Positions 1 through 64,000 of a stretch of 64,000 bases of DNA are shown piece by piece. The stretch covers positions 1 to 64,000 of the forward strand of contig JAHBWE010000003.1 of the NCBI GenBank assembly GCA_019637155.1, written 5' to 3'. How positions within the stretch are numbered: the stretch's first letter is position 1; each line of letters opens with the position of its first letter. This stretch comes from Labilithrix sp. (GTDB taxonomy: Bacteria; Myxococcota_A; Polyangia; Polyangiales; Polyangiaceae). Position numbers and translations under genes: made by a program. The notes below the pieces were generated by a model. That model worked only from the letters and a program-made list of their open reading frames with translations, had not been told where the DNA came from and did no database searches.

Positions 1-13
1 GGGCCGCATGACC

Positions 14-48
14 GACTCGGGTTTGCCCGATAGGGCGAAACCCGAGTC
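14..48 (-). terminator. Hairpin overlapping the end of the first gene
   Basis: An 11-bp inverted repeat (GACTCGGGTTT at 14-24 pairs with AAACCCGAGTC at 38-48) encloses a further GCCC/GGGC pairing. It overlaps the stop codon of the minus-strand gene ending at 47. No T-run follows on the minus strand, so a terminator role is inferred from position and stem strength only. Confidence 0.5.
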
Positions 49-2314
49 AGAACGTCTTCGCGAGCCCGAGGTTCAGGCCGACGGTCATGAAGTGATCGCT
101 CCGCGCCGCGAGCCACGCCGGGATCGCGGGCCCCTCGTACGACACGGTCGTCAGCGGCATGCGTGTCGCCCCTTCGAGGCGGAGGCTCCAGTCCGGATGG
201 AGCATCACGTCGAGCCCGACTCGTACCGACGGACCGATCGTCGTCCCCGTGACGTCGAGCGCGCCCTCCGGACGAATGCTCGGAGCGATCTTGAATTGCA
301 CGCTGTTGTGCTGAATGAGGAAGCCGGGAGAGAAGACGAGCGTGAGCCGCCGCGCGAGATAGAGCCCCTTCTCGAAGGAAAGCTCGATCGGGATCATCGA
401 CGCGATGATGTTCTCCCCGCCGTAGCCGGCCAGGTATGCGCCGCTGACGCGCAGCGCCACCTCCGACCAGCCGAGGAGCGACGACAGGTCGTAGCCGACG
501 GACGCGCCACCGCCGAAGAACGCGGTCGGTGGAAGGAACCGCTGCGACCTCTCCTCCGTGAACGCGACCGACGAGCTGCTCGCGGTGACGGCGCCCGCGC
601 TGACGAAGGGCGTCAGCGAGAGGCCGATCTGAGGATATTCGCTCAGCCGCGCGCCGTCGGTGATCTCACCGGCGCGAACGTCGAGGTACGACGGCTTCTC
701 GTCGGCCGCGTCGCCGCCAGGCCCGAGGTCGATGACCTTGAGGTATCCGATACGATCGCCGCCGGCGTCGCGGATCTCGAAGCCGTAGCCGACGCGGACG
801 CCTTCCGCTTCGCCGAGGTTCACCGCGAGCCCCTCCTTGCGGAACGAGAGGACACCGAAGAGCTTCCACCCTTCGACGCTGCGCGCCTCCTTCTGCAGGC
901 TCCGCGCGAGCTGAAAGGCACGCACGCGCACCTCGCACGTGGTGACGTCGTCCGGCTCTCCGGTCCGCATCGCCTTCCGGCACGCGGCGCTCATCCGTTC
1001 GTCGATCGTCTCGGCCGCGTGCGTCACCGGCCCATCGCCCGCCGCGAAGCATGCCGGGACGCCTCCCCTTCCGGCGGCGATCTTCTCCGCGATGCAGCCT
1101 ACGTCGGGGACGGCGCTGATCTGCTGCGGGAGCTGAGCCGCGGTGTCGATCGCGGCGACGAGGTCCACGCCACCGACCTGGATGTTGTTCGTGACGTCAG
1201 CGGCGGTCGAGGCCGCCGCGTCGCTCGCCCGGTCGGCGATGCCGGGAACACTCGCCGACACGACGGCGACCTTGCGGAACTGCGAGCCGTCGCGCTTGAA
1301 GATGGCGAGCGACGCGTTCACCTCGAGGTCGGGCGTCTTGACCGTCCGCTCACCGCCGTCCTTCGACTTGGCGCGATGCTCCGCCCACTTGATCGCGTGG
1401 CCGGTGACGACGGGGAACGCCACGTAGTCGGTGCAGCGAATCGAGTACCGCGCGAAGGCGGCCTCGCGCCGCCGGCGGTCGCCGTCGTCGTCGGCGTCGG
1501 AGATCGGCGTCGCGAGGAACGCTTCGACGTCGGCGATCGGCAGCGTCTCCGCCGACTCCCACCCGGGCTTCGCCGCGAGGTCGACGAGGACGTTGTCGAA
1601 GCGCGGCATGGGGAAGCGCGCGGCGAACACATCGCGCAGCAGGCGCGCGGGGCGTGTCTTGGCGACGCTGGGATCTTCCTCGAGCCGCTCCGCTCCACCA
1701 ATCGCGAAGAGGACGAGGCGTTGCTTCTCGTATCGCGTCGCGCTCGTTTTCGTCGCACGCGGCGCGCAGAAGTCCAGGACCGCGCCCTTGATTCGAGGAG
1801 ACGACGGCGACGCGCCGGCCCCGCTCGGCGGTTGTCTCGCGCCGGCCGGCTCGCCCTCCGTCACCGCTCTCTCTCCCGCGCCCTTCTCGCTCACGCCCTT
1901 CTCGCCTACGCCCTTCTCACCCGCAGCCTTCTCGCCCGCCACCTTCTCGCCCGCAGCCTTCTCACCACCAGCCTTCTCGACCACGCCCTTCTCGCCCGTC
2001 CCCTTCTCGCCCGCAGGTGGAGCTGTCGCCGCGGTGTTGGGTTGCGCGTGTTCCTCCGCGTAGGCGACCTCGGCCTCGGTCCCGACGCCCGCGTAGCGGG
2101 AGAGCCACACCTTCCAGCACGCGGTTGCGTCGCCGACCTTCTGCTGCGCCCGACAATCGGCGAATGCGGTCGTCGCTGCAGCGGGCTTCGGCGGAGGGCT
2201 CGTCGTCTGAGCGCTCGAGCTCACAGACGAGCTGAGCCCAAGCGCGGCACCGACCACGACGACCCCTCGATGCCGGCGGAGCGTGCACACGGCGATGTCA
2301 CGGATCCACCCCAT
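47..2314 (-). CDS. Exported protein with GEK repeats and a probable C-terminal outer-membrane barrel
   Basis: The 755-residue product starts with a charged end and a hydrophobic stretch (about residues 19-36) that look like a signal peptide. A Cys-containing stretch (FADCRAQQKVGDATACW) follows, then ten five-residue repeats of the type GEKxx at residues 102-151, and a Ser/Pro linker. Residues 165-400 form a soluble domain I do not recognise. From about residue 520 the sequence alternates hydrophobic and polar residues and ends in Phe (LGLAKTF), as expected for an outer-membrane barrel or a barrel-like attachment domain. The start at 2314 is preceded by GAGAAG. The gene is divergent from the helix-turn-helix regulator at 2401, with an 86-bp shared promoter region. 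The function is unknown. Confidence 0.8.
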   Translation of the reverse strand: MGWIRDIAVCTLRRHRGVVVVGAALGLSSSVSSSAQTTSPPPKPAAATTAFADCRAQQKVGDATACWKVWLSRYAGVGTEAEVAYAEEHAQPNTAATAPPAGEKGTGEKGVVEKAGGEKAAGEKVAGEKAAGEKGVGEKGVSEKGAGERAVTEGEPAGARQPPSGAGASPSSPRIKGAVLDFCAPRATKTSATRYEKQRLVLFAIGGAERLEEDPSVAKTRPARLLRDVFAARFPMPRFDNVLVDLAAKPGWESAETLPIADVEAFLATPISDADDDGDRRRREAAFARYSIRCTDYVAFPVVTGHAIKWAEHRAKSKDGGERTVKTPDLEVNASLAIFKRDGSQFRKVAVVSASVPGIADRASDAAASTAADVTNNIQVGGVDLVAAIDTAAQLPQQISAVPDVGCIAEKIAAGRGGVPACFAAGDGPVTHAAETIDERMSAACRKAMRTGEPDDVTTCEVRVRAFQLARSLQKEARSVEGWKLFGVLSFRKEGLAVNLGEAEGVRVGYGFEIRDAGGDRIGYLKVIDLGPGGDAADEKPSYLDVRAGEITDGARLSEYPQIGLSLTPFVSAGAVTASSSSVAFTEERSQRFLPPTAFFGGGASVGYDLSSLLGWSEVALRVSGAYLAGYGGENIIASMIPIELSFEKGLYLARRLTLVFSPGFLIQHNSVQFKIAPSIRPEGALDVTGTTIGPSVRVGLDVMLHPDWSLRLEGATRMPLTTVSYEGPAIPAWLAARSDHFMTVGLNLGLAKTF
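1862..2011 (-). repeat. Ten tandem 15-bp units inside the first gene
   Basis: Ten 15-bp units encode GEKxx pentapeptides (variants VEK, SEK and GER occur) at residues 102-151. Because the unit is a multiple of three, copy-number change would keep the frame. The Lys/Glu-rich stretch probably forms a charged spacer between the N-terminal part and the rest of this exported protein. Confidence 0.9.
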
Positions 2315-2344
2315 CCCACGCTTCTCTCATAAACCATAGTTCAT

Positions 2345-2355
2345 GTCTACAAGAC
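2345..2355. promoter_or_regulatory. Short palindrome in a divergent promoter region
   Basis: GTCT-ACA-AGAC is a perfect short inverted repeat about 45 bp upstream of the helix-turn-helix gene. GTTCAT is repeated on both sides (near 2339 and 2370). It is a candidate operator for autoregulation by the neighbouring XRE-type protein, judged only from position and symmetry. Confidence 0.25.
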
Positions 2356-2400
2356 TCATCGTTCATCGTATGGACCGACGCACTACGAAATCCTCTCATC

Positions 2401-2718
2401 GTGCGTATCGGGACGGAGATCCGACGGCGACGAACATCGATGAGCTGGTCGCTCGAGGAGCTCGCCCATCGATCGGGTCTCTCGGCGCGCTACCTGAGCA
2501 GCGTGGAGAACGACAAGTCGGATCCGTCGCTCTCGACGCTGAGCGCGATCGGGCGCGCGCTCGGCGTGGACCCCGGCGAGCTGCTCGGCACGCGCGACCT
2601 CTCGCCGGCGGCGATGGAAGCCGGACGTGCGTTCGCCTCCTTGTCGCGCGATGCGCAGCGTACGGTCCTCGACCTGATGCGCCTCCTCAACCGCCGTACC
2701 GGCCGACGCGCGACGTAA
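2401..2718 (+). CDS. XRE-family helix-turn-helix transcriptional regulator
   Basis: The 105-residue protein has a Cro/C1-type DNA-binding domain in residues 1-60: IGTEIRRRR at the start, then SLEELAHRSGLSARYLSSVE as the helix-turn-helix core and the usual PSLSTLSAIGRALGVDPGEL ending. The C-terminal 40 residues are short and Arg-rich, with no sensor domain visible. The start is GTG at 2401. An alternative longer frame from 2343 is in a different phase and gives an Arg-rich translation without domains, so I rejected it. The gene is divergent from the exported repeat protein, which it may regulate together with itself. Confidence 0.85.
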   Translation: MRIGTEIRRRRTSMSWSLEELAHRSGLSARYLSSVENDKSDPSLSTLSAIGRALGVDPGELLGTRDLSPAAMEAGRAFASLSRDAQRTVLDLMRLLNRRTGRRAT

Positions 2719-2900
2719 CTCGCAGCTCCCCGTTCACGTCGTGCGGTGCCGCGCTCTTCGTAGCCGTGATTTGGGCCCGCACGAGAAGCCGGCCTTTCGC
2801 CACGTCGTCGGTATGGGGCACTGGCAGGATCTGCCGTTCGCAACGCCTCGCGGCACCAACGCGCCAAAGCGACCTCCCACGCGCGCCCACGCCACGCGCA

Positions 2901-2982
2901 CCCCTTGCTCGACGGCGCGGCCGTCGTTCGACCCGCCGCCGAGGTGCGCGAGATCGCATGCCACGCCCCTTGCTCGACGGCG
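2901..2982. repeat. 17-bp direct repeat in a non-coding stretch
   Basis: The 294-bp interval 2719-3012 has no gene that I can support. It holds a perfect 17-bp direct repeat, CCCCTTGCTCGACGGCG, at 2901-2917 and 2966-2982, each preceded by CACGC within a few bases. It could be a binding-site pair or a remnant of duplication. Confidence 0.5.
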
Positions 2983-3012
2983 GGGGCTCGACGTCACACG
3001 GTGACCGCTCGG

Positions 3013-3354
3013 TCAGGTGTCGGGCGCGGGCTCCTCGTCGTCGCCAGGGTCCTGACCTCCGCCGCTGCCGTCGCGACGGCGACCTCCCTCGCGGCCGCGG
3101 CCGCCCTCGCGGCCGTCGTCGTCGTCGTCGGTGCTCGCCTCCGGGGGGAGGCGGCCCGCCGCGCGGCTCGGATCGTCGGTGCAGCGGCGGGTCTTGTCCT
3201 GCTGCTCGATGCAGACGAGGCCCTCGCGGCAGTCGGTCGCCACGAAGCACTCGGCTCCGGCTCCCGCGAGCTTCGACGAGCCGCACGCCGCGAGCAGCCC
3301 CGTCGGCAGGAGCGCCCCGACGAGCACGAGCGTCGCGCGGCCTCGGCTCCTCAT
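3013..3354 (-). CDS. Small Cys-containing lipoprotein
   Basis: The 113-residue product has a lipoprotein signal peptide ending in the lipobox LLAAC (Cys24). A compact Cys-rich segment follows (ECFVATDCREGLVCIEQQ, then RRCTDD), a pattern common in myxobacterial lipoproteins with dickkopf-like disulphide folds. The C-terminal half is a low-complexity Asp/Gly/Arg tail that is probably unstructured. The function is unknown. It is followed 10 bp downstream on the same strand by nothing related: the biotinyl gene ends at 3365 and reads in the same direction from 3577, so the two may be co-transcribed with the biotinyl gene first. Confidence 0.75.
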   Translation of the reverse strand: MRSRGRATLVLVGALLPTGLLAACGSSKLAGAGAECFVATDCREGLVCIEQQDKTRRCTDDPSRAAGRLPPEASTDDDDDGREGGRGREGGRRRDGSGGGQDPGDDEEPAPDT

Positions 3355-3364
3355 CCGACGATCA

Positions 3365-3577
3365 TCACACGATCGTGAGGAGAAGATCGCCCTCGTTGAC
3401 CGCCTGGCCCTCGGAACATGCGATCTTTTCGACCTTGCCCGCCTGCGGCGCCTCGACCGGCATCTCCATCTTCATCGACTCGAGGATGACGCAGGTCTGG
3501 CCCTCGGTCACGGTGTCCCCCTCCTTCACCTCGATCTTCCAGACCGTCCCCGTGATGTGTGCGTTCACGTTCGCCAT
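3365..3577 (-). CDS. Stand-alone biotinyl (biotin carboxyl carrier) domain protein, 70 residues
   Basis: The whole protein is one biotinyl/lipoyl attachment domain. ESMKMEM (residues 33-39) is the classical biotinylation motif, with Lys36 as the biotin attachment site, and VEAPQAGKV and GDLLLTIV are the usual flanking strands. It would carry carboxyl groups for a biotin-dependent carboxylase or transcarboxylase, but no carboxylase subunit is encoded in this window. The start at 3577 is preferred over an ATG nine bases upstream (3586), because the ribosome binding site GGGAGAGG abuts that earlier ATG but lies about nine bases before 3577. An open frame extends far upstream but is antisense to the coiled-coil gene and is not coding. 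Confidence 0.9.
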   Translation of the reverse strand: MANVNAHITGTVWKIEVKEGDTVTEGQTCVILESMKMEMPVEAPQAGKVEKIACSEGQAVNEGDLLLTIV

Positions 3578-3703
3578 GGTGGGCATCCTCTCCCGGGGCG
3601 CTCGTGAGGCGCAAGCAAAGGATCGGCGAACCTCGCGTGTTCGCGACATAACGTTTGCGAAGCCGCTCGGCCGCGGGTAACTTTTTTCTCCAAGGACCAC
3701 GAC

Positions 3704-4483
3704 ATGGCGGAACAGAAAGAGTCCTCGGTTCTCTTCTCTCTCAAGGAGCTCATGAACCTTGAGGAGGACCGCATCAAGCAGGAGGACGCGGAGAAGAAGC
3801 GCAAGGCCGACGCCGAGGTGCAAGCGCGCCTCGACGCCGAGCGGAGCGCGCGCGAAGCCGAAGAGGCTCGCCTCAACGCCGAGCAGGAGCGCCGGCGCCA
3901 GGAAGACCAGCGGCAGCGCGAGGAGACCGCGCGCCTCGAGGCCATCCGGCAAGGCGAGGTCGAGCGTGCCCGCGTCGACGCCGAGAACCAGGCCCGGCAC
4001 CGCGCGATGCAGCAGCAGCAGGACCACGAGCGTCAGCTCGCGGCCCTCTCGCAAGACAAGAAGAAGAAGCAGCTCACGTACGTCATCGTCGGCGTCGTCG
4101 CCGTCCTCATCTTCGGCGGCGCGGGCGGCGGCTACGCGTTCTGGTCGTCGCAGCAGGAGGCCGCGCGCATCCAGGCCCTCAAGGACGAGGAGATCGCCGC
4201 GAAGAACCAGCAGCTCGAGAAGCTGATGGCCGATCTCAAGACGCAGCAGGAGCAGATGACCGCCGCGCAGAGCGAGCTCGCGAACGCGAAGAGCGACGCC
4301 GACGTCGCGATCGCCAAGGCCAAGCTCGCCGAGGCGCAGAAGCAGCAGCAGCAGACGCAGGCGAACATCGCCGCCGTCCGCGCGGGCAAGGGCCCGAAGC
4401 CGGCCACCAACACGAGCAGCGGCGGCGGCAGCACGAAGTGCAACTGCCAGCCCGGCGACCCGCTCTGCGGCTGCGTGCAGTAA
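3704..4483 (+). CDS. Single-pass membrane protein with long coiled coils and a Cys-rich tail
   Basis: The 259-residue protein has a long Glu/Arg/Gln-rich coiled coil in residues 15-120, one transmembrane segment at about 124-146 (ending GGAGGGYAFW), and a second coiled coil in about 150-225. The C-terminal tail ends CNCQPGDPLCGC, with four Cys in the last 15 residues. There is no cleavable signal peptide, so the N-terminal coiled coil should be cytoplasmic and the Cys tail periplasmic. The layout recalls TolA or Agl/Agm-type envelope-spanning scaffold proteins, but I see no specific family signature. The four clustered Cys could bind metal or form disulphides. Confidence 0.8.
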   Translation: MAEQKESSVLFSLKELMNLEEDRIKQEDAEKKRKADAEVQARLDAERSAREAEEARLNAEQERRRQEDQRQREETARLEAIRQGEVERARVDAENQARHRAMQQQQDHERQLAALSQDKKKKQLTYVIVGVVAVLIFGGAGGGYAFWSSQQEAARIQALKDEEIAAKNQQLEKLMADLKTQQEQMTAAQSELANAKSDADVAIAKAKLAEAQKQQQQTQANIAAVRAGKGPKPATNTSSGGGSTKCNCQPGDPLCGCVQ

Positions 4484-4542
4484 ACGCGCTCGCCTCAACG
4501 CAGTCGAGCGCGTTGCTGGAAAGCTGATAGAAGCGATCGGTG

Positions 4543-5319
4543 ATGTCCTCACCGGTCGCTTTTGCTTTGGACCTCCCTAGCCTCGCGGAGGCGCGCGACG
4601 CTGCGCGGGAGGTCGCGCCCGCGGTCGGGATGGTGAAGGTCGGCCTCGAGCTGTTCGTGCAGGCCGGCCCCGAGGCGGTGAAGATCGGGCGCGAGGTCGA
4701 GCGGCCCGTCTTCCTCGATCTCAAGCTCCACGACATCCCCGAGACGGTGGAGCGCGCGGTGGCGCAGGCCTCGAACCTCGGCGCGCGGCTCGTCACCGTG
4801 CACGCGAGCGGCGGGCGCGCGATGTTGCGGCGCGCGGTGAAGCGCGCGGAGACCGAGGGCGGGACGCTCGCGATCTGCGCGGTGACGATCCTCACGTCGC
4901 TCGACGACGGCGACCTCGACGACGTCGGCATCAACGTCACGCGCCGCGTCGCGCCGTTCAACCCCGCCGCGATCCGCGAGGCCGCCCCCGCGCCCGCGAA
5001 GGAGCCGTCGCGCGCGAGCCTCGCCGCGCTCGGCCTCGCCGAGCTCGCGTACGAAGAGGGCGTCCGCTGGTTCGTGTGCAGCGCGGCCGAGGTCGCGTCG
5101 CTCCGCGCGAAGCTCGGGCCCGGCGCGACGATCGTGACGCCCGGCATTCGTCCCGCCGACGCGAGCGCGGGCGATCAGAAGCGCGTCGCGACGCCCGAGC
5201 AGGCGATGAAGGACGGCGCCGACTGGCTCGTCGTCGGCCGCCCCATTCGCGACGCGGCGAACCGCCTGGAGGCCGCGCGCGCGATCGCCGAAGCCGCCGC
5301 CGCCGCACGCGCATCATGA
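4543..5319 (+). CDS. pyrF: Orotidine 5'-phosphate decarboxylase
   Basis: This enzyme decarboxylates OMP to UMP, the last step of de novo pyrimidine synthesis. The catalytic motif DLKLHDIPETV is intact, preceded by the substrate Lys in MVKVGLELF, and the C-terminal phosphate-binding pieces TPGIRP and VVGRPI are present. At about 258 residues it is slightly longer than usual because of an Ala/Pro-rich insertion (APAPAKEPS) in about residues 146-160. The ATG at 4543 is chosen over an in-frame GTG at 4540. The stop codon TGA (5317) overlaps the first ATG of the duplicated start region that leads into rlmB, so translation of the two genes may be coupled. Confidence 0.95.
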   Translation: MSSPVAFALDLPSLAEARDAAREVAPAVGMVKVGLELFVQAGPEAVKIGREVERPVFLDLKLHDIPETVERAVAQASNLGARLVTVHASGGRAMLRRAVKRAETEGGTLAICAVTILTSLDDGDLDDVGINVTRRVAPFNPAAIREAAPAPAKEPSRASLAALGLAELAYEEGVRWFVCSAAEVASLRAKLGPGATIVTPGIRPADASAGDQKRVATPEQAMKDGADWLVVGRPIRDAANRLEAARAIAEAAAAARAS

Positions 5320-5434
5320 GCCGCCTCGCCATGAGCCGCCTCGTCGCCGACCGCCGCGAAACGCGGGGGCGCGAGTGAGCCGCCTCGCCATGAGCCTCGT
5401 CGCCGACCGCCGCGAAACGCGGGGGCGCGGGTGA
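5316..5434 (+). repeat. Tandem duplication of a start region forming two overlapping mini-ORFs between pyrF and rlmB
   Basis: Copy 1 (5317-5375, 59 bp) and copy 2 (5376-5431, 56 bp; it lacks one CGC codon) are nearly identical. Copy 1 encodes MSRLAMSRLVADRRETRGRE from ATG 5316; its stop overlaps GTG 5375 of copy 2, which encodes a 19-residue version. The stop of copy 2 overlaps GTG 5431 of rlmB, whose protein begins MSRLVTGL. Thus pyrF, two mini-ORFs and rlmB are joined by three ATGA/GTGA overlaps. The repeats look like duplicated copies of the rlmB start. Confidence 0.85.
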
Positions 5435-6159
5435 GCCGCCTCGTCACCGGCCTTCAGCCGGTCCGGGAGGCGATCCGCGTCCATGGCGAGCGCCTCGAGC
5501 GCGTGCTGGTGGAGGAGCGCGGCGGCCCCCAGATCGAAGCGGTCGCGCGCTTCGCGACGGATCGCGGCGCGACGGTGGTGCGCGTCCCGCGCGGCGAGCT
5601 CGACTCGCGGTCGAAGGGCGCGCGCCATCAAGGCGCGATCGCGTACGCGCCCGATCTCGCGCTCGTGGAGCTCGAGGACCTCATCGCCGACCTCGCGCGC
5701 CTCCGCGTCATCGTCGCGCTCGACGAGATCGAGGACCCGCAGAACTTCGGCGCGGTGATCCGCTCCTCCGTCGCCCTCGGCGCGGGCGCGATCGTCTGGC
5801 CCGAGCACCACTCGGCGCCGCTCTCTCCCGCGACGTTCCGCGCGTCGGCCGGCGCGGTCGAACACGCGAAGCTTTGCCGCGTGAGCTCCCTCGGCTCGGC
5901 GCTGGAGCGGCTCCATGCGGCAGGAGTGCGGTCGATCGGCCTCGACGCGAACGCCGACAAGGTCATCGCCGACGTCCCGGTCGACGGGCCCCTCCTCCTC
6001 GTCGTCGGCGCGGAGGGAAAAGGCCTGCGAAAACCGATCAAACGCGCCTGTTCCGAGCTCGCGCGCCTGCCCATGAGCGGCGCGATCGACTCCCTGAACG
6101 CCTCGGTCGCGGCCGGAATCGCCCTCTACGACCTGATCCGGCGCCAAGATCCAGCTTGA
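5431..6159 (+). CDS. rlmB: 23S rRNA (guanosine-2'-O-)-methyltransferase RlmB, SpoU family
   Basis: The 242-residue protein has an N-terminal substrate-binding domain (TGLQPVREAI, residues 6-15) and a SPOUT methyltransferase domain. The three SpoU motifs are present: DEIEDPQNFGAVIRSS, VVGAEGKGL, and LPMSGAIDSLNASVAAGI. The protein methylates the 2'-O of G2251 in the 23S rRNA P-loop (E. coli numbering). RlmB is the best match, but another SpoU target such as TrmH cannot be fully excluded by eye. The GTG start overlaps the stop of the second mini-ORF. Confidence 0.9.
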   Translation: MSRLVTGLQPVREAIRVHGERLERVLVEERGGPQIEAVARFATDRGATVVRVPRGELDSRSKGARHQGAIAYAPDLALVELEDLIADLARLRVIVALDEIEDPQNFGAVIRSSVALGAGAIVWPEHHSAPLSPATFRASAGAVEHAKLCRVSSLGSALERLHAAGVRSIGLDANADKVIADVPVDGPLLLVVGAEGKGLRKPIKRACSELARLPMSGAIDSLNASVAAGIALYDLIRRQDPA

Positions 6160-6195
6160 ACGGCGCGGCGGAGATCAACTACCTTGCCGCGCAAC

Positions 6196-6819
6196 ATGAG
6201 CTTCGTAGCCAAGGGTCTCGGCCTCAGCCTCCTCGTCCTCGCCACCTCGCTCTACGCGTGCGGCGACAACAAGCCCCCGCCCGCCGCCCCGGAGACGCCC
6301 CCGGCGTCCGAGGGAGACGGAGGCGCTGACATGCCGGGCACGGCCGACGGCGCAGACGGTGGCACGGCCGCCGCCGAGCCCGCCCCGCCCCCCGCGCCGA
6401 AGCTCGATCTTCCGGCCGAGTCGGCGAAGCTCAAGGTGAAGCTGAAGGGCAAGGCGACGGAGATCGAGATCAAGTCCGACGGCACGGTCAACACCGCCGG
6501 CAAGCCGACCCACAAGGTCACGGGCATGGAGCTCCAGGACAAGGACGGCAAGGGGCTCCTCAAGGCCGACGTCGACGGCAACATCACGAACGGCGAAGGC
6601 GCGGCGTACGCGAAGTTCGATGGCGACGACCTCGCTGGCCTCGACGGCTCGAAGTTCACCGTCGCGGACGAGGGCGTGTCCCAGATCGACGCGAAGGGCA
6701 AGAAGACGGCGCTCGGCACGGCCGAGGGCATCGGCTCCGCGAAGAAGGCGTCGGCGCTTGTCGTCGCGTACAGCGTGTGGGGCGCCAAGCCGCCCGCGGC
6801 TCCCAAGCCGAAGAAGTGA
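6196..6819 (+). CDS. Lipoprotein with Asp/Gly/Lys-rich beta-type domain
   Basis: The start ATG at 6196 gives a good lipoprotein signal peptide (SLLVLATSLYAC, lipidated Cys in the lipobox LYAC); a TTG 12 bases upstream is less likely. A Pro/Ala-rich linker leads to a domain with repeated Lys/Asp strands (KLKVKLKGKATEIEIKSDG), reminiscent of immunoglobulin-like or fasciclin-like folds, and a basic Pro/Lys tail. I recognise no family. The stop codon overlaps the GTG start of the crotonase gene (GTGA at 6816-6819), so the two are probably translated from one message even though their roles look unrelated. Confidence 0.75.
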   Translation: MSFVAKGLGLSLLVLATSLYACGDNKPPPAAPETPPASEGDGGADMPGTADGADGGTAAAEPAPPPAPKLDLPAESAKLKVKLKGKATEIEIKSDGTVNTAGKPTHKVTGMELQDKDGKGLLKADVDGNITNGEGAAYAKFDGDDLAGLDGSKFTVADEGVSQIDAKGKKTALGTAEGIGSAKKASALVVAYSVWGAKPPAAPKPKK

Positions 6820-7598
6820 GCGCGGACTCCGTCCGGACCGAAAAAAACGGGACGGTCACGACGATCGTCCTCGCGCGGCCGGCGGTGAAGAACGCCGTCG
6901 ACCGCGCCGCCGCGGAGGCCCTTTCGCAGGCTTTTCGCGAATTCGACGCTGATCCCGCTTCGCACGTCGCCGTCCTCTACGGGGAGGGCGGCGTGTTCTG
7001 CGCGGGGGCCGATCTGAGCGGCGTCGCGAAGGGGCTCTCGCACGCGAACCGAGTCTCGCCGGAAGGCGACGGACCGCTCGGGCCGACGCGGATGTTCCTC
7101 TCGAAGCCGGTGATCGCGGCGGTGGAGGGCCACGCCGTTGCGGGCGGGCTCGAGCTGTCGCTGCTCTGCGACCTGCGCGTCGCGGACGAGACCGCCGTAT
7201 TCGGTGTATTCTGCAGGCGTTTCGGCGTCCCCCTCATCGACGGCGGGACGGTGCGCCTCCCGCGCCTCATCGGCCTCTCGCGCGCGCTCGACCTGATCCT
7301 CACCGGCCGCGCGGTGGACGCCGAGGAGGCCCTCGCGATCGGGCTCGCGAACCGCGTCGTCCCGAAGGGCACCGCGCGCGCGGCGGCGGAGGAGCTCGCG
7401 GCGCAGATCGCGGCGTTCCCGCAGCGTACGATGCGCGGCGATCGCCGGAGCGCGTACGAGTCCCTCGCCCTCCCGCTCGATCGCGCCATCGCGAACGAGT
7501 TCGCGATCGGCCTCGAGTCACTCGCGAGCGGCGAAGCGGTCGCCGGCGCGACCTCGTTCAAGAGCGGCAAGGGCCGGCACGGCACCTTCGGCGACTGA
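6816..7598 (+). CDS. Crotonase/enoyl-CoA hydratase family protein
   Basis: The 260-residue protein has the crotonase fold. FCAGADL is the first oxyanion-hole segment, and GHAVAGGLELSLLCDLRVA carries the second with the first catalytic Glu position. The second Glu of true enoyl-CoA hydratases, usually in a PE-I-N/L-G motif, is replaced in GVPLIDGGTVRLPRLIG, a sequence typical of a widespread EchA-like subgroup. Hydratase activity is therefore not assured and the substrate is unknown. The GTG start at 6816 overlaps the preceding stop by four bases. Confidence 0.85.
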   Translation: MSADSVRTEKNGTVTTIVLARPAVKNAVDRAAAEALSQAFREFDADPASHVAVLYGEGGVFCAGADLSGVAKGLSHANRVSPEGDGPLGPTRMFLSKPVIAAVEGHAVAGGLELSLLCDLRVADETAVFGVFCRRFGVPLIDGGTVRLPRLIGLSRALDLILTGRAVDAEEALAIGLANRVVPKGTARAAAEELAAQIAAFPQRTMRGDRRSAYESLALPLDRAIANEFAIGLESLASGEAVAGATSFKSGKGRHGTFGD

Positions 7599-7849
7599 TT
7601 CTTCAACGCTGCCCGCCTGGCATTTGCAACATTCTGCCGCAATTCGTTGGGGACGACGTCACTGAAAATTTCCTGAACCGCACGCCAAGTGTGCGTCGTT
7701 GTTCGAGAATTCGTGACCTTCATGCACCCACATGAGCGCTGGAAATCGCGTTCGGAAGCGTCGATCCAGGCACCCATGATCAAACCGTGCACGTGCGGGA
7801 TTCGCGCGTGAATCGCGATCGGCCCGCAACTTGAAGTAGCTCGTCTCCG
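7599..7849. other. 251-bp intergenic region, less GC-rich than its surroundings
   Basis: No gene is supported here. The stretch is visibly richer in A/T than the flanking genes and probably holds the promoter of the serine protease at 7850. It contains CATTTGCAACAT at 7621-7632, identical to the left half of a zinc-island box at 53625, but without the matching right half. Confidence 0.4.
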
Positions 7850-8998
7850 ATGCGCCTCGCACTTGCTCTCGTGGTTGCCACTGTCGCCGTCGGTTGCTCG
7901 AGCGCCGTCACCGAGCCGGACGAGAAGGGCGACACCGCTTCGCTCATCGTCGGCGGCACCGCGGCGAGCATCGAGGCGTGGCCGGGCATGGCGCAGCTCG
8001 AGACGGCGCAGGGTCCGCAGTGCGGCGCGACCCTCATCGCGCCGGAGTGGGTCGTCTCCGCTGCGCACTGCTTCAACGTCGGGCAGCGGAACGGCGGTTG
8101 GACGCGCGTCGCGTTCGGTCGCCAGAACAGCAACGCCGGCGGCGGCGAGGTCGTCACCGTCGCGCAGGCGTTCCAGCACCAGCAGTACAGCGACGCGACG
8201 ATGAACAACGACATCGCGCTCATCAAGCTCTCGCGCCCGGTGACGCGTCAGCCGGCGAAGGTCATGACCGCGTCCGACTGGGCGACGCTCGGCAAGGCCG
8301 GCACGCAGCTCACCGTCGTCGGCTGGGGCGCGACGCGCGAAGGCGGCAACATGGTGGCGGACCTCCGCCAGGTCACCGTCCCGCTCATCGGCAACGCGGA
8401 GTGCGCGAGCATGAACATCGCGGGCGCGACGCTCGGTGAGAAGATGCTCTGCGCGGGCTTCCCGAACGGCGGCCGCGACGCGTGCCAGGGCGACAGCGGC
8501 GGCCCGCTCTTCATGCCGGTCGGCGGCACGCCGGTGCAGGTCGGCATCGTCAGCTTCGGCGAAGGCTGCGCGCGCGCGAACGCGCCGGGCATCTACACGC
8601 AGATCGCGGGCTACTACGATTGGATCAACCAGAACACGAACAACGCGCTCGGTCCGGCGACGCCCCCGCCGACGCAGCCGACGACGCCCGACAGCACGAC
8701 GTCGAACGACACGGAGGAGTCTCCGGTCGAGACGCAGCCGACCAACACGGGCGACGTCGACACGACCACGGGCGACGTCGACGAGCCGACCGGCAGCAGC
8801 GACGACGACGAGGACGACGAGGACGAGCCCACCCCGAAGCCGAAGAAAAAGAAGAAGAAGTCAGCGCGCTCCGCGGCCTACCAGACGCAGGGCTGCGCGA
8901 TGACGACGGGCCTCCCGACCACCGGCAGCGCCGGCTCCGCAGCGGGCCTCCTCCTCCTCGGCGTCGCGCTCGTCCACCGCCGCCGCCGCGCGAGCTGA
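7850..8998 (+). CDS. Exported trypsin-like serine protease (S1) with myxobacterial C-terminal sorting tail
   Basis: The 382-residue preprotease has a signal sequence with a Cys at position 16 (VAVGCSS) that could be lipidated. A short propeptide ends at the activation site IVGG (residues 33-36), followed by the complete catalytic triad: His in SAAHC, Asp in NNDIALIKL and Ser in GDSGGPL. Asp six residues before the Ser (DACQGDSGG) and GCARANAPGIYTQI indicate trypsin-like specificity for Arg/Lys. A Thr/Asp-rich linker and a Lys run lead to a tail with GCAMTTG, a hydrophobic helix and RRRRAS, matching the MYXO-CTERM architecture that sorts proteins to the cell surface. Confidence 0.92.
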   Translation: MRLALALVVATVAVGCSSAVTEPDEKGDTASLIVGGTAASIEAWPGMAQLETAQGPQCGATLIAPEWVVSAAHCFNVGQRNGGWTRVAFGRQNSNAGGGEVVTVAQAFQHQQYSDATMNNDIALIKLSRPVTRQPAKVMTASDWATLGKAGTQLTVVGWGATREGGNMVADLRQVTVPLIGNAECASMNIAGATLGEKMLCAGFPNGGRDACQGDSGGPLFMPVGGTPVQVGIVSFGEGCARANAPGIYTQIAGYYDWINQNTNNALGPATPPPTQPTTPDSTTSNDTEESPVETQPTNTGDVDTTTGDVDEPTGSSDDDEDDEDEPTPKPKKKKKKSARSAAYQTQGCAMTTGLPTTGSAGSAAGLLLLGVALVHRRRRAS

Positions 8999-9000
8999 GC

Positions 9001-9069
9001 TCACGGCTCGTCGACCTCGAAGCAGTAGACGCGCCCGTCGCGATCGTGCGTGGTACGGTCAGGGGTTCG
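9001..9069 (-). pseudogene. Possible short C-terminal coding remnant
   Basis: Reading the minus strand from an in-frame stop near 9070 to the stop at 9001 gives 22 codons ending DRDGRVYCFEVDEP. The piece looks protein-like but has no start codon and no room for a domain. It lies between two plus-strand genes, and its end is three bases from the protease stop. I cannot exclude chance. Confidence 0.2.
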
Positions 9070-9087
9070 TCATCGCTGGAGGCTCGA

Positions 9088-9699
9088 ATGACTCGCGTTT
9101 TTCTGACCTTGCTTGGTGCTGGGCTGCTGGGGCTCGCTTGCAGCTCGTCTGACGACGGCGGCTCGCCCTCCTCGTCTTCAACGTCGTCGTCCTCGTCCTC
9201 GTCGTCGTCGTCCTCCTCCTCGTCGACGTCCGCTTCGTCGTCGGCGTCCTCTTCGGGGACGAACCCCGCGAGCGCGGTCGGGACGATCGAGGTCACGCTC
9301 GATGGTGCGCCGATCGAGCTGAAGGGCGCGACCGGCGCGATGTTGAGCAACAACTCGTCGCTCCTGAGGTTCTTCCGCAACAGCTTCGAAGGCGACCGGG
9401 ACCCGGAGTCGACCGATCCGTTCAGCACGATCGAGATCCTCTTCGAAGAGACGAAAGGGCTGAAGCCCTTCGTCCTGCCCGACACGAACAACGGTCAGAA
9501 ACGGCGCGCGGTGCTGAGCCACGGCCTCGAATACCGGTCGTCGATCGCGAACGCCAAGACGAAGAGCGACACGTTCAAGTACGAGGACGGACGGATCAAA
9601 GGCGCGTGGACGTTCGACGCTCCCGCCGGTGGACCGACCCAGCCGCTCCACGAAATCGTCGTCACCGTCGACGTCGCGGTGCCGGAGGAGATCCGCTAG
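9088..9699 (+). CDS. Lipoprotein with poly-Ser linker
   Basis: The ATG at 9088 gives a 203-residue lipoprotein (lipobox GLAC, Cys20). The signal is followed by a poly-Ser linker of about 30 residues encoded by TCG/TCC repeats (about 9170-9255), and then a beta-rich domain beginning GTIEVTLDGAPIELKGATG. The phrase resembles a domain found in other predicted myxobacterial lipoproteins that start with (I/V)-x-V-x-(I/L)-x-G. The function is unknown. The low-complexity Ser tract is prone to slippage and could vary in length between strains. Confidence 0.8.
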   Translation: MTRVFLTLLGAGLLGLACSSSDDGGSPSSSSTSSSSSSSSSSSSSSTSASSSASSSGTNPASAVGTIEVTLDGAPIELKGATGAMLSNNSSLLRFFRNSFEGDRDPESTDPFSTIEILFEETKGLKPFVLPDTNNGQKRRAVLSHGLEYRSSIANAKTKSDTFKYEDGRIKGAWTFDAPAGGPTQPLHEIVVTVDVAVPEEIR

Positions 9700-9744
9700 C
9701 CGCGAAGGGCGTAGCGCGAAGCGCGAGGCACGGAACGCCCGGCG

Positions 9745-11010
9745 CTACGCCGCGCCGCGGGAGAAGGGCGCGGGCTCGAGCAGCGGGCGGAGGGGCTTCA
9801 AGAGCTCCATCACCTGCTGCGTGAGCGCGGCCTGGGCGTCGCGCGGGAGGAGCGACTCGGCCTGGAAGAGCGCGAAGCCGACGTAGTCGTTCATGAGGCC
9901 GACGAGCCAGGCGTCGGGATCGTCGCCCGCGAGCATCGCGATGTTGCTCGCGATGCGGGTCGGCTTCAGGGTGCCGTCGACCGAGGCCGGGCCCGCGCCC
10001 ATGAAGAGCGGATCGTAGACGCCGCCGCCGGTCGCGAAGCGCGCGAGGCCCTCGCGGAGCTCGGGCCCCTTCCCCGCCTCGTCGCACTTCTCGTGGATCG
10101 CCGCGAGCGCCGGGTTGAACGCCTCGACGATCGCCTCCGGTCCGCGCGGGCGCGGGGCGATGACGTACGCGCAGCCGCCGGCGACGAGCTGGAACGACGC
10201 GCGCGTGATCTCGAACTCGAGCTGCCCGATCGCGCGGCCGATGTCGGCGATGCTCTTCACGCCGTCCATCTTGCCGAAGACCTCGGCGAGCTCGTCGGGC
10301 GGCTTGCGCCCCGGCACCGGCACCGGGATGAAGCTGTCGTTCGGGATCTTCTCGCGGAAGAACCGCATCTCATCCATGCGCCGCGCCGCCTCCATCAGGA
10401 GGCCGCCCGCGTTGAGGTTGTGACGGCGGATGATGTTCTTCTCTTCGTAGCGATCGAAGAAGTAGAACGCGCCTTCGCTGACCTGGACCGCGGAGTAGAA
10501 GATCTCCTCCACCTGCCGCGCCATCATCGCGTAGAGCGTGTCGGCGGGGACCATCCCGAGGTCGATCGCGGTCTCGCCGAGGCGCTTGTTCGTCTCGGCG
10601 CTCGTCATGACGACCTTCTCGAGCTGCTCGCGCGTGAGGACGCCGAAGCGATAGAGCGTCTCGCCGATGCGCTCCTCCGCCACCGTCGTCGACGCGTGGA
10701 TGACGGAGCCGTGATCGAAGTAGAACGAGCGCGTGCCCGCCTCCGCGAGGACGATGAGCTCGCCGATCCATTGCGACTGCGCCGCGAGCGCGACGATGTC
10801 CGAGAGCGCGCCCGGCGTGCGGATCTCGCCCGCGAGCTTGAGCACCGCGTCGCCGCTGCTCATGCTCCGCGCGATGATGAGATCGCGCGGCGACGCGATG
10901 AGGCGCCACTCCCCCGCCCGCGGACGCAGCTGCTGGCTCGCGACGCGCCCGAGCGGATGAACCGTCCCGGTCCCGTCGATGCGCAACAGGTCGTCGCGAT
11001 CCGAGGCCAT
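9745..11010 (-). CDS. DUF4388 (PATAN-like) protein
   Basis: The 421-residue cytoplasmic protein contains a DUF4388/PATAN domain at about residues 60-130: GEIRTPGALSDIVALAAQSQ, then GELIVLAEAGTRSFYFDHG and SVIHASTTVAEERIGETLYRFG. That domain is common in myxobacterial and cyanobacterial signalling proteins and often binds response regulators or small GTPases. A second segment (GVLTREQLEKVVMTS, ETAIDLGMV) follows the usual pattern of helical repeats that accompany DUF4388. The C-terminal 180 residues are not recognised. The start at 11010 follows the only good in-frame ATG. A signalling-adaptor role is inferred. Confidence 0.8.
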   Translation of the reverse strand: MASDRDDLLRIDGTGTVHPLGRVASQQLRPRAGEWRLIASPRDLIIARSMSSGDAVLKLAGEIRTPGALSDIVALAAQSQWIGELIVLAEAGTRSFYFDHGSVIHASTTVAEERIGETLYRFGVLTREQLEKVVMTSAETNKRLGETAIDLGMVPADTLYAMMARQVEEIFYSAVQVSEGAFYFFDRYEEKNIIRRHNLNAGGLLMEAARRMDEMRFFREKIPNDSFIPVPVPGRKPPDELAEVFGKMDGVKSIADIGRAIGQLEFEITRASFQLVAGGCAYVIAPRPRGPEAIVEAFNPALAAIHEKCDEAGKGPELREGLARFATGGGVYDPLFMGAGPASVDGTLKPTRIASNIAMLAGDDPDAWLVGLMNDYVGFALFQAESLLPRDAQAALTQQVMELLKPLRPLLEPAPFSRGAA

Positions 11011-11166
11011 GCCTCCCTAACCTATCAGGTCGCAGCGCGATTGGGTGACGCTTGGACGCGAGCGGAAAGGCATGCGCGAGTCGAAGCTCGAACGCTACGG
11101 TTCTCCCTCTCGGGGGTCCGGGGCGGCGCAGCGCGCTTCGCGCGGAGAGGCCCCGGCGGGGTGAGC

Positions 11167-11190
11167 TCGAGAGGGGCTGGCCCCTCTCGA
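11167..11190 (-). terminator. Hairpin downstream of the bactofilin gene
   Basis: TCGAGAGGGG at 11167-11176 pairs with CCCCTCTCGA at 11181-11190 across a CTGG loop, ten bases past the bactofilin stop. There is no T-run. The adjacent 11100-11165 holds further GC-rich palindromes (GGGGC and GCCCC with CGCGCGAAGCGCG between them) that resemble the hairpin repeats near 28.1 and 30.1 kb. Confidence 0.5.
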
Positions 11191-11200
11191 ACAAGAAAAC

Positions 11201-11647
11201 TCAGCTCTCGGCAGGCGGCGGGACGCTCTTGCCGTTGTCGCTCTTGTCGCCTTCCTTCGCGTCCTTCGCAGCCGCTTTTTCTCGGGTCGGCTGCTCCCCA
11301 ACCTCTAATTCGGTCTCGCCGAAGACGACCTGCATCTTGCCGGCGGTGGAGGACAGCTTCACCTCGAGCGACTTCGCGCGGATGATCGTGTTGTCCTTCA
11401 CCGAGCCCGACAGCTGGATCTTCTCCACGTCGAACTCGCCCGCGAGCGAGCCCTCGCTCTTCAGCTCACCCGCCTTCACCTTGCCCGAGACGGTGCCGCT
11501 CCCGGCGACCGTCAGCGACGGTGCCTGCACGTCTCCTTCGATCCCGCCCTTCACGAGGACGGGGCAGGTCGAGGACATGGAACCTTTGAACGTGGTCCCC
11601 TCTTCGACCAGCGTACGTTTTTCGGTCGCCGAACTCAGGTTGCTCAT
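11201..11647 (-). CDS. Bactofilin (polymer-forming cytoskeletal protein)
   Basis: The 148-residue protein has the bactofilin core of short beta-helix repeats, seen as repeated G-x-[IV]-x-G-x-V units (KGGIEGDVQAPSLTVAGSGT, then VSGKVKAGEL and LAGEFDVEKIQLSG). The TEKRTLVEEGTTFKGSMSS start is the usual lead-in. Bactofilins self-assemble without nucleotide and act as scaffolds for cell shape, polar sorting and chromosome organisation in myxobacteria. The C-terminal tail is charged and Lys/Asp-rich. The gene starts only nine bases after the stop of the pentapeptide-repeat gene on the same strand, so they form a likely operon. Confidence 0.9.
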   Translation of the reverse strand: MSNLSSATEKRTLVEEGTTFKGSMSSTCPVLVKGGIEGDVQAPSLTVAGSGTVSGKVKAGELKSEGSLAGEFDVEKIQLSGSVKDNTIIRAKSLEVKLSSTAGKMQVVFGETELEVGEQPTREKAAAKDAKEGDKSDNGKSVPPPAES

Positions 11648-11656
11648 GTCGCTCTC

Positions 11657-12988
11657 CTACCTTTTGCCCTTACCGCCGCCGGAACCATTGCCGCCACCGC
11701 TCTCGGCCGGCGTATTCGACTTCGTGATCTTCATGCGGAGCTGACAGCCGGGCTCGAACGCGAACCGCGTGTTCTCGGCCGGCTGCTGCACCGCTCCAAC
11801 CATGGCGCCCGTCGACGAGATGACGAGCGAGTGCGCGCCGACGATCGCCGGCCCGCTCTGCTTCTTGCCCGCCGGCTTGCCGTCGAGCGTGTCGAAGAAC
11901 TTCCCCTTGATCGTGATGTTGCCCGCGCCGGTGATCTGGCACCCGGCCAGCATGCCCTCCGCGCCGATGAGGAGCTCGGTGCCGCGACCGAGCGCGATCG
12001 TGCACGACTCGAAGAGGCTCTCGATCTCGACCGTCGCGCCCTCGTCGAACTGGAGCGACGCGTTGCGGAGCACGTCGCCGCGGCCGAAGAAGCGGTGGTT
12101 CGCGGCGCGCGCCTCGTGCACCGCCGCCGCCGGCGTGCGCGGCAGCTCGCCGGAGAGCACGCCCTGCACCTGGCCCGCCGCGACGCGGACGGAGCCGTCG
12201 GCGTTCGGGCTGTTGTCGAGCCAGTCCGCCTTGATGCCGGAGAGCTGCGCGCCCTTCGCGGTGAGGCCGTGGACCTTCGCGCCGGTGAGGTTCGCGCCTT
12301 CGAGCTTCGCGTCGGTGAGCGTCGCGTTGCGGAGGTCCGCGTTGGTGAGGTCGGCGTTGGCGAGGTTCGCCTTGCCGAGGTCGACCTTCGAGAGCACCGC
12401 GCCGACGAGCTTCACGCCGCGCGCCTTGATCCCGCGCATCTGCGCGTCGGCGAGCGTCGCGCCGGTGAAGTCGCCGTCCTCGAGGTTCGAGTCGTTGAGG
12501 TTGGCGTTCGTCAGCTCCGCCTTCATCATCTTGACGGCGCCGAGGTAGCACTCGCCGAGATCTGCGTGCGTGAGGACGGCGCCGGCGACGTCGGCGCCGC
12601 CGAGGTTCGCGAGATCGAGCTGGGCGTGGGTGAGGCGCGCGCCGGAGAGGTTCGCTCCCTGGAGGTTCGCGCCTTCGAGGTTGGCGCGCGACAGGTTCGC
12701 GCCCGCGAGCTGCGCGCGCTGGAGGTTCGCGCCTTCGAGGTCCGCGTTGTCCAGGTTCGCGTCGCGCAGGTCCGCGCCGGAGAGGAACGCCTCGCAGAGG
12801 TTCGCGCTCTTCAGGTTCGCGTTGCGGAGCTTCGCGCCTTCGAGGTTGGCGCCGACCATGTCGCAACGACGGAAGCTCGCGCCTTCGAGGATGGCGTTCG
12901 CGAGGTTGATGCCGGAGAGATCCGCGCGATCGATCTTCTCGCCGCGTTTGACTTTGCTGACGACGGCATCCGCGGTGAGCTCGGCCAT
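11657..12988 (-). CDS. Pentapeptide-repeat protein with a bactofilin-like C-terminal half
   Basis: Residues 20-245 consist of about 40 pentapeptide repeats of the A(N/D)LxX type ([19 protein letters not shown] and so on), which form a right-handed square beta-helix. Residues 250-420 look different: short beta strands such as [36 protein letters not shown] and GNITIKGKF resemble bactofilin-type beta-helix turns. The C-terminus is Gly/Lys-rich. The start at 12988 follows a short Lys/Asp N-terminal segment. With the adjacent bactofilin it may form a heteropolymer or a cap; that is inference from adjacency and from both being beta-solenoids. Confidence 0.85.
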
Positions 12989-13063
12989 GACGTTTTCTTT
13001 CTCGACGATGAGGAGAACGAAGTTATCTGCTTCGCGTTAGGAGTTTCAACACCGAAGTCGCAG

Positions 13064-14734
13064 TCAGCCTTCGGGCGAGCGGTACTTGTCGGCAGCTTCT
13101 TCCAGGTAGTCGGAGAGCTGGGTGATGCGTTGGGCGAAGGGGACCTTTTCGATCCCCTGGAGGCGGTCGACCTCGCCGAAGCGGGCGAGGAGGACGCTGA
13201 TCTCGAGCCAGGCTTCTTCGCGGCCCTTGAAGTGCTCGCGCTTCTTCGCCTTCGCGTCGGAGCCCCAGCCGTTGGCCGCGTCTTCGTAGCCGTCGTGATG
13301 GGTCTTGAGCTCCTTCGCGAGCGCGGCGAGGCGTTCGCGCTCGGCCGCGCGCGCGTCGGTGGGCGACGAGGCCTTGAGCTCGTTGCGGTAGGCGTCGACG
13401 CGCTCGACGATGCGCGTCGCGACCTCGAGCGGGATGCCCGCGACATGGGAGATGTCGTTCGCGTTCGCCTCGAACAGCACGGTGAGGCTCGTGAGGCCGG
13501 CGGCGTGGAGCTTGTCGATCGTGACCTTGCGCACGTCCGGGATCTGGAGGAGCAGCGCCTGCACGATGACGGCCTCGCGCTGCGTCTTGTCGCGATCGAG
13601 CGCGAAGGCCTGCGGGAGGATGTCGACGAGCGCGTTGTACGTCTCGAGGAGGCGCTGCTTCTCGACGCTGTCGAGCATCTGTCCGCCGGCCTCGTTCGAT
13701 CGATCGAGCTCGATCGCGAGCTTGCCGAGGGCGACCTCGAGCTCGGCGAGCTCGAGCCGCTCCGCCGCGCGCCGCAGCGTGCGCACGGGCGGCAGACAGA
13801 TGTGGATCCAGTCGCGCGTGACCTCGCCCCACTTCACGTCGATCATGAAGTCGCGCACGTGGCGCATGTGGTTCGCGGCGAGCTCGGAGAAGAGCTCGCG
13901 CACGGGCTGGAGATCGAGGACGAGGCGGCCGGGCTGCGACTGCACGTCCTCCGAGACGAGCGCGTCGAAGGCGGAGGCGATCGAGCCGTCGTCGAAGTCG
14001 TCGAGGACGCCCTGCGCCTGCGCCGGCGGCGGGCGCGGCGACGGCGGCGCGGTCGAGATGTGCTCGCCGAGCGCGATCGCGGCGAGCTGCTGCGAGGCGC
14101 GCGACGGCCTCGGCAGCCCCGCGCGCGCCGAGGCGGGCGCCGGCTCGTCGAACTTGGGGACGATCGAGTCGGGGATGCGGTCGACCGTGTCCACCGGCGC
14201 GGCGCCGGAGGCTTGCGGCGCCGGCATCGCGCGCTGGGTCGGGAAGCGGGGCGCGGGGCGCGCGGGGAACGCGGCGGCGGGGGTGCCCGGGCGCGGGAGG
14301 TTCGGGCGCGGAGGGACGTGCGCGCCGAGGTTCGGGCCGGTGACGGCGGACGCGCCGAGCGGGCGACCGAAGGTGCCGCCGGTCGGCGAGGTCAGCGTCG
14401 CGCGCGGCGGATCGGGCTTCGTCGCGACGGCGGGCGCGGTGCCCGGCTTCGGCGAAGGCTGCGGCGTCGGCGGACCGACCTGCGCGGCGAGCCCGGTGCG
14501 CGAGCTGCGGGGGCTGCTGCTCGGAGGCTCGGGCTTCACCGCGGGCATGCGCATCGTCGAGTCGATCCGTGTCTGCGCGGTGTCCTCGTCGCTGTCGGAG
14601 AGCGAGTAGCGACCGGGCGACGGGCGACCTGCCTTCTTCTCTCCCGACGTCGAGGGCTCGACCGCCGCGCGGCTACCCGACTCTTCGACGGGCGGCGGCG
14701 CATTGTCGTCGGGCGACCGCGAAGTCGAGCTCAT
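13064..14734 (-). CDS. Proline-rich protein with C-terminal helix-hairpin-helix domain
   Basis: The ATG at 14734 is chosen because GAGG lies eight bases upstream; an open frame extends 23 codons further without a better site. The N-terminal 230 residues are Pro/Ser/Ala-rich and disordered. Residues 270-480 are helical and unrecognised (for example FSELAANHMRHVRDFMIDVK). A helix-hairpin-helix-like element (KLHAAGLTSLTVLFEANAND, then VAGIPLEVATRIVERV) sits at about 420-470, as in DNA-binding or protein-docking proteins. It lies just upstream of and in the same direction as the pentapeptide/bactofilin pair, separated by about 75 bases. The function is unknown. Confidence 0.75.
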   Translation of the reverse strand: MSSTSRSPDDNAPPPVEESGSRAAVEPSTSGEKKAGRPSPGRYSLSDSDEDTAQTRIDSTMRMPAVKPEPPSSSPRSSRTGLAAQVGPPTPQPSPKPGTAPAVATKPDPPRATLTSPTGGTFGRPLGASAVTGPNLGAHVPPRPNLPRPGTPAAAFPARPAPRFPTQRAMPAPQASGAAPVDTVDRIPDSIVPKFDEPAPASARAGLPRPSRASQQLAAIALGEHISTAPPSPRPPPAQAQGVLDDFDDGSIASAFDALVSEDVQSQPGRLVLDLQPVRELFSELAANHMRHVRDFMIDVKWGEVTRDWIHICLPPVRTLRRAAERLELAELEVALGKLAIELDRSNEAGGQMLDSVEKQRLLETYNALVDILPQAFALDRDKTQREAVIVQALLLQIPDVRKVTIDKLHAAGLTSLTVLFEANANDISHVAGIPLEVATRIVERVDAYRNELKASSPTDARAAERERLAALAKELKTHHDGYEDAANGWGSDAKAKKREHFKGREEAWLEISVLLARFGEVDRLQGIEKVPFAQRITQLSDYLEEAADKYRSPEG

Positions 14735-14870
14735 GTCGCCGTCCTCGCGAGATCGTGCCGCACTCTTCGAGCATAACAGCGTCTTTCCCGTTCCTCGTCT
14801 CACGAAATCGCATCGTCGTCGCGAATCGTCGCGCGGAGTCGGGCACGGAACGTGCTCGCCGTAGCTTTTG

Positions 14871-18485
<3,615 letters not shown>

Positions 18486-18555
18486 CGCGGGCGATAGGAG
18501 CTACCAAGCTTTGTGCGCGCTGGAAAGCCACGGCGCCTCGCAGTACAAACCGAGC

Positions 18556-19623
18556 ATGAGGCTCACGAGAGCGTTCGCGCTCGTCTCCGTCGCGCTCTCC
18601 GCCGTCGCGTTCGCTTGTGGAGGCTCGGAGAAGAACGCCGCGCCCGCGCCCGCGCCGAGCACGTCGGGGCGCGCGGGCGAGCCGCCCGGCCCCGAGGGCG
18701 CGCCCACGACCTCGACCGAGCTCCGGACCTACGCGCTCACGTCCTTCACGCTCGGCGATCTCGATCGCACCGGCAACGTCGAGCCGGAGGCGTGGCGCAA
18801 GCTCGGCTACGACGTCGACGGTCTCGTCACGAACGCGGAGACCGACCTCGCACGGACCTGCCAGGGCGCGCAGACCGGACGCGAGAAGCTCCTCGACGGC
18901 GACGACGGCATCGACAACTCGTTCGGCCGCAACATCGTCCCGCTCCTCTCGCTCGCCGGCGGCAGCCCGTCGAAGGCGCTCACCGCCGCGGCGGTGGACG
19001 GCCGCTTCACGCTCCTCGTGCAGGTGACCGGCTTCGTCGACGATCCCGCGCAGACGAACACCGGCCTCAGCGGCGGCGTGCTCTTCACCACGCCGTTCGG
19101 CGGCGTCGACTCCGGCATCCGCCCGAGCTTCACCACCGGCGACGACTTCCCCTACCTCGCGGAGCCGCAGCCGAAGTTCGAGAACGCGTACGTCGTCCGC
19201 GGCGAGCTCGTGAACGGCAAGGGCACCGGCGAGTTCCCTCTCCTCCTCTCGCTCGCGGGCTCCACCGTCCGCATCACGGTCCATCACGCGACGATCTCGT
19301 TCAAGCACGACCCCGCGAGCCAAGCGATCACCACCGGCACGATCTCGGGCGTGGTCGAGACGAAGGCGCTCGTCGACAGCATGGACGCCCTCGCCTCGCG
19401 CTTCCCCACCCCGATCTGCCCCGGCGAGCTCCTCGACAACATCAAGACCGCGATCGCGAACGCGAGCGACATCCTGCGCGACGGCGCGCAAGATCCGGCG
19501 CGCCCGTGCGACGGCATCTCGATCGGCCTCGGCTTCGAGGCCAAGCGCGTCGGCAACCCGACCACCGCCGGCCCGCCCTCGCCCGACAGCCAGACGAACC
19601 CGTGCGCCGACGCGGGGCCCTGA
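18556..19623 (+). CDS. Predicted lipoprotein
   Basis: The ATG at 18556 gives a clear signal peptide and lipobox (AVAFAC). After a Pro/Ala linker the 340-residue mature protein has a mixed alpha/beta composition, with LRTYALTSFTLGDLDRTGNV near its start and conserved-looking Cys at LARTCQG, PTPICPGEL and ARPCDGIS. It is reminiscent of large myxobacterial lipoproteins of unknown function. Its stop codon and that of the convergent patatin-like gene share the palindrome TGATCA at 19621-19626, so no transcription terminator fits between the two coding regions. Confidence 0.8.
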   Translation: MRLTRAFALVSVALSAVAFACGGSEKNAAPAPAPSTSGRAGEPPGPEGAPTTSTELRTYALTSFTLGDLDRTGNVEPEAWRKLGYDVDGLVTNAETDLARTCQGAQTGREKLLDGDDGIDNSFGRNIVPLLSLAGGSPSKALTAAAVDGRFTLLVQVTGFVDDPAQTNTGLSGGVLFTTPFGGVDSGIRPSFTTGDDFPYLAEPQPKFENAYVVRGELVNGKGTGEFPLLLSLAGSTVRITVHHATISFKHDPASQAITTGTISGVVETKALVDSMDALASRFPTPICPGELLDNIKTAIANASDILRDGAQDPARPCDGISIGLGFEAKRVGNPTTAGPPSPDSQTNPCADAGP

Positions 19624-21258
19624 TCAGAGCTGCGGATACGTTGCGGCGCCCGCCACGCCCGGCGTGCAGCCCGGCTTGTTCGCGCGCGCGGTCACGTTCG
19701 GGTAGCTCGAGCGCTCTGCGATCCCCGTCCAGCCGGCGTGCGTCTCGAGCGGGGCTTGCCACGAGTCGGCGGCGAGCTCCCTCTGCTGGAAGCTCGTGAA
19801 CGAGTTCCAGTTCGTGCACCACACGCCGTCGGCCTCGTCGAGCGAACGCGTGAAGCTGCTCTTCGGGTTCGAGAGATCGTAGAGCGAGGACCACTCGCCC
19901 TCGTTCATCCCGAGGTGCGCCGCGATCTTCGTCGCGAAGCCCGACTCGTCGCCTTCGCGCGTGACGTACACGACGCGGTCGCAGCCCATGCGCTTGAGCA
20001 CGAGGACCGGCGCGAGATCGCTCCAGCCGCCCGCGGAGTAACGGCCGTCCGGGAGCTTCACGAAGCGCGAGAGGCCGGGCTCCGCAGGCGACGCGGTGAG
20101 GATCTCCTTCCACGTCTTGTCGCCGAGCGACGTGATCTTCGTCGTCTTCAGGTCGTCGGCGTACGCGCTCGCCTTCGACACCGCGGCGTAGTCGGCGGCG
20201 GAGCCCCAGTAGCCGAACTTGACGTCGGCGAAGCTCGGCTCGAACGGGATGCTGCCGGTCGCGACCGTGCCCGCGCGATAGACCTTGTCCGCGTCCTCGT
20301 ACGCCTCGACCGCGGCGCCTTCGAGCACGCTCGTCGCGACGAGCTTGTGCAGGCGCGGCGTCGCGCCGATCGTCTGCGCGAGGCGCACCGACGGCTTGTT
20401 CGCGGCCCGGACCTGGGCGCGGTACGTCGCGACGATCGTGCGGAAGTCCTCGCCGCACGACGTGGCGGAGATGTCCTCCCACGACCTGCCCGCCGTCGTC
20501 GTCGCGCACGCGTCGAGCCACCTCGACTGCGCGGCGGTGTCGGCGCCGTTCACGCCGGCGTAGAAGTCGCCCACGCGACCGAAGAGATCGGAGAGGCCGT
20601 CCCACGAGAGCACGCCGGGACGGAAGAAGAGGCGGTTGTCGTCGACCGAGAACGCGCCGAGCGTCGCGATCGAGGTGTAGATCTCCGTCACCGTGTAGCG
20701 GAGGTTCGTGACGTCGGAGAGGCGATTGAACGCGTCCGGGTTCACGAGCGTCCTCACCTCCGGGATCGAGAGGACCGCCTTCAGCTCCGACGCCGCCCGC
20801 GCCGTGTCGGTGGAGATCAGCGCGCGGATCCCGCGCTTGTCGAGCTCCGCCTTCAAGCGCCCGACCGTGCCGGCGAGCTGCCCGATCTCGGTCGCCTCCT
20901 CCGACGACGCGAGCGCCTCGCCGTAGCCCTGGAGGCTCTTCAGCGCGAGCGCGACGCGCGCGGGATCGCCGCCGATCGCGTCGTTGGCGCGGATGCTGTC
21001 GTAGACGAACGTCGAGAGCGATCCCGACGAGCCGCCCGCGATCCCGTCGATGACGCCGTAGTGCTCGACGATGCGCGCGAGCGACGCGAAGTGCGTGACG
21101 ACGTACTCGCCGTTGCCGCGCACCGCGGCGCAGAGCTTCGGCGCTTCGCTACCGGTCGCGTGCTGCTCGGCACCGTCGGCGTCGTCCTCCGAGCCAGGCG
21201 CGCACGCGGCGAGGACGGCGACGACGGCAAGGCTCCCGAGGCGCAACGCGAGGGTCAT
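19624..21258 (-). CDS. Patatin-like phospholipase lipoprotein
   Basis: The start at 21258 is preceded by AAGGGGG. The 544-residue product has a lipoprotein signal (VLAACA) and a patatin-like hydrolase domain. The nucleophile elbow GGSSG is in DGIAGGSSGSL at about residues 72-82, after a short lead (VRGNGEYVV) that takes the place of the usual oxyanion Gly-rich loop. The late segment PDGRYSAGGWSDLAPVL at about residue 400 supplies the candidate catalytic Asp. A large helical insertion separates the two catalytic parts, as in several bacterial exported patatins. It is probably an acyl hydrolase acting on phospholipids at the envelope. The substrate is unknown. Confidence 0.75.
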   Translation of the reverse strand: MTLALRLGSLAVVAVLAACAPGSEDDADGAEQHATGSEAPKLCAAVRGNGEYVVTHFASLARIVEHYGVIDGIAGGSSGSLSTFVYDSIRANDAIGGDPARVALALKSLQGYGEALASSEEATEIGQLAGTVGRLKAELDKRGIRALISTDTARAASELKAVLSIPEVRTLVNPDAFNRLSDVTNLRYTVTEIYTSIATLGAFSVDDNRLFFRPGVLSWDGLSDLFGRVGDFYAGVNGADTAAQSRWLDACATTTAGRSWEDISATSCGEDFRTIVATYRAQVRAANKPSVRLAQTIGATPRLHKLVATSVLEGAAVEAYEDADKVYRAGTVATGSIPFEPSFADVKFGYWGSAADYAAVSKASAYADDLKTTKITSLGDKTWKEILTASPAEPGLSRFVKLPDGRYSAGGWSDLAPVLVLKRMGCDRVVYVTREGDESGFATKIAAHLGMNEGEWSSLYDLSNPKSSFTRSLDEADGVWCTNWNSFTSFQQRELAADSWQAPLETHAGWTGIAERSSYPNVTARANKPGCTPGVAGAATYPQL

Positions 21259-21388
21259 AGGCCCCCTTGAAGCAGCGGCCGTGCCACACCCACCTACATC
21301 GCAAGTGCGCGGAATTTCGATGCCACATGGATCGCGGAGGCACCGAAGCGACACCCGTCTGGAACGCCGGCGCAGGTAGGATGGCGCG

Positions 21389-22012
21389 GTGCATCTCTTC
21401 GGGCTGACGGGCGGGATCGCCTCGGGCAAGAGCGCCGTCGCGGCGCGGCTACGGGAGCGCGGCGTGCCCGTCATCGACGCGGACAAGCTGGCGCGCGACG
21501 CGGTCGCGCCCGGCACGGACGGGCTCGCGGCGATCGTGAAGCGCTTCGGCGCCGAGGTCCTCCTCCCCGACGGATCGCTCGATCGCAAGAAGCTCGGTGC
21601 GATCGTGTTCGGCGACGAAGAGAAGCGGAAGGCGCTCAACGCGATCGTGCATCCGCAGGTGACGCTCCTCACGTTCGCCGCGTCGAAGGCGTACCGCGAC
21701 GAAGGGGAGGCGCTCGTCGCGTACGAGGCCGCGCTCATCGTCGAGAACGGCGTCGCGGACGCGTTCCGTCCGCTCGTCGTCGTCGCGGCCCCCGAGGCGG
21801 TGCAGCTCGCACGCATCGTGCAACGCGACGGCCTCACGGAAGAAGAGGCGCGCGCCCGCATCGCCGCGCAGATGCCGCTCGCAGAGAAGATCGCGACGGC
21901 GGATTACGTAATAGAGAACACGGGCTCCCTCGCCGACCTCGAGCGCCGCACCGACGAGGTGCTCGCGTCTCTCTGCGAGCGCCTCGACGTCGATGCCGAC
22001 CGGTACGAGTGA
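21389..22012 (+). CDS. coaE: Dephospho-CoA kinase
   Basis: CoaE phosphorylates the ribose 3'-OH of dephospho-CoA in the last step of CoA synthesis. The P-loop GLTGGIASGKSAVA is at residues 5-18, followed by VPVIDADKLARD, the LNAIVHPQV lid/substrate helix and the DYVIENTGSL C-terminal segment. The 207-residue length is normal for the family. The GTG start at 21389 lies directly before HLFGLTGG. The FHA-sigma54 activator follows 15 bases later. The 130-bp region upstream is shared with the divergent patatin gene. Confidence 0.95.
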   Translation: MHLFGLTGGIASGKSAVAARLRERGVPVIDADKLARDAVAPGTDGLAAIVKRFGAEVLLPDGSLDRKKLGAIVFGDEEKRKALNAIVHPQVTLLTFAASKAYRDEGEALVAYEAALIVENGVADAFRPLVVVAAPEAVQLARIVQRDGLTEEEARARIAAQMPLAEKIATADYVIENTGSLADLERRTDEVLASLCERLDVDADRYE

Positions 22013-22027
22013 TAGCCTGAGCGCCGG

Positions 22028-23521
22028 ATGAACAGCAGGTTCCATACCGGCGTATCGTCCAGCTACGGCGACGACGCGAAGGACCAGCACCCCGAGCCGA
22101 AGGAGCGCTCCGGCCTCGTCCTCCTCTACGCGCCGAACTTCGAGCAGCTCTCCCCCGCCTACGTCTTCTCGTCGCCCGAGCTCACGATCGGGCGCGACGC
22201 CGCGAACCTGATCTGCGTCCCCGAGCAGGCGGTGAGCCGCCAGCACGCGCGCATCTTCTCGCGCCCGGACCGCGCCGGCATCCGCGAGCGCTGGTTCCTC
22301 CAGGACCTCCAGAGCCGCAACGGCACGATGGCGGACGGCCAGTACATCACCGAGGTCGAGCTCGAGCCGAACCACGAGATCCGCACCGGCGACGCGATCT
22401 TCAAGTTCGTCGAGATGGGCGCGGAGCGCTTCGTCCCTTACCGCATCGACGGCCGCGTCGCCGGCATGCGCCGCGCGCAGCTCTTCACCGAGCTCGTCGG
22501 CGGCGCGCGGATGGACGCGATCGCGGCCGACATCGAGAAGATCGCGCCGAAGGAGCTCTCCGCCGTCATCCTCGGCGAGACCGGCACCGGCAAGGAGGTC
22601 ATCGCGCGCGGCATCCATCGCCTGTCGGGCCGCCGCGGCTCGTTCCAGGCGATCAACTGCGCCGCGATCCCGCACACGTTGCTCGAGAGCGAGCTCTTCG
22701 GCTACCGCCGCGGCGCGTTCTCCGGCGCGGACCGCGACAAGCCGGGCCTCATCAAGCTCGCCGATCAAGGCACGCTCTTCCTCGACGAGATCGGCGACAT
22801 GCCGCTCGAGGCGCAGGCGAAGCTCCTCCGCGTGCTGCAGCTCCGCGAGGTCTTCCCGCTCGGCGCGACGACGCCGGAGCGCGTCGACATCCGCGTGGTG
22901 TGCGCGACGCACCGCGACCTCTACGAGTACGCGCGCGAGGGGAAGTTCCGCGGCGACCTGCTCGCGCGCCTCAACGAGCACGTCGTGCGCGTGCCGCCGC
23001 TCCGCGAGCGGAAGGAGGACATCTACCTCCTCTCGCGGAGCTTCGCCGCGAAGTACGGCCGCCCGCAGCTCGGCTTCACGTTCTCGTTCATCGTCGCGCT
23101 CCTGCACTACGACTGGCCGTTCAACGTCCGCGAGCTCGAGAGCTGCATCAAGCGCGGCGTCGCCCTCACCGACGCGCAGGTCCTCGACACGGTCCACCTC
23201 CCCGACGCGATCACCGAGCACATGAAGGGCTACGGCGAGCGCCAGCAAGGCACCACCCACCCGACGATTCACCCGTCGAACCTGCCGCCGCCGATGATGG
23301 TGCATCCCACGGGGCCGCCCCCGCCGATGGGGGTCTCGATCCCGCCGCCGCCGTTCGTGCCCGGCGCGCGGCGCGGATCGCCGTCGGAGCAGGAGCTCCG
23401 CGAGCTCTTGCATCGTCATCGCGGCAACGTCGCCGCGGTCGGGCGCGAGCTCGGCAAGGAGCGGATGCAGATCCACCGCTGGCTGAAGAAGTACAACATC
23501 GACCTCGGCGCCTACCGCTGA
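22028..23521 (+). CDS. FHA-domain sigma54-dependent enhancer-binding protein
   Basis: The 497-residue regulator has an FHA phosphothreonine-binding domain at about residues 50-130 (GRDAANLI, SRQHARIF, SRNGT), an AAA+ domain at about 160-390 and a Fis-type helix-turn-helix at 450-490. Walker A is GETGTGKE at 183-190 and Walker B lies in GTLFLDEIGD at 248-257. The sigma54-contact loop reads GAFSGA (229-234) instead of the usual GAFTGA. A Pro-rich linker (PPPMMVHPTGPPPPMG) precedes the DNA-binding helix. Such proteins are abundant in myxobacteria and respond to Ser/Thr kinases. Its end overlaps the convergent MocR-type gene by ten bases. Confidence 0.93.
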   Translation: MNSRFHTGVSSSYGDDAKDQHPEPKERSGLVLLYAPNFEQLSPAYVFSSPELTIGRDAANLICVPEQAVSRQHARIFSRPDRAGIRERWFLQDLQSRNGTMADGQYITEVELEPNHEIRTGDAIFKFVEMGAERFVPYRIDGRVAGMRRAQLFTELVGGARMDAIAADIEKIAPKELSAVILGETGTGKEVIARGIHRLSGRRGSFQAINCAAIPHTLLESELFGYRRGAFSGADRDKPGLIKLADQGTLFLDEIGDMPLEAQAKLLRVLQLREVFPLGATTPERVDIRVVCATHRDLYEYAREGKFRGDLLARLNEHVVRVPPLRERKEDIYLLSRSFAAKYGRPQLGFTFSFIVALLHYDWPFNVRELESCIKRGVALTDAQVLDTVHLPDAITEHMKGYGERQQGTTHPTIHPSNLPPPMMVHPTGPPPPMGVSIPPPPFVPGARRGSPSEQELRELLHRHRGNVAAVGRELGKERMQIHRWLKKYNIDLGAYR

Positions 23522-24921
23522 ACGAGCTCGCCGAGCGTCGCGATCGCGCGCTCGATCCGCGGCGACCACGGGTGGCCGGTGCTGATGCGGAGGCAGTGAC
23601 CGAAGCGGCGGCGCGCGGAGAAGATGGAGCCCGGCGCGACCGCGATCCCGCGCTGGAGCGCGCGCTCGAACAGCGCGTTCGCGTCGAAGCCGGTCGCGAG
23701 CTCGACCCACAGCACGAAGCCGCCTTGCGGTCGCGACACGCGCGTGCCGGCGGGGAACGCCTCCGCGATCGCGGCGCGGTAGCGCTCCGACTGCGCCGCG
23801 ACGACGCGACGGAGCCGGCGGAGATGGCGCTCGTAACCGCCTTCGCCGAGGTACTCGGCGATCGCCATCTGCGTCGGCGACGGCGACGCGACGACGTGGG
23901 CGAACTTCCGCCGCTCGATCGCCTCCTGGAAGCGCCCCGGCGCGATCCATCCGACGCGGTAGCCGGGCGCGAGCGTCTTCGAGAAGGAGCCGCACAAGAG
24001 CACGTTGCCGCGATTGTCGAAGGCCTTCGCCGGGCGCGGGCGCGATCCGTCGAAGGCGAGATCGCCGTAGACGTCGTCCTCGACGAGGGGGACGTCGCGG
24101 CGCGCGAGCATCTTCACGAGGCGCTCCTTGCTCTCCGCCGGCATCCGCGAGCCGAGCGGGTTCTGGAAGCTCGGCGTCGCCAGCACCGCGCGGACGGGGC
24201 CGGCGCGGATCGCGTCCTCGAGCGCGTCGAGGTCGAGCCCGGTCTCGGGATCGGTCGGGATCTCGATCGCGCGGAGCCCGTGGTACTCGGCGAGGCGCAG
24301 CAGGCCGAAGTACGCCGGCGACTCGACCGCGATCACGTCGCCGGGCTTCGTGACCGCGCCGAGCGCGAGCGAGAGCGCCTCCGTCGCGCCGAGCGTCGTC
24401 ACGAAGTCGTCCTCGCCGAGCTGACCGCCCCAGCTCACCGCGCGCCGCGCGAGCTGGCGGCGGAGCTGCTTCTGACCGCGCACGTCCTCGTAGGCGCCGC
24501 CGGGTCCGCCGCCCTCGCGCGCGACCGCGGCGAGCAGCGCGTTGAGCCTCTTCAGCGGGAGCAGCTCCGGCGCGACGAACGCGGTCCCGAGCGGGACGAG
24601 CCCGCGATCGCGGCTCATCGCGCGGATGAGGTCGTCGGCGTCGGGCGGCGTCGACACCTTCGCCGGCGACGGCGCGCGCCGCGGGGGCGCCGGCACGGGG
24701 CAGTCGGGCACGTTGCGCGCCCGCACGAAGTGCCCCGACTTCGGCCGCGACTCGGTGATGCCTTGCCCCTCGAGCATCGAGTACGCCGACAGCACCGTCG
24801 CGATCGAGATCCCGCGCTCCTCGCTGAGGCGCCGCACGCTCGGCAGGCGGTCGCCGGGGCGGAGCACGCCGCGCGCGACCTGGCTCATGAGCTCGTCGGC
24901 GATGCGCTCGTAGAGGAGCAT
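23512..24921 (-). CDS. MocR-family regulator (GntR DNA-binding domain fused to aminotransferase domain)
   Basis: The 469-residue protein starts with a winged helix (LYERIADELMSQVARGVLRP, SVRRLSEERGISIATVLSAY) and continues as a fold-type I aminotransferase. The aminotransferase part has PSFQNPLGSRMP, an Asp in LVEDDVYGDLAF and the PLP-binding Lys in GSFSKTLAPGYRVGW. MocR proteins use PLP or an amino acid adduct as the effector and usually control a divergent neighbour. Here the divergent gene is an EamA-type exporter. The ATG at 24921 is preferred because AGGAG-like bases are positioned for it and longer frames run through the operator region. The ligand is unknown. Confidence 0.92.
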   Translation of the reverse strand: MLLYERIADELMSQVARGVLRPGDRLPSVRRLSEERGISIATVLSAYSMLEGQGITESRPKSGHFVRARNVPDCPVPAPPRRAPSPAKVSTPPDADDLIRAMSRDRGLVPLGTAFVAPELLPLKRLNALLAAVAREGGGPGGAYEDVRGQKQLRRQLARRAVSWGGQLGEDDFVTTLGATEALSLALGAVTKPGDVIAVESPAYFGLLRLAEYHGLRAIEIPTDPETGLDLDALEDAIRAGPVRAVLATPSFQNPLGSRMPAESKERLVKMLARRDVPLVEDDVYGDLAFDGSRPRPAKAFDNRGNVLLCGSFSKTLAPGYRVGWIAPGRFQEAIERRKFAHVVASPSPTQMAIAEYLGEGGYERHLRRLRRVVAAQSERYRAAIAEAFPAGTRVSRPQGGFVLWVELATGFDANALFERALQRGIAVAPGSIFSARRRFGHCLRISTGHPWSPRIERAIATLGELVQR

Positions 24922-24934
24922 GGCTCGAAGTGTA

Positions 24935-25038
24935 CTGGTCGCTGTTGGCAACGACCAGCACAGATGCGACCGCGCGCGAGGAGGACAGATCCTATCTGTA
25001 CCCGTCATGCAACGCGCTCGGTACATCTGTGCTGGTCG
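24935..25038. promoter_or_regulatory. Nested palindromic operator between MocR and EamA genes
   Basis: CGACCAGCACAGATG at 24952-24966 is matched by its exact reverse complement at 25024-25038. In the centre, ACAGAT-CCT-ATCTGT (24985-24999) forms a second palindrome, and CTGGTCG (24935) pairs with CGACCAG (24952). Four ACAGAT half-sites result, two in each orientation. MocR regulators bind paired repeats, so this is a strong candidate site for autoregulation and for control of the exporter. Confidence 0.7.
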
Positions 25039-25064
25039 GCCGGCGCGCGTCACGCTGGTGGCCC

Positions 25065-25964
25065 ATGAACGCCGCGGTCTCCCTCCCGACCCTTCGACCG
25101 CGGCTCGATCCGCGCCTCCTCGCGGCGCTCGCCGTCGTCTACGCGATCTGGGGCTCGACCTACCTCGTGATGCGCGTCGCGGTCGCGTCGCTCCCGCCGT
25201 GGGGGATGGCGGGGACGCGCTTCGTCTCCGCCGGGCTCCTCGCGCTCGGCGTCGCGCGGCTCCGCGGCGAGGTGCTCCCGTCGCGCCGCGACTGGCTCCT
25301 CGCCCTCCCGACGGGAGCGCTCCTCTTCGTCGTCGGCAACGGGCTCGTCGCGGTCGCGGAGCAGTCGATCGCCTCGAGCGTCGCGGCGGTCGTCGCGGCG
25401 ACGACGCCGCTCTTCGCCTCCGCGTTCCGCGCCGCGCGCGGCGAGCGCCCTTCCCGCGCGGAGATCGCCGGCATGGCGCTCGGGCTCGCCGGCGTCGTCG
25501 TCCTCGCCGGCGGCTCGACGCTCTGGTCGGCGGGTCCGCGCGGGCTCGTGCTCCTCTTCGCGCCGGTCGGCTTCGCGCTCGGCTCGCTCCTCGTCCGCGC
25601 GCGCGGCCCGCAGGCCGGCGGCCTCGCCGTCGCCGCTCCGCAGATGATCTGCGGCGGCGCGATCATGCTCGCGATCAGCGCCGCGAGCGGGGAGCACATG
25701 CCGCCGACGCTCGACGCCTCCGCCGCGCTCGCGTGGCTCTACCTCGTCGTCCTCGGCTCGCTCGTCGGGTTCACCGCGTACGCGTGGCTCCTCCGCAACG
25801 CGCCGCCCGCGCTCTCGATGAGCCACGCGTACGTGAACCCGCTCGTCGCGGTGCTCCTCGGCTCCGCGCTCGGCGGAGAGCAGCTCGGCGCCTCCGCCCT
25901 CGGCGCGGCCGGCCTCATCGCCGCCGGCGTCATGATCGCGGTCGCGGCGCGCGCGAAGAGGTGA
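25065..25964 (+). CDS. EamA/DMT-family membrane exporter
   Basis: The 299-residue protein has about ten hydrophobic helices in two EamA repeats. The first starts AALAVVYAIWGSTYLVMRVA and the second contains VLGSLVGFTAYAWLLRNAPP and MSHAYVNPLVAVLLGSALG, both typical of the drug/metabolite transporter superfamily (YedA-like). It should export an amino acid or small metabolite across the inner membrane. An open frame extends 45 codons upstream but would cover the operator, so ATG 25065 is taken. Its divergent MocR neighbour probably senses the exported compound. Confidence 0.9.
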   Translation: MNAAVSLPTLRPRLDPRLLAALAVVYAIWGSTYLVMRVAVASLPPWGMAGTRFVSAGLLALGVARLRGEVLPSRRDWLLALPTGALLFVVGNGLVAVAEQSIASSVAAVVAATTPLFASAFRAARGERPSRAEIAGMALGLAGVVVLAGGSTLWSAGPRGLVLLFAPVGFALGSLLVRARGPQAGGLAVAAPQMICGGAIMLAISAASGEHMPPTLDASAALAWLYLVVLGSLVGFTAYAWLLRNAPPALSMSHAYVNPLVAVLLGSALGGEQLGASALGAAGLIAAGVMIAVAARAKR

Positions 25965-25995
25965 CGCCGCGCGCGGTCGCCGCTAGCGTGGCCGC

Positions 25996-26466
25996 GTGCT
26001 CGCTCGCTTCGTCTGCACCTCCAGCGCGGTGCTCCTCGTCGTGGCCTGCTCGATCGGGCCCACGATCGAGCCGCATCCGGACGACGTCGAGCAGACCACC
26101 GGCGCGTGCGAAGAGGCGACGACGTTCTCGCTCGCGGACCTGAAGGACGACATGCCGAGCCCGCCGGCGCGCGTCGCGATCGAGGGCACGCCGCGCGCGA
26201 TGCTCGCGTGCAACCAGCTCGCGTGCAGCTTCGAGTGCTGCGAAAACCGGTGCTTCGGGCACTACGAGCTCCGGAACGAGAGCGGCGACGAGGTCGTTCG
26301 CTTGAGCGGCGACGGCATCGAGTGCGGCGGCGACGACTGCAGCCCCTACTGCCGCCCGTTCAGCCGGCGGCCGGTCGGCCGCTATCGCGTCGTCGGCCGC
26401 CTCGCGCGCACCTCCGCGACGACGGGCTGGACCCTCACCGTCACGAGCTGGTGCCGGATCGGCTGA
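25996..26466 (+). CDS. Cys-rich lipoprotein
   Basis: The GTG start at 25996 gives a signal peptide with lipobox LVVAC. The mature part of about 138 residues carries ten or more Cys (LACNQLACSFECCENRCFG, ECGGDDCSPYCRPF, TSWCRIG), which suggests a disulphide-bonded extracytoplasmic domain. Strand-like segments such as GHYELRNESGDEVVRL separate the Cys clusters. No family is recognised. It is 31 bases behind the exporter gene on the same strand and converges on the lipoprotein gene ending at 26471. Confidence 0.75.
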   Translation: MLARFVCTSSAVLLVVACSIGPTIEPHPDDVEQTTGACEEATTFSLADLKDDMPSPPARVAIEGTPRAMLACNQLACSFECCENRCFGHYELRNESGDEVVRLSGDGIECGGDDCSPYCRPFSRRPVGRYRVVGRLARTSATTGWTLTVTSWCRIG

Positions 26467-26470
26467 GGGA

Positions 26471-27103
26471 TCAGCTCCCGTTCTCGTCCGTCTGCCCCGC
26501 GATCTTGAGGCGGCCGTCTTCGCGGCGGAGCAAGAGGACGAGGAAGTCGCCGAAGAGCTGCTCGGAGCCGAGCCGCGGCGTCGCGATCGGTACGCGGATG
26601 TAGAGGTCGCCGGCGCGCATCTCGTTCGGTCGCGTGATCGCGCCGCCGCCGAGCGTCTCGTACGTGTGCCGCTCGATCTCGGAGAGGCGCGCCACCTCCG
26701 TCCCCGCGAGCCGCTGGTACTCGTAGCTCTTCATCCGCGTGCGCCACATCTCGACGAGCTGCTGCTTCGTCGCGCCGGGGCGGCCGAGCGGGACCGCGTC
26801 CGCGGTGAGGAGCTGCACGAGCGACTGCTCGTCCTCGCGCTCGAAGGCGCGGATGTACGCGCGGACGACGTCCTCGACGTCCTTGTCCGCGAGCGGCTCG
26901 CGCAGCGCGACGACGCCCTTCGCGGGCGCGTGGTCCGCCGCGCTCGGCAGCGCGGGCGGCGGCTCGACCGCGACGCCGTCGGGACGGCGCGGAGCTTTCG
27001 GCATCTCCGTCGCCGTGTCCCACGAGCTGCCCCCGCACCCCGCGACGAACGCGAGGACGGCGACGGCGACGCTAGAGGTTCTCGACGTGCGGGTCCTGAC
27101 CAC
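26471..27103 (-). CDS. Lipoprotein with NTF2/SnoaL-like domain
   Basis: The GTG start at 27103 gives lipobox FVAGC (Cys23). After a Pro/Ala linker, residues 65-205 resemble an NTF2-like cone fold: VEDVVRAYIRAFEREDEQSLVQ is the typical opening helix pair, followed by MWRTRMKSYEYQRLAGTEV and a curved sheet with LYIRVPI and DFLVLLLRREDGRLKIAG. It is likely a binding rather than catalytic domain. The gene overlaps the end of the glutamine-amidotransferase-like gene by 32 bases, so the two are translationally linked. Confidence 0.75.
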   Translation of the reverse strand: MVRTRTSRTSSVAVAVLAFVAGCGGSSWDTATEMPKAPRRPDGVAVEPPPALPSAADHAPAKGVVALREPLADKDVEDVVRAYIRAFEREDEQSLVQLLTADAVPLGRPGATKQQLVEMWRTRMKSYEYQRLAGTEVARLSEIERHTYETLGGGAITRPNEMRAGDLYIRVPIATPRLGSEQLFGDFLVLLLRREDGRLKIAGQTDENGS

Positions 27104-27929
27104 GTTCGACGGTCACGATCGCACGTTCGCCGACGCTCTTCCACCGAGACTGTGCGGTGGGGCTCGAGGCGGCGATCGAGAACTCGTCGTCGAAGTCCGC
27201 CGCGAGGAGCGTGAAGTGCATCTGCGCGAGCTCGGGGGTCTTGCGGCGCAGCCCGAGGTCGTCGCCGATGAGCGCCTCCGCCTCCGCCTTCCCCGCGAAG
27301 ACGCGGTACGCCATCTCGGCGCCGCGATGGAGCGCGAAGAGCGACTCGCCGTCGGAGCAGAGGAGGTTCACCTGCCCGGGCTCACCGCCGACCTCGGCCG
27401 CGAGCCCGTCCACCACCGCGACGCACGAACGCAGCGCGTCACGCACGTGCGCGGCGGGCGTCACCGCGTCGGTGAGGCGGCCCGCGTCGTGCAGGAAGGA
27501 GAGGAACACGTAGAAGAGGATCTCCGCGTCGGTCTCGCCGCGGATGGAAGAGCGGAGGAACTGCGGGACGCTCGCGGAGAGGCGCTCACGGATGGCCTCG
27601 AACGACGGGAGCGTCCCCGTCTGCGCGAAGAGCCACTGCCGGTACCGGAACGGATGCGTGTTCTCGGTGCGGAGCGAGCCGATGGTCGCGTTCCGCGCGT
27701 GGGCGACGAGGAGGTCGGCGCGCACGTCCCCCGCCGCCTTCGCCATGTCGATGCGGGCGCGGTCGTCGATCGGGCGGCGGCGCATGAGCACCTCGCCGCC
27801 CTGGTAGAAGCCGACGCCCCAGCCGATCTGCTCCCCGCGGGACTCCACGGCGAGCGCGTCCGACTCGCTCGCGAGCACACGCCCGGCGAGGTCAGCGCGA
27901 TTACCGATCAACCCGAACAGACGTGCCAT
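27072..27929 (-). CDS. Class II glutamine-amidotransferase-fold protein lacking the catalytic Cys
   Basis: The 285-residue protein aligns in outline with YafJ/EgtC-type Ntn hydrolases: MARLFGLIG at the start, LLVAHARNATIGS, ENTHPFRYRQWLFAQTGTLP and GETDAEILFYVFLS. In active members the second residue is the nucleophilic Cys exposed after Met removal. Here it is Ala, and the usual HNG of the loop reads QTG. The protein is therefore probably inactive as an amidohydrolase and may bind a ligand or partner. The start ATG at 27929 leaves no nearby alternative that would restore a Cys. Confidence 0.8.
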   Translation of the reverse strand: MARLFGLIGNRADLAGRVLASESDALAVESRGEQIGWGVGFYQGGEVLMRRRPIDDRARIDMAKAAGDVRADLLVAHARNATIGSLRTENTHPFRYRQWLFAQTGTLPSFEAIRERLSASVPQFLRSSIRGETDAEILFYVFLSFLHDAGRLTDAVTPAAHVRDALRSCVAVVDGLAAEVGGEPGQVNLLCSDGESLFALHRGAEMAYRVFAGKAEAEALIGDDLGLRRKTPELAQMHFTLLAADFDDEFSIAASSPTAQSRWKSVGERAIVTVERGQDPHVENL

Positions 27930-28138
27930 GCGTTCTCCCTAATCACTCCGACGAGCATTGTCGTGTCTCGATGCACCTTCGACAATGCGTCGACTCTTCG
28001 CACGCGCGCTCTTCTCGAACGTCGTCGCAAGAGCACGCGCCGCGAACGGCGCCACCGCCGCCATCCCCAACGCGTAAGCCCAGAGCGGCATCTTCACCCA
28101 CTAGCCTGCCACATCGAACGCGTATGCGCATCTTCAAC

Positions 28139-28203
28139 GCAGGGGGCTTCGCCCCCTGCACCCCGCTCGCACGATGCAGAAAACGCGAAGACGCGTTTTC
28201 TGC
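28139..28203. repeat. Twin-hairpin palindromic repeat (intergenic copy), probable terminator
   Basis: The 344-bp stretch 27930-28273 has no supported gene. It contains GCAGGGGGC-TTC-GCCCCCTGC (28139-28159), a CACCCCGC-type spacer, and GCAGAAAACGCG-AAGA-CGCGTTTTCTGC (28176-28203). The second stem includes four T and four A, so it could terminate transcription on either strand. The same hairpin order, with TTC then AAGA loops, recurs inside argS at 30095-30147. Confidence 0.7.
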
Positions 28204-28273
28204 CGCGTGCTCGCTTTGGTTGGGGGCTCGTGGGCTCTTGTGGCTCTCGCGCTTTCGTGAGGGCTGAGCTGGA

Positions 28274-29089
28274 TCAGTGGTCGGTTGCGGTTTTGCCGGT
28301 GGGGTGGACGATGAAGGGGACGACGTGCTCGCGGCCTTCGAAGCCGACGCGGTAGCTCGCGGCGGCGTGTTGGCTCGGGAAGGGGCCGATGCGCACGCGG
28401 TACCACGTTCCACGGTTGGGCACGTGGGCCTCGAGGACGTACGCCTTGTGGCCGCGCGCGCGAAGCTGAGCCGCAAACGAGTCCGCCTCGCTCTGCGTGC
28501 GGAACGAGCTCACCTGGAGCTGGTATCCGCCCTCCTTGCCCGGCGGCGCGGACGGCTGAGCCGCCGACGCGATCTGCGCCGCGTCGTTCGCGGCCTTCGT
28601 CATCGAGTCGCGCGGACGCGTCACGACCGGCGACGCCTCGAGCACGTTCTGCGCCGGAAGCGGCACCACGGAGAGGCGATCGGTCGGCGGCGGCGGCGCT
28701 GCCTCCACCCCCGGCTCCGGGATCGGCGGCGATACGGCGGAGGCCGCTCCCCTCGACCCACCCTTCACCGCCGCGAGCGCCGTCGTCGGTGAGCTCTCGT
28801 CGCTGAGGATGCCGGGGAACGTCACGTCGTGCGACGAGAGATCGGTCGCCTTCGCCGACGTGGTCGTCGTGGTGCCGACCTTCTGCTGCTGCGTGACGAG
28901 GTCGCCGAGCGGATCCACCTTCTGCGCCGACGAACCGCCGCGCTTGCCGCCCAGCGCGAGCGCCGCGAAGACGATGCAGCCGGCGCCGAGCGCGACGAGC
29001 AAGATCGTGACCCCACGCGGGGTGGAGGGAGCGCCGTCGCTCTCCTGGATCTGCTCGAGGTTCCTCACGGTGCCCTGCTGCTCCTTCAT
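28274..29089 (-). CDS. Membrane-anchored SPOR-domain protein
   Basis: The start at 29089 is chosen because AGGAGCC lies four bases upstream. The 271-residue protein has one N-terminal transmembrane segment (GVTILLVALGAGCIVFAALALGG), a disordered Pro/Ser/Thr-rich linker, and a C-terminal SPOR domain at about residues 185-262 (YQLQVSSFRTQSEADSFAAQ, ARGHKAYVLEA and WYRVRIGPFPSQHAA). SPOR domains bind denuded septal peptidoglycan, so the protein probably acts at the division site. It lies about 100 bases downstream of argS on the same strand. Confidence 0.88.
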   Translation of the reverse strand: MKEQQGTVRNLEQIQESDGAPSTPRGVTILLVALGAGCIVFAALALGGKRGGSSAQKVDPLGDLVTQQQKVGTTTTTSAKATDLSSHDVTFPGILSDESSPTTALAAVKGGSRGAASAVSPPIPEPGVEAAPPPPTDRLSVVPLPAQNVLEASPVVTRPRDSMTKAANDAAQIASAAQPSAPPGKEGGYQLQVSSFRTQSEADSFAAQLRARGHKAYVLEAHVPNRGTWYRVRIGPFPSQHAAASYRVGFEGREHVVPFIVHPTGKTATDH

Positions 29090-29099
29090 TCTTGGCTCC

Positions 29100-29190
29100 T
29101 TGGGGCTCTGCCCCAAACCCCGCCCCAACCCATCGACCGGCGCCGCGGGCGCCGCTCTTCGGGCATTGGGGCCCCGGGGTTTACTGCAAC
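29100..29190. repeat. GC-rich hairpin repeats between argS and the SPOR gene
   Basis: TTGGGGC-TCT-GCCCCAA (around 29108-29124) is followed by ACCCCGCCCC and by GGCGCC palindromes. The order resembles the start of the twin-hairpin repeats at 28139 and 30095. No gene lies here, and it may attenuate transcription between argS and the downstream SPOR gene. Confidence 0.45.
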
Positions 29191-31092
29191 CTATGCGGTC
29201 GCCTCATCGTCTTGGTTCGTGGTGGTGGGGAGGTCCATGCGGTCGGGGGCGGAGACGCCGATCGCGCCGAGGGCGTTGGCGTAGACGGCGCGGATGGCGC
29301 GGATCCAGCCGAGGCGGGCGTTCGTCTTCTCCATGTCCCAGGTCTTCTGCCAGTCGGGCTCCGCGCGCGTGGAGTCCTTCGGGAGCACCGGGTCGGTCTT
29401 CATGCGCGTGAAGTAGCTCTGGAAGTCGCGCGCGAGCTCCTGCACGTAGAACACCACGCGGTGCGGCTCGCGCAGCGCGGCGGCCTCGGCGAGGACCTCG
29501 GGCCAGCGCGCGAGGTGCATCGCGATCGCGAGCTCGTCGGGGTGATCGAGCTTCGCCCACGCGGCCACGTCCGAGGGCGCGCCGGTGAAGCCGCCGATCG
29601 CCTCGGCCTTCTTGAGGATCGAGGAGAGCCGCGCGTGGCCGTACTGGACGTAGAAGACCGGGTTGTCGAGCGACTTGCTCTTCGCGATCTCGAGGTCGAA
29701 GTCGACGGTGGTGTTCGCGCTGCGCGAGAGGAAGAAGAAGCGGAGCGCGTCGCGGCCCGCGCCCTCGCGCGCCGCCGCCTCGTCGATCTCGTCCATCACC
29801 TCGTCTGCGGTAATGACGTTACCAGCGCGTTTGCTCGATTTAACCGTTTCGCCGTTACGGAGGATGTTGACGAGCTGGTAGATGAGGATCTCGAACTTCG
29901 ACTGCGGGAGCCCGAGCGCGTCGAGCACGTTCCGCATCCGCGGGATGTACCCGTGATGGTCGGCGCCGAGCACGTCGATCACGCGGTCGTACCCGCGCGA
30001 GAGCTTGTCCGAGTGGTAGGCGATGTCGCTCGCGAAGTAGGTCCAGTTCCCGTCGCTCTTCTTGACGACGCGATCTTTGTCTCTTTTTTGGTCAGGGGCT
30101 TCGCCCCCGACACCCCCGCCCGCGGACACGGCCCCCGAAGACGGGGGTTGCTTCGCAACCGCTGTGGCGGCCGCGTTCGCGGGCTCTCTCGCGGCTTCGG
30201 TCTGAGCTTCCTTCGTCACGAAGAAGGTCGCGCCGTCCTTTTCGACGAGGTAGCCGTCCTTGCGCAGGCGCTCGATCGCGACGTCGACGGCGCCCCAGCG
30301 GTGGAGCGACTCCTCGCTGAACCAGACGTCGAAGTCGATCCCGAGATCGTGGAGCGTGCGCCGGATCCCGGGCAGCATCTTCGAGCCGGGGATGCCGTGG
30401 ATCATCGTCGTGATGCACGTGCGCGCGAGCTCGACGTCGTCGGCCGCGAACGGATCGACGGCGCGCGTCTCGAGGTAGCGCGCGATCTCGTCGATGTACG
30501 CGCCCTGGTAGTGGCCCTCGCCGCGCTCCTTCTTCTCGTGCGCGAGGCGGACGCTCTCGGCGAACGCCTTGATCTGGTTACCGAAGTCGTTCAGGTAGTA
30601 CTCGCGCGTGACCGCGTTGCCGGTGAGCTCGAGGAGCTCCGCCACCGCGTCGCCGTAGATGCCGTTGCGCGCGGCCGCGACCGTGATCGGGCCGGTCGGG
30701 TTCGCGCTCACGAACTCGACGTCGATGCGCTCCTTGCTCTTCGCGGGGGCGCGCCCGTAGGCGGAGCCCTGCGCGAGGATGGTCGCGAGCTCCTCGTGCA
30801 CGGCGTGCGGGTGCACGCGCAGGTTCACGAAGCCGGGGCCCGCGATCTCGACGCTCTTCACGACGGGGTCGACCGCGAGCGCCTTCGCGAGCCCCTCCGC
30901 GATCGCGCGCGGCGGCATGCCGACCTTCTTCGTCAGCACCATCGCCACGTTGGTGGCGTAGTCACCGTGCTCGGCGCGCTTCGGACGCTCGACCGTCCAC
31001 GAGCCGCCCGCCGCTGCGGCGAGCTGCTCGCTCGAGAGGAAGCGCCCGAGGGCGCTCTCGATCGAAGTCCTGACGCGGTCCACGAGGCTCAT
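29191..31092 (-). CDS. argS: Arginyl-tRNA synthetase with altered HIGH motif and an in-frame insertion
   Basis: The 633-residue class I synthetase has the N-terminal Add-1 domain (HGDYATNVAMVLTKK), the Rossmann catalytic domain starting VEFVSANPTGP, the WTYFASDIAYHSDK segment, KSSKR (residues 418-422) as the KMSKS loop, and the anticodon-binding helical end (YFTRMKTDPVL). Two features are odd. The HIGH motif, normally H-[IV]-G-H after NPTGP[LI], reads TVAA (137-140). Residues 296-337 are a low-complexity 42-residue insertion, absent from family members I know, that comes from a palindromic DNA repeat. The ATG at 31092 gives the normal N-terminus. Confidence 0.92.
   Translation of the reverse strand: MSLVDRVRTSIESALGRFLSSEQLAAAAGGSWTVERPKRAEHGDYATNVAMVLTKKVGMPPRAIAEGLAKALAVDPVVKSVEIAGPGFVNLRVHPHAVHEELATILAQGSAYGRAPAKSKERIDVEFVSANPTGPITVAAARNGIYGDAVAELLELTGNAVTREYYLNDFGNQIKAFAESVRLAHEKKERGEGHYQGAYIDEIARYLETRAVDPFAADDVELARTCITTMIHGIPGSKMLPGIRRTLHDLGIDFDVWFSEESLHRWGAVDVAIERLRKDGYLVEKDGATFFVTKEAQTEAAREPANAAATAVAKQPPSSGAVSAGGGVGGEAPDQKRDKDRVVKKSDGNWTYFASDIAYHSDKLSRGYDRVIDVLGADHHGYIPRMRNVLDALGLPQSKFEILIYQLVNILRNGETVKSSKRAGNVITADEVMDEIDEAAAREGAGRDALRFFFLSRSANTTVDFDLEIAKSKSLDNPVFYVQYGHARLSSILKKAEAIGGFTGAPSDVAAWAKLDHPDELAIAMHLARWPEVLAEAAALREPHRVVFYVQELARDFQSYFTRMKTDPVLPKDSTRAEPDWQKTWDMEKTNARLGWIRAIRAVYANALGAIGVSAPDRMDLPTTTNQDDEATA
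30081..30206 (-). repeat. Palindromic repeat inserted in frame in argS
   Basis: These 126 bases encode residues 296-337 of ArgS. They contain three hairpins: GGGGC-TTC-GCCCC (30095-30107), CCCCCG-AAGA-CGGGGG (30132-30147) and GGTTGC-TTC-GCAACC (30146-30160). The first two repeat the order, loops and CACCCCCGC-type spacer of the intergenic element at 28139. The translated stretch is Ala/Gly/Pro-rich and interrupts a normally continuous part of the synthetase fold between FFVTKE and DKDRVV. Confidence 0.8.
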
Positions 31093-31137
31093 ACGCTCTA
31101 TCTCCCGGCTATCTCGCACGTGCGAAGGCGGCCAACT

Positions 31138-31158
31138 TTACCGCGACTTACGGTAAGT
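31138..31158. promoter_or_regulatory. Palindrome in the argS/lipoprotein divergent region
   Basis: ACTTAC-G-GTAAGT (31146-31158) is a perfect palindrome, and TTACCG at 31138 also pairs with CGGTAA at 31151. It lies between the divergent argS and beta-propeller-like lipoprotein genes and could be an operator. No regulator is encoded beside it. Confidence 0.3.
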
Positions 31159-31168
31159 AGTGCTCGGC

Positions 31169-32449
31169 ATGCGCGGAACCCCACGGCTCGGCTTTCTCGT
31201 CGTCGCGCTCGCGTTCGGCGCGTGCGGCGAGGACGACGGCACCGTCTCGATCGTCACCGGCGAAGAGACCGACGTCTTCACGCGCGACCCCGCGCCGGTG
31301 ACGCTCCTCACCGAGACCGTCGCGATCGACGGCTCGAAGAAGGAGCACTCGCGCACGCCCCTCCCGACCGCGACCGTCGACCTCGGCGACCTGAAGCGAT
31401 CCGACATCGGCGGGATCGCGATCACGGGCCTCGGCGCCGACGGCAAGGCGCTCGTGAAGGGCGAGTCGCTCCTCGTCCAGTGGGGCGCGCTCGAGGCGCA
31501 GTCGCTCCAGGTCTTCGCGCAGCGCACCGGCGAGCTCGCGCGCGTCCCGAACGGCCCGCCCGCGGCCGCGGTCGCGATGCCGGTCATGGTCGAGGGTCGC
31601 TTCATCCTCGCGACGAACGGGACGAGCACCTTCCTCTACGATCTGCTCCAGCTCCGCACGCTGAGCGGGAGGCCCACGCTCCCGCGCCCCGCGAAGTCGC
31701 TCGCGTCGTTCGCGTCGAGCGCGCTCCTCATCGACGAAGAAGGCGCGTCGAGCTTCGACCTCACGAGCGGCTACACGCAGGCGATCCCGGCCCCCGCGAA
31801 CGGGAGCTTCGCCGAGGTCGCCGGCGGCGCGCGGGTCGGCGTGCCGGGCGGCGCGCAGATCGTCGTCGGCGCGACGCGCATCGGCGACGGCGGCCCCTCC
31901 GCGCGCGTGCTCCTCGTCGACGCCGCCGGCGTGCTCACCTTCGCGAGCCTCGTCGCGCCGCGCGAGGGCGCGTGCGCCGTGTACGTCGAGGGCCGCGGCC
32001 TCGTCGTGTACGGCGGCGATGCGGCCGCGAGCGGCGCCGAGGTCCTCGCCCCCGGCGCCACGCTCGCGACGCCGCTCCCCTTCCCGCCCGATCCGATCGA
32101 GCGCTGCGCCGCGACCGCGCTCGACGGGACGCACGTCCTCGTCGCCGGCGGCGACGGCGGCCCCGCGCGCGTGCTCGATCTCACGTGCACGACCGCGTGC
32201 GCGCCGGTGGCGTGGTCCGGCGCGATCCCGCTCGTCCGCGCCGACGCGGCGGACCTCGCCCCCGACGCCGCGCTCGTCGTCGGCGACGACGCCGCGGGCG
32301 CGACGCACGTGTACCGCGCGTCCCCCGGCGAGCTCCGCGAGGTCCCGCTCAAGAACCCGCGCCGCGGCGCGCGCCTCGTCCGCGCCCCCGCGAACGGCCT
32401 CGCGATCGTCGGCGGCGACGCCCCCGGCATCGAGATGTACCGCGAATGA
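31169..32449 (+). CDS. Lipoprotein, probable beta-propeller of kelch type
   Basis: From ATG 31169 (an in-frame GTG lies nine bases upstream) the 426-residue product has a lipobox (FGACG). The mature protein is rich in short strands ending in G-G or G-D, such as ILATNGTSTFLYDL, ALLIDEEGASSFDL, VLVAGGDGGPARVLDL and LAIVGGDAPGIEMY. They recur about every 45-50 residues, as expected for kelch-like propeller blades. Binding function and ligand are unknown. It is followed by the nucleotidyltransferase gene after 31 bases, on the same strand. Confidence 0.75.
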   Translation: MRGTPRLGFLVVALAFGACGEDDGTVSIVTGEETDVFTRDPAPVTLLTETVAIDGSKKEHSRTPLPTATVDLGDLKRSDIGGIAITGLGADGKALVKGESLLVQWGALEAQSLQVFAQRTGELARVPNGPPAAAVAMPVMVEGRFILATNGTSTFLYDLLQLRTLSGRPTLPRPAKSLASFASSALLIDEEGASSFDLTSGYTQAIPAPANGSFAEVAGGARVGVPGGAQIVVGATRIGDGGPSARVLLVDAAGVLTFASLVAPREGACAVYVEGRGLVVYGGDAAASGAEVLAPGATLATPLPFPPDPIERCAATALDGTHVLVAGGDGGPARVLDLTCTTACAPVAWSGAIPLVRADAADLAPDAALVVGDDAAGATHVYRASPGELREVPLKNPRRGARLVRAPANGLAIVGGDAPGIEMYRE

Positions 32450-32480
32450 CGCGCGCCTCCCTCGCCGTCCCGGAGGGCGC

Positions 32481-33326
32481 GTGCGCGCGATGATCCTCTG
32501 CGCGGGGCTCGGCACGCGGCTTCGTCCGCTGACCGAGTGGCTCGCGAAGCCGATGGTGCCGATCGGGGATCGACCCGCGGTCGCGCACGTCACGGCGCGC
32601 ATCCGCGCCGCCGGGGTCGCGCGCGTCGTCGTGAACGTCCACCATCGCCCCGAAGACCTCCGCGCCTGGGCCGCGCGCGAAGACGTCGCGGTGTCGGAAG
32701 AGCCGGAGCTCCTCGGCACCGCCGGCGGCATCGCGCAGGCGCGCGACCTCCTCGGCGACGGCGACGTCCTCGTGTGGAACGGCGACATCCTCGCGACGCC
32801 GGACCTCGCCGCGCTCTTCGCCGCGCACCGCCACGCCGCGACCCTCGCGGTCGTGCCGCGCCCCGCGCGCGAAGGCAACGTCGGCCTCGACGACGAAGGC
32901 CGCGTCGTCCGCCTCCGCGGCGAGTCGTTCGGCGCGGAGAGCTCCGGCGCCGACTTCACCGGTATCCACGTCGTCAGCGGATCCCTGCGCGCGCTCCTCC
33001 CGCCGCGCGGCTGCGTCGTCGGCGACGTGTACCTCCCTGCCCTTCGCCGCGGCGAGCGCCTCGACGCGTTCACCACCCACGGCCCCTTCACCGACGTCGG
33101 CTCGCTCGCCGCGTACGCCGCCGCGAACCGCGCGTGGCTCGGCGCGCGCCGCTCGTGGGCCGCGCCCGACGCCGAGATCGCGGCCGCGATCGACGGCTCG
33201 ATCGTCGGCGCCGGCGCGGTCGTGCGCGCCGACGCGATCGACGCGATCGTCTGGCCCGGCGCCGTCGTCGCGGCGCCCGTGAGCCGCGCGATCGTCACCC
33301 CTCGGGGGACGGTGCCGCTTCCATGA
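32481..33326 (+). CDS. Sugar-1-phosphate nucleotidyltransferase
   Basis: The 281-residue protein has the nucleotidyltransferase signature ILCAGLGTRLRPLTEWLAKP with VPIGDRP, the metal-binding VWNGDIL and the sugar-binding TGIHVVSG. The C-terminal third (DGSIVGAGAVVRADAIDAIV, WPGAVV) looks like a short left-handed beta-helix. It resembles mannose-1-phosphate guanylyltransferases and MurNAc-1-phosphate uridylyltransferase (MurU). The precise sugar cannot be told by eye. The GTG at 32481 is chosen because GGAGGG ends four bases upstream; ATG 32490 would leave a long spacer. The 3' end overlaps the convergent TIGR02996 gene by 32 bases. Confidence 0.85.
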   Translation: MRAMILCAGLGTRLRPLTEWLAKPMVPIGDRPAVAHVTARIRAAGVARVVVNVHHRPEDLRAWAAREDVAVSEEPELLGTAGGIAQARDLLGDGDVLVWNGDILATPDLAALFAAHRHAATLAVVPRPAREGNVGLDDEGRVVRLRGESFGAESSGADFTGIHVVSGSLRALLPPRGCVVGDVYLPALRRGERLDAFTTHGPFTDVGSLAAYAAANRAWLGARRSWAAPDAEIAAAIDGSIVGAGAVVRADAIDAIVWPGAVVAAPVSRAIVTPRGTVPLP

Positions 33327-34698
33327 TCTCGTAGCGGCCGCCCTTCGCGCGGAGCTCGATCGACGGCGGCTTCGGCATGCGCGACCAGACCGGCACGAGG
33401 GCGACCTCCGGCGCCGTCGCGCTCAGCTTCGCCGCCGCGCGCACGAGCTCGTCGATCGACGCGGCTGGCTCGTATGGCTGACTCGGATGCAAAAACCAGC
33501 GATCGAACACGACGCGACGTACGCGCGCGCCGGCGAGGACGCGCGCGACCAGCTCGACGCTCGGGCCTCGCGGCGACATCACGACGAGCGTCTCGAGCGC
33601 GGGGAACACCTGCGCGACGTCGGACCACGACTCGACCGCGGTGTCGACCTCGAGCCGCCGGACCCTCGCGAAGACACGACCGCGCTCGGCGAGGCGCTTC
33701 ACGCCGCGCGCAGGGAGCTCCACCTCGCGGAGCGCGTTCAGCGGCGCGTGCAAGAGGAGCGTCGGCACGCCGTCGAGCACGTCCTCGCGCCACGATCCGA
33801 GGAGGCGCTCGACCACGCCCCACGAGGGCTCCTCGAGGACGAGCGCGAGCTTCTTCCCCACCGAGAGGATGATGTCCGCGTCGGCGAGGAAACCTCGCTC
33901 GAAGGTGCTCTGCGCGTAGCCCTTCCCCCACGAGACGACGGGCGCGAGCGGACCGAGCCACTCCTTCCCGTGCTTCTTCAGGAGCTCCTTCTCGCGGAGT
34001 GCCCCCTCCGGCCCGAGCGTCCCGTCGCGCCGCGCGAACTGGAGCATGATGAGCTCGCCGCGCGGATCGCCCCGCTCCAGCAGCGCGTCGGCGAGGACGA
34101 GCCGCGGCGCGTCCTCCGCCGGGTTCGCGTAGACGTCGGCGTAGAGGTCCGCGAGCGCGCGCGCCTCCTTCGCGGCGCCGCCGAGGCCCTTCGCGATCGC
34201 GGCCTCGATCCGAGCCTCCTCCTCCGTCGCCGCGCGCGGCGGCTCCGCCGCGATCGCCTGCGCGACCTCGCGGAGCCGCTTCGTGAGCGCGACGCGCGCC
34301 GGCTTCGGCGTCACGCGCAGCTCCCACACCCGCGCGATCGCGTCGGCGCGATCGACGAGGCGCGGATCGCGCAGCCGCGACGCGGCCTCGACGAGCGCCT
34401 CGAGGAGCGGACGCGACGACGGGCCCGTGAACGGCGGCGACTCGAGCGCGCGAAGGATCCAGCTCGCGAGGAGCGGCTCGTCCGCGTCCGCCAGCGCCGC
34501 GAAGCGCTCGAGCGTCACCGCGACGCGCGGCGCGGCGAGCGCGTCGAGGCGCGCACGGAACGGCGCCGGCGAGCGCGCGTGCGCGAGCTCGGCGAGGCGC
34601 GCGAGGACCGGCGCACGCCGCTCCCGCCACGCGGCGGCGAGCGCGGCGTGCAGGTCGTCGTCGCGGCCCTCCTCGAGCGCGCGCCTCGCTCGCTCCAT
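33295..34698 (-). CDS. TIGR02996-domain (repeat-companion) protein
   Basis: The 467-residue protein contains the TIGR02996 signature YANPAEDAPRLVLADALLERGDPRGELI at about residues 190-220, a short module seen in Planctomycetes and myxobacteria next to repeat domains. The segments after it (LREVELPARGVKRLAER, VRRLEVDTAVESW and LETLVVMSPRGPSV) have the spacing of leucine-rich repeats. The N-terminal 180 residues form helical, Ala/Arg/Leu-rich repeats. I take ATG 34698; an in-frame GTG at 34713 would add five residues. It is probably a cytoplasmic scaffold. It follows the VIT-VWA gene on the same strand. Confidence 0.75.
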   Translation of the reverse strand: MERARRALEEGRDDDLHAALAAAWRERRAPVLARLAELAHARSPAPFRARLDALAAPRVAVTLERFAALADADEPLLASWILRALESPPFTGPSSRPLLEALVEAASRLRDPRLVDRADAIARVWELRVTPKPARVALTKRLREVAQAIAAEPPRAATEEEARIEAAIAKGLGGAAKEARALADLYADVYANPAEDAPRLVLADALLERGDPRGELIMLQFARRDGTLGPEGALREKELLKKHGKEWLGPLAPVVSWGKGYAQSTFERGFLADADIILSVGKKLALVLEEPSWGVVERLLGSWREDVLDGVPTLLLHAPLNALREVELPARGVKRLAERGRVFARVRRLEVDTAVESWSDVAQVFPALETLVVMSPRGPSVELVARVLAGARVRRVVFDRWFLHPSQPYEPAASIDELVRAAAKLSATAPEVALVPVWSRMPKPPSIELRAKGGRYEIMEAAPSPEG

Positions 34699-34721
34699 CG
34701 CGTCGGACGTCACGCCGCGAG

Positions 34722-34842
34722 CGTACTACGCGGCGGCGACGTCGAGCGCCTGCGCGCGCACCACGGGATCGCTGCCCACGCCGCGCGCGTACTACGCGGC
34801 GGCGAGGCGTTCGACGTGCGCCCGCACCGCGGGCTCGCTGCC
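34722..34842 (-). repeat. Diverged tandem copy of the VIT-VWA gene's last codons
   Basis: A 55-bp segment covering the last 16 codons and stop of the VIT-VWA gene (34788-34842) recurs 66 bp downstream (34722-34776). The gene's own end reads GSEPAVRAHVERLAAA-stop and the copy reads GSDPVVRAQALDVAAA-stop. The shared CGTAGTACG around both stop codons is unchanged. The copy is either the stump of a lost paralogue or a duplicated 3' end. Confidence 0.75.
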
Positions 34843-37176
34843 GAAGGTGACCTCCAGCGCCGAGCCCTTCGCCGCGAGCTCGATCTCGCTCCGCGTCCGC
34901 TTCCCCGTCGCGAGGAGCCACGCGACTCCGAGCGCGAGCTCGCGCAGCTTCACGTCGGTCGCGCGGTTCGCGGTGATGCGCGCGAGGAGCGCGTCGATCG
35001 CCTTCTTGATCTGGGCGCCGTGGATCATGTGGCGGCTCGAGAGCCCGAGCCGCACGAGCTGGAGCATCGCCTCGACGGTGACGTCGACCGGATCGCGCCC
35101 CGGCGACTCCCAGAGCCCCGACGCGGCCTGCCGCGAGAGGATCCCGAGCACCGGATCGCTCGACGACGGCGGAGCGGCGGCGACCTCGTCGGCCTCGTAC
35201 GTCGGCGCCGGGCACGGCGGCGGGTACGCCGGCGCCGAGCGCGCCGGCATGATCATGCTCCGCGACGCGGCCGGAGGCGCGCTCATCGCGAACGATCGCG
35301 GCGGCGGAGGCGCGGCCCGCCGCGCGCGGGCGCTCATCGGGCTCGGCATCCCCGCGGCCGGGCGCGGCGACATCAACGTCCCGCGCGTGACGCCGCCGGT
35401 GTGCCTGCTCCGCGACGTCGCCCAGCCCGCCGGCGGCGCGACGGGGACGACGCGCGTCTCCGGCTGCGCGTTCATGCGGCGGTCGCCGGTCCGCTTCTCC
35501 ACGACGACGAACGACGTGTACTTCGACGAGACGCCGTACGTCTGCGCGAGCGTCACGATGCGCTCCTTCATCGTCTCGGCGCGACGGCCGCCGACGTTCG
35601 CGCGCTCGAGATCGCGGATCCGCGCCTGCGCCCAGAGCTTCTCGATCGCGGGCCGCTCCGTCTCGTGCTCGAGATCGACGAGGACCTCGACGTAGAACGG
35701 CTCGCCGTCACGCAGCCCTCGGATCTCGATCGCGCCGCGTCCCGATTGCTCGTAGCGCGCGAAGAAGGCGCACGGCTCGCCGTCGACGAGGACACGTCCC
35801 TCCGCCGGCGCGATCTCGCCGAGCTCGATCCCGCGCGCCTTGATCCGGAGATCGGTGACGCGCGCCGCCGTCGCGCGCGCGAACTGCGCGACGACCTTCT
35901 CGTCGATGCGCTCCCCCGGATGGATGTGCTCCACCGCGCCGGCGGTGCGGTCGGCGAGATCGGTGAGGAGCGCGTCGGAGACGTTGCTCCCGATCCCGAA
36001 CGAGTACACGCGAGCGCTGCCGCGCGCCGCCATGAACGCGTCGGAGATCTCCGCCTCGTTCGCGACCTCTCCGTCGGTGAGGAGCACGATGACCCCGTCG
36101 GGCGCGAGCCGCGCCGCCTCGAGCATCGGCGCGAGCAGCTCCGTCCCTCCGCGCGCGTCGATCCCTCCGATCCACGCGTCGACCTTCGCGAGCGTCGCCG
36201 GACCGTACGGCACGAGCTCGTTCGCGAACGGCTCGATCGCGGTGTCGAACGCGAGCACGTTGAAGCGATCGCCCTCCCGCAGCTGGCGGAGGCAGAGCCT
36301 GAGCGCCGTGCGCGCCTCCGCCATCGCGGCGCCGCCCATCGAGCCGGAGCGATCGATCACGAACACGAGCTGACGCGCCCGCGGCGCCTCCTTCGAGGCC
36401 CCGAGATCGGGCACGAGCATCACCGCGAGCGTCCCCGTCTCGCCGCGCTCGCGGTGGCAGACCGAGCTCGCGATCGGCGCCGCCGCGTCCGCGCTCTTCT
36501 TCGCCGACGCGTAGATCACGACGTCGCGATCGAGCGCGACGTCGGCCTGGCGGAGCCGCGCGCGCGTCTTGCCGCCGTCGTTCACCGTCTCGATCGCGTG
36601 CGACGGGCTCTCGACGTCGACCTCGGCGCCGAGGTCGAACGTGACCTCGAGGTCGAGCCCGTACGTCGCGGCGCCGATCGGCGGAGAGACGCGCTCCGCG
36701 TCGACGACGCTCGCCGCGACGTAGCGCGGCGCGACGAGGGTCGGGATCGACCACCTCACCGCGCCCTCGTCGGCGAGGAGCGGCTCGACGTACTGCACCT
36801 CGATCGTGGTCTCCTCGCCGGGGAGCAGGTTCCCGATCGCCGCGCTCCACACGTTCGGCCGCGCCTGCTCAAGGAGCGCGCCGCCGTGCCCCGCCGCGAC
36901 CGCCTCGTCGTACCGGCGGAACGCGTCTCCCTTCTCTTGAACCATGCCCTCGAGACGGCGCCCCGCGCACGTCATCGCGAAGCCGGTGACGACGCTCTTG
37001 CTCGGCAGCGGGAACGTGTACGTCGCCTCGATCGCGTGCGCCTCGCCGTTCTTGTACCGCTGGCGCACCGTCGCGCACGCGTAGCCGGCGACGACCTCGG
37101 CGCGCACCTCCACGCCGACGAGGGGCACCTTCGTTCCGTCCGCTGCCTCGAGCACCGCGTGTGTCTCCGTCCTCAT
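34792..37176 (-). CDS. VIT-domain/von Willebrand factor A protein
   Basis: The 794-residue protein has an N-terminal VIT domain (VEVRAEVVAGYACATVRQRY, EATYTFPLP and RRYDEAVAAGHGGALLEQ) and a central VWA domain with a complete MIDAS (FVIDRSGSMGG, then GGTELLAPM and LLTDGEVAN). It resembles inter-alpha-trypsin-inhibitor heavy-chain-like bacterial proteins. A low-complexity Arg/Pro/Ala linker follows at about residues 560-650, then a helical C-terminal domain (VTVEAMLQLVRLGLSSRHM). No signal peptide is visible, so it is probably cytoplasmic or exported by a non-Sec route. The VWA domain should bind divalent metal and a protein partner. Confidence 0.88.
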   Translation of the reverse strand: MRTETHAVLEAADGTKVPLVGVEVRAEVVAGYACATVRQRYKNGEAHAIEATYTFPLPSKSVVTGFAMTCAGRRLEGMVQEKGDAFRRYDEAVAAGHGGALLEQARPNVWSAAIGNLLPGEETTIEVQYVEPLLADEGAVRWSIPTLVAPRYVAASVVDAERVSPPIGAATYGLDLEVTFDLGAEVDVESPSHAIETVNDGGKTRARLRQADVALDRDVVIYASAKKSADAAAPIASSVCHRERGETGTLAVMLVPDLGASKEAPRARQLVFVIDRSGSMGGAAMAEARTALRLCLRQLREGDRFNVLAFDTAIEPFANELVPYGPATLAKVDAWIGGIDARGGTELLAPMLEAARLAPDGVIVLLTDGEVANEAEISDAFMAARGSARVYSFGIGSNVSDALLTDLADRTAGAVEHIHPGERIDEKVVAQFARATAARVTDLRIKARGIELGEIAPAEGRVLVDGEPCAFFARYEQSGRGAIEIRGLRDGEPFYVEVLVDLEHETERPAIEKLWAQARIRDLERANVGGRRAETMKERIVTLAQTYGVSSKYTSFVVVEKRTGDRRMNAQPETRVVPVAPPAGWATSRSRHTGGVTRGTLMSPRPAAGMPSPMSARARRAAPPPPRSFAMSAPPAASRSMIMPARSAPAYPPPCPAPTYEADEVAAAPPSSSDPVLGILSRQAASGLWESPGRDPVDVTVEAMLQLVRLGLSSRHMIHGAQIKKAIDALLARITANRATDVKLRELALGVAWLLATGKRTRSEIELAAKGSALEVTFGSEPAVRAHVERLAAA

Positions 37177-37267
37177 CGGGTCTCCTCCGGTCGCAAGCTC
37201 CGCCCAACTGACGAGCCGCGTCCGCGCGTCTGACGGTTTTTTGACCAGGGCGCGGCCGACCTAGTAC

Positions 37268-37726
37268 ATGCGGGGGATGCTCTCTCTCCGCCGGACCGCC
37301 CTCGTCGCGCTCGCCGCGGCGGCGTTCGGCGTCGCGCTCGCCTTCACCCCGGCGTGCGGCACCGATCCGGTCGGCGTCGAGTCCTGCCAGAAGATCGAGA
37401 AGGTCCGCTGCGAGAGCGCGCCCGCGTGCAACATCCCGCTCCGCCGTCCGGTCCACAACGGCGACTCGGCGGAGGCCGACGTCGCGGCGTGCATTCGCTA
37501 CTACGACGATCAGTGCCTCCACGGCCTCGCGCTCGCGCGCGATCCGGGCCCCCAGATCGTCGACGCGTGCGTGAACGCGATCATCAACGGCGACTGCGGC
37601 ATCGTCGCGGAGCCGCAGCGGTACCCCGAGTGCGCCTTCCTCGCGCCGAGCGACGCCGACGCGGCGGCGGACGCCGAGCCCGACACGCTCCCGACCTTCG
37701 GCGATCCCGACGCGACCCCGCAGTAG
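37268..37726 (+). CDS. Cys-containing lipoprotein
   Basis: The 152-residue product has a signal peptide with lipobox TPAC (Cys30). The mature part has nine Cys in a helical pattern (ESCQKIEKVRCESAPACNI, VAACIRYYDDQCLHGL, DACVNAIINGDCG, PECAFL), typical of a family of small myxobacterial lipoproteins. The tail is Asp/Ala-rich. An ATG at 37277 is possible but leaves no spacer to the G-rich stretch before it. The function is unknown. It is convergent with the phosphoesterase gene. Confidence 0.75.
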   Translation: MRGMLSLRRTALVALAAAAFGVALAFTPACGTDPVGVESCQKIEKVRCESAPACNIPLRRPVHNGDSAEADVAACIRYYDDQCLHGLALARDPGPQIVDACVNAIINGDCGIVAEPQRYPECAFLAPSDADAAADAEPDTLPTFGDPDATPQ

Positions 37727-37744
37727 CGTCGCTCCCCGTCACGC

Positions 37745-38998
37745 TCACTCGTCGTCGTCTTCTTCGTCGTCCTCGACGTCGATCGTGATCTCCCGCGTGA
37801 TCTCGAGCGCGCCTTCCATCAGCGCGCCGAGCTCGGTCGGGTCTTCGTCCTGGTCCATCGCCTCGACCGGGACGCGGACGCGCTCGGCGTGCATTCGGCC
37901 GTCGAGCTCGACGCGCCAGAACGAAGGCTCGTCGCCGCTCCGGCACCCGAGCGTGAGCGAAGGCGACGCGAGGATCTTGAAGTTGCTGCCCGCGGGCTGC
38001 CGCTGCTCGCTCACGTGGCGGTGACCGTGCATCACCGCGGTGATGCCGACCTCGTCGAAGACCTCGGCCGCGGATCGCGCGTCGTCGAGGCGCATGCCGA
38101 TCTCGCTCGGCGCGCGCCGCCCGACGCCGTGCGGGAGCGGCACGACGTGATGGTGGAGCAGCGCGATGCGGTGGCGCGCGCCCTTCCACTCCGGCGAGCG
38201 ACCGAGCTCGCGGAGGTACTCGAGCTGCGCCTGTCCGAGCCCGCCGTTGTGGCGATAGAAGCGCCGCTGCGGCCGCGCGCACGAGTCGAGGCCGACGAGG
38301 ACGGTGTTCGCCTGGGGGAGGTGCCGGACCCACGCGCCTGTCGCGTGCAGCTCGAGGCCGAGGCGCGCGGCGAACGCGTTCCACGCCGCGCGCTTCGTGG
38401 CGTGGGTGGGCTTGGGCCGCCCGCTGCCGCGCATCGGAAACAGATAAAGGTCGTGGTTGCCGGGAATGGCGAAGAGCATCCCCTTGTCCTTCCACCGCGC
38501 GAACGCCGCTTCGATCAGCTCGTACCCCACGCCGTCGTCGGTGAGGTCGCCGGTGATGCACACCGCGTCGGCGCCCGCCTCCTCGATCGCCGCCGCCGCG
38601 CGCAAGAGCCGCAGGTTCGAGTTGCGCGGCGTCCCCTCGAAGAGGACGCGGAGCGCGCCGGGGCTCGGGAGGTGCTCCGCGAGCACCGCCGCCTTCCGCG
38701 CTTCGAGGCGACAGGCCTTCGCCGCCGCGCGCTCGATCGGATCGAGGAGCCCTTTCCCTTCTTTCACGGAAGGGATCGGGTGGGCGTAGCTCTCGGGATC
38801 GACGAGCGCGATCTTGGCGCGGCGTTTCCCGCGCTCGTGGACGACGCGCCAGCCCGCCTCTTCCCACACGGTCTCGTAGCGCTTGGGATCGACGGCGACG
38901 ACGTTCGCGCTCCGCTTCACGATGCGGAGCCGGTCGTGGAACGTATCGCCGAACTCGGAGACGTGGAGGTCCGAGACGTGGGCGAGGACGAAGCTCAC
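37745..38998 (-). CDS. Calcineurin-like metallophosphoesterase
   Basis: The 417-residue enzyme has all five metal motifs in order: DLHVSEFGD (residue 10 onward), CITGDLTDDG, AIPGNHDLY, LLHHHVVPL and MHGHRHVSEQ. A helical insertion lies between the first two motifs, and an acidic tail (DVEDDEEDDDE) ends the protein. It should hydrolyse a phosphomonoester or phosphodiester with two metal ions. The substrate is not predictable. The gene begins nine bases after the lipoprotein gene at 39008-39481 on the same strand. Confidence 0.9.
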   Translation of the reverse strand: MSFVLAHVSDLHVSEFGDTFHDRLRIVKRSANVVAVDPKRYETVWEEAGWRVVHERGKRRAKIALVDPESYAHPIPSVKEGKGLLDPIERAAAKACRLEARKAAVLAEHLPSPGALRVLFEGTPRNSNLRLLRAAAAIEEAGADAVCITGDLTDDGVGYELIEAAFARWKDKGMLFAIPGNHDLYLFPMRGSGRPKPTHATKRAAWNAFAARLGLELHATGAWVRHLPQANTVLVGLDSCARPQRRFYRHNGGLGQAQLEYLRELGRSPEWKGARHRIALLHHHVVPLPHGVGRRAPSEIGMRLDDARSAAEVFDEVGITAVMHGHRHVSEQRQPAGSNFKILASPSLTLGCRSGDEPSFWRVELDGRMHAERVRVPVEAMDQDEDPTELGALMEGALEITREITIDVEDDEEDDDE

Positions 38999-39007
38999 AT
39001 TCCCGGC

Positions 39008-39481
39008 TCACATTCCCGCGAGGATCTTGTAGCTCTCCCCTTCAGGAATGAGCTCGAGCCGATTGTCCGCGACGGTGTGCTTCCACTCCTCGCCCTTGAG
39101 GCCGGGGATGCGGTAGCTCGCGGAGTACGTGTACTCGACGAAGACGCGCTTGTTCTCGCTCACGGTGACCTTGCGATACCGGATCTCGTACCGGATCGTC
39201 TGCGTCTTCACGAACGTCGAGGTGAGGTAGTCCTTGAGGCCGTCGTAGTCGATGTCGTCCTCGGGGTTCGTGTTGCCGCCGTCTTCGTAGTAGCGGGGGC
39301 TCGCCATCACGAGGAGGCGTCCGACGTCCTTGTCCTCGACCGCGTGCCGGTACTCCTCGCAGTACGCCACGACCTTCCGATTGGCGCTCGTATCCTCGAC
39401 GTCGGTGTTCGGAATGTACGTCTTCGAGCACGCAGGCAGAGCCGCCACCGCGAGCGCGGCACAAGCGAGGACCTTCTTCAT
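39008..39481 (-). CDS. Lipoprotein with possible NTF2-like domain
   Basis: The ATG at 39481 gives the signal MKKVLACAALAVAALPACS (lipidated Cys18); an open frame reaches further upstream but has a poor N-terminus. The mature 140 residues start with helices (VVAYCEEYRHAVEDKDVGRL) and end in a curved-sheet pattern (QTIRYEIRYRKVTV, RVFVEYTYSASYRI, DNRLELIPEGESYKILAGM), resembling NTF2-like lipoproteins. It is upstream of and probably co-transcribed with the metallophosphoesterase gene. Confidence 0.75.
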   Translation of the reverse strand: MKKVLACAALAVAALPACSKTYIPNTDVEDTSANRKVVAYCEEYRHAVEDKDVGRLLVMASPRYYEDGGNTNPEDDIDYDGLKDYLTSTFVKTQTIRYEIRYRKVTVSENKRVFVEYTYSASYRIPGLKGEEWKHTVADNRLELIPEGESYKILAGM

Positions 39482-39613
39482 CTCGGCCCCAGGATAACAG
39501 ACCCGAGCCCCAGGCATTCCGAGAACCTGCACACACGGCGCAAGACGACGTCCGCGGCGACGAGCGCAGCCTACCTTCTGTCGTGACCTCCCATCGCCAG
39601 CACCGGTGCGGTC

Positions 39614-40021
39614 TCACACCGCCGCTGCAGATCTTCCGTCTCGGCTTGGGCGCGCGCCGGTCGAGACGACGAGGAGGTCCGCGTCCCAGCTCGTCGCGAC
39701 GCGGACGATCTCCGGCGCGACGGCGCCGACGGAGACGAACACCTCGAACGGGCGGCGATGACCGTGGCTCGGCCCGATCGCCCGCAGCCGAGCCTCCGCC
39801 TCCGCGCGGAGCACCTTCACCGCCTCGAGGTCTCCGCTCAGCGCGGCCCGCGTCACGCGTGAGAGGTCGAGGACGTGAACGAACGCCAGGCTCGCGTGGG
39901 TGCAGCGCGCGAGCTCGAGCGCGGCGCGGATCGCCCCCGTCTCGGGCCCCATCCCAACCGCGACCAGGATCCGGCGCGCCGTCGGCGGTAAAGCTCCGTC
40001 GCTCATCGCTATGTCGTCCAT
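39614..40021 (-). CDS. Universal-stress-protein-like domain, short at the C-terminus
   Basis: The 135-residue protein has a USP start (RRILVAVGMGPETGAIRAALELA), central ASLAFVHVLDLS and late APEIVRVATSWDADLLVVSTGARP. The usual G-x2-G-x9-G-[ST] nucleotide motif followed by a final strand is missing; the protein ends DGRSAAAV. It may therefore be truncated and unable to bind ATP. The start is ATG 40021 or ATG 40006. An 8-bp inverted repeat (TCGCTATG, CATAGCGA) spans both start codons. Confidence 0.65.
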   Translation of the reverse strand: MDDIAMSDGALPPTARRILVAVGMGPETGAIRAALELARCTHASLAFVHVLDLSRVTRAALSGDLEAVKVLRAEAEARLRAIGPSHGHRRPFEVFVSVGAVAPEIVRVATSWDADLLVVSTGARPSRDGRSAAAV

Positions 40022-40026
40022 AGCGA
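40006..40026. promoter_or_regulatory. Inverted repeat over the USP start codon
   Basis: TCGCTATG (40006-40013) and CATAGCGA (40019-40026) form an inverted repeat with a five-base spacer. It overlaps both candidate start codons of the USP-like gene and lies 74 bases from the divergent outer-membrane barrel gene. It could be an operator or an mRNA hairpin that hides the start. Confidence 0.3.
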
Positions 40027-40099
40027 CAACACCCTAACCGCTCCCAAACACGCGATTTCATGGCGTTGCATCCTGCCGGTTCGTAGCGAGGATGCAGCG

Positions 40100-41461
40100 A
40101 TGCGCTCCTCCTTCGTGCTCGCCTCGCTCGTCGCCCTCGTCGCGCCGGACCTGGCGCGCGCCGACGAGCTTCGATCGCGGCCCGAGTCGTTACCCCACTA
40201 CGTCTCGGAGCAAAAGCGAATGAGCGTGACCGACGCGGCGAAGAAGCGCGAGGGGTTCTTCGTCACCGGCCTCCCCTTCTTCAGCTCCGATCCGCTCAAC
40301 GGCGTCGGCGGCGGCGCGACCGGATATATCCACTACAACGGGACGCGGAGCGATCCGTTCTTCGAATATACGTCGTACCGCGCGCGGCTCGGGCTGAAGG
40401 GCGAATACACCACCGGCAACGCGGCCGGGGTCTCGCTGAAGCTCGACGCGCCGTTCATCGCCAATACCGCGTGGCGCCTGAAGATCGACGGCAAGTTCGA
40501 GAGCACGCCGAACAACCTGTATTTCGGATTGACGGAGCGGACGCTCGAGCCATTTCCGGAGCACAAATACAGCACGTACGCCGCCTCCCTCGCCCGGTCG
40601 CGCCCCGGCGGCCCCGGCGAGGCGCCGGTCGTGACCGACAGCCTCCGGCACCTCTTCCTCGAGCGGGAGTGGATGCTGAACCTGAAGGGCGAGCGCGTGG
40701 TCCTCGACGGCAACTGGCGCGTCCTCGCCGGCTACGAGATCCAGCACCTCACCTACGAGACCTACGAGAACGTCCGCACGAACGGCGTCCCGAACGGCCG
40801 CTCGCTCCTCCGCGCCGACGCCGAGGCGGGCCGCGCGATCGGCCTCGCCGGCGGCCGCGTCTCGCTCGTCCAGCTCTCGCTCATGTACGATACGCGCGAC
40901 TTCGACCCCGATCCGTACCGCGGATTCTTCTTCGAGTGGGGAAACGAGCACTCCGCCCGCTACACCGGCTCGGAATACACATTTCACAAGATGCTATTTC
41001 AGGCCCGGCACTATTTGCCAATCGCGCCGCGCGCGCTGAAGCGCACCCTCCTCGCGACGCGCGTCGGATATGGCACGATCATCAGCGGCGACGCGCCCTT
41101 CTTCGAATACCAGGATCAGTGGAGCGCCGAGGGCAGCATCCGCGCGCTCGGCGGTGCCCAGACGCTGCGCGGCTTCAAGGCCAATCGTTTCCTCGGGCGC
41201 ACGGTGGGCTTCGTCAACATCGAATTTCGGACGCGTTTTGCCGATTTCGACTGGCTCGGACAGAACATCACCCTCACCGCCGCTCCGTTCCTCGATCTCG
41301 GCAGCATCGGGGACGAGGTGCTCCTCGTGAAGCCCACGATCCGCGCCGCCGCCGGCGCCGGCCTCCGCGTCGGCTGGAACCGCTCCACCGTCATCGTCGC
41401 CGACGCGGCCTTCTCGCGCGAGGACGCTCAGCTCTTCATCAACTTCAACCAGAGCTACTGA
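40100..41461 (+). CDS. Omp85-superfamily outer-membrane barrel protein without POTRA domains
   Basis: The 453-residue protein has a signal peptide (SLVALVAPDLARADE) followed at once by beta-barrel sequence. The Omp85 barrel motif is visible in GGAQTLRGFKANRFLGRTVG (the L-R-G-F/Y of the L6 loop) and in NIEFRTRF. The protein ends NFNQSY with a C-terminal aromatic residue, as outer-membrane proteins do. There is no room for POTRA domains, so it belongs with single-barrel surface-antigen-type members rather than BamA itself. Its function is unknown. It converges on the histidine kinase gene with a 17-bp overlap. Confidence 0.85.
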   Translation: MRSSFVLASLVALVAPDLARADELRSRPESLPHYVSEQKRMSVTDAAKKREGFFVTGLPFFSSDPLNGVGGGATGYIHYNGTRSDPFFEYTSYRARLGLKGEYTTGNAAGVSLKLDAPFIANTAWRLKIDGKFESTPNNLYFGLTERTLEPFPEHKYSTYAASLARSRPGGPGEAPVVTDSLRHLFLEREWMLNLKGERVVLDGNWRVLAGYEIQHLTYETYENVRTNGVPNGRSLLRADAEAGRAIGLAGGRVSLVQLSLMYDTRDFDPDPYRGFFFEWGNEHSARYTGSEYTFHKMLFQARHYLPIAPRALKRTLLATRVGYGTIISGDAPFFEYQDQWSAEGSIRALGGAQTLRGFKANRFLGRTVGFVNIEFRTRFADFDWLGQNITLTAAPFLDLGSIGDEVLLVKPTIRAAAGAGLRVGWNRSTVIVADAAFSREDAQLFINFNQSY

Positions 41462-42722
41462 CCGGGAAGCGGACCTCGAGCCGCGCGCCCTGCGGGTGAC
41501 GCCGGCTCGCGAGAAGGCGCGCCTCGCCCGCGTGCCACCGCGCGACGTGGGCCACGAGCGCGAGGCCGAGCCCGTGGCCCGGCGCGCGGTTGCCCGGGAT
41601 CCTCGCGAAGGGCTCGAACATGCGGGCGCGGTGCTCCTCGCTCACGCCGGGGCCGTCGTCGTCGATCGCGAGGACGGCGGTGTCTCCGTCGCGCGAGAGC
41701 TCGACGTCGACGCGCGAGGCGAGCTTCAGCGCGTTGGAGAGCCCGTTCGTCACGACGGAGCGCAGCGCGGCCGCGTCGCCGCGGACGAAGGCGTCCTCGT
41801 CGCCGTTCGCCTCCACCCGGGCGCGGTCGGCCTCGGGCAGGTCGGCGAGCACGTCGTCGACGACGTCGCGGAGCGACACGAGCTCGAACGACTCCGTGTT
41901 CTCCTCCGGCGTCGCGAGGACGAGGAGCCGCTCGGTGAGGGTCTGGAGCTGGTTCACCTTGCGGAGCGCGGTCGTGATCGCGGCGTCCGCGCCGGCGTCG
42001 GGCTTCTCGGCGAGGAGCTCGAGCTCGGCGCGGAGCGTGGTCAGCGGCGTGCGGAGCTCGTGCGCGGCGTTCGCGGCGAAGCGGGAGGAGCGCTCCACCG
42101 AGTCCTGCATCCGCGCGAGCGCGAGCCGGATCGTCGCGCGGAGCTCGTCGACCTCGAGGACGCCGTCGTCGGCGCCGAGATCGACCGCGGGGACGAGCGG
42201 CAGGCCCGCGATGCGCTCGCGGAGGCGAAGGAGCGGCGCGACCGCGCGACGGCTCAGCACCCGCGCGAGGAGCCACGCCACCGCGCCCGCGAACGTCGCG
42301 GCGGCGGCGGCGGCGAGCACGAGGAGCGCGACCGGCGTCGCGTGCGGCAACGACGCGACCGCGGTACCGCGGCGGCCGGCGACGGAGCAGACGCGATGTC
42401 CTGCCATGCTGGTGCAGGCCGTCACCGCGGGCACGTTGCGATCGCCCGTGACGACGCCGTCCGAGCCGTAGAGCGCGAGGCGCACCCCCGAGACGTTCGC
42501 CTCTTCTTGCTCCTCCGCGACCAGCGCCGCGAGCGACTCCGGCGGCGCGGCGTCGACCTCGTGAACGAGCTCGCCCGCGGCCGCTTCGAGGCGGCGATCG
42601 GTCGCGCGGAGGACGAGCGCGTCGGCGAAGACGCTGGAGGCCGCGGCCGCCGTCGCCGCGGCGAGGCCGGCGGAGGCGAACGCGGCCCACGACGCGCGCG
42701 TGGCGAGGCTCGTCGCGCGCAC
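41445..42722 (-). CDS. Sensor histidine kinase
   Basis: The 425-residue kinase has two transmembrane segments (about 12-35 and 130-155) around a periplasmic sensor of about 95 residues with two Cys (VTACTSMAGHRVCSV). A HAMP-like linker follows, then the H-box FAANAAHELRTPLTTLR, an N-box-like SVVTNGLSNALKLASR, and the G boxes IDDDGPGVSEE and GHGLGLALVAHVA. The GTG start at 42722 lies two bases after the response-regulator stop, which indicates one operon. The signal is unknown; the Cys pair could be redox- or metal-sensitive. Confidence 0.92.
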   Translation of the reverse strand: MRATSLATRASWAAFASAGLAAATAAAASSVFADALVLRATDRRLEAAAGELVHEVDAAPPESLAALVAEEQEEANVSGVRLALYGSDGVVTGDRNVPAVTACTSMAGHRVCSVAGRRGTAVASLPHATPVALLVLAAAAAATFAGAVAWLLARVLSRRAVAPLLRLRERIAGLPLVPAVDLGADDGVLEVDELRATIRLALARMQDSVERSSRFAANAAHELRTPLTTLRAELELLAEKPDAGADAAITTALRKVNQLQTLTERLLVLATPEENTESFELVSLRDVVDDVLADLPEADRARVEANGDEDAFVRGDAAALRSVVTNGLSNALKLASRVDVELSRDGDTAVLAIDDDGPGVSEEHRARMFEPFARIPGNRAPGHGLGLALVAHVARWHAGEARLLASRRHPQGARLEVRFPVSSSG

Positions 42723-42724
42723 GC

Positions 42725-43402
42725 TCAGGTCTCCGCCCCGAAGGCGTAGCCCTCGCCGCGGATCGTGCGAACGACGCCGGCGCCGAGGCGCTTCCGCAGG
42801 CGCGCGACGAGGACCTCGAGGCTCTTGCCCGCCGCCTCCGTCGCCTCGCCCCACGCGTGCTCGAGCAGCATCGAGCGCGGGACGACGTCGCCGCGATGCG
42901 ACGCGAGGATCTCGAGGATGACCCACTCGCGCGGCGTGACCGGGACCGCGACGTCGCTCCGCGTCGCCTGCCGCGCGCCGAAGTCGAGCACGAGGTCGCC
43001 GCGCAGCACCCTCGCCGCGCGCGTCGTCCCGACGAGCCCCGCCGTCGCGCGTCGCCCCAAGGCGCGGACGCGCGCGCGCAGCTCGGCGACCGCGAACGGC
43101 TTCGCGAGGTAGTCGTCCGCGCCGCCGTCGAGGCCGTGGACGCGCGCCGCGACGTCGGAGCGCGCGGTGAGGATCAGGATCGGAAACGCATACCCGTCCG
43201 CGCGGATCTGCCGGCACAGCTCGAGCCCCCCGCCGTCCGGCAGCGCGAGGTCGAGCACGAGCAGATGAGGCTCCTGCGTCGCGAGGAGCGCGCGCGTCGC
43301 AGCGACGGAGTCGGCCGGCACGACGACGTGCCCGTCGGCCGCGAGCGCGCGCCCGACGACGGAGAGCACGTCGGCGTCGTCGTCCACGACCATCACGCGC
43401 AC
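42725..43402 (-). CDS. OmpR/PhoB-family response regulator
   Basis: The protein starts VRVMVVDDDADVL with the acidic pair; the phosphoacceptor Asp is in LLVLDLALPDGGG (about residue 50) and the conserved Lys in DDYLAKPFA. The C-terminal winged helix is complete (VTPREWVILEILASHRGDVV, SLEVLVARLRKRLGAG and VRTIRGEGYAF). It should control transcription together with the histidine kinase encoded two bases downstream. I take GTG 43402 as the start because the receiver fold begins there. Longer frames continue upstream without domain sequence. Confidence 0.92.
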   Translation of the reverse strand: MRVMVVDDDADVLSVVGRALAADGHVVVPADSVAATRALLATQEPHLLVLDLALPDGGGLELCRQIRADGYAFPILILTARSDVAARVHGLDGGADDYLAKPFAVAELRARVRALGRRATAGLVGTTRAARVLRGDLVLDFGARQATRSDVAVPVTPREWVILEILASHRGDVVPRSMLLEHAWGEATEAAGKSLEVLVARLRKRLGAGVVRTIRGEGYAFGAET

Positions 43403-43521
43403 CGCCGTAAGATACCGCGCGGACCGCGGCCCCATCGAAATCGCGCGGCTCGTCGTTTGGCCGCCGTTCAGCTTCGCCCCAGTAACACGTTTCTTCACGC
43501 GCGTGCTACGACGCCACCCCG

Positions 43522-44553
43522 ATGGCATCCGCTCTCCCCACGCTCGAGCTCGTCCTTCGCAACTTCAAGAACTTCAACGCGCGTGCGACGCGTGACGCGC
43601 TCCTCGCGTACATCCGGCACGTCGACGCGGGTGGGAAGATGTTCTGGACGCTCGCGGGCGCGATGTCGTCGGCGCAGCTCGGAATCACGCTCGCGCCGGC
43701 GATCCGGGCGGGGCTCGTCCACGGGCTCTCCGTCACCGGCGCGAACCTCGAGGAGTCGCTGTTCCGCCTCGTCGCGCACCACGGCTACAAGGACTTCCCC
43801 GAGTACCGCTACCTCACGAAGCAGGACGACACGCGGATCTTGGACGAGCGGATGCGGCGCGTGACGGACACGAGCATCCCGGAGGACGAGGCGTTCCGCG
43901 CGGTCGAGAGGTTCATCGTGCCGATGTGGAAGGACGCGTCGGCCAAGGGTGAGCGCCGCTTCTGGCACGAGTACTTCTACGACCTCGTCCGGACGCTGCC
44001 GAAGGACCTCCACGAGGGCAGCGCCGACGAGTGCTGGCTCCTCGCCGCCGCGAACGCGAAGCTCCCGATCGTCGTCCCCGGCTACGAGGACTCGACCTTC
44101 GGCAACATCTTCGCTTCGCACGTGAAGCTCGGTGAGCACAGCGCGAGCATCTCGAAGTCGGGCATCGAGTACATGGCGGCGTTCTACGACCAGTACCGCG
44201 AGCTCTCGACCGGCCCGGGCCTCGGGTTCTTCCAGATCGGCGGCGGCATCGCGGGCGACTTCCCGATCTGCGTCGTCCCCTCGCTGAAGCACGACCTCGA
44301 GACGCCGGTGAAGCCGTGGGCGTACTTCTGCCAGATCTCCGACTCGACCACGTCGTACGGCTCGTACTCCGGCGCGACGCCGAACGAGAAGATCACGTGG
44401 GACAAGCTCACCGCCGAGACGCCGATGTTCGTGATCGAGTCCGACGCCACGATCGTCGCCCCGCTCATGCTCTCCGCCCTCCTCGAGTACGCCCAGCACC
44501 CCACCGACGCGAAGGCGCTCATCGACCGCCACCGGCCACGCGCAAGGGGGTAG
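43522..44553 (+). CDS. Deoxyhypusine-synthase-like protein
   Basis: The 343-residue protein has the deoxyhypusine synthase fold signatures: FWTLAGAMSSAQLGITLAPA near the start, LPIVVPGYEDSTFGN, FQIGGGIAGDFPICVVPS (NAD-binding region) and SYSGATPNEKITWDKL, where the Lys of WDKL corresponds to the catalytic Lys of the usual WGK motif. In bacteria such proteins are thought to transfer aminobutyl groups from spermidine to putrescine (homospermidine synthesis), because eIF5A is absent. Which acceptor is used here is unknown. It is just upstream of the Fur-family gene on the same strand, but a 17-bp box lies between them. Confidence 0.85.
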   Translation: MASALPTLELVLRNFKNFNARATRDALLAYIRHVDAGGKMFWTLAGAMSSAQLGITLAPAIRAGLVHGLSVTGANLEESLFRLVAHHGYKDFPEYRYLTKQDDTRILDERMRRVTDTSIPEDEAFRAVERFIVPMWKDASAKGERRFWHEYFYDLVRTLPKDLHEGSADECWLLAAANAKLPIVVPGYEDSTFGNIFASHVKLGEHSASISKSGIEYMAAFYDQYRELSTGPGLGFFQIGGGIAGDFPICVVPSLKHDLETPVKPWAYFCQISDSTTSYGSYSGATPNEKITWDKLTAETPMFVIESDATIVAPLMLSALLEYAQHPTDAKALIDRHRPRARG

Positions 44554-44599
44554 CCCAGGGTCGTCACCGACCTTGCCCGGGTCGCGTCACGATCGACGG

Positions 44600-44616
44600 C
44601 TGCAACTTGGATGCAG
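44600..44616 (+). promoter_or_regulatory. Zur-type box upstream of the Fur-family regulator
   Basis: CTGCAA-CTTGG-ATGCAG is a 17-bp inverted repeat, 65 bases before the regulator's start. It matches the recurring consensus WTGCAA-N5-WTGCAW found at several places between 44.6 and 62.9 kb. Its position suggests autoregulation. Confidence 0.65.
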
Positions 44617-44681
44617 AAGCGGTACAGTTCACGGGACATGCAATTGAGGAAGCGATACCGCGTGCTCAGGAGCGTCCGTCC

Positions 44682-45161
44682 GTGAAAGCAAAGACCAAGG
44701 CAGGATCCGCGCCGAGCAAGCGCGGGGCGACGAGCATCCCGAGCGTGAAGGAGCTGCAAGCTCTCATCCGTGGTGCCGGGATGCGCAGCACGGCGTCGCG
44801 CATCGCGGTGCTCGAGCATTTCTACGAGCATGGCGGGCGCAAGAGCCACGCCGACATGTTCCAGGCGCTCGAGGGCCGTGGCTTCGACCGGGCCACGATC
44901 TACCGAATCCTCATGGACCTCGCCGACGCGAAGATCCTCTCGCGCACGGATCTCGGCGACCACGTCTGGCGCTTCGAGCTCCTGCGAGAGGGAGCCGGCG
45001 ACCACGGCGAGGAGCATCCCCATTTCGTGTGCGTCGACTGCGGACAGCTCTCGTGTCTGCCCGACCTCACCGTCGAGCTGTCCGGCCGACGACCACCAAA
45101 GGCCATCGCCGCGAAGAAGGTCGCGATCCAGCTCAAGGGCGTCTGCGACGCCTGCAGCTGA
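44682..45161 (+). CDS. zur: Fur-family metalloregulator, probably Zur
   Basis: The 159-residue protein has a basic N-terminal extension, a Fur-type winged helix (GMRSTASRIAVLEHFYEHGG, DRATIYRILMDLADAKIL) and a dimerisation domain with structural-zinc Cys pairs C117-x2-C120 (HFVCVDCG) and C155-x2-C158 at the very end. The His-rich HGEEHPHF before the first pair is typical of Zur rather than Fur. GTG 44682 follows AGGAG by nine bases. Zur is favoured over Fur, PerR or Mur because the genes carrying the shared box are zinc-starvation types. The gene is 128 bases downstream of the deoxyhypusine-synthase-like gene. Confidence 0.75.
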   Translation: MKAKTKAGSAPSKRGATSIPSVKELQALIRGAGMRSTASRIAVLEHFYEHGGRKSHADMFQALEGRGFDRATIYRILMDLADAKILSRTDLGDHVWRFELLREGAGDHGEEHPHFVCVDCGQLSCLPDLTVELSGRRPPKAIAAKKVAIQLKGVCDACS

Positions 45162-45276
45162 TCGCTACGAGCGCCGGGACGGCCGAACGCACCTCGTACG
45201 ACCGCCGGGGACGCGATCCGAATTGGCCGGGCGTCGCGTGAGCCAAGGCGGATGGCGGCAGCGGGTCAGTCTCTTC

Positions 45277-46065
45277 ATGTTGCTTCGTGGCTCGAGCGTC
45301 TGTGGTGTGGTGCTCGCAGTGGCTTGCGGCGCGCCGGAGCGAGGTGTGTCGAGCACGCCGCCGGCGCCATCATCGAAGGCGCCAGCAGCGACCGCGATGC
45401 CGTCGACGACAGCGCCTTCGACGACAGCGCCTTCGACGATGGCGCCTTCGACGATGGCCGTGGAGGGGGTCGATGCGGGGGTGTCGGCGGAGGTCGCAGG
45501 GTCGGCGGAGCCGCCGGTGGTAGTGGGGACGTGCACCGGGACGGGGCTCGTGCTCCTGATCGATCGGTCCGGATCGATGAGCGGTCTTCCGATGGAGATG
45601 GCGAAGAGCTCCGCCGTCGCTGCGGTGAAGGTGCTCGGTCCGGCCGACTGCTTCGAGCTCGTCGCGTTCGACAGCGCGCCGGAGCGCGTCGTGCCGCTCA
45701 CGGCGGTGGCCAATCGAGCGGCGCTCGAGGCCTCCATCGCGAAGGTGACCGCGGGTGGAGGGACCGAGCTCGCGACGACGCTCGCGTGGGCGCGACGCGA
45801 CATCGGCGGCGCGCCGCGTGCGAAGCGGCGGCTCGTGATCCTGCTGACCGACGGCCAGGCCTCGAGCAACGGCACGCGCGAGCTCGCCGAAGCGATCGCC
45901 CGCGACGGTGTCACCGTGACCACGATCGGCCTCGGCGGCGGCGTGGACGAATCGCTCCTCCGCGCGATCGCAGAGGCCGGCCACGGCCGCTTCCACAAGA
46001 TCACCGATCCGACACGCCTCCCCTCCACCGTCCGCAACGAGCTCACGTATGGCGCTTCCCCGTAG
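45277..46065 (+). CDS. VWA-domain lipoprotein
   Basis: From ATG 45277 the 262-residue product has a lipobox (LAVAC); an in-frame GTG at 45238 would lengthen the signal. A Thr/Ser/Pro linker contains four TAPST/MAPST repeats. The VWA domain has a full MIDAS (VLLIDRSGSMSG, GGTELATTL, LLTDGQASS), so it should bind Mg2+ or Ca2+ and a partner at the cell surface. It lies about 115 bases after the Zur-type gene without a box of its own. Confidence 0.82.
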   Translation: MLLRGSSVCGVVLAVACGAPERGVSSTPPAPSSKAPAATAMPSTTAPSTTAPSTMAPSTMAVEGVDAGVSAEVAGSAEPPVVVGTCTGTGLVLLIDRSGSMSGLPMEMAKSSAVAAVKVLGPADCFELVAFDSAPERVVPLTAVANRAALEASIAKVTAGGGTELATTLAWARRDIGGAPRAKRRLVILLTDGQASSNGTRELAEAIARDGVTVTTIGLGGGVDESLLRAIAEAGHGRFHKITDPTRLPSTVRNELTYGASP

Positions 46066-46242
46066 CGACCGCAACCAGCTCGCGCGTGGCCTCCCCGTCC
46101 GAGCGGCATCGAGTTCGAGCGCACGCCGTTCGTGGCGGCGGATTGCGGAGCGCTGGCACCGGGACGGCGGCGGTAGCGACCGATCCAAATCGACGGAACA
46201 GCCCACGCATATTTACATATGAATATCTATTTCAATTCATTG
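46066..46242. other. Intergenic region with an A/T-rich patch
   Basis: No gene is supported. The last 45 bases are strikingly A/T-rich, with the palindrome ATATT-TACATATG-AATAT (about 46209-46226). The patch lies between the converging VWA lipoprotein and the minus-strand fragment ending at 46243. It does not match the 17-bp zinc-island box. Confidence 0.5.
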
Positions 46243-46728
46243 CTACTTATAGCCGCGTCGCGCCCGCCCGAGCGCGACGGCGAACGCTGTGGCGAGAAGG
46301 AGGCCGAGAGAGCCCGGGGGCGCGTGGCCTTGCGCCGCGCAGCCGGCGTCGGCGGTGTCGCTCGTGCCCGCGTCGGCGGACGGCCCGGGCGGAGTCGGCT
46401 CGAGGGCGATCTCGAGGGTGACGGTCGCGAGCGCGCTGAGGCTCGGCACGGCGCGGTTTCCCGGCTCGAAGTAGAGGGCTTGGACGGCGGCGGCCGACAC
46501 GCCTGCGTCGTCGCAGAGCCCGAGGGAGCGCACCGGCACGTCGACCCCGGTGCTCGACACGAGCGGCAGCACCTCGAGTCGCGTGCACGTCGCGGTCGAT
46601 CCGGATCGCGACGTCGGCGGCGCGCAGTCGAACCCGGACGGCGCGGTCCAGAGCTCCAGCGACGCGTTCGCGGCGAAGTCGGACATCGCCACGTCGAAGC
46701 GGACCGTGCCGTCCTCGCTCTCGCTCAC
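46243..46728 (-). pseudogene. C-terminal fragment of a surface protein with myxobacterial sorting tail
   Basis: The 161-residue frame ends with AGCAAQGHAPPGS, a hydrophobic helix and RARRGYK, the MYXO-CTERM pattern. It has a Cys-containing beta-type domain before it (GFDCAPPTS, TATCTRLEVLP, GLCDDAG). Such proteins need a signal peptide, but none is present: the only possible start is GTG 46728, and the frame closes soon after. I therefore think the N-terminal part has been lost. The break point coincides with the beginning of the plus-strand gene at 46706. Confidence 0.6.
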
Positions 46729-47548
46729 GCGCCTCGGCGAGAGAGACTACGAGCTGTGGATCGACGCGATCGGGCCCCGAGACGGAGCCGCCGCGATCAC
46801 GCTCCGTCTCTCGTCGCACGCGCCGTGGGCTCCGACCGCGATCGTCCCCGGCGTGAACGAGGTGACGATCGCGGACGCAGCCGGGCGCTCGCACGTCCTC
46901 TCCGTGCGCGACGCACTCGAAGAACGCGAGGCGCTCGGCTGGCGGGAGGGACCGCTCCTCGAGATCGTCGAGAAGCGCGCGGCGATGGCGTGCCTCGGGA
47001 CGCGGCTCGTTCCGGTGCGACCCGATCGGCGCTCCGACAACGGCTCCGTCCTCCACGGCGCGATCCGGCCCGCGATCGTCGCCGCGCGCGCGGGCGAGCT
47101 CTCGATCTTCGACGGATCGTCCACGCGCACGATCGCGATCCCGCTCGGCCTCGGCGACTTCGTCGCGATCGAGTCGCCGTTCGGCTCCGATCGCGCTCCC
47201 CTCCTCCTCGAGATGACCGTCGGCGACCTGCGACCGATGGTCTGGTGGTGCGCCCGCGAGACCGCGTGGCTCGGGTTTCGACTGCGCGACGAGCTCGTGC
47301 CGCAGGTGGCGATCACGGTGCCCGGTCGCGGCGTCCTCCTCGCCGGCGCCGTGGCGGCGACGAAGCTCGCCGTCCACAAGCTCGTCGTCCGGCGAGGTCG
47401 CCTCGCGCGCGATCGTCTCGTCGAGCTCCCCGACGGCGTCGCGTTCCTCCGCGACCGCAGCCATCGCCGCGTCTGGACGTTGTGCCTATCCCCCGGCGCG
47501 ACGGAGCCAACCATCCAGCCGCTCGCGCTCCGAGGCACGGACGGCTGA
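46706..47548 (+). CDS. Hypothetical protein
   Basis: The frame from GTG 46706 gives 280 residues of normal-looking composition with Trp, Cys and Glu scattered through it (RDYELWIDAIGPRDGAAAI, VVPGVNEVTIADAAGRSH-like strands, MVWWCARETAWLGFRLRDEL). No domain is recognised. Its strand assignment rests on amino-acid composition, because the complementary frames are Arg-rich and repetitive. The start is uncertain and lies inside the antisense fragment that ends at 46728, so the 5' end may also have been created by a rearrangement. Confidence 0.5.
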   Translation: MPSSLSLTRLGERDYELWIDAIGPRDGAAAITLRLSSHAPWAPTAIVPGVNEVTIADAAGRSHVLSVRDALEEREALGWREGPLLEIVEKRAAMACLGTRLVPVRPDRRSDNGSVLHGAIRPAIVAARAGELSIFDGSSTRTIAIPLGLGDFVAIESPFGSDRAPLLLEMTVGDLRPMVWWCARETAWLGFRLRDELVPQVAITVPGRGVLLAGAVAATKLAVHKLVVRRGRLARDRLVELPDGVAFLRDRSHRRVWTLCLSPGATEPTIQPLALRGTDG

Positions 47549-47585
47549 CGCGCCCCTCCCACGTCGAGGTGGTCCATGCGCGAGG

Positions 47586-48785
47586 TCACTCCGAGAGATC
47601 GTCGTTCGCGGTGCCGAGGTCGGCGTTTCGAGCGTCGAGGCCGAGGACGGCGACCGCGCGCGGCGCGCCGCCGAGCGCGATCCGGCGCGCCTCGCGGCCC
47701 GCGATCGTGTCGACCTCGACGAGCTCGCCCGTCGCCGGCGAGCTCACCCACGCGCGCCCCGGCGTCGCCGCGAGCGACGGACGAACAGGAGCGTCGCAGT
47801 CGAACGGCGCCGTCACCGGCGTGGACGTGAGGCGGCGGCGCGCCGCGACGTCGTAGCGGACGACGGCGCCGCTCGCGGTCAAGACGGTCGCGTACGGACC
47901 CGATCCGATCTCGAGCGTCGCGTCGCAGAGGTCCGGCTCGGCGTCGATCGCGAACGCCGCGCGCGCGTCGGTGTCGACGATCGTGAGCTTGGCCGGCGCG
48001 CCGAGCGCCAGCATCAACGCCTGGCGGTGGAGGCCGGCGAGCCCCTTCCGCGCCGGCGCGTCGGGGAACGGGATGACGGCGCCCGCGACGCGATCGGCGC
48101 CGACGACCACGAAGCCGTCGCGGCACGTGAACGTCGCGGCGCTCCCGTTGCTCGCCGCGAGCTCGACCTCCGGACACGACGACAGCGACGACGGGCTCGC
48201 GTCCGGGGCGACGAGATCGACGCCGCTCGCGCCGCCCGCGAGGATCGCGCCCGCGTGCGCGACGGCGACGCTCCGGGCCGCGCCGCTCGCCGCGCGCGCG
48301 ACGTCGGTCTTCGCCTGGAGCCACGGATCCTCCGCGAACGTCGCGACCGCGCCGGTCGGGCCGCGGTAGACGATGGACCACTTCGCGTCGCCGAAGAGCG
48401 GGGCCGCGCCCGTCGCCTCGGCCTCCGGCGGAGGCGCCAGCGGCGGACCGAGGAGCTGCGCGGCGGACTTGAAGATGTGGATGTGGTCCTTGTGCGGGAT
48501 CACGCTCACGCCGCCGGAGAGGACGCGCGCGACCGCCTCCGGCTGCACCACGATCGCGGTCTCGCCGGTGTACGACGCGACGAGGCTCGCGGCGGGCCGC
48601 TCGAGCGCGACGCGGCCGACGACCTCCCGATCCGCGACGTCGTAGACCACGACCTCGGGCGCGTTCGCGTCCGCGACGGCGACCCGGACGCGGAGGCGCG
48701 ACGGATGTTCGCTCGCCGGAGGGGCGTCTCCCCCGTCGTCGCCGCAGGCGGCGAGCGCGAGACCAAGCGCGAGGAGGTATCGCAT
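47586..48785 (-). CDS. Beta-propeller lipoprotein with HxDHxH motif (AztD-like zinc metallochaperone candidate)
   Basis: The 399-residue product has a lipoprotein signal (LALAACG, Cys14) and a beta-propeller of repeated blades such as VVVYDVADREVVGRVAL, ILAGGASGVDLVAPDAS and VELVDT-type ends (GELVEVDTIAGREARRIAL). The segment HKDHIHIF at about residue 98 is a likely metal site. AztD, a periplasmic zinc chaperone that works with AztABC, is also a propeller with a His-rich loop and is Zur-controlled in other bacteria. The divergent TonB receptor and the half-box between them fit that reading. No AztABC or ZnuABC transporter is in the window. Confidence 0.6.
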   Translation of the reverse strand: MRYLLALGLALAACGDDGGDAPPASEHPSRLRVRVAVADANAPEVVVYDVADREVVGRVALERPAASLVASYTGETAIVVQPEAVARVLSGGVSVIPHKDHIHIFKSAAQLLGPPLAPPPEAEATGAAPLFGDAKWSIVYRGPTGAVATFAEDPWLQAKTDVARAASGAARSVAVAHAGAILAGGASGVDLVAPDASPSSLSSCPEVELAASNGSAATFTCRDGFVVVGADRVAGAVIPFPDAPARKGLAGLHRQALMLALGAPAKLTIVDTDARAAFAIDAEPDLCDATLEIGSGPYATVLTASGAVVRYDVAARRRLTSTPVTAPFDCDAPVRPSLAATPGRAWVSSPATGELVEVDTIAGREARRIALGGAPRAVAVLGLDARNADLGTANDDLSE

Positions 48786-48789
48786 CGCG

Positions 48790-48806
48790 TTGCAACTATA
48801 ACATCT
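48790..48806 (+). promoter_or_regulatory. Half-conserved zinc-island box
   Basis: TTGCAA-CTATA-ACATCT keeps the left half of the 17-bp consensus but not the right. It lies five bases from the start of the propeller lipoprotein gene and about 45 bases before the TonB receptor gene, the place expected for a shared operator. Confidence 0.4.
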
Positions 48807-48849
48807 TGGTCGCAAAAACAATCCACAACGACTAGCGTCCACGTTGAAA

Positions 48850-50997
48850 ATGATCCGGTGCGCGGTCAGCCTCGGGCTCTGCCTCGCCGTCCTCGCGCGC
48901 GCAGGCCTCGCCCGCGCGGACGTCACCGTCAACGGCGTGCGACGGGCGGAGCCGAGCGCGGCGAGCCACATGGACATCGAGGTCGGCGCGCTCGCGGACG
49001 TGCCGCGGCGCAACGCGGAGCAGCTCCTCACCCTCGCGCCCGGCGTCTTCCTGTCGAACCCGTCCGGCGAGGGGCACGCCTCGACCATCTTCTTGCGCGG
49101 GTTCGACGCCGGCGAGGCGCAGGACATCGAGCTCAAGCTCGAAGGGATCCCGATCAACGAGCCCTCGAACGCGCACGCGCACGGCTACGGCGACACGCAC
49201 TTCATCATCCCGGAGCTGGTCGAGCGGCTGCAGGTGATCGAGGGCCCGTTCGATCCACGGCAGGGCGACTTCGCCGTCGCGGGCAGCATGGACTACCGCC
49301 TCGGCCTCGCCTCGCGCGGCGTGAGGGCGAAGGCCGGCTACGGATCGTTCCACACGCGGCGGCTCCTCGCGCTGTGGGGGCCCGCGGGGACGTCGCGCGG
49401 CACCTTCGCCGGCGTCGACTTCGTCGAAGGAGACGGCTTCGGCCCCAACCGCGCGCACTCCGCGACGCGCTTCATGGGCCGCTACGAGCTCGCGCTCGGG
49501 CACGGCTACGAAGCGGCGCTCCTCGCGACGAGCTACGTCGCGCGCTTCGACGCGGCCGGCGTCATCCGCCAGGACGACTACGAGGCGCGGAGGCTCTCCG
49601 CCTGCGCGCCGGCGGAGGAGGCGCAGTTCTTCTGTCTCCACGATCGCAACCAGGGCGGCGGCGTCGGCCGGCACGGCGCGGTGCTGCACGTCGCGAAGAG
49701 GAGCGCCGAGAGCTCCTTCGAGCAGAGCCTCCACGTCTCGCTGCGCGATCTCCGCATCCGCCAGAACTTCACCGGCTTCACCGTCGACGTGACGCCGGCG
49801 AACGATCCGCAGCGCGGCGACGGCCTCGAGCAGAGCTACCACGCGACGACGATCGGGGCGCGCGGCTCCTACCGCCGTCGCCACGCGGCGCTCGGCCGGC
49901 AGCACGAGGTCGAGCTCGGGTACTTCGCGCGGCACGACGTCGCCGACTCCGAGGCGCGCCGCCTCCGCTTCGCCGACGGCGTGCCGTATCGCGTCGACTC
50001 GGACAACGCGCTCCGGATCACGAACCTCGGCGCCTACGCCGCCGGCCGCTTCACCCCGCTCGAGCGCCTCGTGCTCCGCGGCGGCGTCCGCCTCGAGACG
50101 TTCGCGTTCGGCGTGACGGACGAGAACCGCCCCGCGACGGATCGCTCCGGCGCGCGCCTCACCTCCGAGAACGTCGAGGCGTTCGGGCTCGCGGTGCAGC
50201 CGAAGCTCTCCGCCGACCTCGCGCTCACGCGTCACGTCCGCCTCGTGACGAGCTTCGGGATCGGCACCCGCTCGAGCGACGCGCAGGCGCTGTCGCAGGG
50301 CGAGTTCGCGCCCTTCGCGCGGGTCCGGGCGCTCGAGTCGGGCGTCGTCGCGAAGGCCTACGAGCACGGCGGCTTCAGCCTCGACGCGCGCGCGATCGCG
50401 TACCACACGCGCGTCGAGCGGGACCTCCTCTTCGACGAGGTGGCGGGGCGCAACACGTCGATCGGCGCCTCGAACCGCTTCGGCGCGCTCGGCGCAGCGC
50501 GGCTGCGATCGCCGCTCGGCCTCGACCTCCAGTCGAGCCTCACCTACGCCGAGGCGTACCTGCCGCCCGCGGGCGCCTCGACGTTCGACCTCACCGCGGG
50601 CGTGCGGCTCCCGTACATCCCGCGCTGGGTCGGGCGCGTCGACGCCTCGCTCCACCGCTCGTTCGTCATCGCCGGGCGTCGCTTCCACGGCGGCGTCGCC
50701 GCCGGCCTCTCCTACGTCGGGCCGCGTCCGCTGCCGTTCGGACAGCTCGGTCCGGCCTACGGCACCGTCGACGCGGGGCTCAAGCTCCGGCACGGCATGT
50801 TCGAGGCGGGACTCGACGTGACGAACCTCCTCGATCGCCGGAACAAGATCGCGATCTACAACTACGCCTCGAGCTTTCGGGGGCCCGACGCCTTTCCGTC
50901 GCGGGTGACGCAGCAACACTTCGCCGCCGGCCCGCCGCGCGTCGCGATGGCGACGCTCACGGTCTGGTTCGACGCGGAGAAAGGACAGGAGCCATGA
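48850..50997 (+). CDS. TonB-dependent outer-membrane receptor
   Basis: The 715-residue receptor has a signal peptide (LCLAVLARAGLARAD), a plug domain (VPRRNAEQLLTLAPGVFLSN, STIFLRGFDAGEAQDIELKL, GIPINEPSNAHAHGYGDTHF, ERLQVIEGPFDP) and a 22-strand barrel ending near LTVWFDAEKGQEP. The His-rich AHAHGYGDTHF in the plug could touch a metal or metallophore. A TTG six bases upstream is an alternative start. TonB receptors of zinc regulons (for example ZnuD) import zinc or zinc chelates, the role inferred here from the neighbours. The stop overlaps the start of the next lipoprotein gene (ATGA). Confidence 0.88.
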   Translation: MIRCAVSLGLCLAVLARAGLARADVTVNGVRRAEPSAASHMDIEVGALADVPRRNAEQLLTLAPGVFLSNPSGEGHASTIFLRGFDAGEAQDIELKLEGIPINEPSNAHAHGYGDTHFIIPELVERLQVIEGPFDPRQGDFAVAGSMDYRLGLASRGVRAKAGYGSFHTRRLLALWGPAGTSRGTFAGVDFVEGDGFGPNRAHSATRFMGRYELALGHGYEAALLATSYVARFDAAGVIRQDDYEARRLSACAPAEEAQFFCLHDRNQGGGVGRHGAVLHVAKRSAESSFEQSLHVSLRDLRIRQNFTGFTVDVTPANDPQRGDGLEQSYHATTIGARGSYRRRHAALGRQHEVELGYFARHDVADSEARRLRFADGVPYRVDSDNALRITNLGAYAAGRFTPLERLVLRGGVRLETFAFGVTDENRPATDRSGARLTSENVEAFGLAVQPKLSADLALTRHVRLVTSFGIGTRSSDAQALSQGEFAPFARVRALESGVVAKAYEHGGFSLDARAIAYHTRVERDLLFDEVAGRNTSIGASNRFGALGAARLRSPLGLDLQSSLTYAEAYLPPAGASTFDLTAGVRLPYIPRWVGRVDASLHRSFVIAGRRFHGGVAAGLSYVGPRPLPFGQLGPAYGTVDAGLKLRHGMFEAGLDVTNLLDRRNKIAIYNYASSFRGPDAFPSRVTQQHFAAGPPRVAMATLTVWFDAEKGQEP

Positions 50998-51746
50998 ACG
51001 TTCGCGCGCCCATCCTCCTCGCCGGCCTCTGCCTCGCGCTCTCGTGCGACGCCGCGACGGGCGGACGCGAGGTCCGCTACGACCTCGCGGCGACGTCCGC
51101 GGCGGTGAGCACGTTCCACACCGCGGCCGGTTGGGACGTGACGCTGAGCGAGGCGTGCGTCTCGCTCGGCCCGATCTACGTGTTCTCCGGCGAGCCGACC
51201 GCGCGCTCCACGCTCTACGACTGGCTCGTCCCCTCGGCGCACGCGCACCCCGGCGTGGACCATTTCGCGGGCGGAGAGGCGCGCGGGGAGTGGCTCGCGA
51301 CCGTCGCCGTCGACGCGCTCGCGAGCGCGCCCGTGCACGTCGGGCGCTTGAGCGGCCCCGCCGGCCCGGCGCGCACGCTCTCGCTCTACCTCTCGCCGCC
51401 GCGGCCGGAGACGGCGGGCCCGGCGGGGTGCCTTCGCGGTCACCAGGCCTACGTCGTCGGGATCGCGCAGCGCGACGGCGTCACCGTCGCGTTCGAGGGC
51501 GGCCTCGACATCGAGGAGGCCGGCAACCGGCGGCGGATCCAGGTGCCGGTCTCGTTCGAGGTCGACGACGGGGCCACGCTCGCCGTCCTCGTCGATCCGC
51601 GGCCATGGCTCGACGAGGTGCGCTTCGACGACCTCACCGTGACGGAGCCGGGGGGGCGCGCGACGATCGCGGCCGAGTCGCAGGCGCGCGTGGCCTGGTT
51701 CCTCGGGGTGCAGCGGGCGAGCGCGTTCTCGGCCCGGATTCACTAA
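50994..51746 (+). CDS. Lipoprotein coupled to the TonB receptor
   Basis: The ATG overlaps the receptor's stop codon and follows AGGAG. The 250-residue product has a lipobox (LALSC), then beta-type sequence with HAHPGVDHF at about residues 81-89, a plausible metal-binding cluster. Segments such as VSFEVDDGATLAVLVDPRPW and FEGGLDIEEAGNRRRIQVPV suggest an immunoglobulin-like fold. No family is recognised. The tight overlap makes a shared function with the receptor likely, for example as a surface lipoprotein that hands substrate to it. Confidence 0.8.
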   Translation: MNVRAPILLAGLCLALSCDAATGGREVRYDLAATSAAVSTFHTAAGWDVTLSEACVSLGPIYVFSGEPTARSTLYDWLVPSAHAHPGVDHFAGGEARGEWLATVAVDALASAPVHVGRLSGPAGPARTLSLYLSPPRPETAGPAGCLRGHQAYVVGIAQRDGVTVAFEGGLDIEEAGNRRRIQVPVSFEVDDGATLAVLVDPRPWLDEVRFDDLTVTEPGGRATIAAESQARVAWFLGVQRASAFSARIH

Positions 51747-51754
51747 CAAACGAA

Positions 51755-51771
51755 TTGCAAAAATATCTCCG
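51755..51771 (+). promoter_or_regulatory. Weak half-site of the zinc-island box
   Basis: TTGCAA-AAATA-TCTCCG matches only the left half of the consensus, 23 bases before the next lipoprotein gene. The stretch around it (51741-51768) is A/T-rich. It may be a degenerate site or simply part of a promoter. Confidence 0.25.
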
Positions 51772-51793
51772 TTGACTATGAAGCGAGGCACGC

Positions 51794-52684
51794 ATGGGTC
51801 GTCGCGCGCTCCTCCTCGTCGTCGCGTTCCTCGTCGCCGCGTGCTCGGGCGAGAGCGGAGGCTCCGGCTCGGTGTCGGTCCGCGTGAGCGGCGAGGGCGC
51901 GGCGAAGGGCGGGTACCCGTACGTCAAGGACGGCGTCGAAATCCGCTTCGTCGACGGCTGGTCGGTGCGGTTCTCGAAGTACCTCGTGAGCGTCGGCCAG
52001 CTGCGCCTCGCCGGCGCGGACGACGCGGTCGCGTTCGACTCGAACGACGTGTTCGTCGTCGATCTGCACCAGGGCGATCCGGTCATCTTCACCGCCTCGG
52101 GCCTCGACGCGCGGAGGTGGGAGCGGCTCTCGTTCCGCGTGATCGCGCCGCCGGCGGAGGCGAAGCCGATCGGCGCCGTCGCGGCGGACGACCTCGCGCG
52201 GATGCAGCGAGAGGGCCTCAACTACTGGCTCGAAGGCGTCGCCGAGAAGGAGGGCCGCGCGGTGGCGTTCGCGTGGGGCCTCGCGAACCCCACCCGCGCG
52301 ACGAACTGCTCGAACGGCGTCGACGGGACGGAGGGCATCGTCGTCCGCAACAACGCGACGGCGGAGGCGGAGATCACGTTCCACCTGGACCACCTCTTCT
52401 GGGACACGCTCGGGACCGAGATCGCGAAGCTGCGGTTCGACGCGATCGCCGCCGCGGCGGGGGAGGACGGCGTGGTTCGCTTCGACGATCTCACGAAGCA
52501 GGCGCTCTCCGACCTCCGCGACGGCGCCGGCGAGCCGCTCCGCGACGGCGCGGGCGCGCGCCTCGTCTACAACCCCGGGAGCGTCCCCCTCGCCGACCAG
52601 ACGCTCCGCGCCTTCATGCTCGCCGCGTCCGCGGGGCAGGCGCACCTGAACGGCCTCGGGCTCTGCACCATCACTCGTCTCTGA
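51794..52684 (+). CDS. Conserved-type lipoprotein of the zinc island
   Basis: The 296-residue product has a lipobox (FLVAAC). Its mature part starts with strands (GSVSVRVSGEGAAKGGYPYV, GWSVRFSKYLVSVGQLRL) and contains FVVDLHQGDPVIF, AFAWGLANPTRATNCSNG and ITFHLDHLFWDTLGTEIAKL, where HLDHLFWD is a possible metal ligand set. It has some resemblance to MbnP-like periplasmic proteins, but I do not see the family's signature clearly. The ATG is preceded by GCGAGG. It is downstream of and in line with the receptor/lipoprotein pair. Confidence 0.7.
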   Translation: MGRRALLLVVAFLVAACSGESGGSGSVSVRVSGEGAAKGGYPYVKDGVEIRFVDGWSVRFSKYLVSVGQLRLAGADDAVAFDSNDVFVVDLHQGDPVIFTASGLDARRWERLSFRVIAPPAEAKPIGAVAADDLARMQREGLNYWLEGVAEKEGRAVAFAWGLANPTRATNCSNGVDGTEGIVVRNNATAEAEITFHLDHLFWDTLGTEIAKLRFDAIAAAAGEDGVVRFDDLTKQALSDLRDGAGEPLRDGAGARLVYNPGSVPLADQTLRAFMLAASAGQAHLNGLGLCTITRL

Positions 52685-52711
52685 TTTTTGCGACGGCGAA
52701 GGAGAAGCACC

Positions 52712-53239
52712 ATGCGATGGACACCCGTGTTCGCCACGTTCGCGCTCGCGGTCGCGTGCGGAAGCAGCGACGATGAGGCGCCGCCCCCGGTCGTCCGCGG
52801 ACCGATCGCGCTCGGCGCCCCCGCCGCGGCGTGCGCCGTCGGCGACGACACGGTCGACCTCGAGAAGCACGCCTGCCTGCACGCGCGGAGCGGCCCCTTC
52901 GCCTCCGCGACCGCGGGCGCGGAGGACGACGCGCCGTCCGTGTCGAAGACGCACACCGCGTACGACGTGACGATGGGCGCCTCGCCCTCCTGGGTCGCGT
53001 ACCGACCGAAGGGCGCGAAGACGTATGCGTTCTACACGAAGCCGCAGGTCCGCATCGCGGTGCGCGGAGGCAGCGGGAGCCAGCTCGCGACGTCGTGCGA
53101 GGGCCCCACCACCGGCGCGTGCGACCTCCTCCCCTACGCCACGCAGGTCCGCCTTGCCGCGAACGAGGACGTGCACGTCGCGCTGTACCCCGCGGAGGGG
53201 ATCACGTCGGCGATGCTGGTGATCGAGGACGTGGATTAG
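52712..53239 (+). CDS. HACxH-motif lipoprotein
   Basis: The ATG at 52712 follows GGAG by seven bases. The 175-residue product has a signal with lipobox LAVAC and one domain that begins LEKHACLHARSGPFASATAG and continues with THTAYDVTM. The same opening is found in the lipoproteins at 60644 and 61254 and in the remnant at 58310. HAC[LI]H is a plausible zinc site (His-x-Cys-x-His). The rest of the domain consists of short strands with two Cys (ATSCEGPTTGACDLL). It sits 27 bases behind the previous lipoprotein gene, as the last of a four-gene run from the receptor onward. The function is unknown. Confidence 0.75.
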   Translation: MRWTPVFATFALAVACGSSDDEAPPPVVRGPIALGAPAAACAVGDDTVDLEKHACLHARSGPFASATAGAEDDAPSVSKTHTAYDVTMGASPSWVAYRPKGAKTYAFYTKPQVRIAVRGGSGSQLATSCEGPTTGACDLLPYATQVRLAANEDVHVALYPAEGITSAMLVIEDVD

Positions 53240-53253
53240 GCGACGCCGGCCTC

Positions 53254-53627
53254 TCAGCGGCAGACGAAGTTCGCGCGATCGCCGTTGTCGTCGACGCAGT
53301 CGACCTCGAATGCGCGGCAGTCTCTCTGGAACGGCGGCATGTAGAGCTCTCGACCCACGCCGCCGCATTGGCAGACGCAGTGATCCTCGCGCGCGTGAGG
53401 AACGTTGACCCGTGCTTGGACCGTCGAGCGCGAGTCGCTCCACTGACTAGCGCACGATGTGCGCGCTCGGGTCGCCGTTCGGCGCGTGATTCAAGGTGGC
53501 CGCCGATGAGCTCGGCGAGCGCGCGCGGGACGACATGCGACGTGACGATTCCCACGATCGTCACGACCACGAGCCGTCGAGGACCTCGAGGCGAGCTCGT
53601 CGAAACACCATCGTGCATGCGATTCAT
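53254..53627 (-). pseudogene. Frameshifted small Cys-rich exported protein
   Basis: The minus strand from ATG 53627 encodes a basic N-terminus and a hydrophobic helix (RRLVVVTIVGIVTSHVV). About 60 codons in, the good coding frame changes: residues SCASQWSDSRST through EDHCVCQCGG, FQRDCRAFEVDCVDD and a final Cys (NFVCR) are in another phase, ending at the stop at 53254. The second frame has no start codon of its own and is closed upstream by a stop at 53491, so one frameshift between about 53430 and 53480 joins them. A zinc-island box touches the start codon. Confidence 0.55.
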
Positions 53628-53644
53628 TTGCAACATGATTGCTA
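53628..53644 (+). promoter_or_regulatory. Zur-type box between two broken divergent genes
   Basis: TTGCAA-CATGA-TTGCTA is one base from the start codon of the minus-strand Cys-rich pseudogene and 77 bases before the plus-strand methyltransferase pseudogene. Its first 15 bases are identical to the box before the COG0523 gene at 60462 (read on the minus strand). Confidence 0.65.
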
Positions 53645-53720
53645 AATGTTAAGCCGTGCTCATGGCACCGCAACGCCTTCCCGTCCCCGGATCCCTTCCC
53701 CACGTGGATGGAGGTGCAGC

Positions 53721-54505
53721 GTGAGCGGCGGCGACCTGTCCAAGGCCTGGGATCGCCACGCCCGGACCTACGCTCGTCTCGGCGCGCCGTTCACCGGGTA
53801 CATCGCGCAGTCGTTGTTTCACACGGTGGCGGGGCGCCTGCCGAACGCCGCTCGCGTTCTCGAGATCGCGTGTGGGTCGTCGCGACGGACTTCTCCTCCG
53901 AGATGGTGGAGCTCGCGAGGAGGAACCTCAGCGTCCTCGGCGCCGGCGACATCGTTCGATGCGAGGTTCGGGACGGACAGGCGCTCGGCCTCGCGACGGC
54001 GAGCTTCGACGCCGTCTTCTCGGCGTTCGGCATCTTCCTCTTTCCCGATCGACATGCCGGATGGCGTGAGGCTGCGCGCGTGCTTCGTCCCGGCGGGCTC
54101 CTCGCGGCCGCGGTGTGGCGCGGACCGGACGACAACGCCCTCTTGCGCCTTCAGATGGATCCCGTGATGGCGTCGCTGCCGGAGCGCGTGCGAGCGTCGC
54201 TCCCCCGTCCGAGCTGGCTCGACATTGCCTCGCAGGAGGGGCTGGTCGAAGAGGTCTCCGCGGCCGGGTTCGTCGATCCCGAGGTGAACGTCTTCGACGC
54301 GGTCCTGACAGCGCCGACCCCGCGCGCGATGTGGAGCATGATGCGCGAGAACCCGCTCTCCGGCCCGCTCTTCGCGGCTTGCTCGGAAGCGGAGCTCGCT
54401 GCGGTCGAGGAGGCGGTGCTCTCGCGCTTCGAGGCGCTCTCCGGCGGCGCCGACAGACCGGTCCGCTTCGACGCTTCGTGCCACTTCCTCGTCGCGCGCC
54501 GCTGA
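53721..54505 (+). pseudogene. SAM-dependent methyltransferase with internal deletion
   Basis: GTG 53721, preceded by GGAGG, opens a frame reading LSKAWDRHARTYARLGAPF and then RLPNAARVLEIACG at about 53868. A normal enzyme would continue with the Gly-rich SAM motif. Instead the sequence jumps phase and position straight to VVATDFSSEMVELARRNLSV. About 10-20 codons of motif I are missing. The later parts (VRCEVRDGQALGLATASFDA, AARVLRPGGLLAAAVW) are intact to the stop at 54505. The protein cannot be made in one piece and lacks its cofactor loop. Confidence 0.8.
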
Positions 54506-54516
54506 GGACGTCGAGC

Positions 54517-55333
54517 GTGAGTATGACGACGTCGAGCACGGCGCACGCGTTCGCGACGCCGCCCGCGCAGGCGCGGCGGCTCGGCATCATCTCGTGCATC
54601 CACGGCAACCTCGAGGCGCTCGAGAGCGTCCTGGCCGACCTCCGCGCACGCGACGTCGACAGCCTCCTTTGCCTGGGCGATCTCGTCGGCTACGGACCGT
54701 TTCCCGACGAGAGCACATCGAGGATCCGCGAGCTCGGCGTCCCTACGGTGCTCGGCTGCTGGGACGAAGGGATCGCGGAGGAGAACGAGAACTGCGGCTG
54801 CACCTTCGTCACGCAAGAAGAAGGACAGCTCGGCGCGATGGCGTTCCTGTGGACGACGCTTCATGTCTCGGAAGAGACCAAGAGCTACCTCGGGACGCTG
54901 CCGATGAGCCTGGCTTTCGACCTCCCTTGTGGTCGCCTCGTCGCCGTTCACGGTAGCCCTGCGAGCACGTCCGAGTACCTGATGGAGTCGACGCACGAGC
55001 TCGTGCTCTTCGAGCGGGCGGCGAGCGCGGGCGGCGACCTCCTGGTGTGCGGACACACGCACGTGCCGTACGTGAAGCACCTCGCCGGAGCTCTCGCCGA
55101 AGACCGTCATCAACGCCGGTAGCGTCGGTGAACCTCGCCACGGCGGCCTCGCCGCGACCTACGCCATCGTCGACACGCAGTCGGGCGACGTCGAGCTGTG
55201 CGAGGTGCCCTACGACGTCGAAAAGACGGTGCACGCCATGAGGGCTCGCGAGGTGCCGGAGACGTTCGCCGAGCGCCTCCTTCGCGGTCAGGAGCTGACC
55301 GGCAAGCAGAAGGAAGTCTTCTGTGCGTGCTGA
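54517..55333 (+). pseudogene. Metallophosphoesterase-like gene with frameshift
   Basis: From GTG 54517 (GAGG nine bases upstream) the frame encodes a YfcE-like phosphoesterase: LGIISCIHGNLEALESVLAD, LLCLGDLVGYG, VAVHGSPAS and VCGHTHVPYVKHL. Near 55090 the frame runs into a stop, while the expected continuation PKTVINAGSVGEPRHGG and AATYAIVDTQSGDVELCEV is read one base out of phase to 55333. The first metal motif has Cys where Asp is usual (SCIHGN for SDxHGN), and the GNHD motif reads GCWD, so the enzyme may have been divergent before the frameshift. Confidence 0.75.
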
Positions 55334-56565
55334 CGCGCCTACGAGCGTCGTGCTCGTAGGGCTCGAGTCGGTAGGCAAATCGGCGCTCTTCCGCGGCCTC
55401 ACGGGGAGCCGGGCGGGCGATGAAGCGAACTTTCGGGGCTCGACCGTGACGTGCCGTCGCTGTCACTTGAGCGAGTGCAACTCGCGAGCTCGTCGACACG
55501 CCGGGGATCCGCGTCGAGGGCGACAGCGCCTCGACGGCGCTCGCGCTCGCCACGCTCCGCGAGGCGGACACGGTGATGCTCGTCCTACGAGCGCCGTACC
55601 TGACGAGCGAGGCTCGGACGTTGCTCAGGTCGCTCCGCTTCGAGGTGCGACGGCTCGCGATCATCGTCACGTTCGCGGACAAGGTCTCGTCGGATCTCGG
55701 GCGAGCCACGCATGCGCTCGAGACCCGCCTCGGCGTCCCCGTCGTCACGATCGACGCGCGGGAGCTGACCGCCGCACACCGCTCCGCGATCCTCGACGCG
55801 ATCCGGACGGCACGACCGCTCGCGTCGAGAGACCTCGATGCGTCGCCTCTCGTCCAGCTCCGCGCTCGTCCGCCAGCTCGAACACTCTTCGAGCACCCAA
55901 CGCTGGGTCCGCTGGTCGCCGTCGTCGCCATGACCGCGCTCCTGGCGGTTCCCGTTGCGTGCGCGTTCCATCTTTCATCCTGGCTCCAGCCATACGCCGA
56001 CGCCGCCGTCATCGGACCCATCACGCAAGCGCTCGAGGGCCTATGGCCGCCGCTCGCCGCTATCTTGATAGGTCCGTACGGGCTCTTGACGCTCGGCTCC
56101 TACTCCTTCCTCTGGGCGTTCCCGGTCGTTTTGCTGCTCGGGATTGCGAGCAGCCTCGCGGAGGAGACCGGGCTGCACGATCGGATCACGGCCGCGCTCG
56201 ATCCCTGGCTTCGTCACGTCGGCCTCTCCGGTCGCGCCGGCGCGATGGCGCCGCTCTCCCGGATACTCGGCGCGGTCTTCGGCTTCTTTCATCTCCCCGA
56301 GGAGACGTCGCTCGCGGTGGTCTTCAGCGTCCTTCGGAAGGACGGGATGCTGCTCCTGAACACCTCGAACGGCTCGCTCTTGCGTTCGCTCTCCGGTGGA
56401 CAGGTCTTCGGCGCCGTCTACCTCGCGAGCACCTTGACGCCCTGCCTGGTCACGCTCGCCGCCGTGCGTCGAGAGCTCGGCTGGGCTGCGGCGGGAAACG
56501 TCGCGGGACGGCAAGCGCTCACGAGCGTCATCAGCACGTGGATCCTCAGCCAGCTCGCGTGGTGA
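55323..56565 (+). pseudogene. FeoB-like membrane GTPase with frameshift
   Basis: GTG 55323 overlaps the phosphoesterase end. The first frame gives the G1 loop VVLVGLESVGKSALFRGLTG and then is lost near 55490. The next frame carries the G3 motif ELVDTPGIRVEGDSA, VTFADKVSSD as a weak G4, and a membrane domain with the nucleoside-recognition/gate type sequence GAMAPLSRILGAVFGFFHLP and SLAVVFSVLRKDGML to the stop at 56565. At about 410 residues it is shorter than FeoB and has one gate unit. Such a protein could move Fe2+, or zinc given the context. A single frameshift breaks it. Confidence 0.75.
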
Positions 56566-56679
56566 CGCCCCCGACCACGATCGAAAGCCTCGCCGATAGG
56601 ATCGAAAGTCACGCTCTCCCGGACGATGTCATGGCGATGGGCCAGCTCCGGAGCCGCTCAGGGCATCGTAGGCCAGCGG

Positions 56680-58065
56680 TCACGGCTGATCTGTCCAGTG
56701 CATCGTCAGCTGGCACATCTCGTCGCGTGAGGTCGGGCCGGAACGGACGTCCTGCGGCGGATGATTGAACTGCCGCGGGTTCCCATCGGTGTTGTCGTAC
56801 TCGCAGAGCCACTTGATCGAAGAGCCCGCGGGCAGATCGATCGGTTGGTTCAAAAAGTAGGCATTCTGATGCTCGAAATCCCACTGCAGATCGGCGAGGC
56901 ACGCGTTCTTCGGCTGGCCCGGGCGCTCAATCTCGAGGTGAAAGAAGGTCCCGAGCTGATGCATGTGCGGGGTGATGCCGTGCAGGGTGACCGGACGATC
57001 GAACGTGTGCTTCCACTCGGCCTGCGAGCTCGAGACGTTCGCGGGGACGTCGAAGCGCTCATTTCGCGTTACGAGTGACGTGAAGGGCTTCACCTCGTGG
57101 TCGCTGAAGTGGATTCCCCAGCGGCTTCGATCGTTGATCGCGAATTCGTTCACGCGGTCGCCTGCGTAGTGAATTTCGAAGACGATCGTCGCGCCCTTCG
57201 GCAACCGGTAGCCGTAGCCCTTCGGGATGGCCGGCGGGTCGGCACCCGGGACCCACATACCGATGAGAAGCGGCGTCTCGGGGAAGTCCCATTCCCCTTC
57301 GAACCCCGGACCGGCGATGTTCGGCGCCGCGGCCTGGTAGCGCTGCTCTTGCTCGAGGCTCTTCCCGGTCGGATCGATCCAGATCTCCATGTGGTGGACA
57401 ATCGGGAACGACCCCGCTTTCCCGGCCCAGCTCCCATTGTCCGGAATCGCCTCGACGGCGGTAATGAACCGGTCCGTCTCGTAATTCGTTTTGTAGGGGA
57501 AACGGCGGAAGATATCGCGCGGCACCCGGGGCGGGATGACGAAACCGTCCGGAGTATTCTGGAGATCCCAATCAGGAGTGCCCGTGATCCATTCGCCCGG
57601 CTGCGGATCGCGCCAATCGATCGGAGGCGGAAGGTCGGCCGGGTCGCCCTCGGGCGCCCCGCTATCGGCCCAGCTTACGAAGACTCCGATCTCCTCCGCG
57701 GTGAGACGCCGCGCGCCCGAGAACGTGTCGGCGTTCGAACAACCTGTGTCGAGGCGAATCGACCGAGCCTCCGGCATGCGACCGGAGACGACGGCTGATT
57801 TGACGATGTTGCGAAACGCCTTGACCGTCGCGTAGTCGTCGAGGGCAAACGAGGCGAACCCGCCCTCGTGGTGACAAGCCTGGCAATGCTGCTGGAGGAG
57901 CGGCATCACGTGCTTGTTGAACGTGACGATTTGTCCCGCCGCGTTCGTCGCACCGTTCGCCTGCGCGGCCGCTCCGTTCGAATCGTCCGGCGCCGCCGAG
58001 CACGCCGCGACCACCGCTGCGGCGACCGTCGAGAACGCGAGCGCAAAGAAGGATCGAAACATCAT
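56680..58065 (-). CDS. Cytochrome c/copper type II monooxygenase-like lipoprotein
   Basis: ATG 58065 follows GGAG by seven bases. The 461-residue product has a lipobox (VAACS), a c-type haem site CQACH at residues 61-65 within a short cytochrome-like region, and a C-terminal half like the copper type II, ascorbate-dependent monooxygenases of myxobacteria: IVHHMEIWID, FEIHYAGD, HGITPHMHQLGTFF, and LADLQWDFEHQNAYF. The His/Met sets would bind the two copper ions. It is probably a periplasmic oxidoreductase with an unknown substrate. Its direct promoter region is occupied by the remnant at 58062-58310. Confidence 0.82.
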   Translation of the reverse strand: MMFRSFFALAFSTVAAAVVAACSAAPDDSNGAAAQANGATNAAGQIVTFNKHVMPLLQQHCQACHHEGGFASFALDDYATVKAFRNIVKSAVVSGRMPEARSIRLDTGCSNADTFSGARRLTAEEIGVFVSWADSGAPEGDPADLPPPIDWRDPQPGEWITGTPDWDLQNTPDGFVIPPRVPRDIFRRFPYKTNYETDRFITAVEAIPDNGSWAGKAGSFPIVHHMEIWIDPTGKSLEQEQRYQAAAPNIAGPGFEGEWDFPETPLLIGMWVPGADPPAIPKGYGYRLPKGATIVFEIHYAGDRVNEFAINDRSRWGIHFSDHEVKPFTSLVTRNERFDVPANVSSSQAEWKHTFDRPVTLHGITPHMHQLGTFFHLEIERPGQPKNACLADLQWDFEHQNAYFLNQPIDLPAGSSIKWLCEYDNTDGNPRQFNHPPQDVRSGPTSRDEMCQLTMHWTDQP

Positions 58066-58310
58066 GTCGAATCTCCAGTCGCGCCTGCCGACGCGGACAG
58101 CCGGGACGCTTTGGCAAGCGAGATGCCATGGCGACGGCGCGAAGGTACGAAGGCACGAAGGCACGAAGGCGAAGTGGGGGCCGTCGTCGTCGACGCGGTG
58201 ACGCTGCGGAAGGGCCCGGCGGAGCTGTGGAGACACGCGTGCTCGACCGCGTGCCCGCCGAGCTCGTTGCACGAGCCGAGGACAAGGGCGGAAGAGGCGA
58301 AGCGAGTCAT
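58062..58310 (-). pseudogene. Remnant of an HACxH lipoprotein
   Basis: The frame from ATG 58310 reads MTRFASSA, then GSCNELGGHAVEHACLH and SAGPFRSVTAST before losing similarity near 58178. Compared with the intact gene at 60644 ([36 protein letters not shown]), most of the signal peptide and lipobox is deleted and the rest of the domain is missing. The frame then runs through an 8-bp tandem repeat to a stop at 58062, overlapping the start of the monooxygenase gene. Confidence 0.7.
58140..58171. repeat. 8-bp tandem repeat
   Basis: Four units of CGAAGGYA lie head to tail. The unit is not a multiple of three, so slippage here would shift any reading frame. The tract marks the point where the HACxH remnant loses similarity to its intact relatives. 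Confidence 0.8.
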
Positions 58311-58377
58311 CGGCGAGTCTCTTGGGACGGGACGACGTCGCACGGTGTAGCACCGGCAGAACGCTCGGCAACATTAT

Positions 58378-58394
58378 ATGCATTACAGTTGCAA
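58378..58394 (-). promoter_or_regulatory. Zur-type box 1 upstream of the DksA/HACxH-remnant pair
   Basis: Read on the minus strand this is TTGCAA-CTGTA-ATGCAT, a good match to the consensus. It lies 68 bases before the start of the HACxH remnant at 58310, in an A/T-rich stretch. Confidence 0.6.
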
Positions 58395-58463
58395 TTAACA
58401 CCGCCTCGAGAACAGCGACGTTTCGGCGATGAGCAGGATGGCGCACGAAGCATACAGTTTCTA

Positions 58464-58480
58464 ATACATCACACTTGCAT
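58464..58480 (-). promoter_or_regulatory. Zur-type box 2 upstream of the DksA-like gene
   Basis: Read on the minus strand this is ATGCAA-GTGTG-ATGTAT, with 9 of 12 arm positions as in the best sites. It lies about 200 bases before the DksA-like gene. Together with the box at 58378 it may control both divergent sides. Confidence 0.5.
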
Positions 58481-58553
58481 TAATGATGCGTGCACACTAC
58501 CGTCGAGTGCAGTCTGAACGCGTCCGCCGAAGCGCTGGGCGGCATCTCGACTC

Positions 58554-58682
58554 TCAGGGTTCGAAGATGATCGGCTCTCGCTTCGCGTTGTAGATGTCGG
58601 CGTTGTTCTCGTCGCTGCTGTCGCCGTTGGTGGCGAAGTACAGAATGCACTGATCGGCCGTCAGGAGCGACCACGAAGGAGA
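58554..58682 (-). pseudogene. C-terminal fragment of a PD40-type beta-propeller protein
   Basis: About 42 codons on the minus strand read SPSWSLLTADQCILYFATNG and then DIYNAKREPIIFEP before the stop at 58554. The D-x-C-x-LYF-x(5-6) and DIY-x-A-x-R pattern is that of a PD40/WD40-like propeller blade. The fragment has no start and runs directly into the 5' end of the DksA-like gene on the other strand, so the rest of its gene has been lost. Confidence 0.5.
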
Positions 58683-58686
58683 CCCG

Positions 58687-59097
58687 ATGATGGCACGTGC
58701 TCGCAGCGCGAAGGAGAACGAGAAACGCGACCTCTCGGCGCATGACAAGAAGCACCTCAAGCAGAGGCTCGAGGAGGAGCGCCGCAGCGTCGTTGGCCGT
58801 CTCCGCGCCCATCTCGGTGAGGCCACCGAGGACACCCATCCTCTCGCCGACGAGATGGACTTGGCGACTCGCCATCAAGATCAAGCGTACTTGCTCCGCC
58901 TCGCGGAGAAGGAGCGCAAGCTGCTCATCGAGATCAACCACGCCCTCGCGAAGTTCGATGGTGACTCGTACGGCGCCTGCGAAGGCACCGGCGAGCCCAT
59001 CGGGCTCAGGCGGCTCGAGGCCCGACCGTGGACTCGCTTCAGCATCGCGTACAAGGAACAGCTCGAGCGAGAGCGTGCTGCCAAGCGTGAACGGTGA
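58687..59097 (+). CDS. DksA/TraR-family protein with degenerate zinc finger (DksA2-like)
   Basis: The 136-residue protein has the coiled-coil domain of DksA with the acidic tip motif DEMDLA (DxxDxA, residues 55-60) and a C-terminal globular part. Of the four zinc ligands in canonical DksA (CxxC...CxxC), only C98 remains. The partners are T101 (CEGTGEPIG), S119 and Y122 (RFSIAY). Zinc-independent DksA paralogues of this kind are Zur-controlled in Pseudomonas and replace DksA during zinc starvation. GGAG sits six bases before ATG 58687. It should bind the RNA polymerase secondary channel together with ppGpp. Boxes at 58378 and 58464 lie upstream. Confidence 0.88.
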   Translation: MMARARSAKENEKRDLSAHDKKHLKQRLEEERRSVVGRLRAHLGEATEDTHPLADEMDLATRHQDQAYLLRLAEKERKLLIEINHALAKFDGDSYGACEGTGEPIGLRRLEARPWTRFSIAYKEQLERERAAKRER

Positions 59098-59176
59098 CGA
59101 ACGAACCTCGCGCCGACGTGCCTCCCCCGTCACCACGTGGAGCTCGAGCCTCGGGCGATGCCTTCGATGTCGGCGG

Positions 59177-60427
59177 TCACGCGACCATCGACGGCTCGCC
59201 CACGCTCGGGCCCCACGAGGCGAAGGGATCGGGGAGAGCGCGCCACTGCGAAGGCCCGAGCTTCATCTCGGCGTCGGTGAGCAGGCATCGCTCGAGACCG
59301 GCTCGAAGGGACGCCTCGTCCATCCGGATCCCGATGAGCACGAGCTCCTGCCGTCGGTCCCCGAAGGGCTCCTGCCAGATGCTCTGGATCTCGCGCCGGC
59401 GCTCCTCCTCCGTCGGCCAATGCGCTCGAGGAACGCCCGCCCACCAGAAGCCGGCGCGTGACGTGCGGCACACCGGCCCCGCCTGCGACCACACACCGAC
59501 GTCGTTCATGCGCGTGGCGAGCCAGAAGAACCCCTTCGAGCGGAGGACCCCCGGCCACTCGCTCGCAAAGAACGCCGACAGGCGCGCGGGATGGAAGGGC
59601 CTCCGCGCGCGGTAAACGAAGCTCGCGATCCCGTACTCCTCCGTCTCGGGCGTATGAACACCGGCGAGCTCCTTCGCCCACCCGGCGTAGGTCGAGGCCT
59701 TCGCGTCGTCGAACAGGCCCGTGCCGAGGACGTGCTTCAGCGCGAGCCGGCCGAAGGGCGCGCGGACGATCCGGGCGTCCGGGTTGAGGTGGTGCACGAT
59801 CCCTTCGAGGCGCTCCACGTCCTCGTCGGTCACGAGGTCCACCTTCGTCAGCACGATCACGTTCGCGAACTCGACCTGCTCGACCAGCAGATCGGCGATC
59901 GTCCGCTCGTCGGCGGGGCCGAGCGCGATGCCGCGGGCGCGCAGGTCCTCCGTCGAGCTGTACTCGCGCAGGAAGCCTTGAACGTCGACCACGGTCACCA
60001 TCGTGTCGAGGCGCGCCACGTCGGAGAGGCTGAAGCCTTTCTCGTCCCGGAACGAGAACGTCGCCGCGACGGGCATCGGCTCGGAGATCCCCGTCGACTC
60101 GACGAGGAGAGCGTCGAACCGTCCCTCCTTCGCCAGGCGCGTGACCTCGTCGAGGAGATCCTCGCGGAGCGTGCAGCAGATGCAGCCGTTCGACATCTCG
60201 ACGAGCTTCTCTTCCATCCGGTCGAGGGACGCTCCGCCGGTCTTCACGAGCTGGGCGTCGATGTTGACCTCGCTCATGTCGTTCACGATGACCGCGACGC
60301 GACGCCCCTCGCGGTTGGCGAGGACATGATTCAGCAACGTCGTCTTGCCCGCGCCGAGGAAGCCGGAGAGGACCGTCACCGGGAGCTTCGTGGGGGCCAC
60401 CGCATCGCCCTCGCGTTCGTCGTTCAT
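59177..60427 (-). CDS. COG0523 (CobW/ZNG1-type) zinc-chaperone GTPase
   Basis: The 416-residue GTPase has Walker [10 protein letters not shown] (residues 22-30), the metal-binding motif GCICC (81-85; CxCC), an EVNID switch, [12 protein letters not shown], and the base motif LTKVDLV. The C-terminal CobW_C domain ([20 protein letters not shown]) is followed by a family-typical tail ([19 protein letters not shown]). Zur-controlled members pass zinc to essential zinc enzymes when zinc is short. ATG 60427 is preceded by GGAGG. A perfect-context box lies 35 bases upstream. Confidence 0.92.
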
Positions 60428-60461
60428 TTCGAGACCTCCAGATCGCACCGAGCCCTCATAA

Positions 60462-60478
60462 TCGCAATCATGTTGCAA
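60462..60478 (-). promoter_or_regulatory. Zur-type box of the COG0523 gene
   Basis: Read on the minus strand this is TTGCAA-CATGA-TTGCGA. It lies 35 bases before the COG0523 start codon, where it would overlap the promoter. An A/T-rich stretch (AATACAATATCAAG) follows on the upstream side. Confidence 0.7.
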
Positions 60479-60559
60479 TACAATATCAAGTACACATACG
60501 TGCGAAGGGAAGCACCTGGGGGCACGTGCAGGCCTTCGTCCGAGAGCGAATCCATTTAT

Positions 60560-60576
60560 TTGCAACTTGTATGCAT
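60560..60576 (+). promoter_or_regulatory. Zur-type box of the HACxH lipoprotein operon
   Basis: TTGCAA-CTTGT-ATGCAT lies 68 bases before the start of the lipoprotein gene at 60644. Its core differs from the regulator's own box (44600) by a single spacer base between the arms TGCAA and ATGCA. Confidence 0.7.
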
Positions 60577-60643
60577 TTAATCTTGCGGCCGCCCCGGCGC
60601 CTGCTACAGCGTGGGCAGACATCCCACCCGGAGAACTTGCCAG

Positions 60644-61270
60644 ATGATTCGCTTCGCCACGTCCGCCGCTGCGCTCGCCTGCTTCGCCTTCCTCGCTGCC
60701 TGCTCGGCGGCTCCCTCCGAACCGGTGGAGACGACGTCTGCGCAGATCGGCTCGTGCAAGGAGATCGACGAGCACCAGGTCGAGCACGCGTGCCTCCACA
60801 GCTTCGCCGGCCCGTTCCGGAACGTGACCGCGTCGACGGCGTCGCCGCCGGACGTCTCGCACGAGCACACGGCGTACCGCGTGACGCTCCCGGCGGTTTC
60901 GAGCCCCGATACCGATGCCGATGCCGATGCCGCCGCGCCGTCCGCTCCGACGTACGCTGGATCGGTCAGCTTCGTGCCGGAGGAGGACGGTGAGTACGCG
61001 ATCTACACGTCCTCGCCGGCCGCCGAGCTCTCGGCGTCGGACGAGCACGGAAAGAGCGTCTCGTTCGAGTGCACGACGGAGGTGCCGGAGGATCTCTGCA
61101 GCGGCCTCCGTCTGCTTCGCGTCGCCGACTTCGAGCACGAGAGCCCGGTCACCCTCACGTTCGAGTCGTCCGAGCCCGGTGTGTTGCTCTTGATCGAGCA
61201 CCTCGGCCGCGGCCACGGACACGGTCACGACGGCGACGACAACAACGACAATCATGAGCGCGCGCACTGA
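60644..61270 (+). CDS. HACxH-motif lipoprotein with His-rich tail
   Basis: ATG 60644 gives a signal peptide with lipobox LAACS. The domain opens [20 protein letters not shown] with GPFRNVTAS and [11 protein letters not shown], like the proteins at 52712 and 61254. A Pro/Asp/Ala loop and strands follow ([39 protein letters not shown]). The C-terminus is [12 protein letters not shown] with a final NHERAH, a classical zinc-binding His-rich tail. With the box upstream, a role in zinc capture at the cell surface is likely but unproven. The next gene's ATG overlaps its last codons. Confidence 0.8.
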
Positions 61271-62207
61271 GCGCGCGTGCGTGGCGCTGCTCCTGGCGCT
61301 GACCGCGTGCCAGACGAAGCGGATCGTCCAGGTCATCCCCGACGAGCAGCCGCCTCCGGCCGCCGCCGAGGATGACGACGACGATGACGCGAGCGGCGGG
61401 ACGACACGCCTCCCCGACGACGCGCCGCCGCCGCTCGATCCGAGCGTCCCGCAAGCGCGCATCGTGGACTCGTCGCCGAAGGTCGGCGCGAAGGACTTCT
61501 ACCCCGTCGAGGTGTACGACCGCGGCGGTGACGAAGGTGTCGGCGAGCGTAGAGTGCTGCGCTTCACCTTCGATCGCGCGATGGAGACGTCGCGCAAGAA
61601 GGTGGGGCTCCGGCCCGGAGATCGCGCGCTCGACGGCGCGTGGTCTCCCGACGCGAAGAGCTTCGAGCTCACGCTCCTCGGCACCGACGACGCGTCTCCG
61701 CTCGAGGCCGAGACCGAATACGAGCTCGATCTCGCGGAGCTCCGCAGCGACGCCGACGAGCCGGTCGGGACGCCGCGCGTTCGCTTCACCACCTCGAAGC
61801 GAGACAGCCTCATCGAGCACGCGTGCATCCACACGCTCTTCGGTCCGTTCGAGTCGGTCACCGCGGCCGCGCCCCAGAGCACGCTCACGTCCGCCCCGCT
61901 CGCGAGCGCGACGCACAAACAATATTCGATCGCGCTCCCCGGAGCAGGCACGGCCTACGCCGGTGACCTGCGGCTCGCCTTCAGCGGAACGGGGACGAAG
62001 CGGTACCTGCTCCTCGCGAACGGCGAGCTCGACGTCGCGGTCTCCGACGCCGATGGCGCGACCGTCGCGGTCACGCCCTCCCCCACCGTCGACGCGTGCC
62101 CCGGCATCCAGCACGGTTTCGGCGTCGAGCTCACCCGCGGCAAGACGTACCGACTCGCTCTATCGAGCAAGCGCGCCGACGTGAAAGCGATGTGGGAAGC
62201 TCCTTGA
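61254..62207 (+). CDS. Two-domain HACxH lipoprotein (Ig-like plus HACxH domain)
   Basis: The ATG lies 17 bases inside the previous gene's end, so translation is coupled. The 317-residue product has a lipobox (LALTAC) and an acidic linker (EDDDDDDAS). A Big_5-like immunoglobulin domain follows at about residues 65-180 ([49 protein letters not shown]). The second domain opens [20 protein letters not shown] with [10 protein letters not shown], related to the other HACxH proteins. The Ig-like domain may present the second domain away from the membrane. The function is unknown. Confidence 0.8.
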
Positions 62208-62828
62208 CGCCGTCCGCTCCGCGGCGCTCGTAAGGCTCCGCCATCGAGACGACGCTCCGTCGTTCCGTGATGCGTGCCAGAACGTTCGCACATCGGGAAT
62301 CGAGACGACGAGCCGAAATCGCCCAAACGCTCCGCGGATACGGTTGCTCTCGCGATCACGCAAGCGGGCGCGCGACGGAGGCTCGTAGCACTGCCGCGCG
62401 AAGCTGAGAGCTCGCCAACGATCCGGCGTCGCGTCGACGACGTCGCGCGCGACGGGAGATCGTGCATCGAAGCGCCGGCCAGCAGACGAAGGCGCGTGAC
62501 GTCCAAGTCGACGACCTCCACCCGTCGTCGCGCCCGCGGGCAGATACCTCGTCGACGCCGTTCCGCGCCCTTGCGACGCCGCGTGCACGTACCGACGTTC
62601 GTTCCGCGCTGCGCACGACCGTGTAGCCGCGATCGACGTGCGGAGCGGCCGCGTCGGTGATGAAGAACGTTCCCTCGAACGACACCTCGATCTTCGCGCC
62701 CCTGACAGCTCGCCGTTCGCCGCAACGCCCTCGTCACGCACGATCGCAGAAGGGCCCGTCGATCGCGGCGGAGCAACCTTGTCGCCCTCGCAAGGAAAGC
62801 GCGCCCACACCCGCCGCCCCATCTATAC
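62208..62828 (-). pseudogene. Decayed coding region, no intact gene
   Basis: No full frame is convincing in these 620 bases. On the minus strand, protein-like pieces occur in different phases: VRDEGVAANGELSG at about 62715-62755, then KIEVSFEGTFFITDAAAPHV and DRGYTVVRSAERTSV one base out of phase, and further down VEVVDLDVTRLRLLAGASMH in the third phase. I read it as one exported protein with several frameshifts. A zinc-island box (62829) abuts its upstream end. Confidence 0.35.
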
Positions 62829-62845
62829 ATGCAACCTGATTGCTA
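62829..62845 (+). promoter_or_regulatory. Zur-type box, first of a pair
   Basis: ATGCAA-CCTGA-TTGCTA lies between the decayed minus-strand region and the lipoprotein gene at 62939. With the box at 62888 (start-to-start distance 59 bp) it could control both sides. Confidence 0.6.
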
Positions 62846-62887
62846 ATTAGTGCATCTGCCCGCTCGCAAACCGACGCACACACTTAA

Positions 62888-62904
62888 AAGCAACTCAATT
62901 GCAT
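62888..62904 (+). promoter_or_regulatory. Zur-type box, second of a pair
   Basis: AAGCAA-CTCAA-TTGCAT ends 34 bases before the start codon of the lipoprotein gene at 62939, a good repressor position. Arms AGCAA and TTGCA match the consensus. Confidence 0.65.
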
Positions 62905-62938
62905 TGCCGACGCGTCAGAATGTGGTAGCGCGTCCGAC

Positions 62939-63976
62939 ATGAAAGCTCTTGCTGCTGGTCTCCTGACGCTCGGATGTGGTGTTGCGGTCGTGGCGTGCGC
63001 CGCGCCGGAGGAGGCGTCGACCTCCCTCACCGCCATGGACTCCACTCGCGCGCCCGTCCCCGAAGGCGAGCTCGTCGCCGAAGACGACACCGTCGCGTGC
63101 GACGCCTGTTTCCCGATCGAGTCGCTGCCGGAGGCGACCCGGCGGACGGCGGACGCCCTCCTCCTCCGCGCCCTCGACACGGAGGCGCTCTACACGCTCC
63201 TCTCCGACATCAAGCCGATGAGCAGCGGCTTCGCCGGGCTGCGGTTCCCGGCGGCCGAGACGACGGTCCCGGCGCTCGAGACGCTCCGGGCGATCACGCA
63301 GACCTTCCAGTGCACGCCGCGGCTCAGCGGCGCCACTCAGGTGTTCGCGGCGACCTTCGACGGAATGAAGAGCGCCGAGGCGCTCTTGTTCCACGGTCCG
63401 AGGTTCGCGGCCACGGTCACCGAGCACACGAGCCCGTTCGAGGCGCTCGGCATCGGGGCCTCGATGCAGCCCATCGACGCGGTCGACATCGTCGATCGCG
63501 ATCCGACGACGAAGCGCTTCCAGGCGTACGGGCACCTCTTCGGCTACCCGCAGCACGCGGTGGACTTCTTCGTCGCAGCGGCGGAGGGCGAAGACGCGAC
63601 GGGGCAGTTCGTGGAGCGCGACTTCGTGCACGTCCCCACGTTCGCGAAGCCGACGGGGGCGTTCACGTACGCGGTCCCCAAGGGGCACCAGCCGATCGCG
63701 GCCGACCTCGCGCTGCGCGAGAAGGCGGCGCCCGTCCTCAACGCCTACAAGCACGCGCGCGCGGAGCACGTCCAGGGCAGCAGCGGCGCCGCGCGCTTGC
63801 TCCGCGCGCTCTTCGACGACGGCACCGGACGCTGCAAGCCGGAGAACGCCGCCCGCTTCGTGCAGGACCACGGCACCGCGCCGCCGCCCGCGCCCGTATG
63901 CGCCGGGCCGGGCGGACACTGCAGCGCCGACGCGGACTGCTGCTCCGGCGACTGCCACGGCGACCACTGCCACTGA
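62939..63976 (+). CDS. Zinc-island lipoprotein with Cys/His-rich tail
   Basis: The 345-residue product has a lipobox (AVVAC). The mature protein has CDACF near its start, then a helical domain (TRRTADALLLRALDTEALYT, then PMSSGFAGLRFPAAETTVPA and FQAYGHLFGYPQHAVDFFVA). The C-terminal 30 residues (CAGPGGHCSADADCCSGDCH, ending DHCH) form a compact Cys-rich module with four His, a likely metal-binding or disulphide knot. Two 17-bp boxes lie upstream. The central domain is one I know only as uncharacterised, and a zinc-related role is inferred from the boxes. Confidence 0.78.
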   Translation: MKALAAGLLTLGCGVAVVACAAPEEASTSLTAMDSTRAPVPEGELVAEDDTVACDACFPIESLPEATRRTADALLLRALDTEALYTLLSDIKPMSSGFAGLRFPAAETTVPALETLRAITQTFQCTPRLSGATQVFAATFDGMKSAEALLFHGPRFAATVTEHTSPFEALGIGASMQPIDAVDIVDRDPTTKRFQAYGHLFGYPQHAVDFFVAAAEGEDATGQFVERDFVHVPTFAKPTGAFTYAVPKGHQPIAADLALREKAAPVLNAYKHARAEHVQGSSGAARLLRALFDDGTGRCKPENAARFVQDHGTAPPPAPVCAGPGGHCSADADCCSGDCHGDHCH

Positions 63977-64000
63977 CCGCCACGCGCTCGGACCGCCGCG

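Follow-up and report, generated by a model that had tools for sequence, protein, structure and literature searches.

Which metal does a small locus of the soil myxobacterium Labilithrix sp., in which a TonB-dependent receptor is joined to several lipoproteins, bring into the cell, and by what route? A sequence-only reading of the 64-kb stretch of DNA in which the locus lies (here, the window) had proposed outer-membrane zinc capture and pointed to repeated His clusters.

The five genes of the locus

All five open reading frames and their His motifs were located in 47586–53239, as that reading had listed them. The minus strand carries the gene of an AztD-like beta-propeller lipoprotein (47586–48785; 399 aa, with HKDHIH from residue 98). 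A divergent promoter of 64 bp (48786–48849) separates it from the plus-strand gene of a TonB-dependent receptor (48850–50997; Pfam Plug, 3.8e-11, and barrel, 7.2e-15), whose plug motif, NAHAHGYGDTHF, contains His109, His111 and His117. The gene of the P2 lipoprotein (50994–51746, plus strand; 250 aa, HAHPGVDH at residue 83) shares an ATGA with the receptor stop. P3 (51794–52684, plus strand; 296 aa, HLDHLFWD at residue 197) and P4 (52712–53239, plus strand; HACLH at residue 53) follow.

The locus is built of known kinds of parts in an undescribed combination. P2, P3 and P4 matched no Pfam or NCBIfam family and can thus still be called undescribed with respect to the libraries searched; the family of P4 is small, and only a few of the relatives that were searched have it. 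As had also been remarked, no inner-membrane ABC transporter is adjacent: there are no AztABC-type transporter genes in the window neighbourhood of the AztD-like gene, and the sole ZnuA is encoded on another contig (C21).

The AztD-like propeller and the paired lipoproteins

The propeller had been counted among the undescribed proteins, and here the earlier reading needs correction. It matches the NCBIfam AztD model NF038015 over its full length (E 2.5e-15; 56 bits against a curated cut-off of 400), so an undescribed family was rejected. It also matches the PDB AztD structure 6cmk (phmmer, E 6e-9), which we take to be Citrobacter koseri AztD from the chain counts in PMC6689063. Judged by its sequence, the propeller is a divergent AztD, a distant homologue far below the family cut-off.

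It resembles AztD of the Paracoccus denitrificans AztABCD system (PDB 6cmk/6n01) over 350 aligned residues, in its zinc-homeostasis gene neighbourhood, in the disulfide Cys pair (Cys204 and Cys221, aligned to AztD Cys214/Cys231) and in the His-x-x-His of site 2. In the alignment to AztD, HKDHIH (98–103) stands against HGxHxD, with both His retained and Asp104 replaced by His; the C-terminal His408 is absent, and no His occupies the positions aligned to the site-1 pore residues His124, His167 and His218. Unlike AztD, the window protein is a predicted lipoprotein that has lost site 1, and it is coupled to a TonB receptor instead of having AztABC next door. A site-1 mutant of P. denitrificans AztD still transfers zinc to AztC and a site-2 mutant does not (PMC6689063); the site retained in the propeller would therefore be the transfer site.

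The same study reports that Paracoccus AztD knock-outs grow normally and suggests periplasmic accumulation (PMC6689063). This would suit lipoproteins that buffer or sense zinc at the surface or in the periplasm but do not relay it, next to a receptor that imports something else. We regard such an arrangement as highly improbable, since the conserved receptor–P2–P3 order and the gene overlap argue for one assembly.

AztD was detected in 7 of the 58 genomes searched. It adjoins the trio of receptor, P2 and P3 in the window genome and in relatives G004, G011, G030 and G047. A further AztD in G004 has just P4 beside it, and no trio was found beside the distant AztD matches of G046 and G051. In a distant relative from a scan of GTDB species genomes (L149), another AztD lies beside a receptor, the two being flanked by FolE (GTP cyclohydrolase I) and a COG0523 GTPase. 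The metal sites vary among these proteins. The AztD of one relative (L025) is canonical and possesses both sites; in L022, P2/P3 lie between two AztD paralogs (61–1155 and 3909–5075), of which one has just site 1 and the other just site 2; and an AztD-like protein in L031 (2400–3850, minus strand) retains site 1, has an altered site 2 and carries a long His/Asp-rich C-terminal tail.

Profile comparison identifies P2 and P3 as homologues of one another (98.5%, E 1.5e-15, over a stretch that includes the signal peptide). No Pfam or NCBIfam family that would contain them was found, and 84 relatives of the two gave no Pfam match beyond signal peptides and local EF-hands, the latter weak and seen in some P3 proteins. 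A P3 profile search of PDB sequences found no match. Structure prediction had been suggested as a check. The AlphaFold2 models are good (pLDDT 87.7 for P2 and 92.9 for P3), and for both proteins the single significant Foldseek match was MbnP (7l6g). With VIA-align, P2 superposes on 7l6g with Z 9.1 (191 residues, 4.5 Å; next row 6.6) and P3 with Z 10.1 (193 residues, 3.9 Å; next row 7.8). Both are thus predicted to have the MbnP fold.

MbnP binds copper. At L033 (2002–4178) and L125 (6268–8471), the receptor trio is next to true MbnP and MbnH genes, which exceed the cut-offs of their families, and MbnPH genes are linked to TonB receptors as P2 and P3 are (PMC3621798). Together with FUR proteins that may sense iron and are nearer Fur/PerR in sequence, these links and the sole good structural match of P2/P3 would fit acquisition of copper or iron. 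We give this little likelihood. P2, P3 and two paralog pairs have no match at E<=1 to the MbnP model TIGR04052 (MbnP_like_WxW); the MbnH di-heme enzyme is absent from the locus; and AztD and zinc-sparing neighbours stand there. P2 and P3 also differ from MbnPH pairs in their conserved His and in being two tandem lipoproteins.

The His clusters are unevenly conserved. Across 41 P3 sequences, His197 (95%), His200 (93%) and His284 (88%) are conserved, as are Cys172 and Cys291 (98%), and the three His form a candidate metal site. For the HxxH of P3, conservation is thus about 95%; for the His cluster of P2 it is only 30–60%.

A palindromic box and the surrounding island

Alignment of strong intergenic copies yielded a palindrome of the 7-1-7 type, TGCAAYNNNRTTGCA. 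Genome-wide pattern searches (10.1 Mb, one mismatch allowed) gave 20 places for it, and 11 of these fall within a 41-kb island (contig 44.6–86.1 kb); 0.08 would be expected there (Poisson 2.6e-20, for a region chosen after the fact).

The island opens with a box at 44601–44615, upstream of a FUR-family regulator (44682–45161, plus strand; PF01475, 2.3e-11). Beyond the locus, a strong box, TGCAACATGATTGCT (53629–53643), precedes methyltransferase, phosphoesterase and FeoB-like genes, which lie between P4 and a DksA paralog. Another, TGCATTACAGTTGCA (58379–58393), lies about 300 bp before this paralog (58687–59097, plus strand), which matches PDB 4ijj, a DksA2, better than canonical DksA (3.2e-17 and 1.8e-10). 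It lacks the C4 zinc cysteines (CEGT ... SIAY) and is thus of the DksA2 type. The COG0523 zinc metallochaperone GTPase ZigA (59177–60427, minus strand; NF038288, 633 bits, cut-off 600) has a strong box 44 bp before it (60463–60477), and a further strong box (60561–60574) precedes a P4 paralog with HACLH (60644–61270, plus strand). A second P4 paralog, with HACIH and an extra N-terminal domain, follows (61254–62207, plus strand). Past the end of the window the island continues with a COG0523 gene, a MerC-like gene, a second FUR, an ABC pair, a second trio, a NicO-like permease and two more COG0523 genes.

Three other features of the region deserve mention. The GTPase and gate parts of the FeoB-like gene (55323–56565) are in different frames, through a sequencing indel or because the gene is broken. 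A lipoprotein with a copper type II monooxygenase C-terminal domain is encoded inside the island (56680–58065). Two boxes (62830–62844 and 62889–62903) precede a gene of unknown function with a Cys/His-rich C-terminus (62990–63976).

Zur regulons that were determined by experiment commonly include COG0523 proteins, zinc-free dksA and TonB receptors (PMC6103462). ZigA, over its cut-off, and DksA2 are present in the window as markers and show nothing unusual. A matrix derived from the island was also applied to other genomes, with matches counted up to 300 bp upstream of each gene. There, the box precedes 12 of 40 FUR, COG0523, AztD or P4 genes, whereas among unlabelled genes it does so in 11 of 1212 (OR 47, p 2e-13); with receptors added, it precedes 21 of 162 genes, and column-permuted controls gave 0–2. 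A palindromic box of the FUR family precedes zinc-starvation genes, as in a Zur regulon; at the AztD/receptor promoter it is weak.

FUR genes lie at 44682, at contig position 66524 and at C19:130187. In sequence their products come closer to Fur/PerR structures than to Zur, and it is from context that we infer the regulator at 44682 to be a zinc sensor of the Zur type. Two further boxes of the genome lie just after the third FUR on C19, probably a second zinc locus. That stretch (L242 8188–10699) also encodes an ArsR-type regulator and a small His/Asp-rich protein. A literature search, thin on subscription journals, found no direct study of myxobacterial Zur or zinc uptake.

At the locus itself, the box is less clear. 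The "half-box" noted earlier in the divergent promoter was a fair description: the half-site GTTGCAAC is present, and no strong box was found there, only a degenerate copy (48797–48817). This best full palindrome scores 17.2, a value reached by 0.5% of mononucleotide shuffles, and the strong boxes nearby score 28–34. A weaker box (51742–51762; score 20.8) lies 42 bp before P3, and the corresponding promoter in G030 has a strong copy (27.6). These three sites make regulation of the five genes by the box likely. The ZnuA locus was rejected as co-regulated with the island because it has no box.

The island also bears on the form in which zinc might enter. Its ABC pair is of the exporter type (contig 67–71 kb), with a box at 71539 and a weaker one at 67072, and Zur-regulated receptors for metallophores of the pseudopaline type are known (PMC6103462). 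The receptor might thus import not the ion but a zinc–metallophore complex, the cell's own or stolen, which the ABC pair would carry across the inner membrane, with P2, P3 and AztD stripping the zinc. We think this unlikely, as no biosynthetic cluster was seen in the stretches read and the ABC genes are unlinked to the trio in most relatives.

The receptor trio and the choice of metal

The receptor family was found in 47 of 58 relatives searched and P3 in 46; P2 was detected in 31, and the genes mostly stand side by side. The trio recurs in this arrangement in dozens of Myxococcota, more than chance would give and usually without AztD, and the GTDB scan found its family throughout the phylum, including named strains of Myxococcus, Corallococcus, Sorangium, Polyangium and Minicystis. 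The co-occurrence search that had been proposed thus singled out receptor, P2 and P3 as a recurring module. The Labilithrix genome has four such loci (the window, contig C3 at 77 kb, C8 and C18).

Several of the family's receptors carry an N-terminal TonB C-terminal domain (L018 8852–11203, L023 12312–14783), which the window receptor lacks. In Myxococcus and others, small His-rich proteins are encoded directly before the receptor (L190 9263–9625, L160 9013–9384). Searched against PDB sequences, the receptor matched receptors of the FepA/BtuB type only.

Not every trio appears to serve zinc. In the C18 trio (L018 6442–11203), a NikR gene over two NikR equivalog cut-offs follows on the same strand and a NicO-like permease lies nearby; this is probably a nickel version. 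NikR also adjoins the trio in G003 and G004, and a NicO-like gene follows the second trio of the island. One could therefore see the trio as a nickel or cobalt system to which AztD and the zinc neighbours are incidental. For the window locus we judge this very improbable: NikR-linked receptors form a different clade from the AztD-linked ones, the box is missing from every NikR gene found, and zinc is the metal indicated by AztD, ZigA and DksA2. In the receptor tree, the receptors linked to AztD group together (2 changes; none of 500 shuffles gave so low a number). The plug His cluster was rejected as a zinc-specific sign, since the family alignment shows its first His throughout the family, NikR-linked members included. 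The earlier reading had named a receptor family that follows another substrate as evidence against it. The family as a whole goes with more than one metal (NikR, MbnPH), but the AztD-linked clade looks like zinc.

With NikR or MbnPH beside paralogous trios, we take the trio to be, in all probability, a chassis for metal uptake in general: its neighbours determine which metal it serves, and at the window locus it is assigned to zinc. More tentatively, and with somewhat less than even confidence, we propose that the receptor and its two tandem MbnP-fold lipoproteins are an unnamed outer-membrane metal importer found phylum-wide in Myxococcota. It would have been duplicated and re-assigned to zinc (by AztD and the FUR-family box), nickel (by NikR) or copper (by MbnPH), with the lipoproteins as dedicated relay partners.

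For the window locus, the best explanation, drawn from genes, homology, predicted folds, conservation, linkage and box distribution, is that it serves zinc starvation as the part of the response located at the outer membrane, with a relay through P2, P3 and the AztD-like protein; we consider this fairly probable. A zinc-bound FUR-family repressor would silence the locus and the surrounding island through the boxes, and a fall in zinc would switch their genes on. The TonB receptor would then import zinc, as the ion or as a complex. P2 and P3, made with the receptor, would bind the metal beside it and relay it, P3 through its three conserved His, and the AztD-like lipoprotein may take up zinc at the retained site 2, from which AztD hands it to its partner. 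Delivery would be to an inner-membrane importer that has no gene directly beside the locus; candidates are the FeoB-like gate in its box-preceded string, the NicO-like permease, the ABC pair and the distant ZnuA system. Zinc as the substrate, zinc sensing by FUR, the location of the lipoproteins, their metal binding and the direction of transfer are all inferred.

The original idea of an outer-membrane zinc system is thus supported, more strongly than at first, by AztD homology, ZigA, the zinc-free DksA, the linked FUR regulators and the genome-wide box, but not for the family at large, which tracks several metals. Counted against zinc are the degenerate promoter box, the nearness of FUR to Fur/PerR, the boxless ZnuA, the association of the family with NikR and MbnPH, copper binding by MbnP, and the altered D104 and missing His408 of the propeller.

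The arrangement resembles that of the Zur-regulated receptors ZnuD (Neisseria, Acinetobacter, Pseudomonas) and ZnuK/L/M (Caulobacter), in which COG0523 and DksA2 share a zinc-starvation regulon with a TonB receptor; ZnuD is likened here by description. The trio differs from them in its two dedicated lipoproteins and in its box of the TGCAAY type. To our knowledge, the passage of free metal ions across the outer membrane is understood in only a small number of receptors; of those named here, none is accompanied by a pair of lipoproteins with the fold of a copper protein. If the proposal is true, Myxococcota would gain a defined zinc regulon and its box, and two unnamed protein families, P2 and P3, a first function. 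It would also be evidence that use of the MbnP fold is not limited to copper. For AztD, it would offer a natural test, as there are versions with just site 1 and versions with just site 2, and one genome has the two next to each other.
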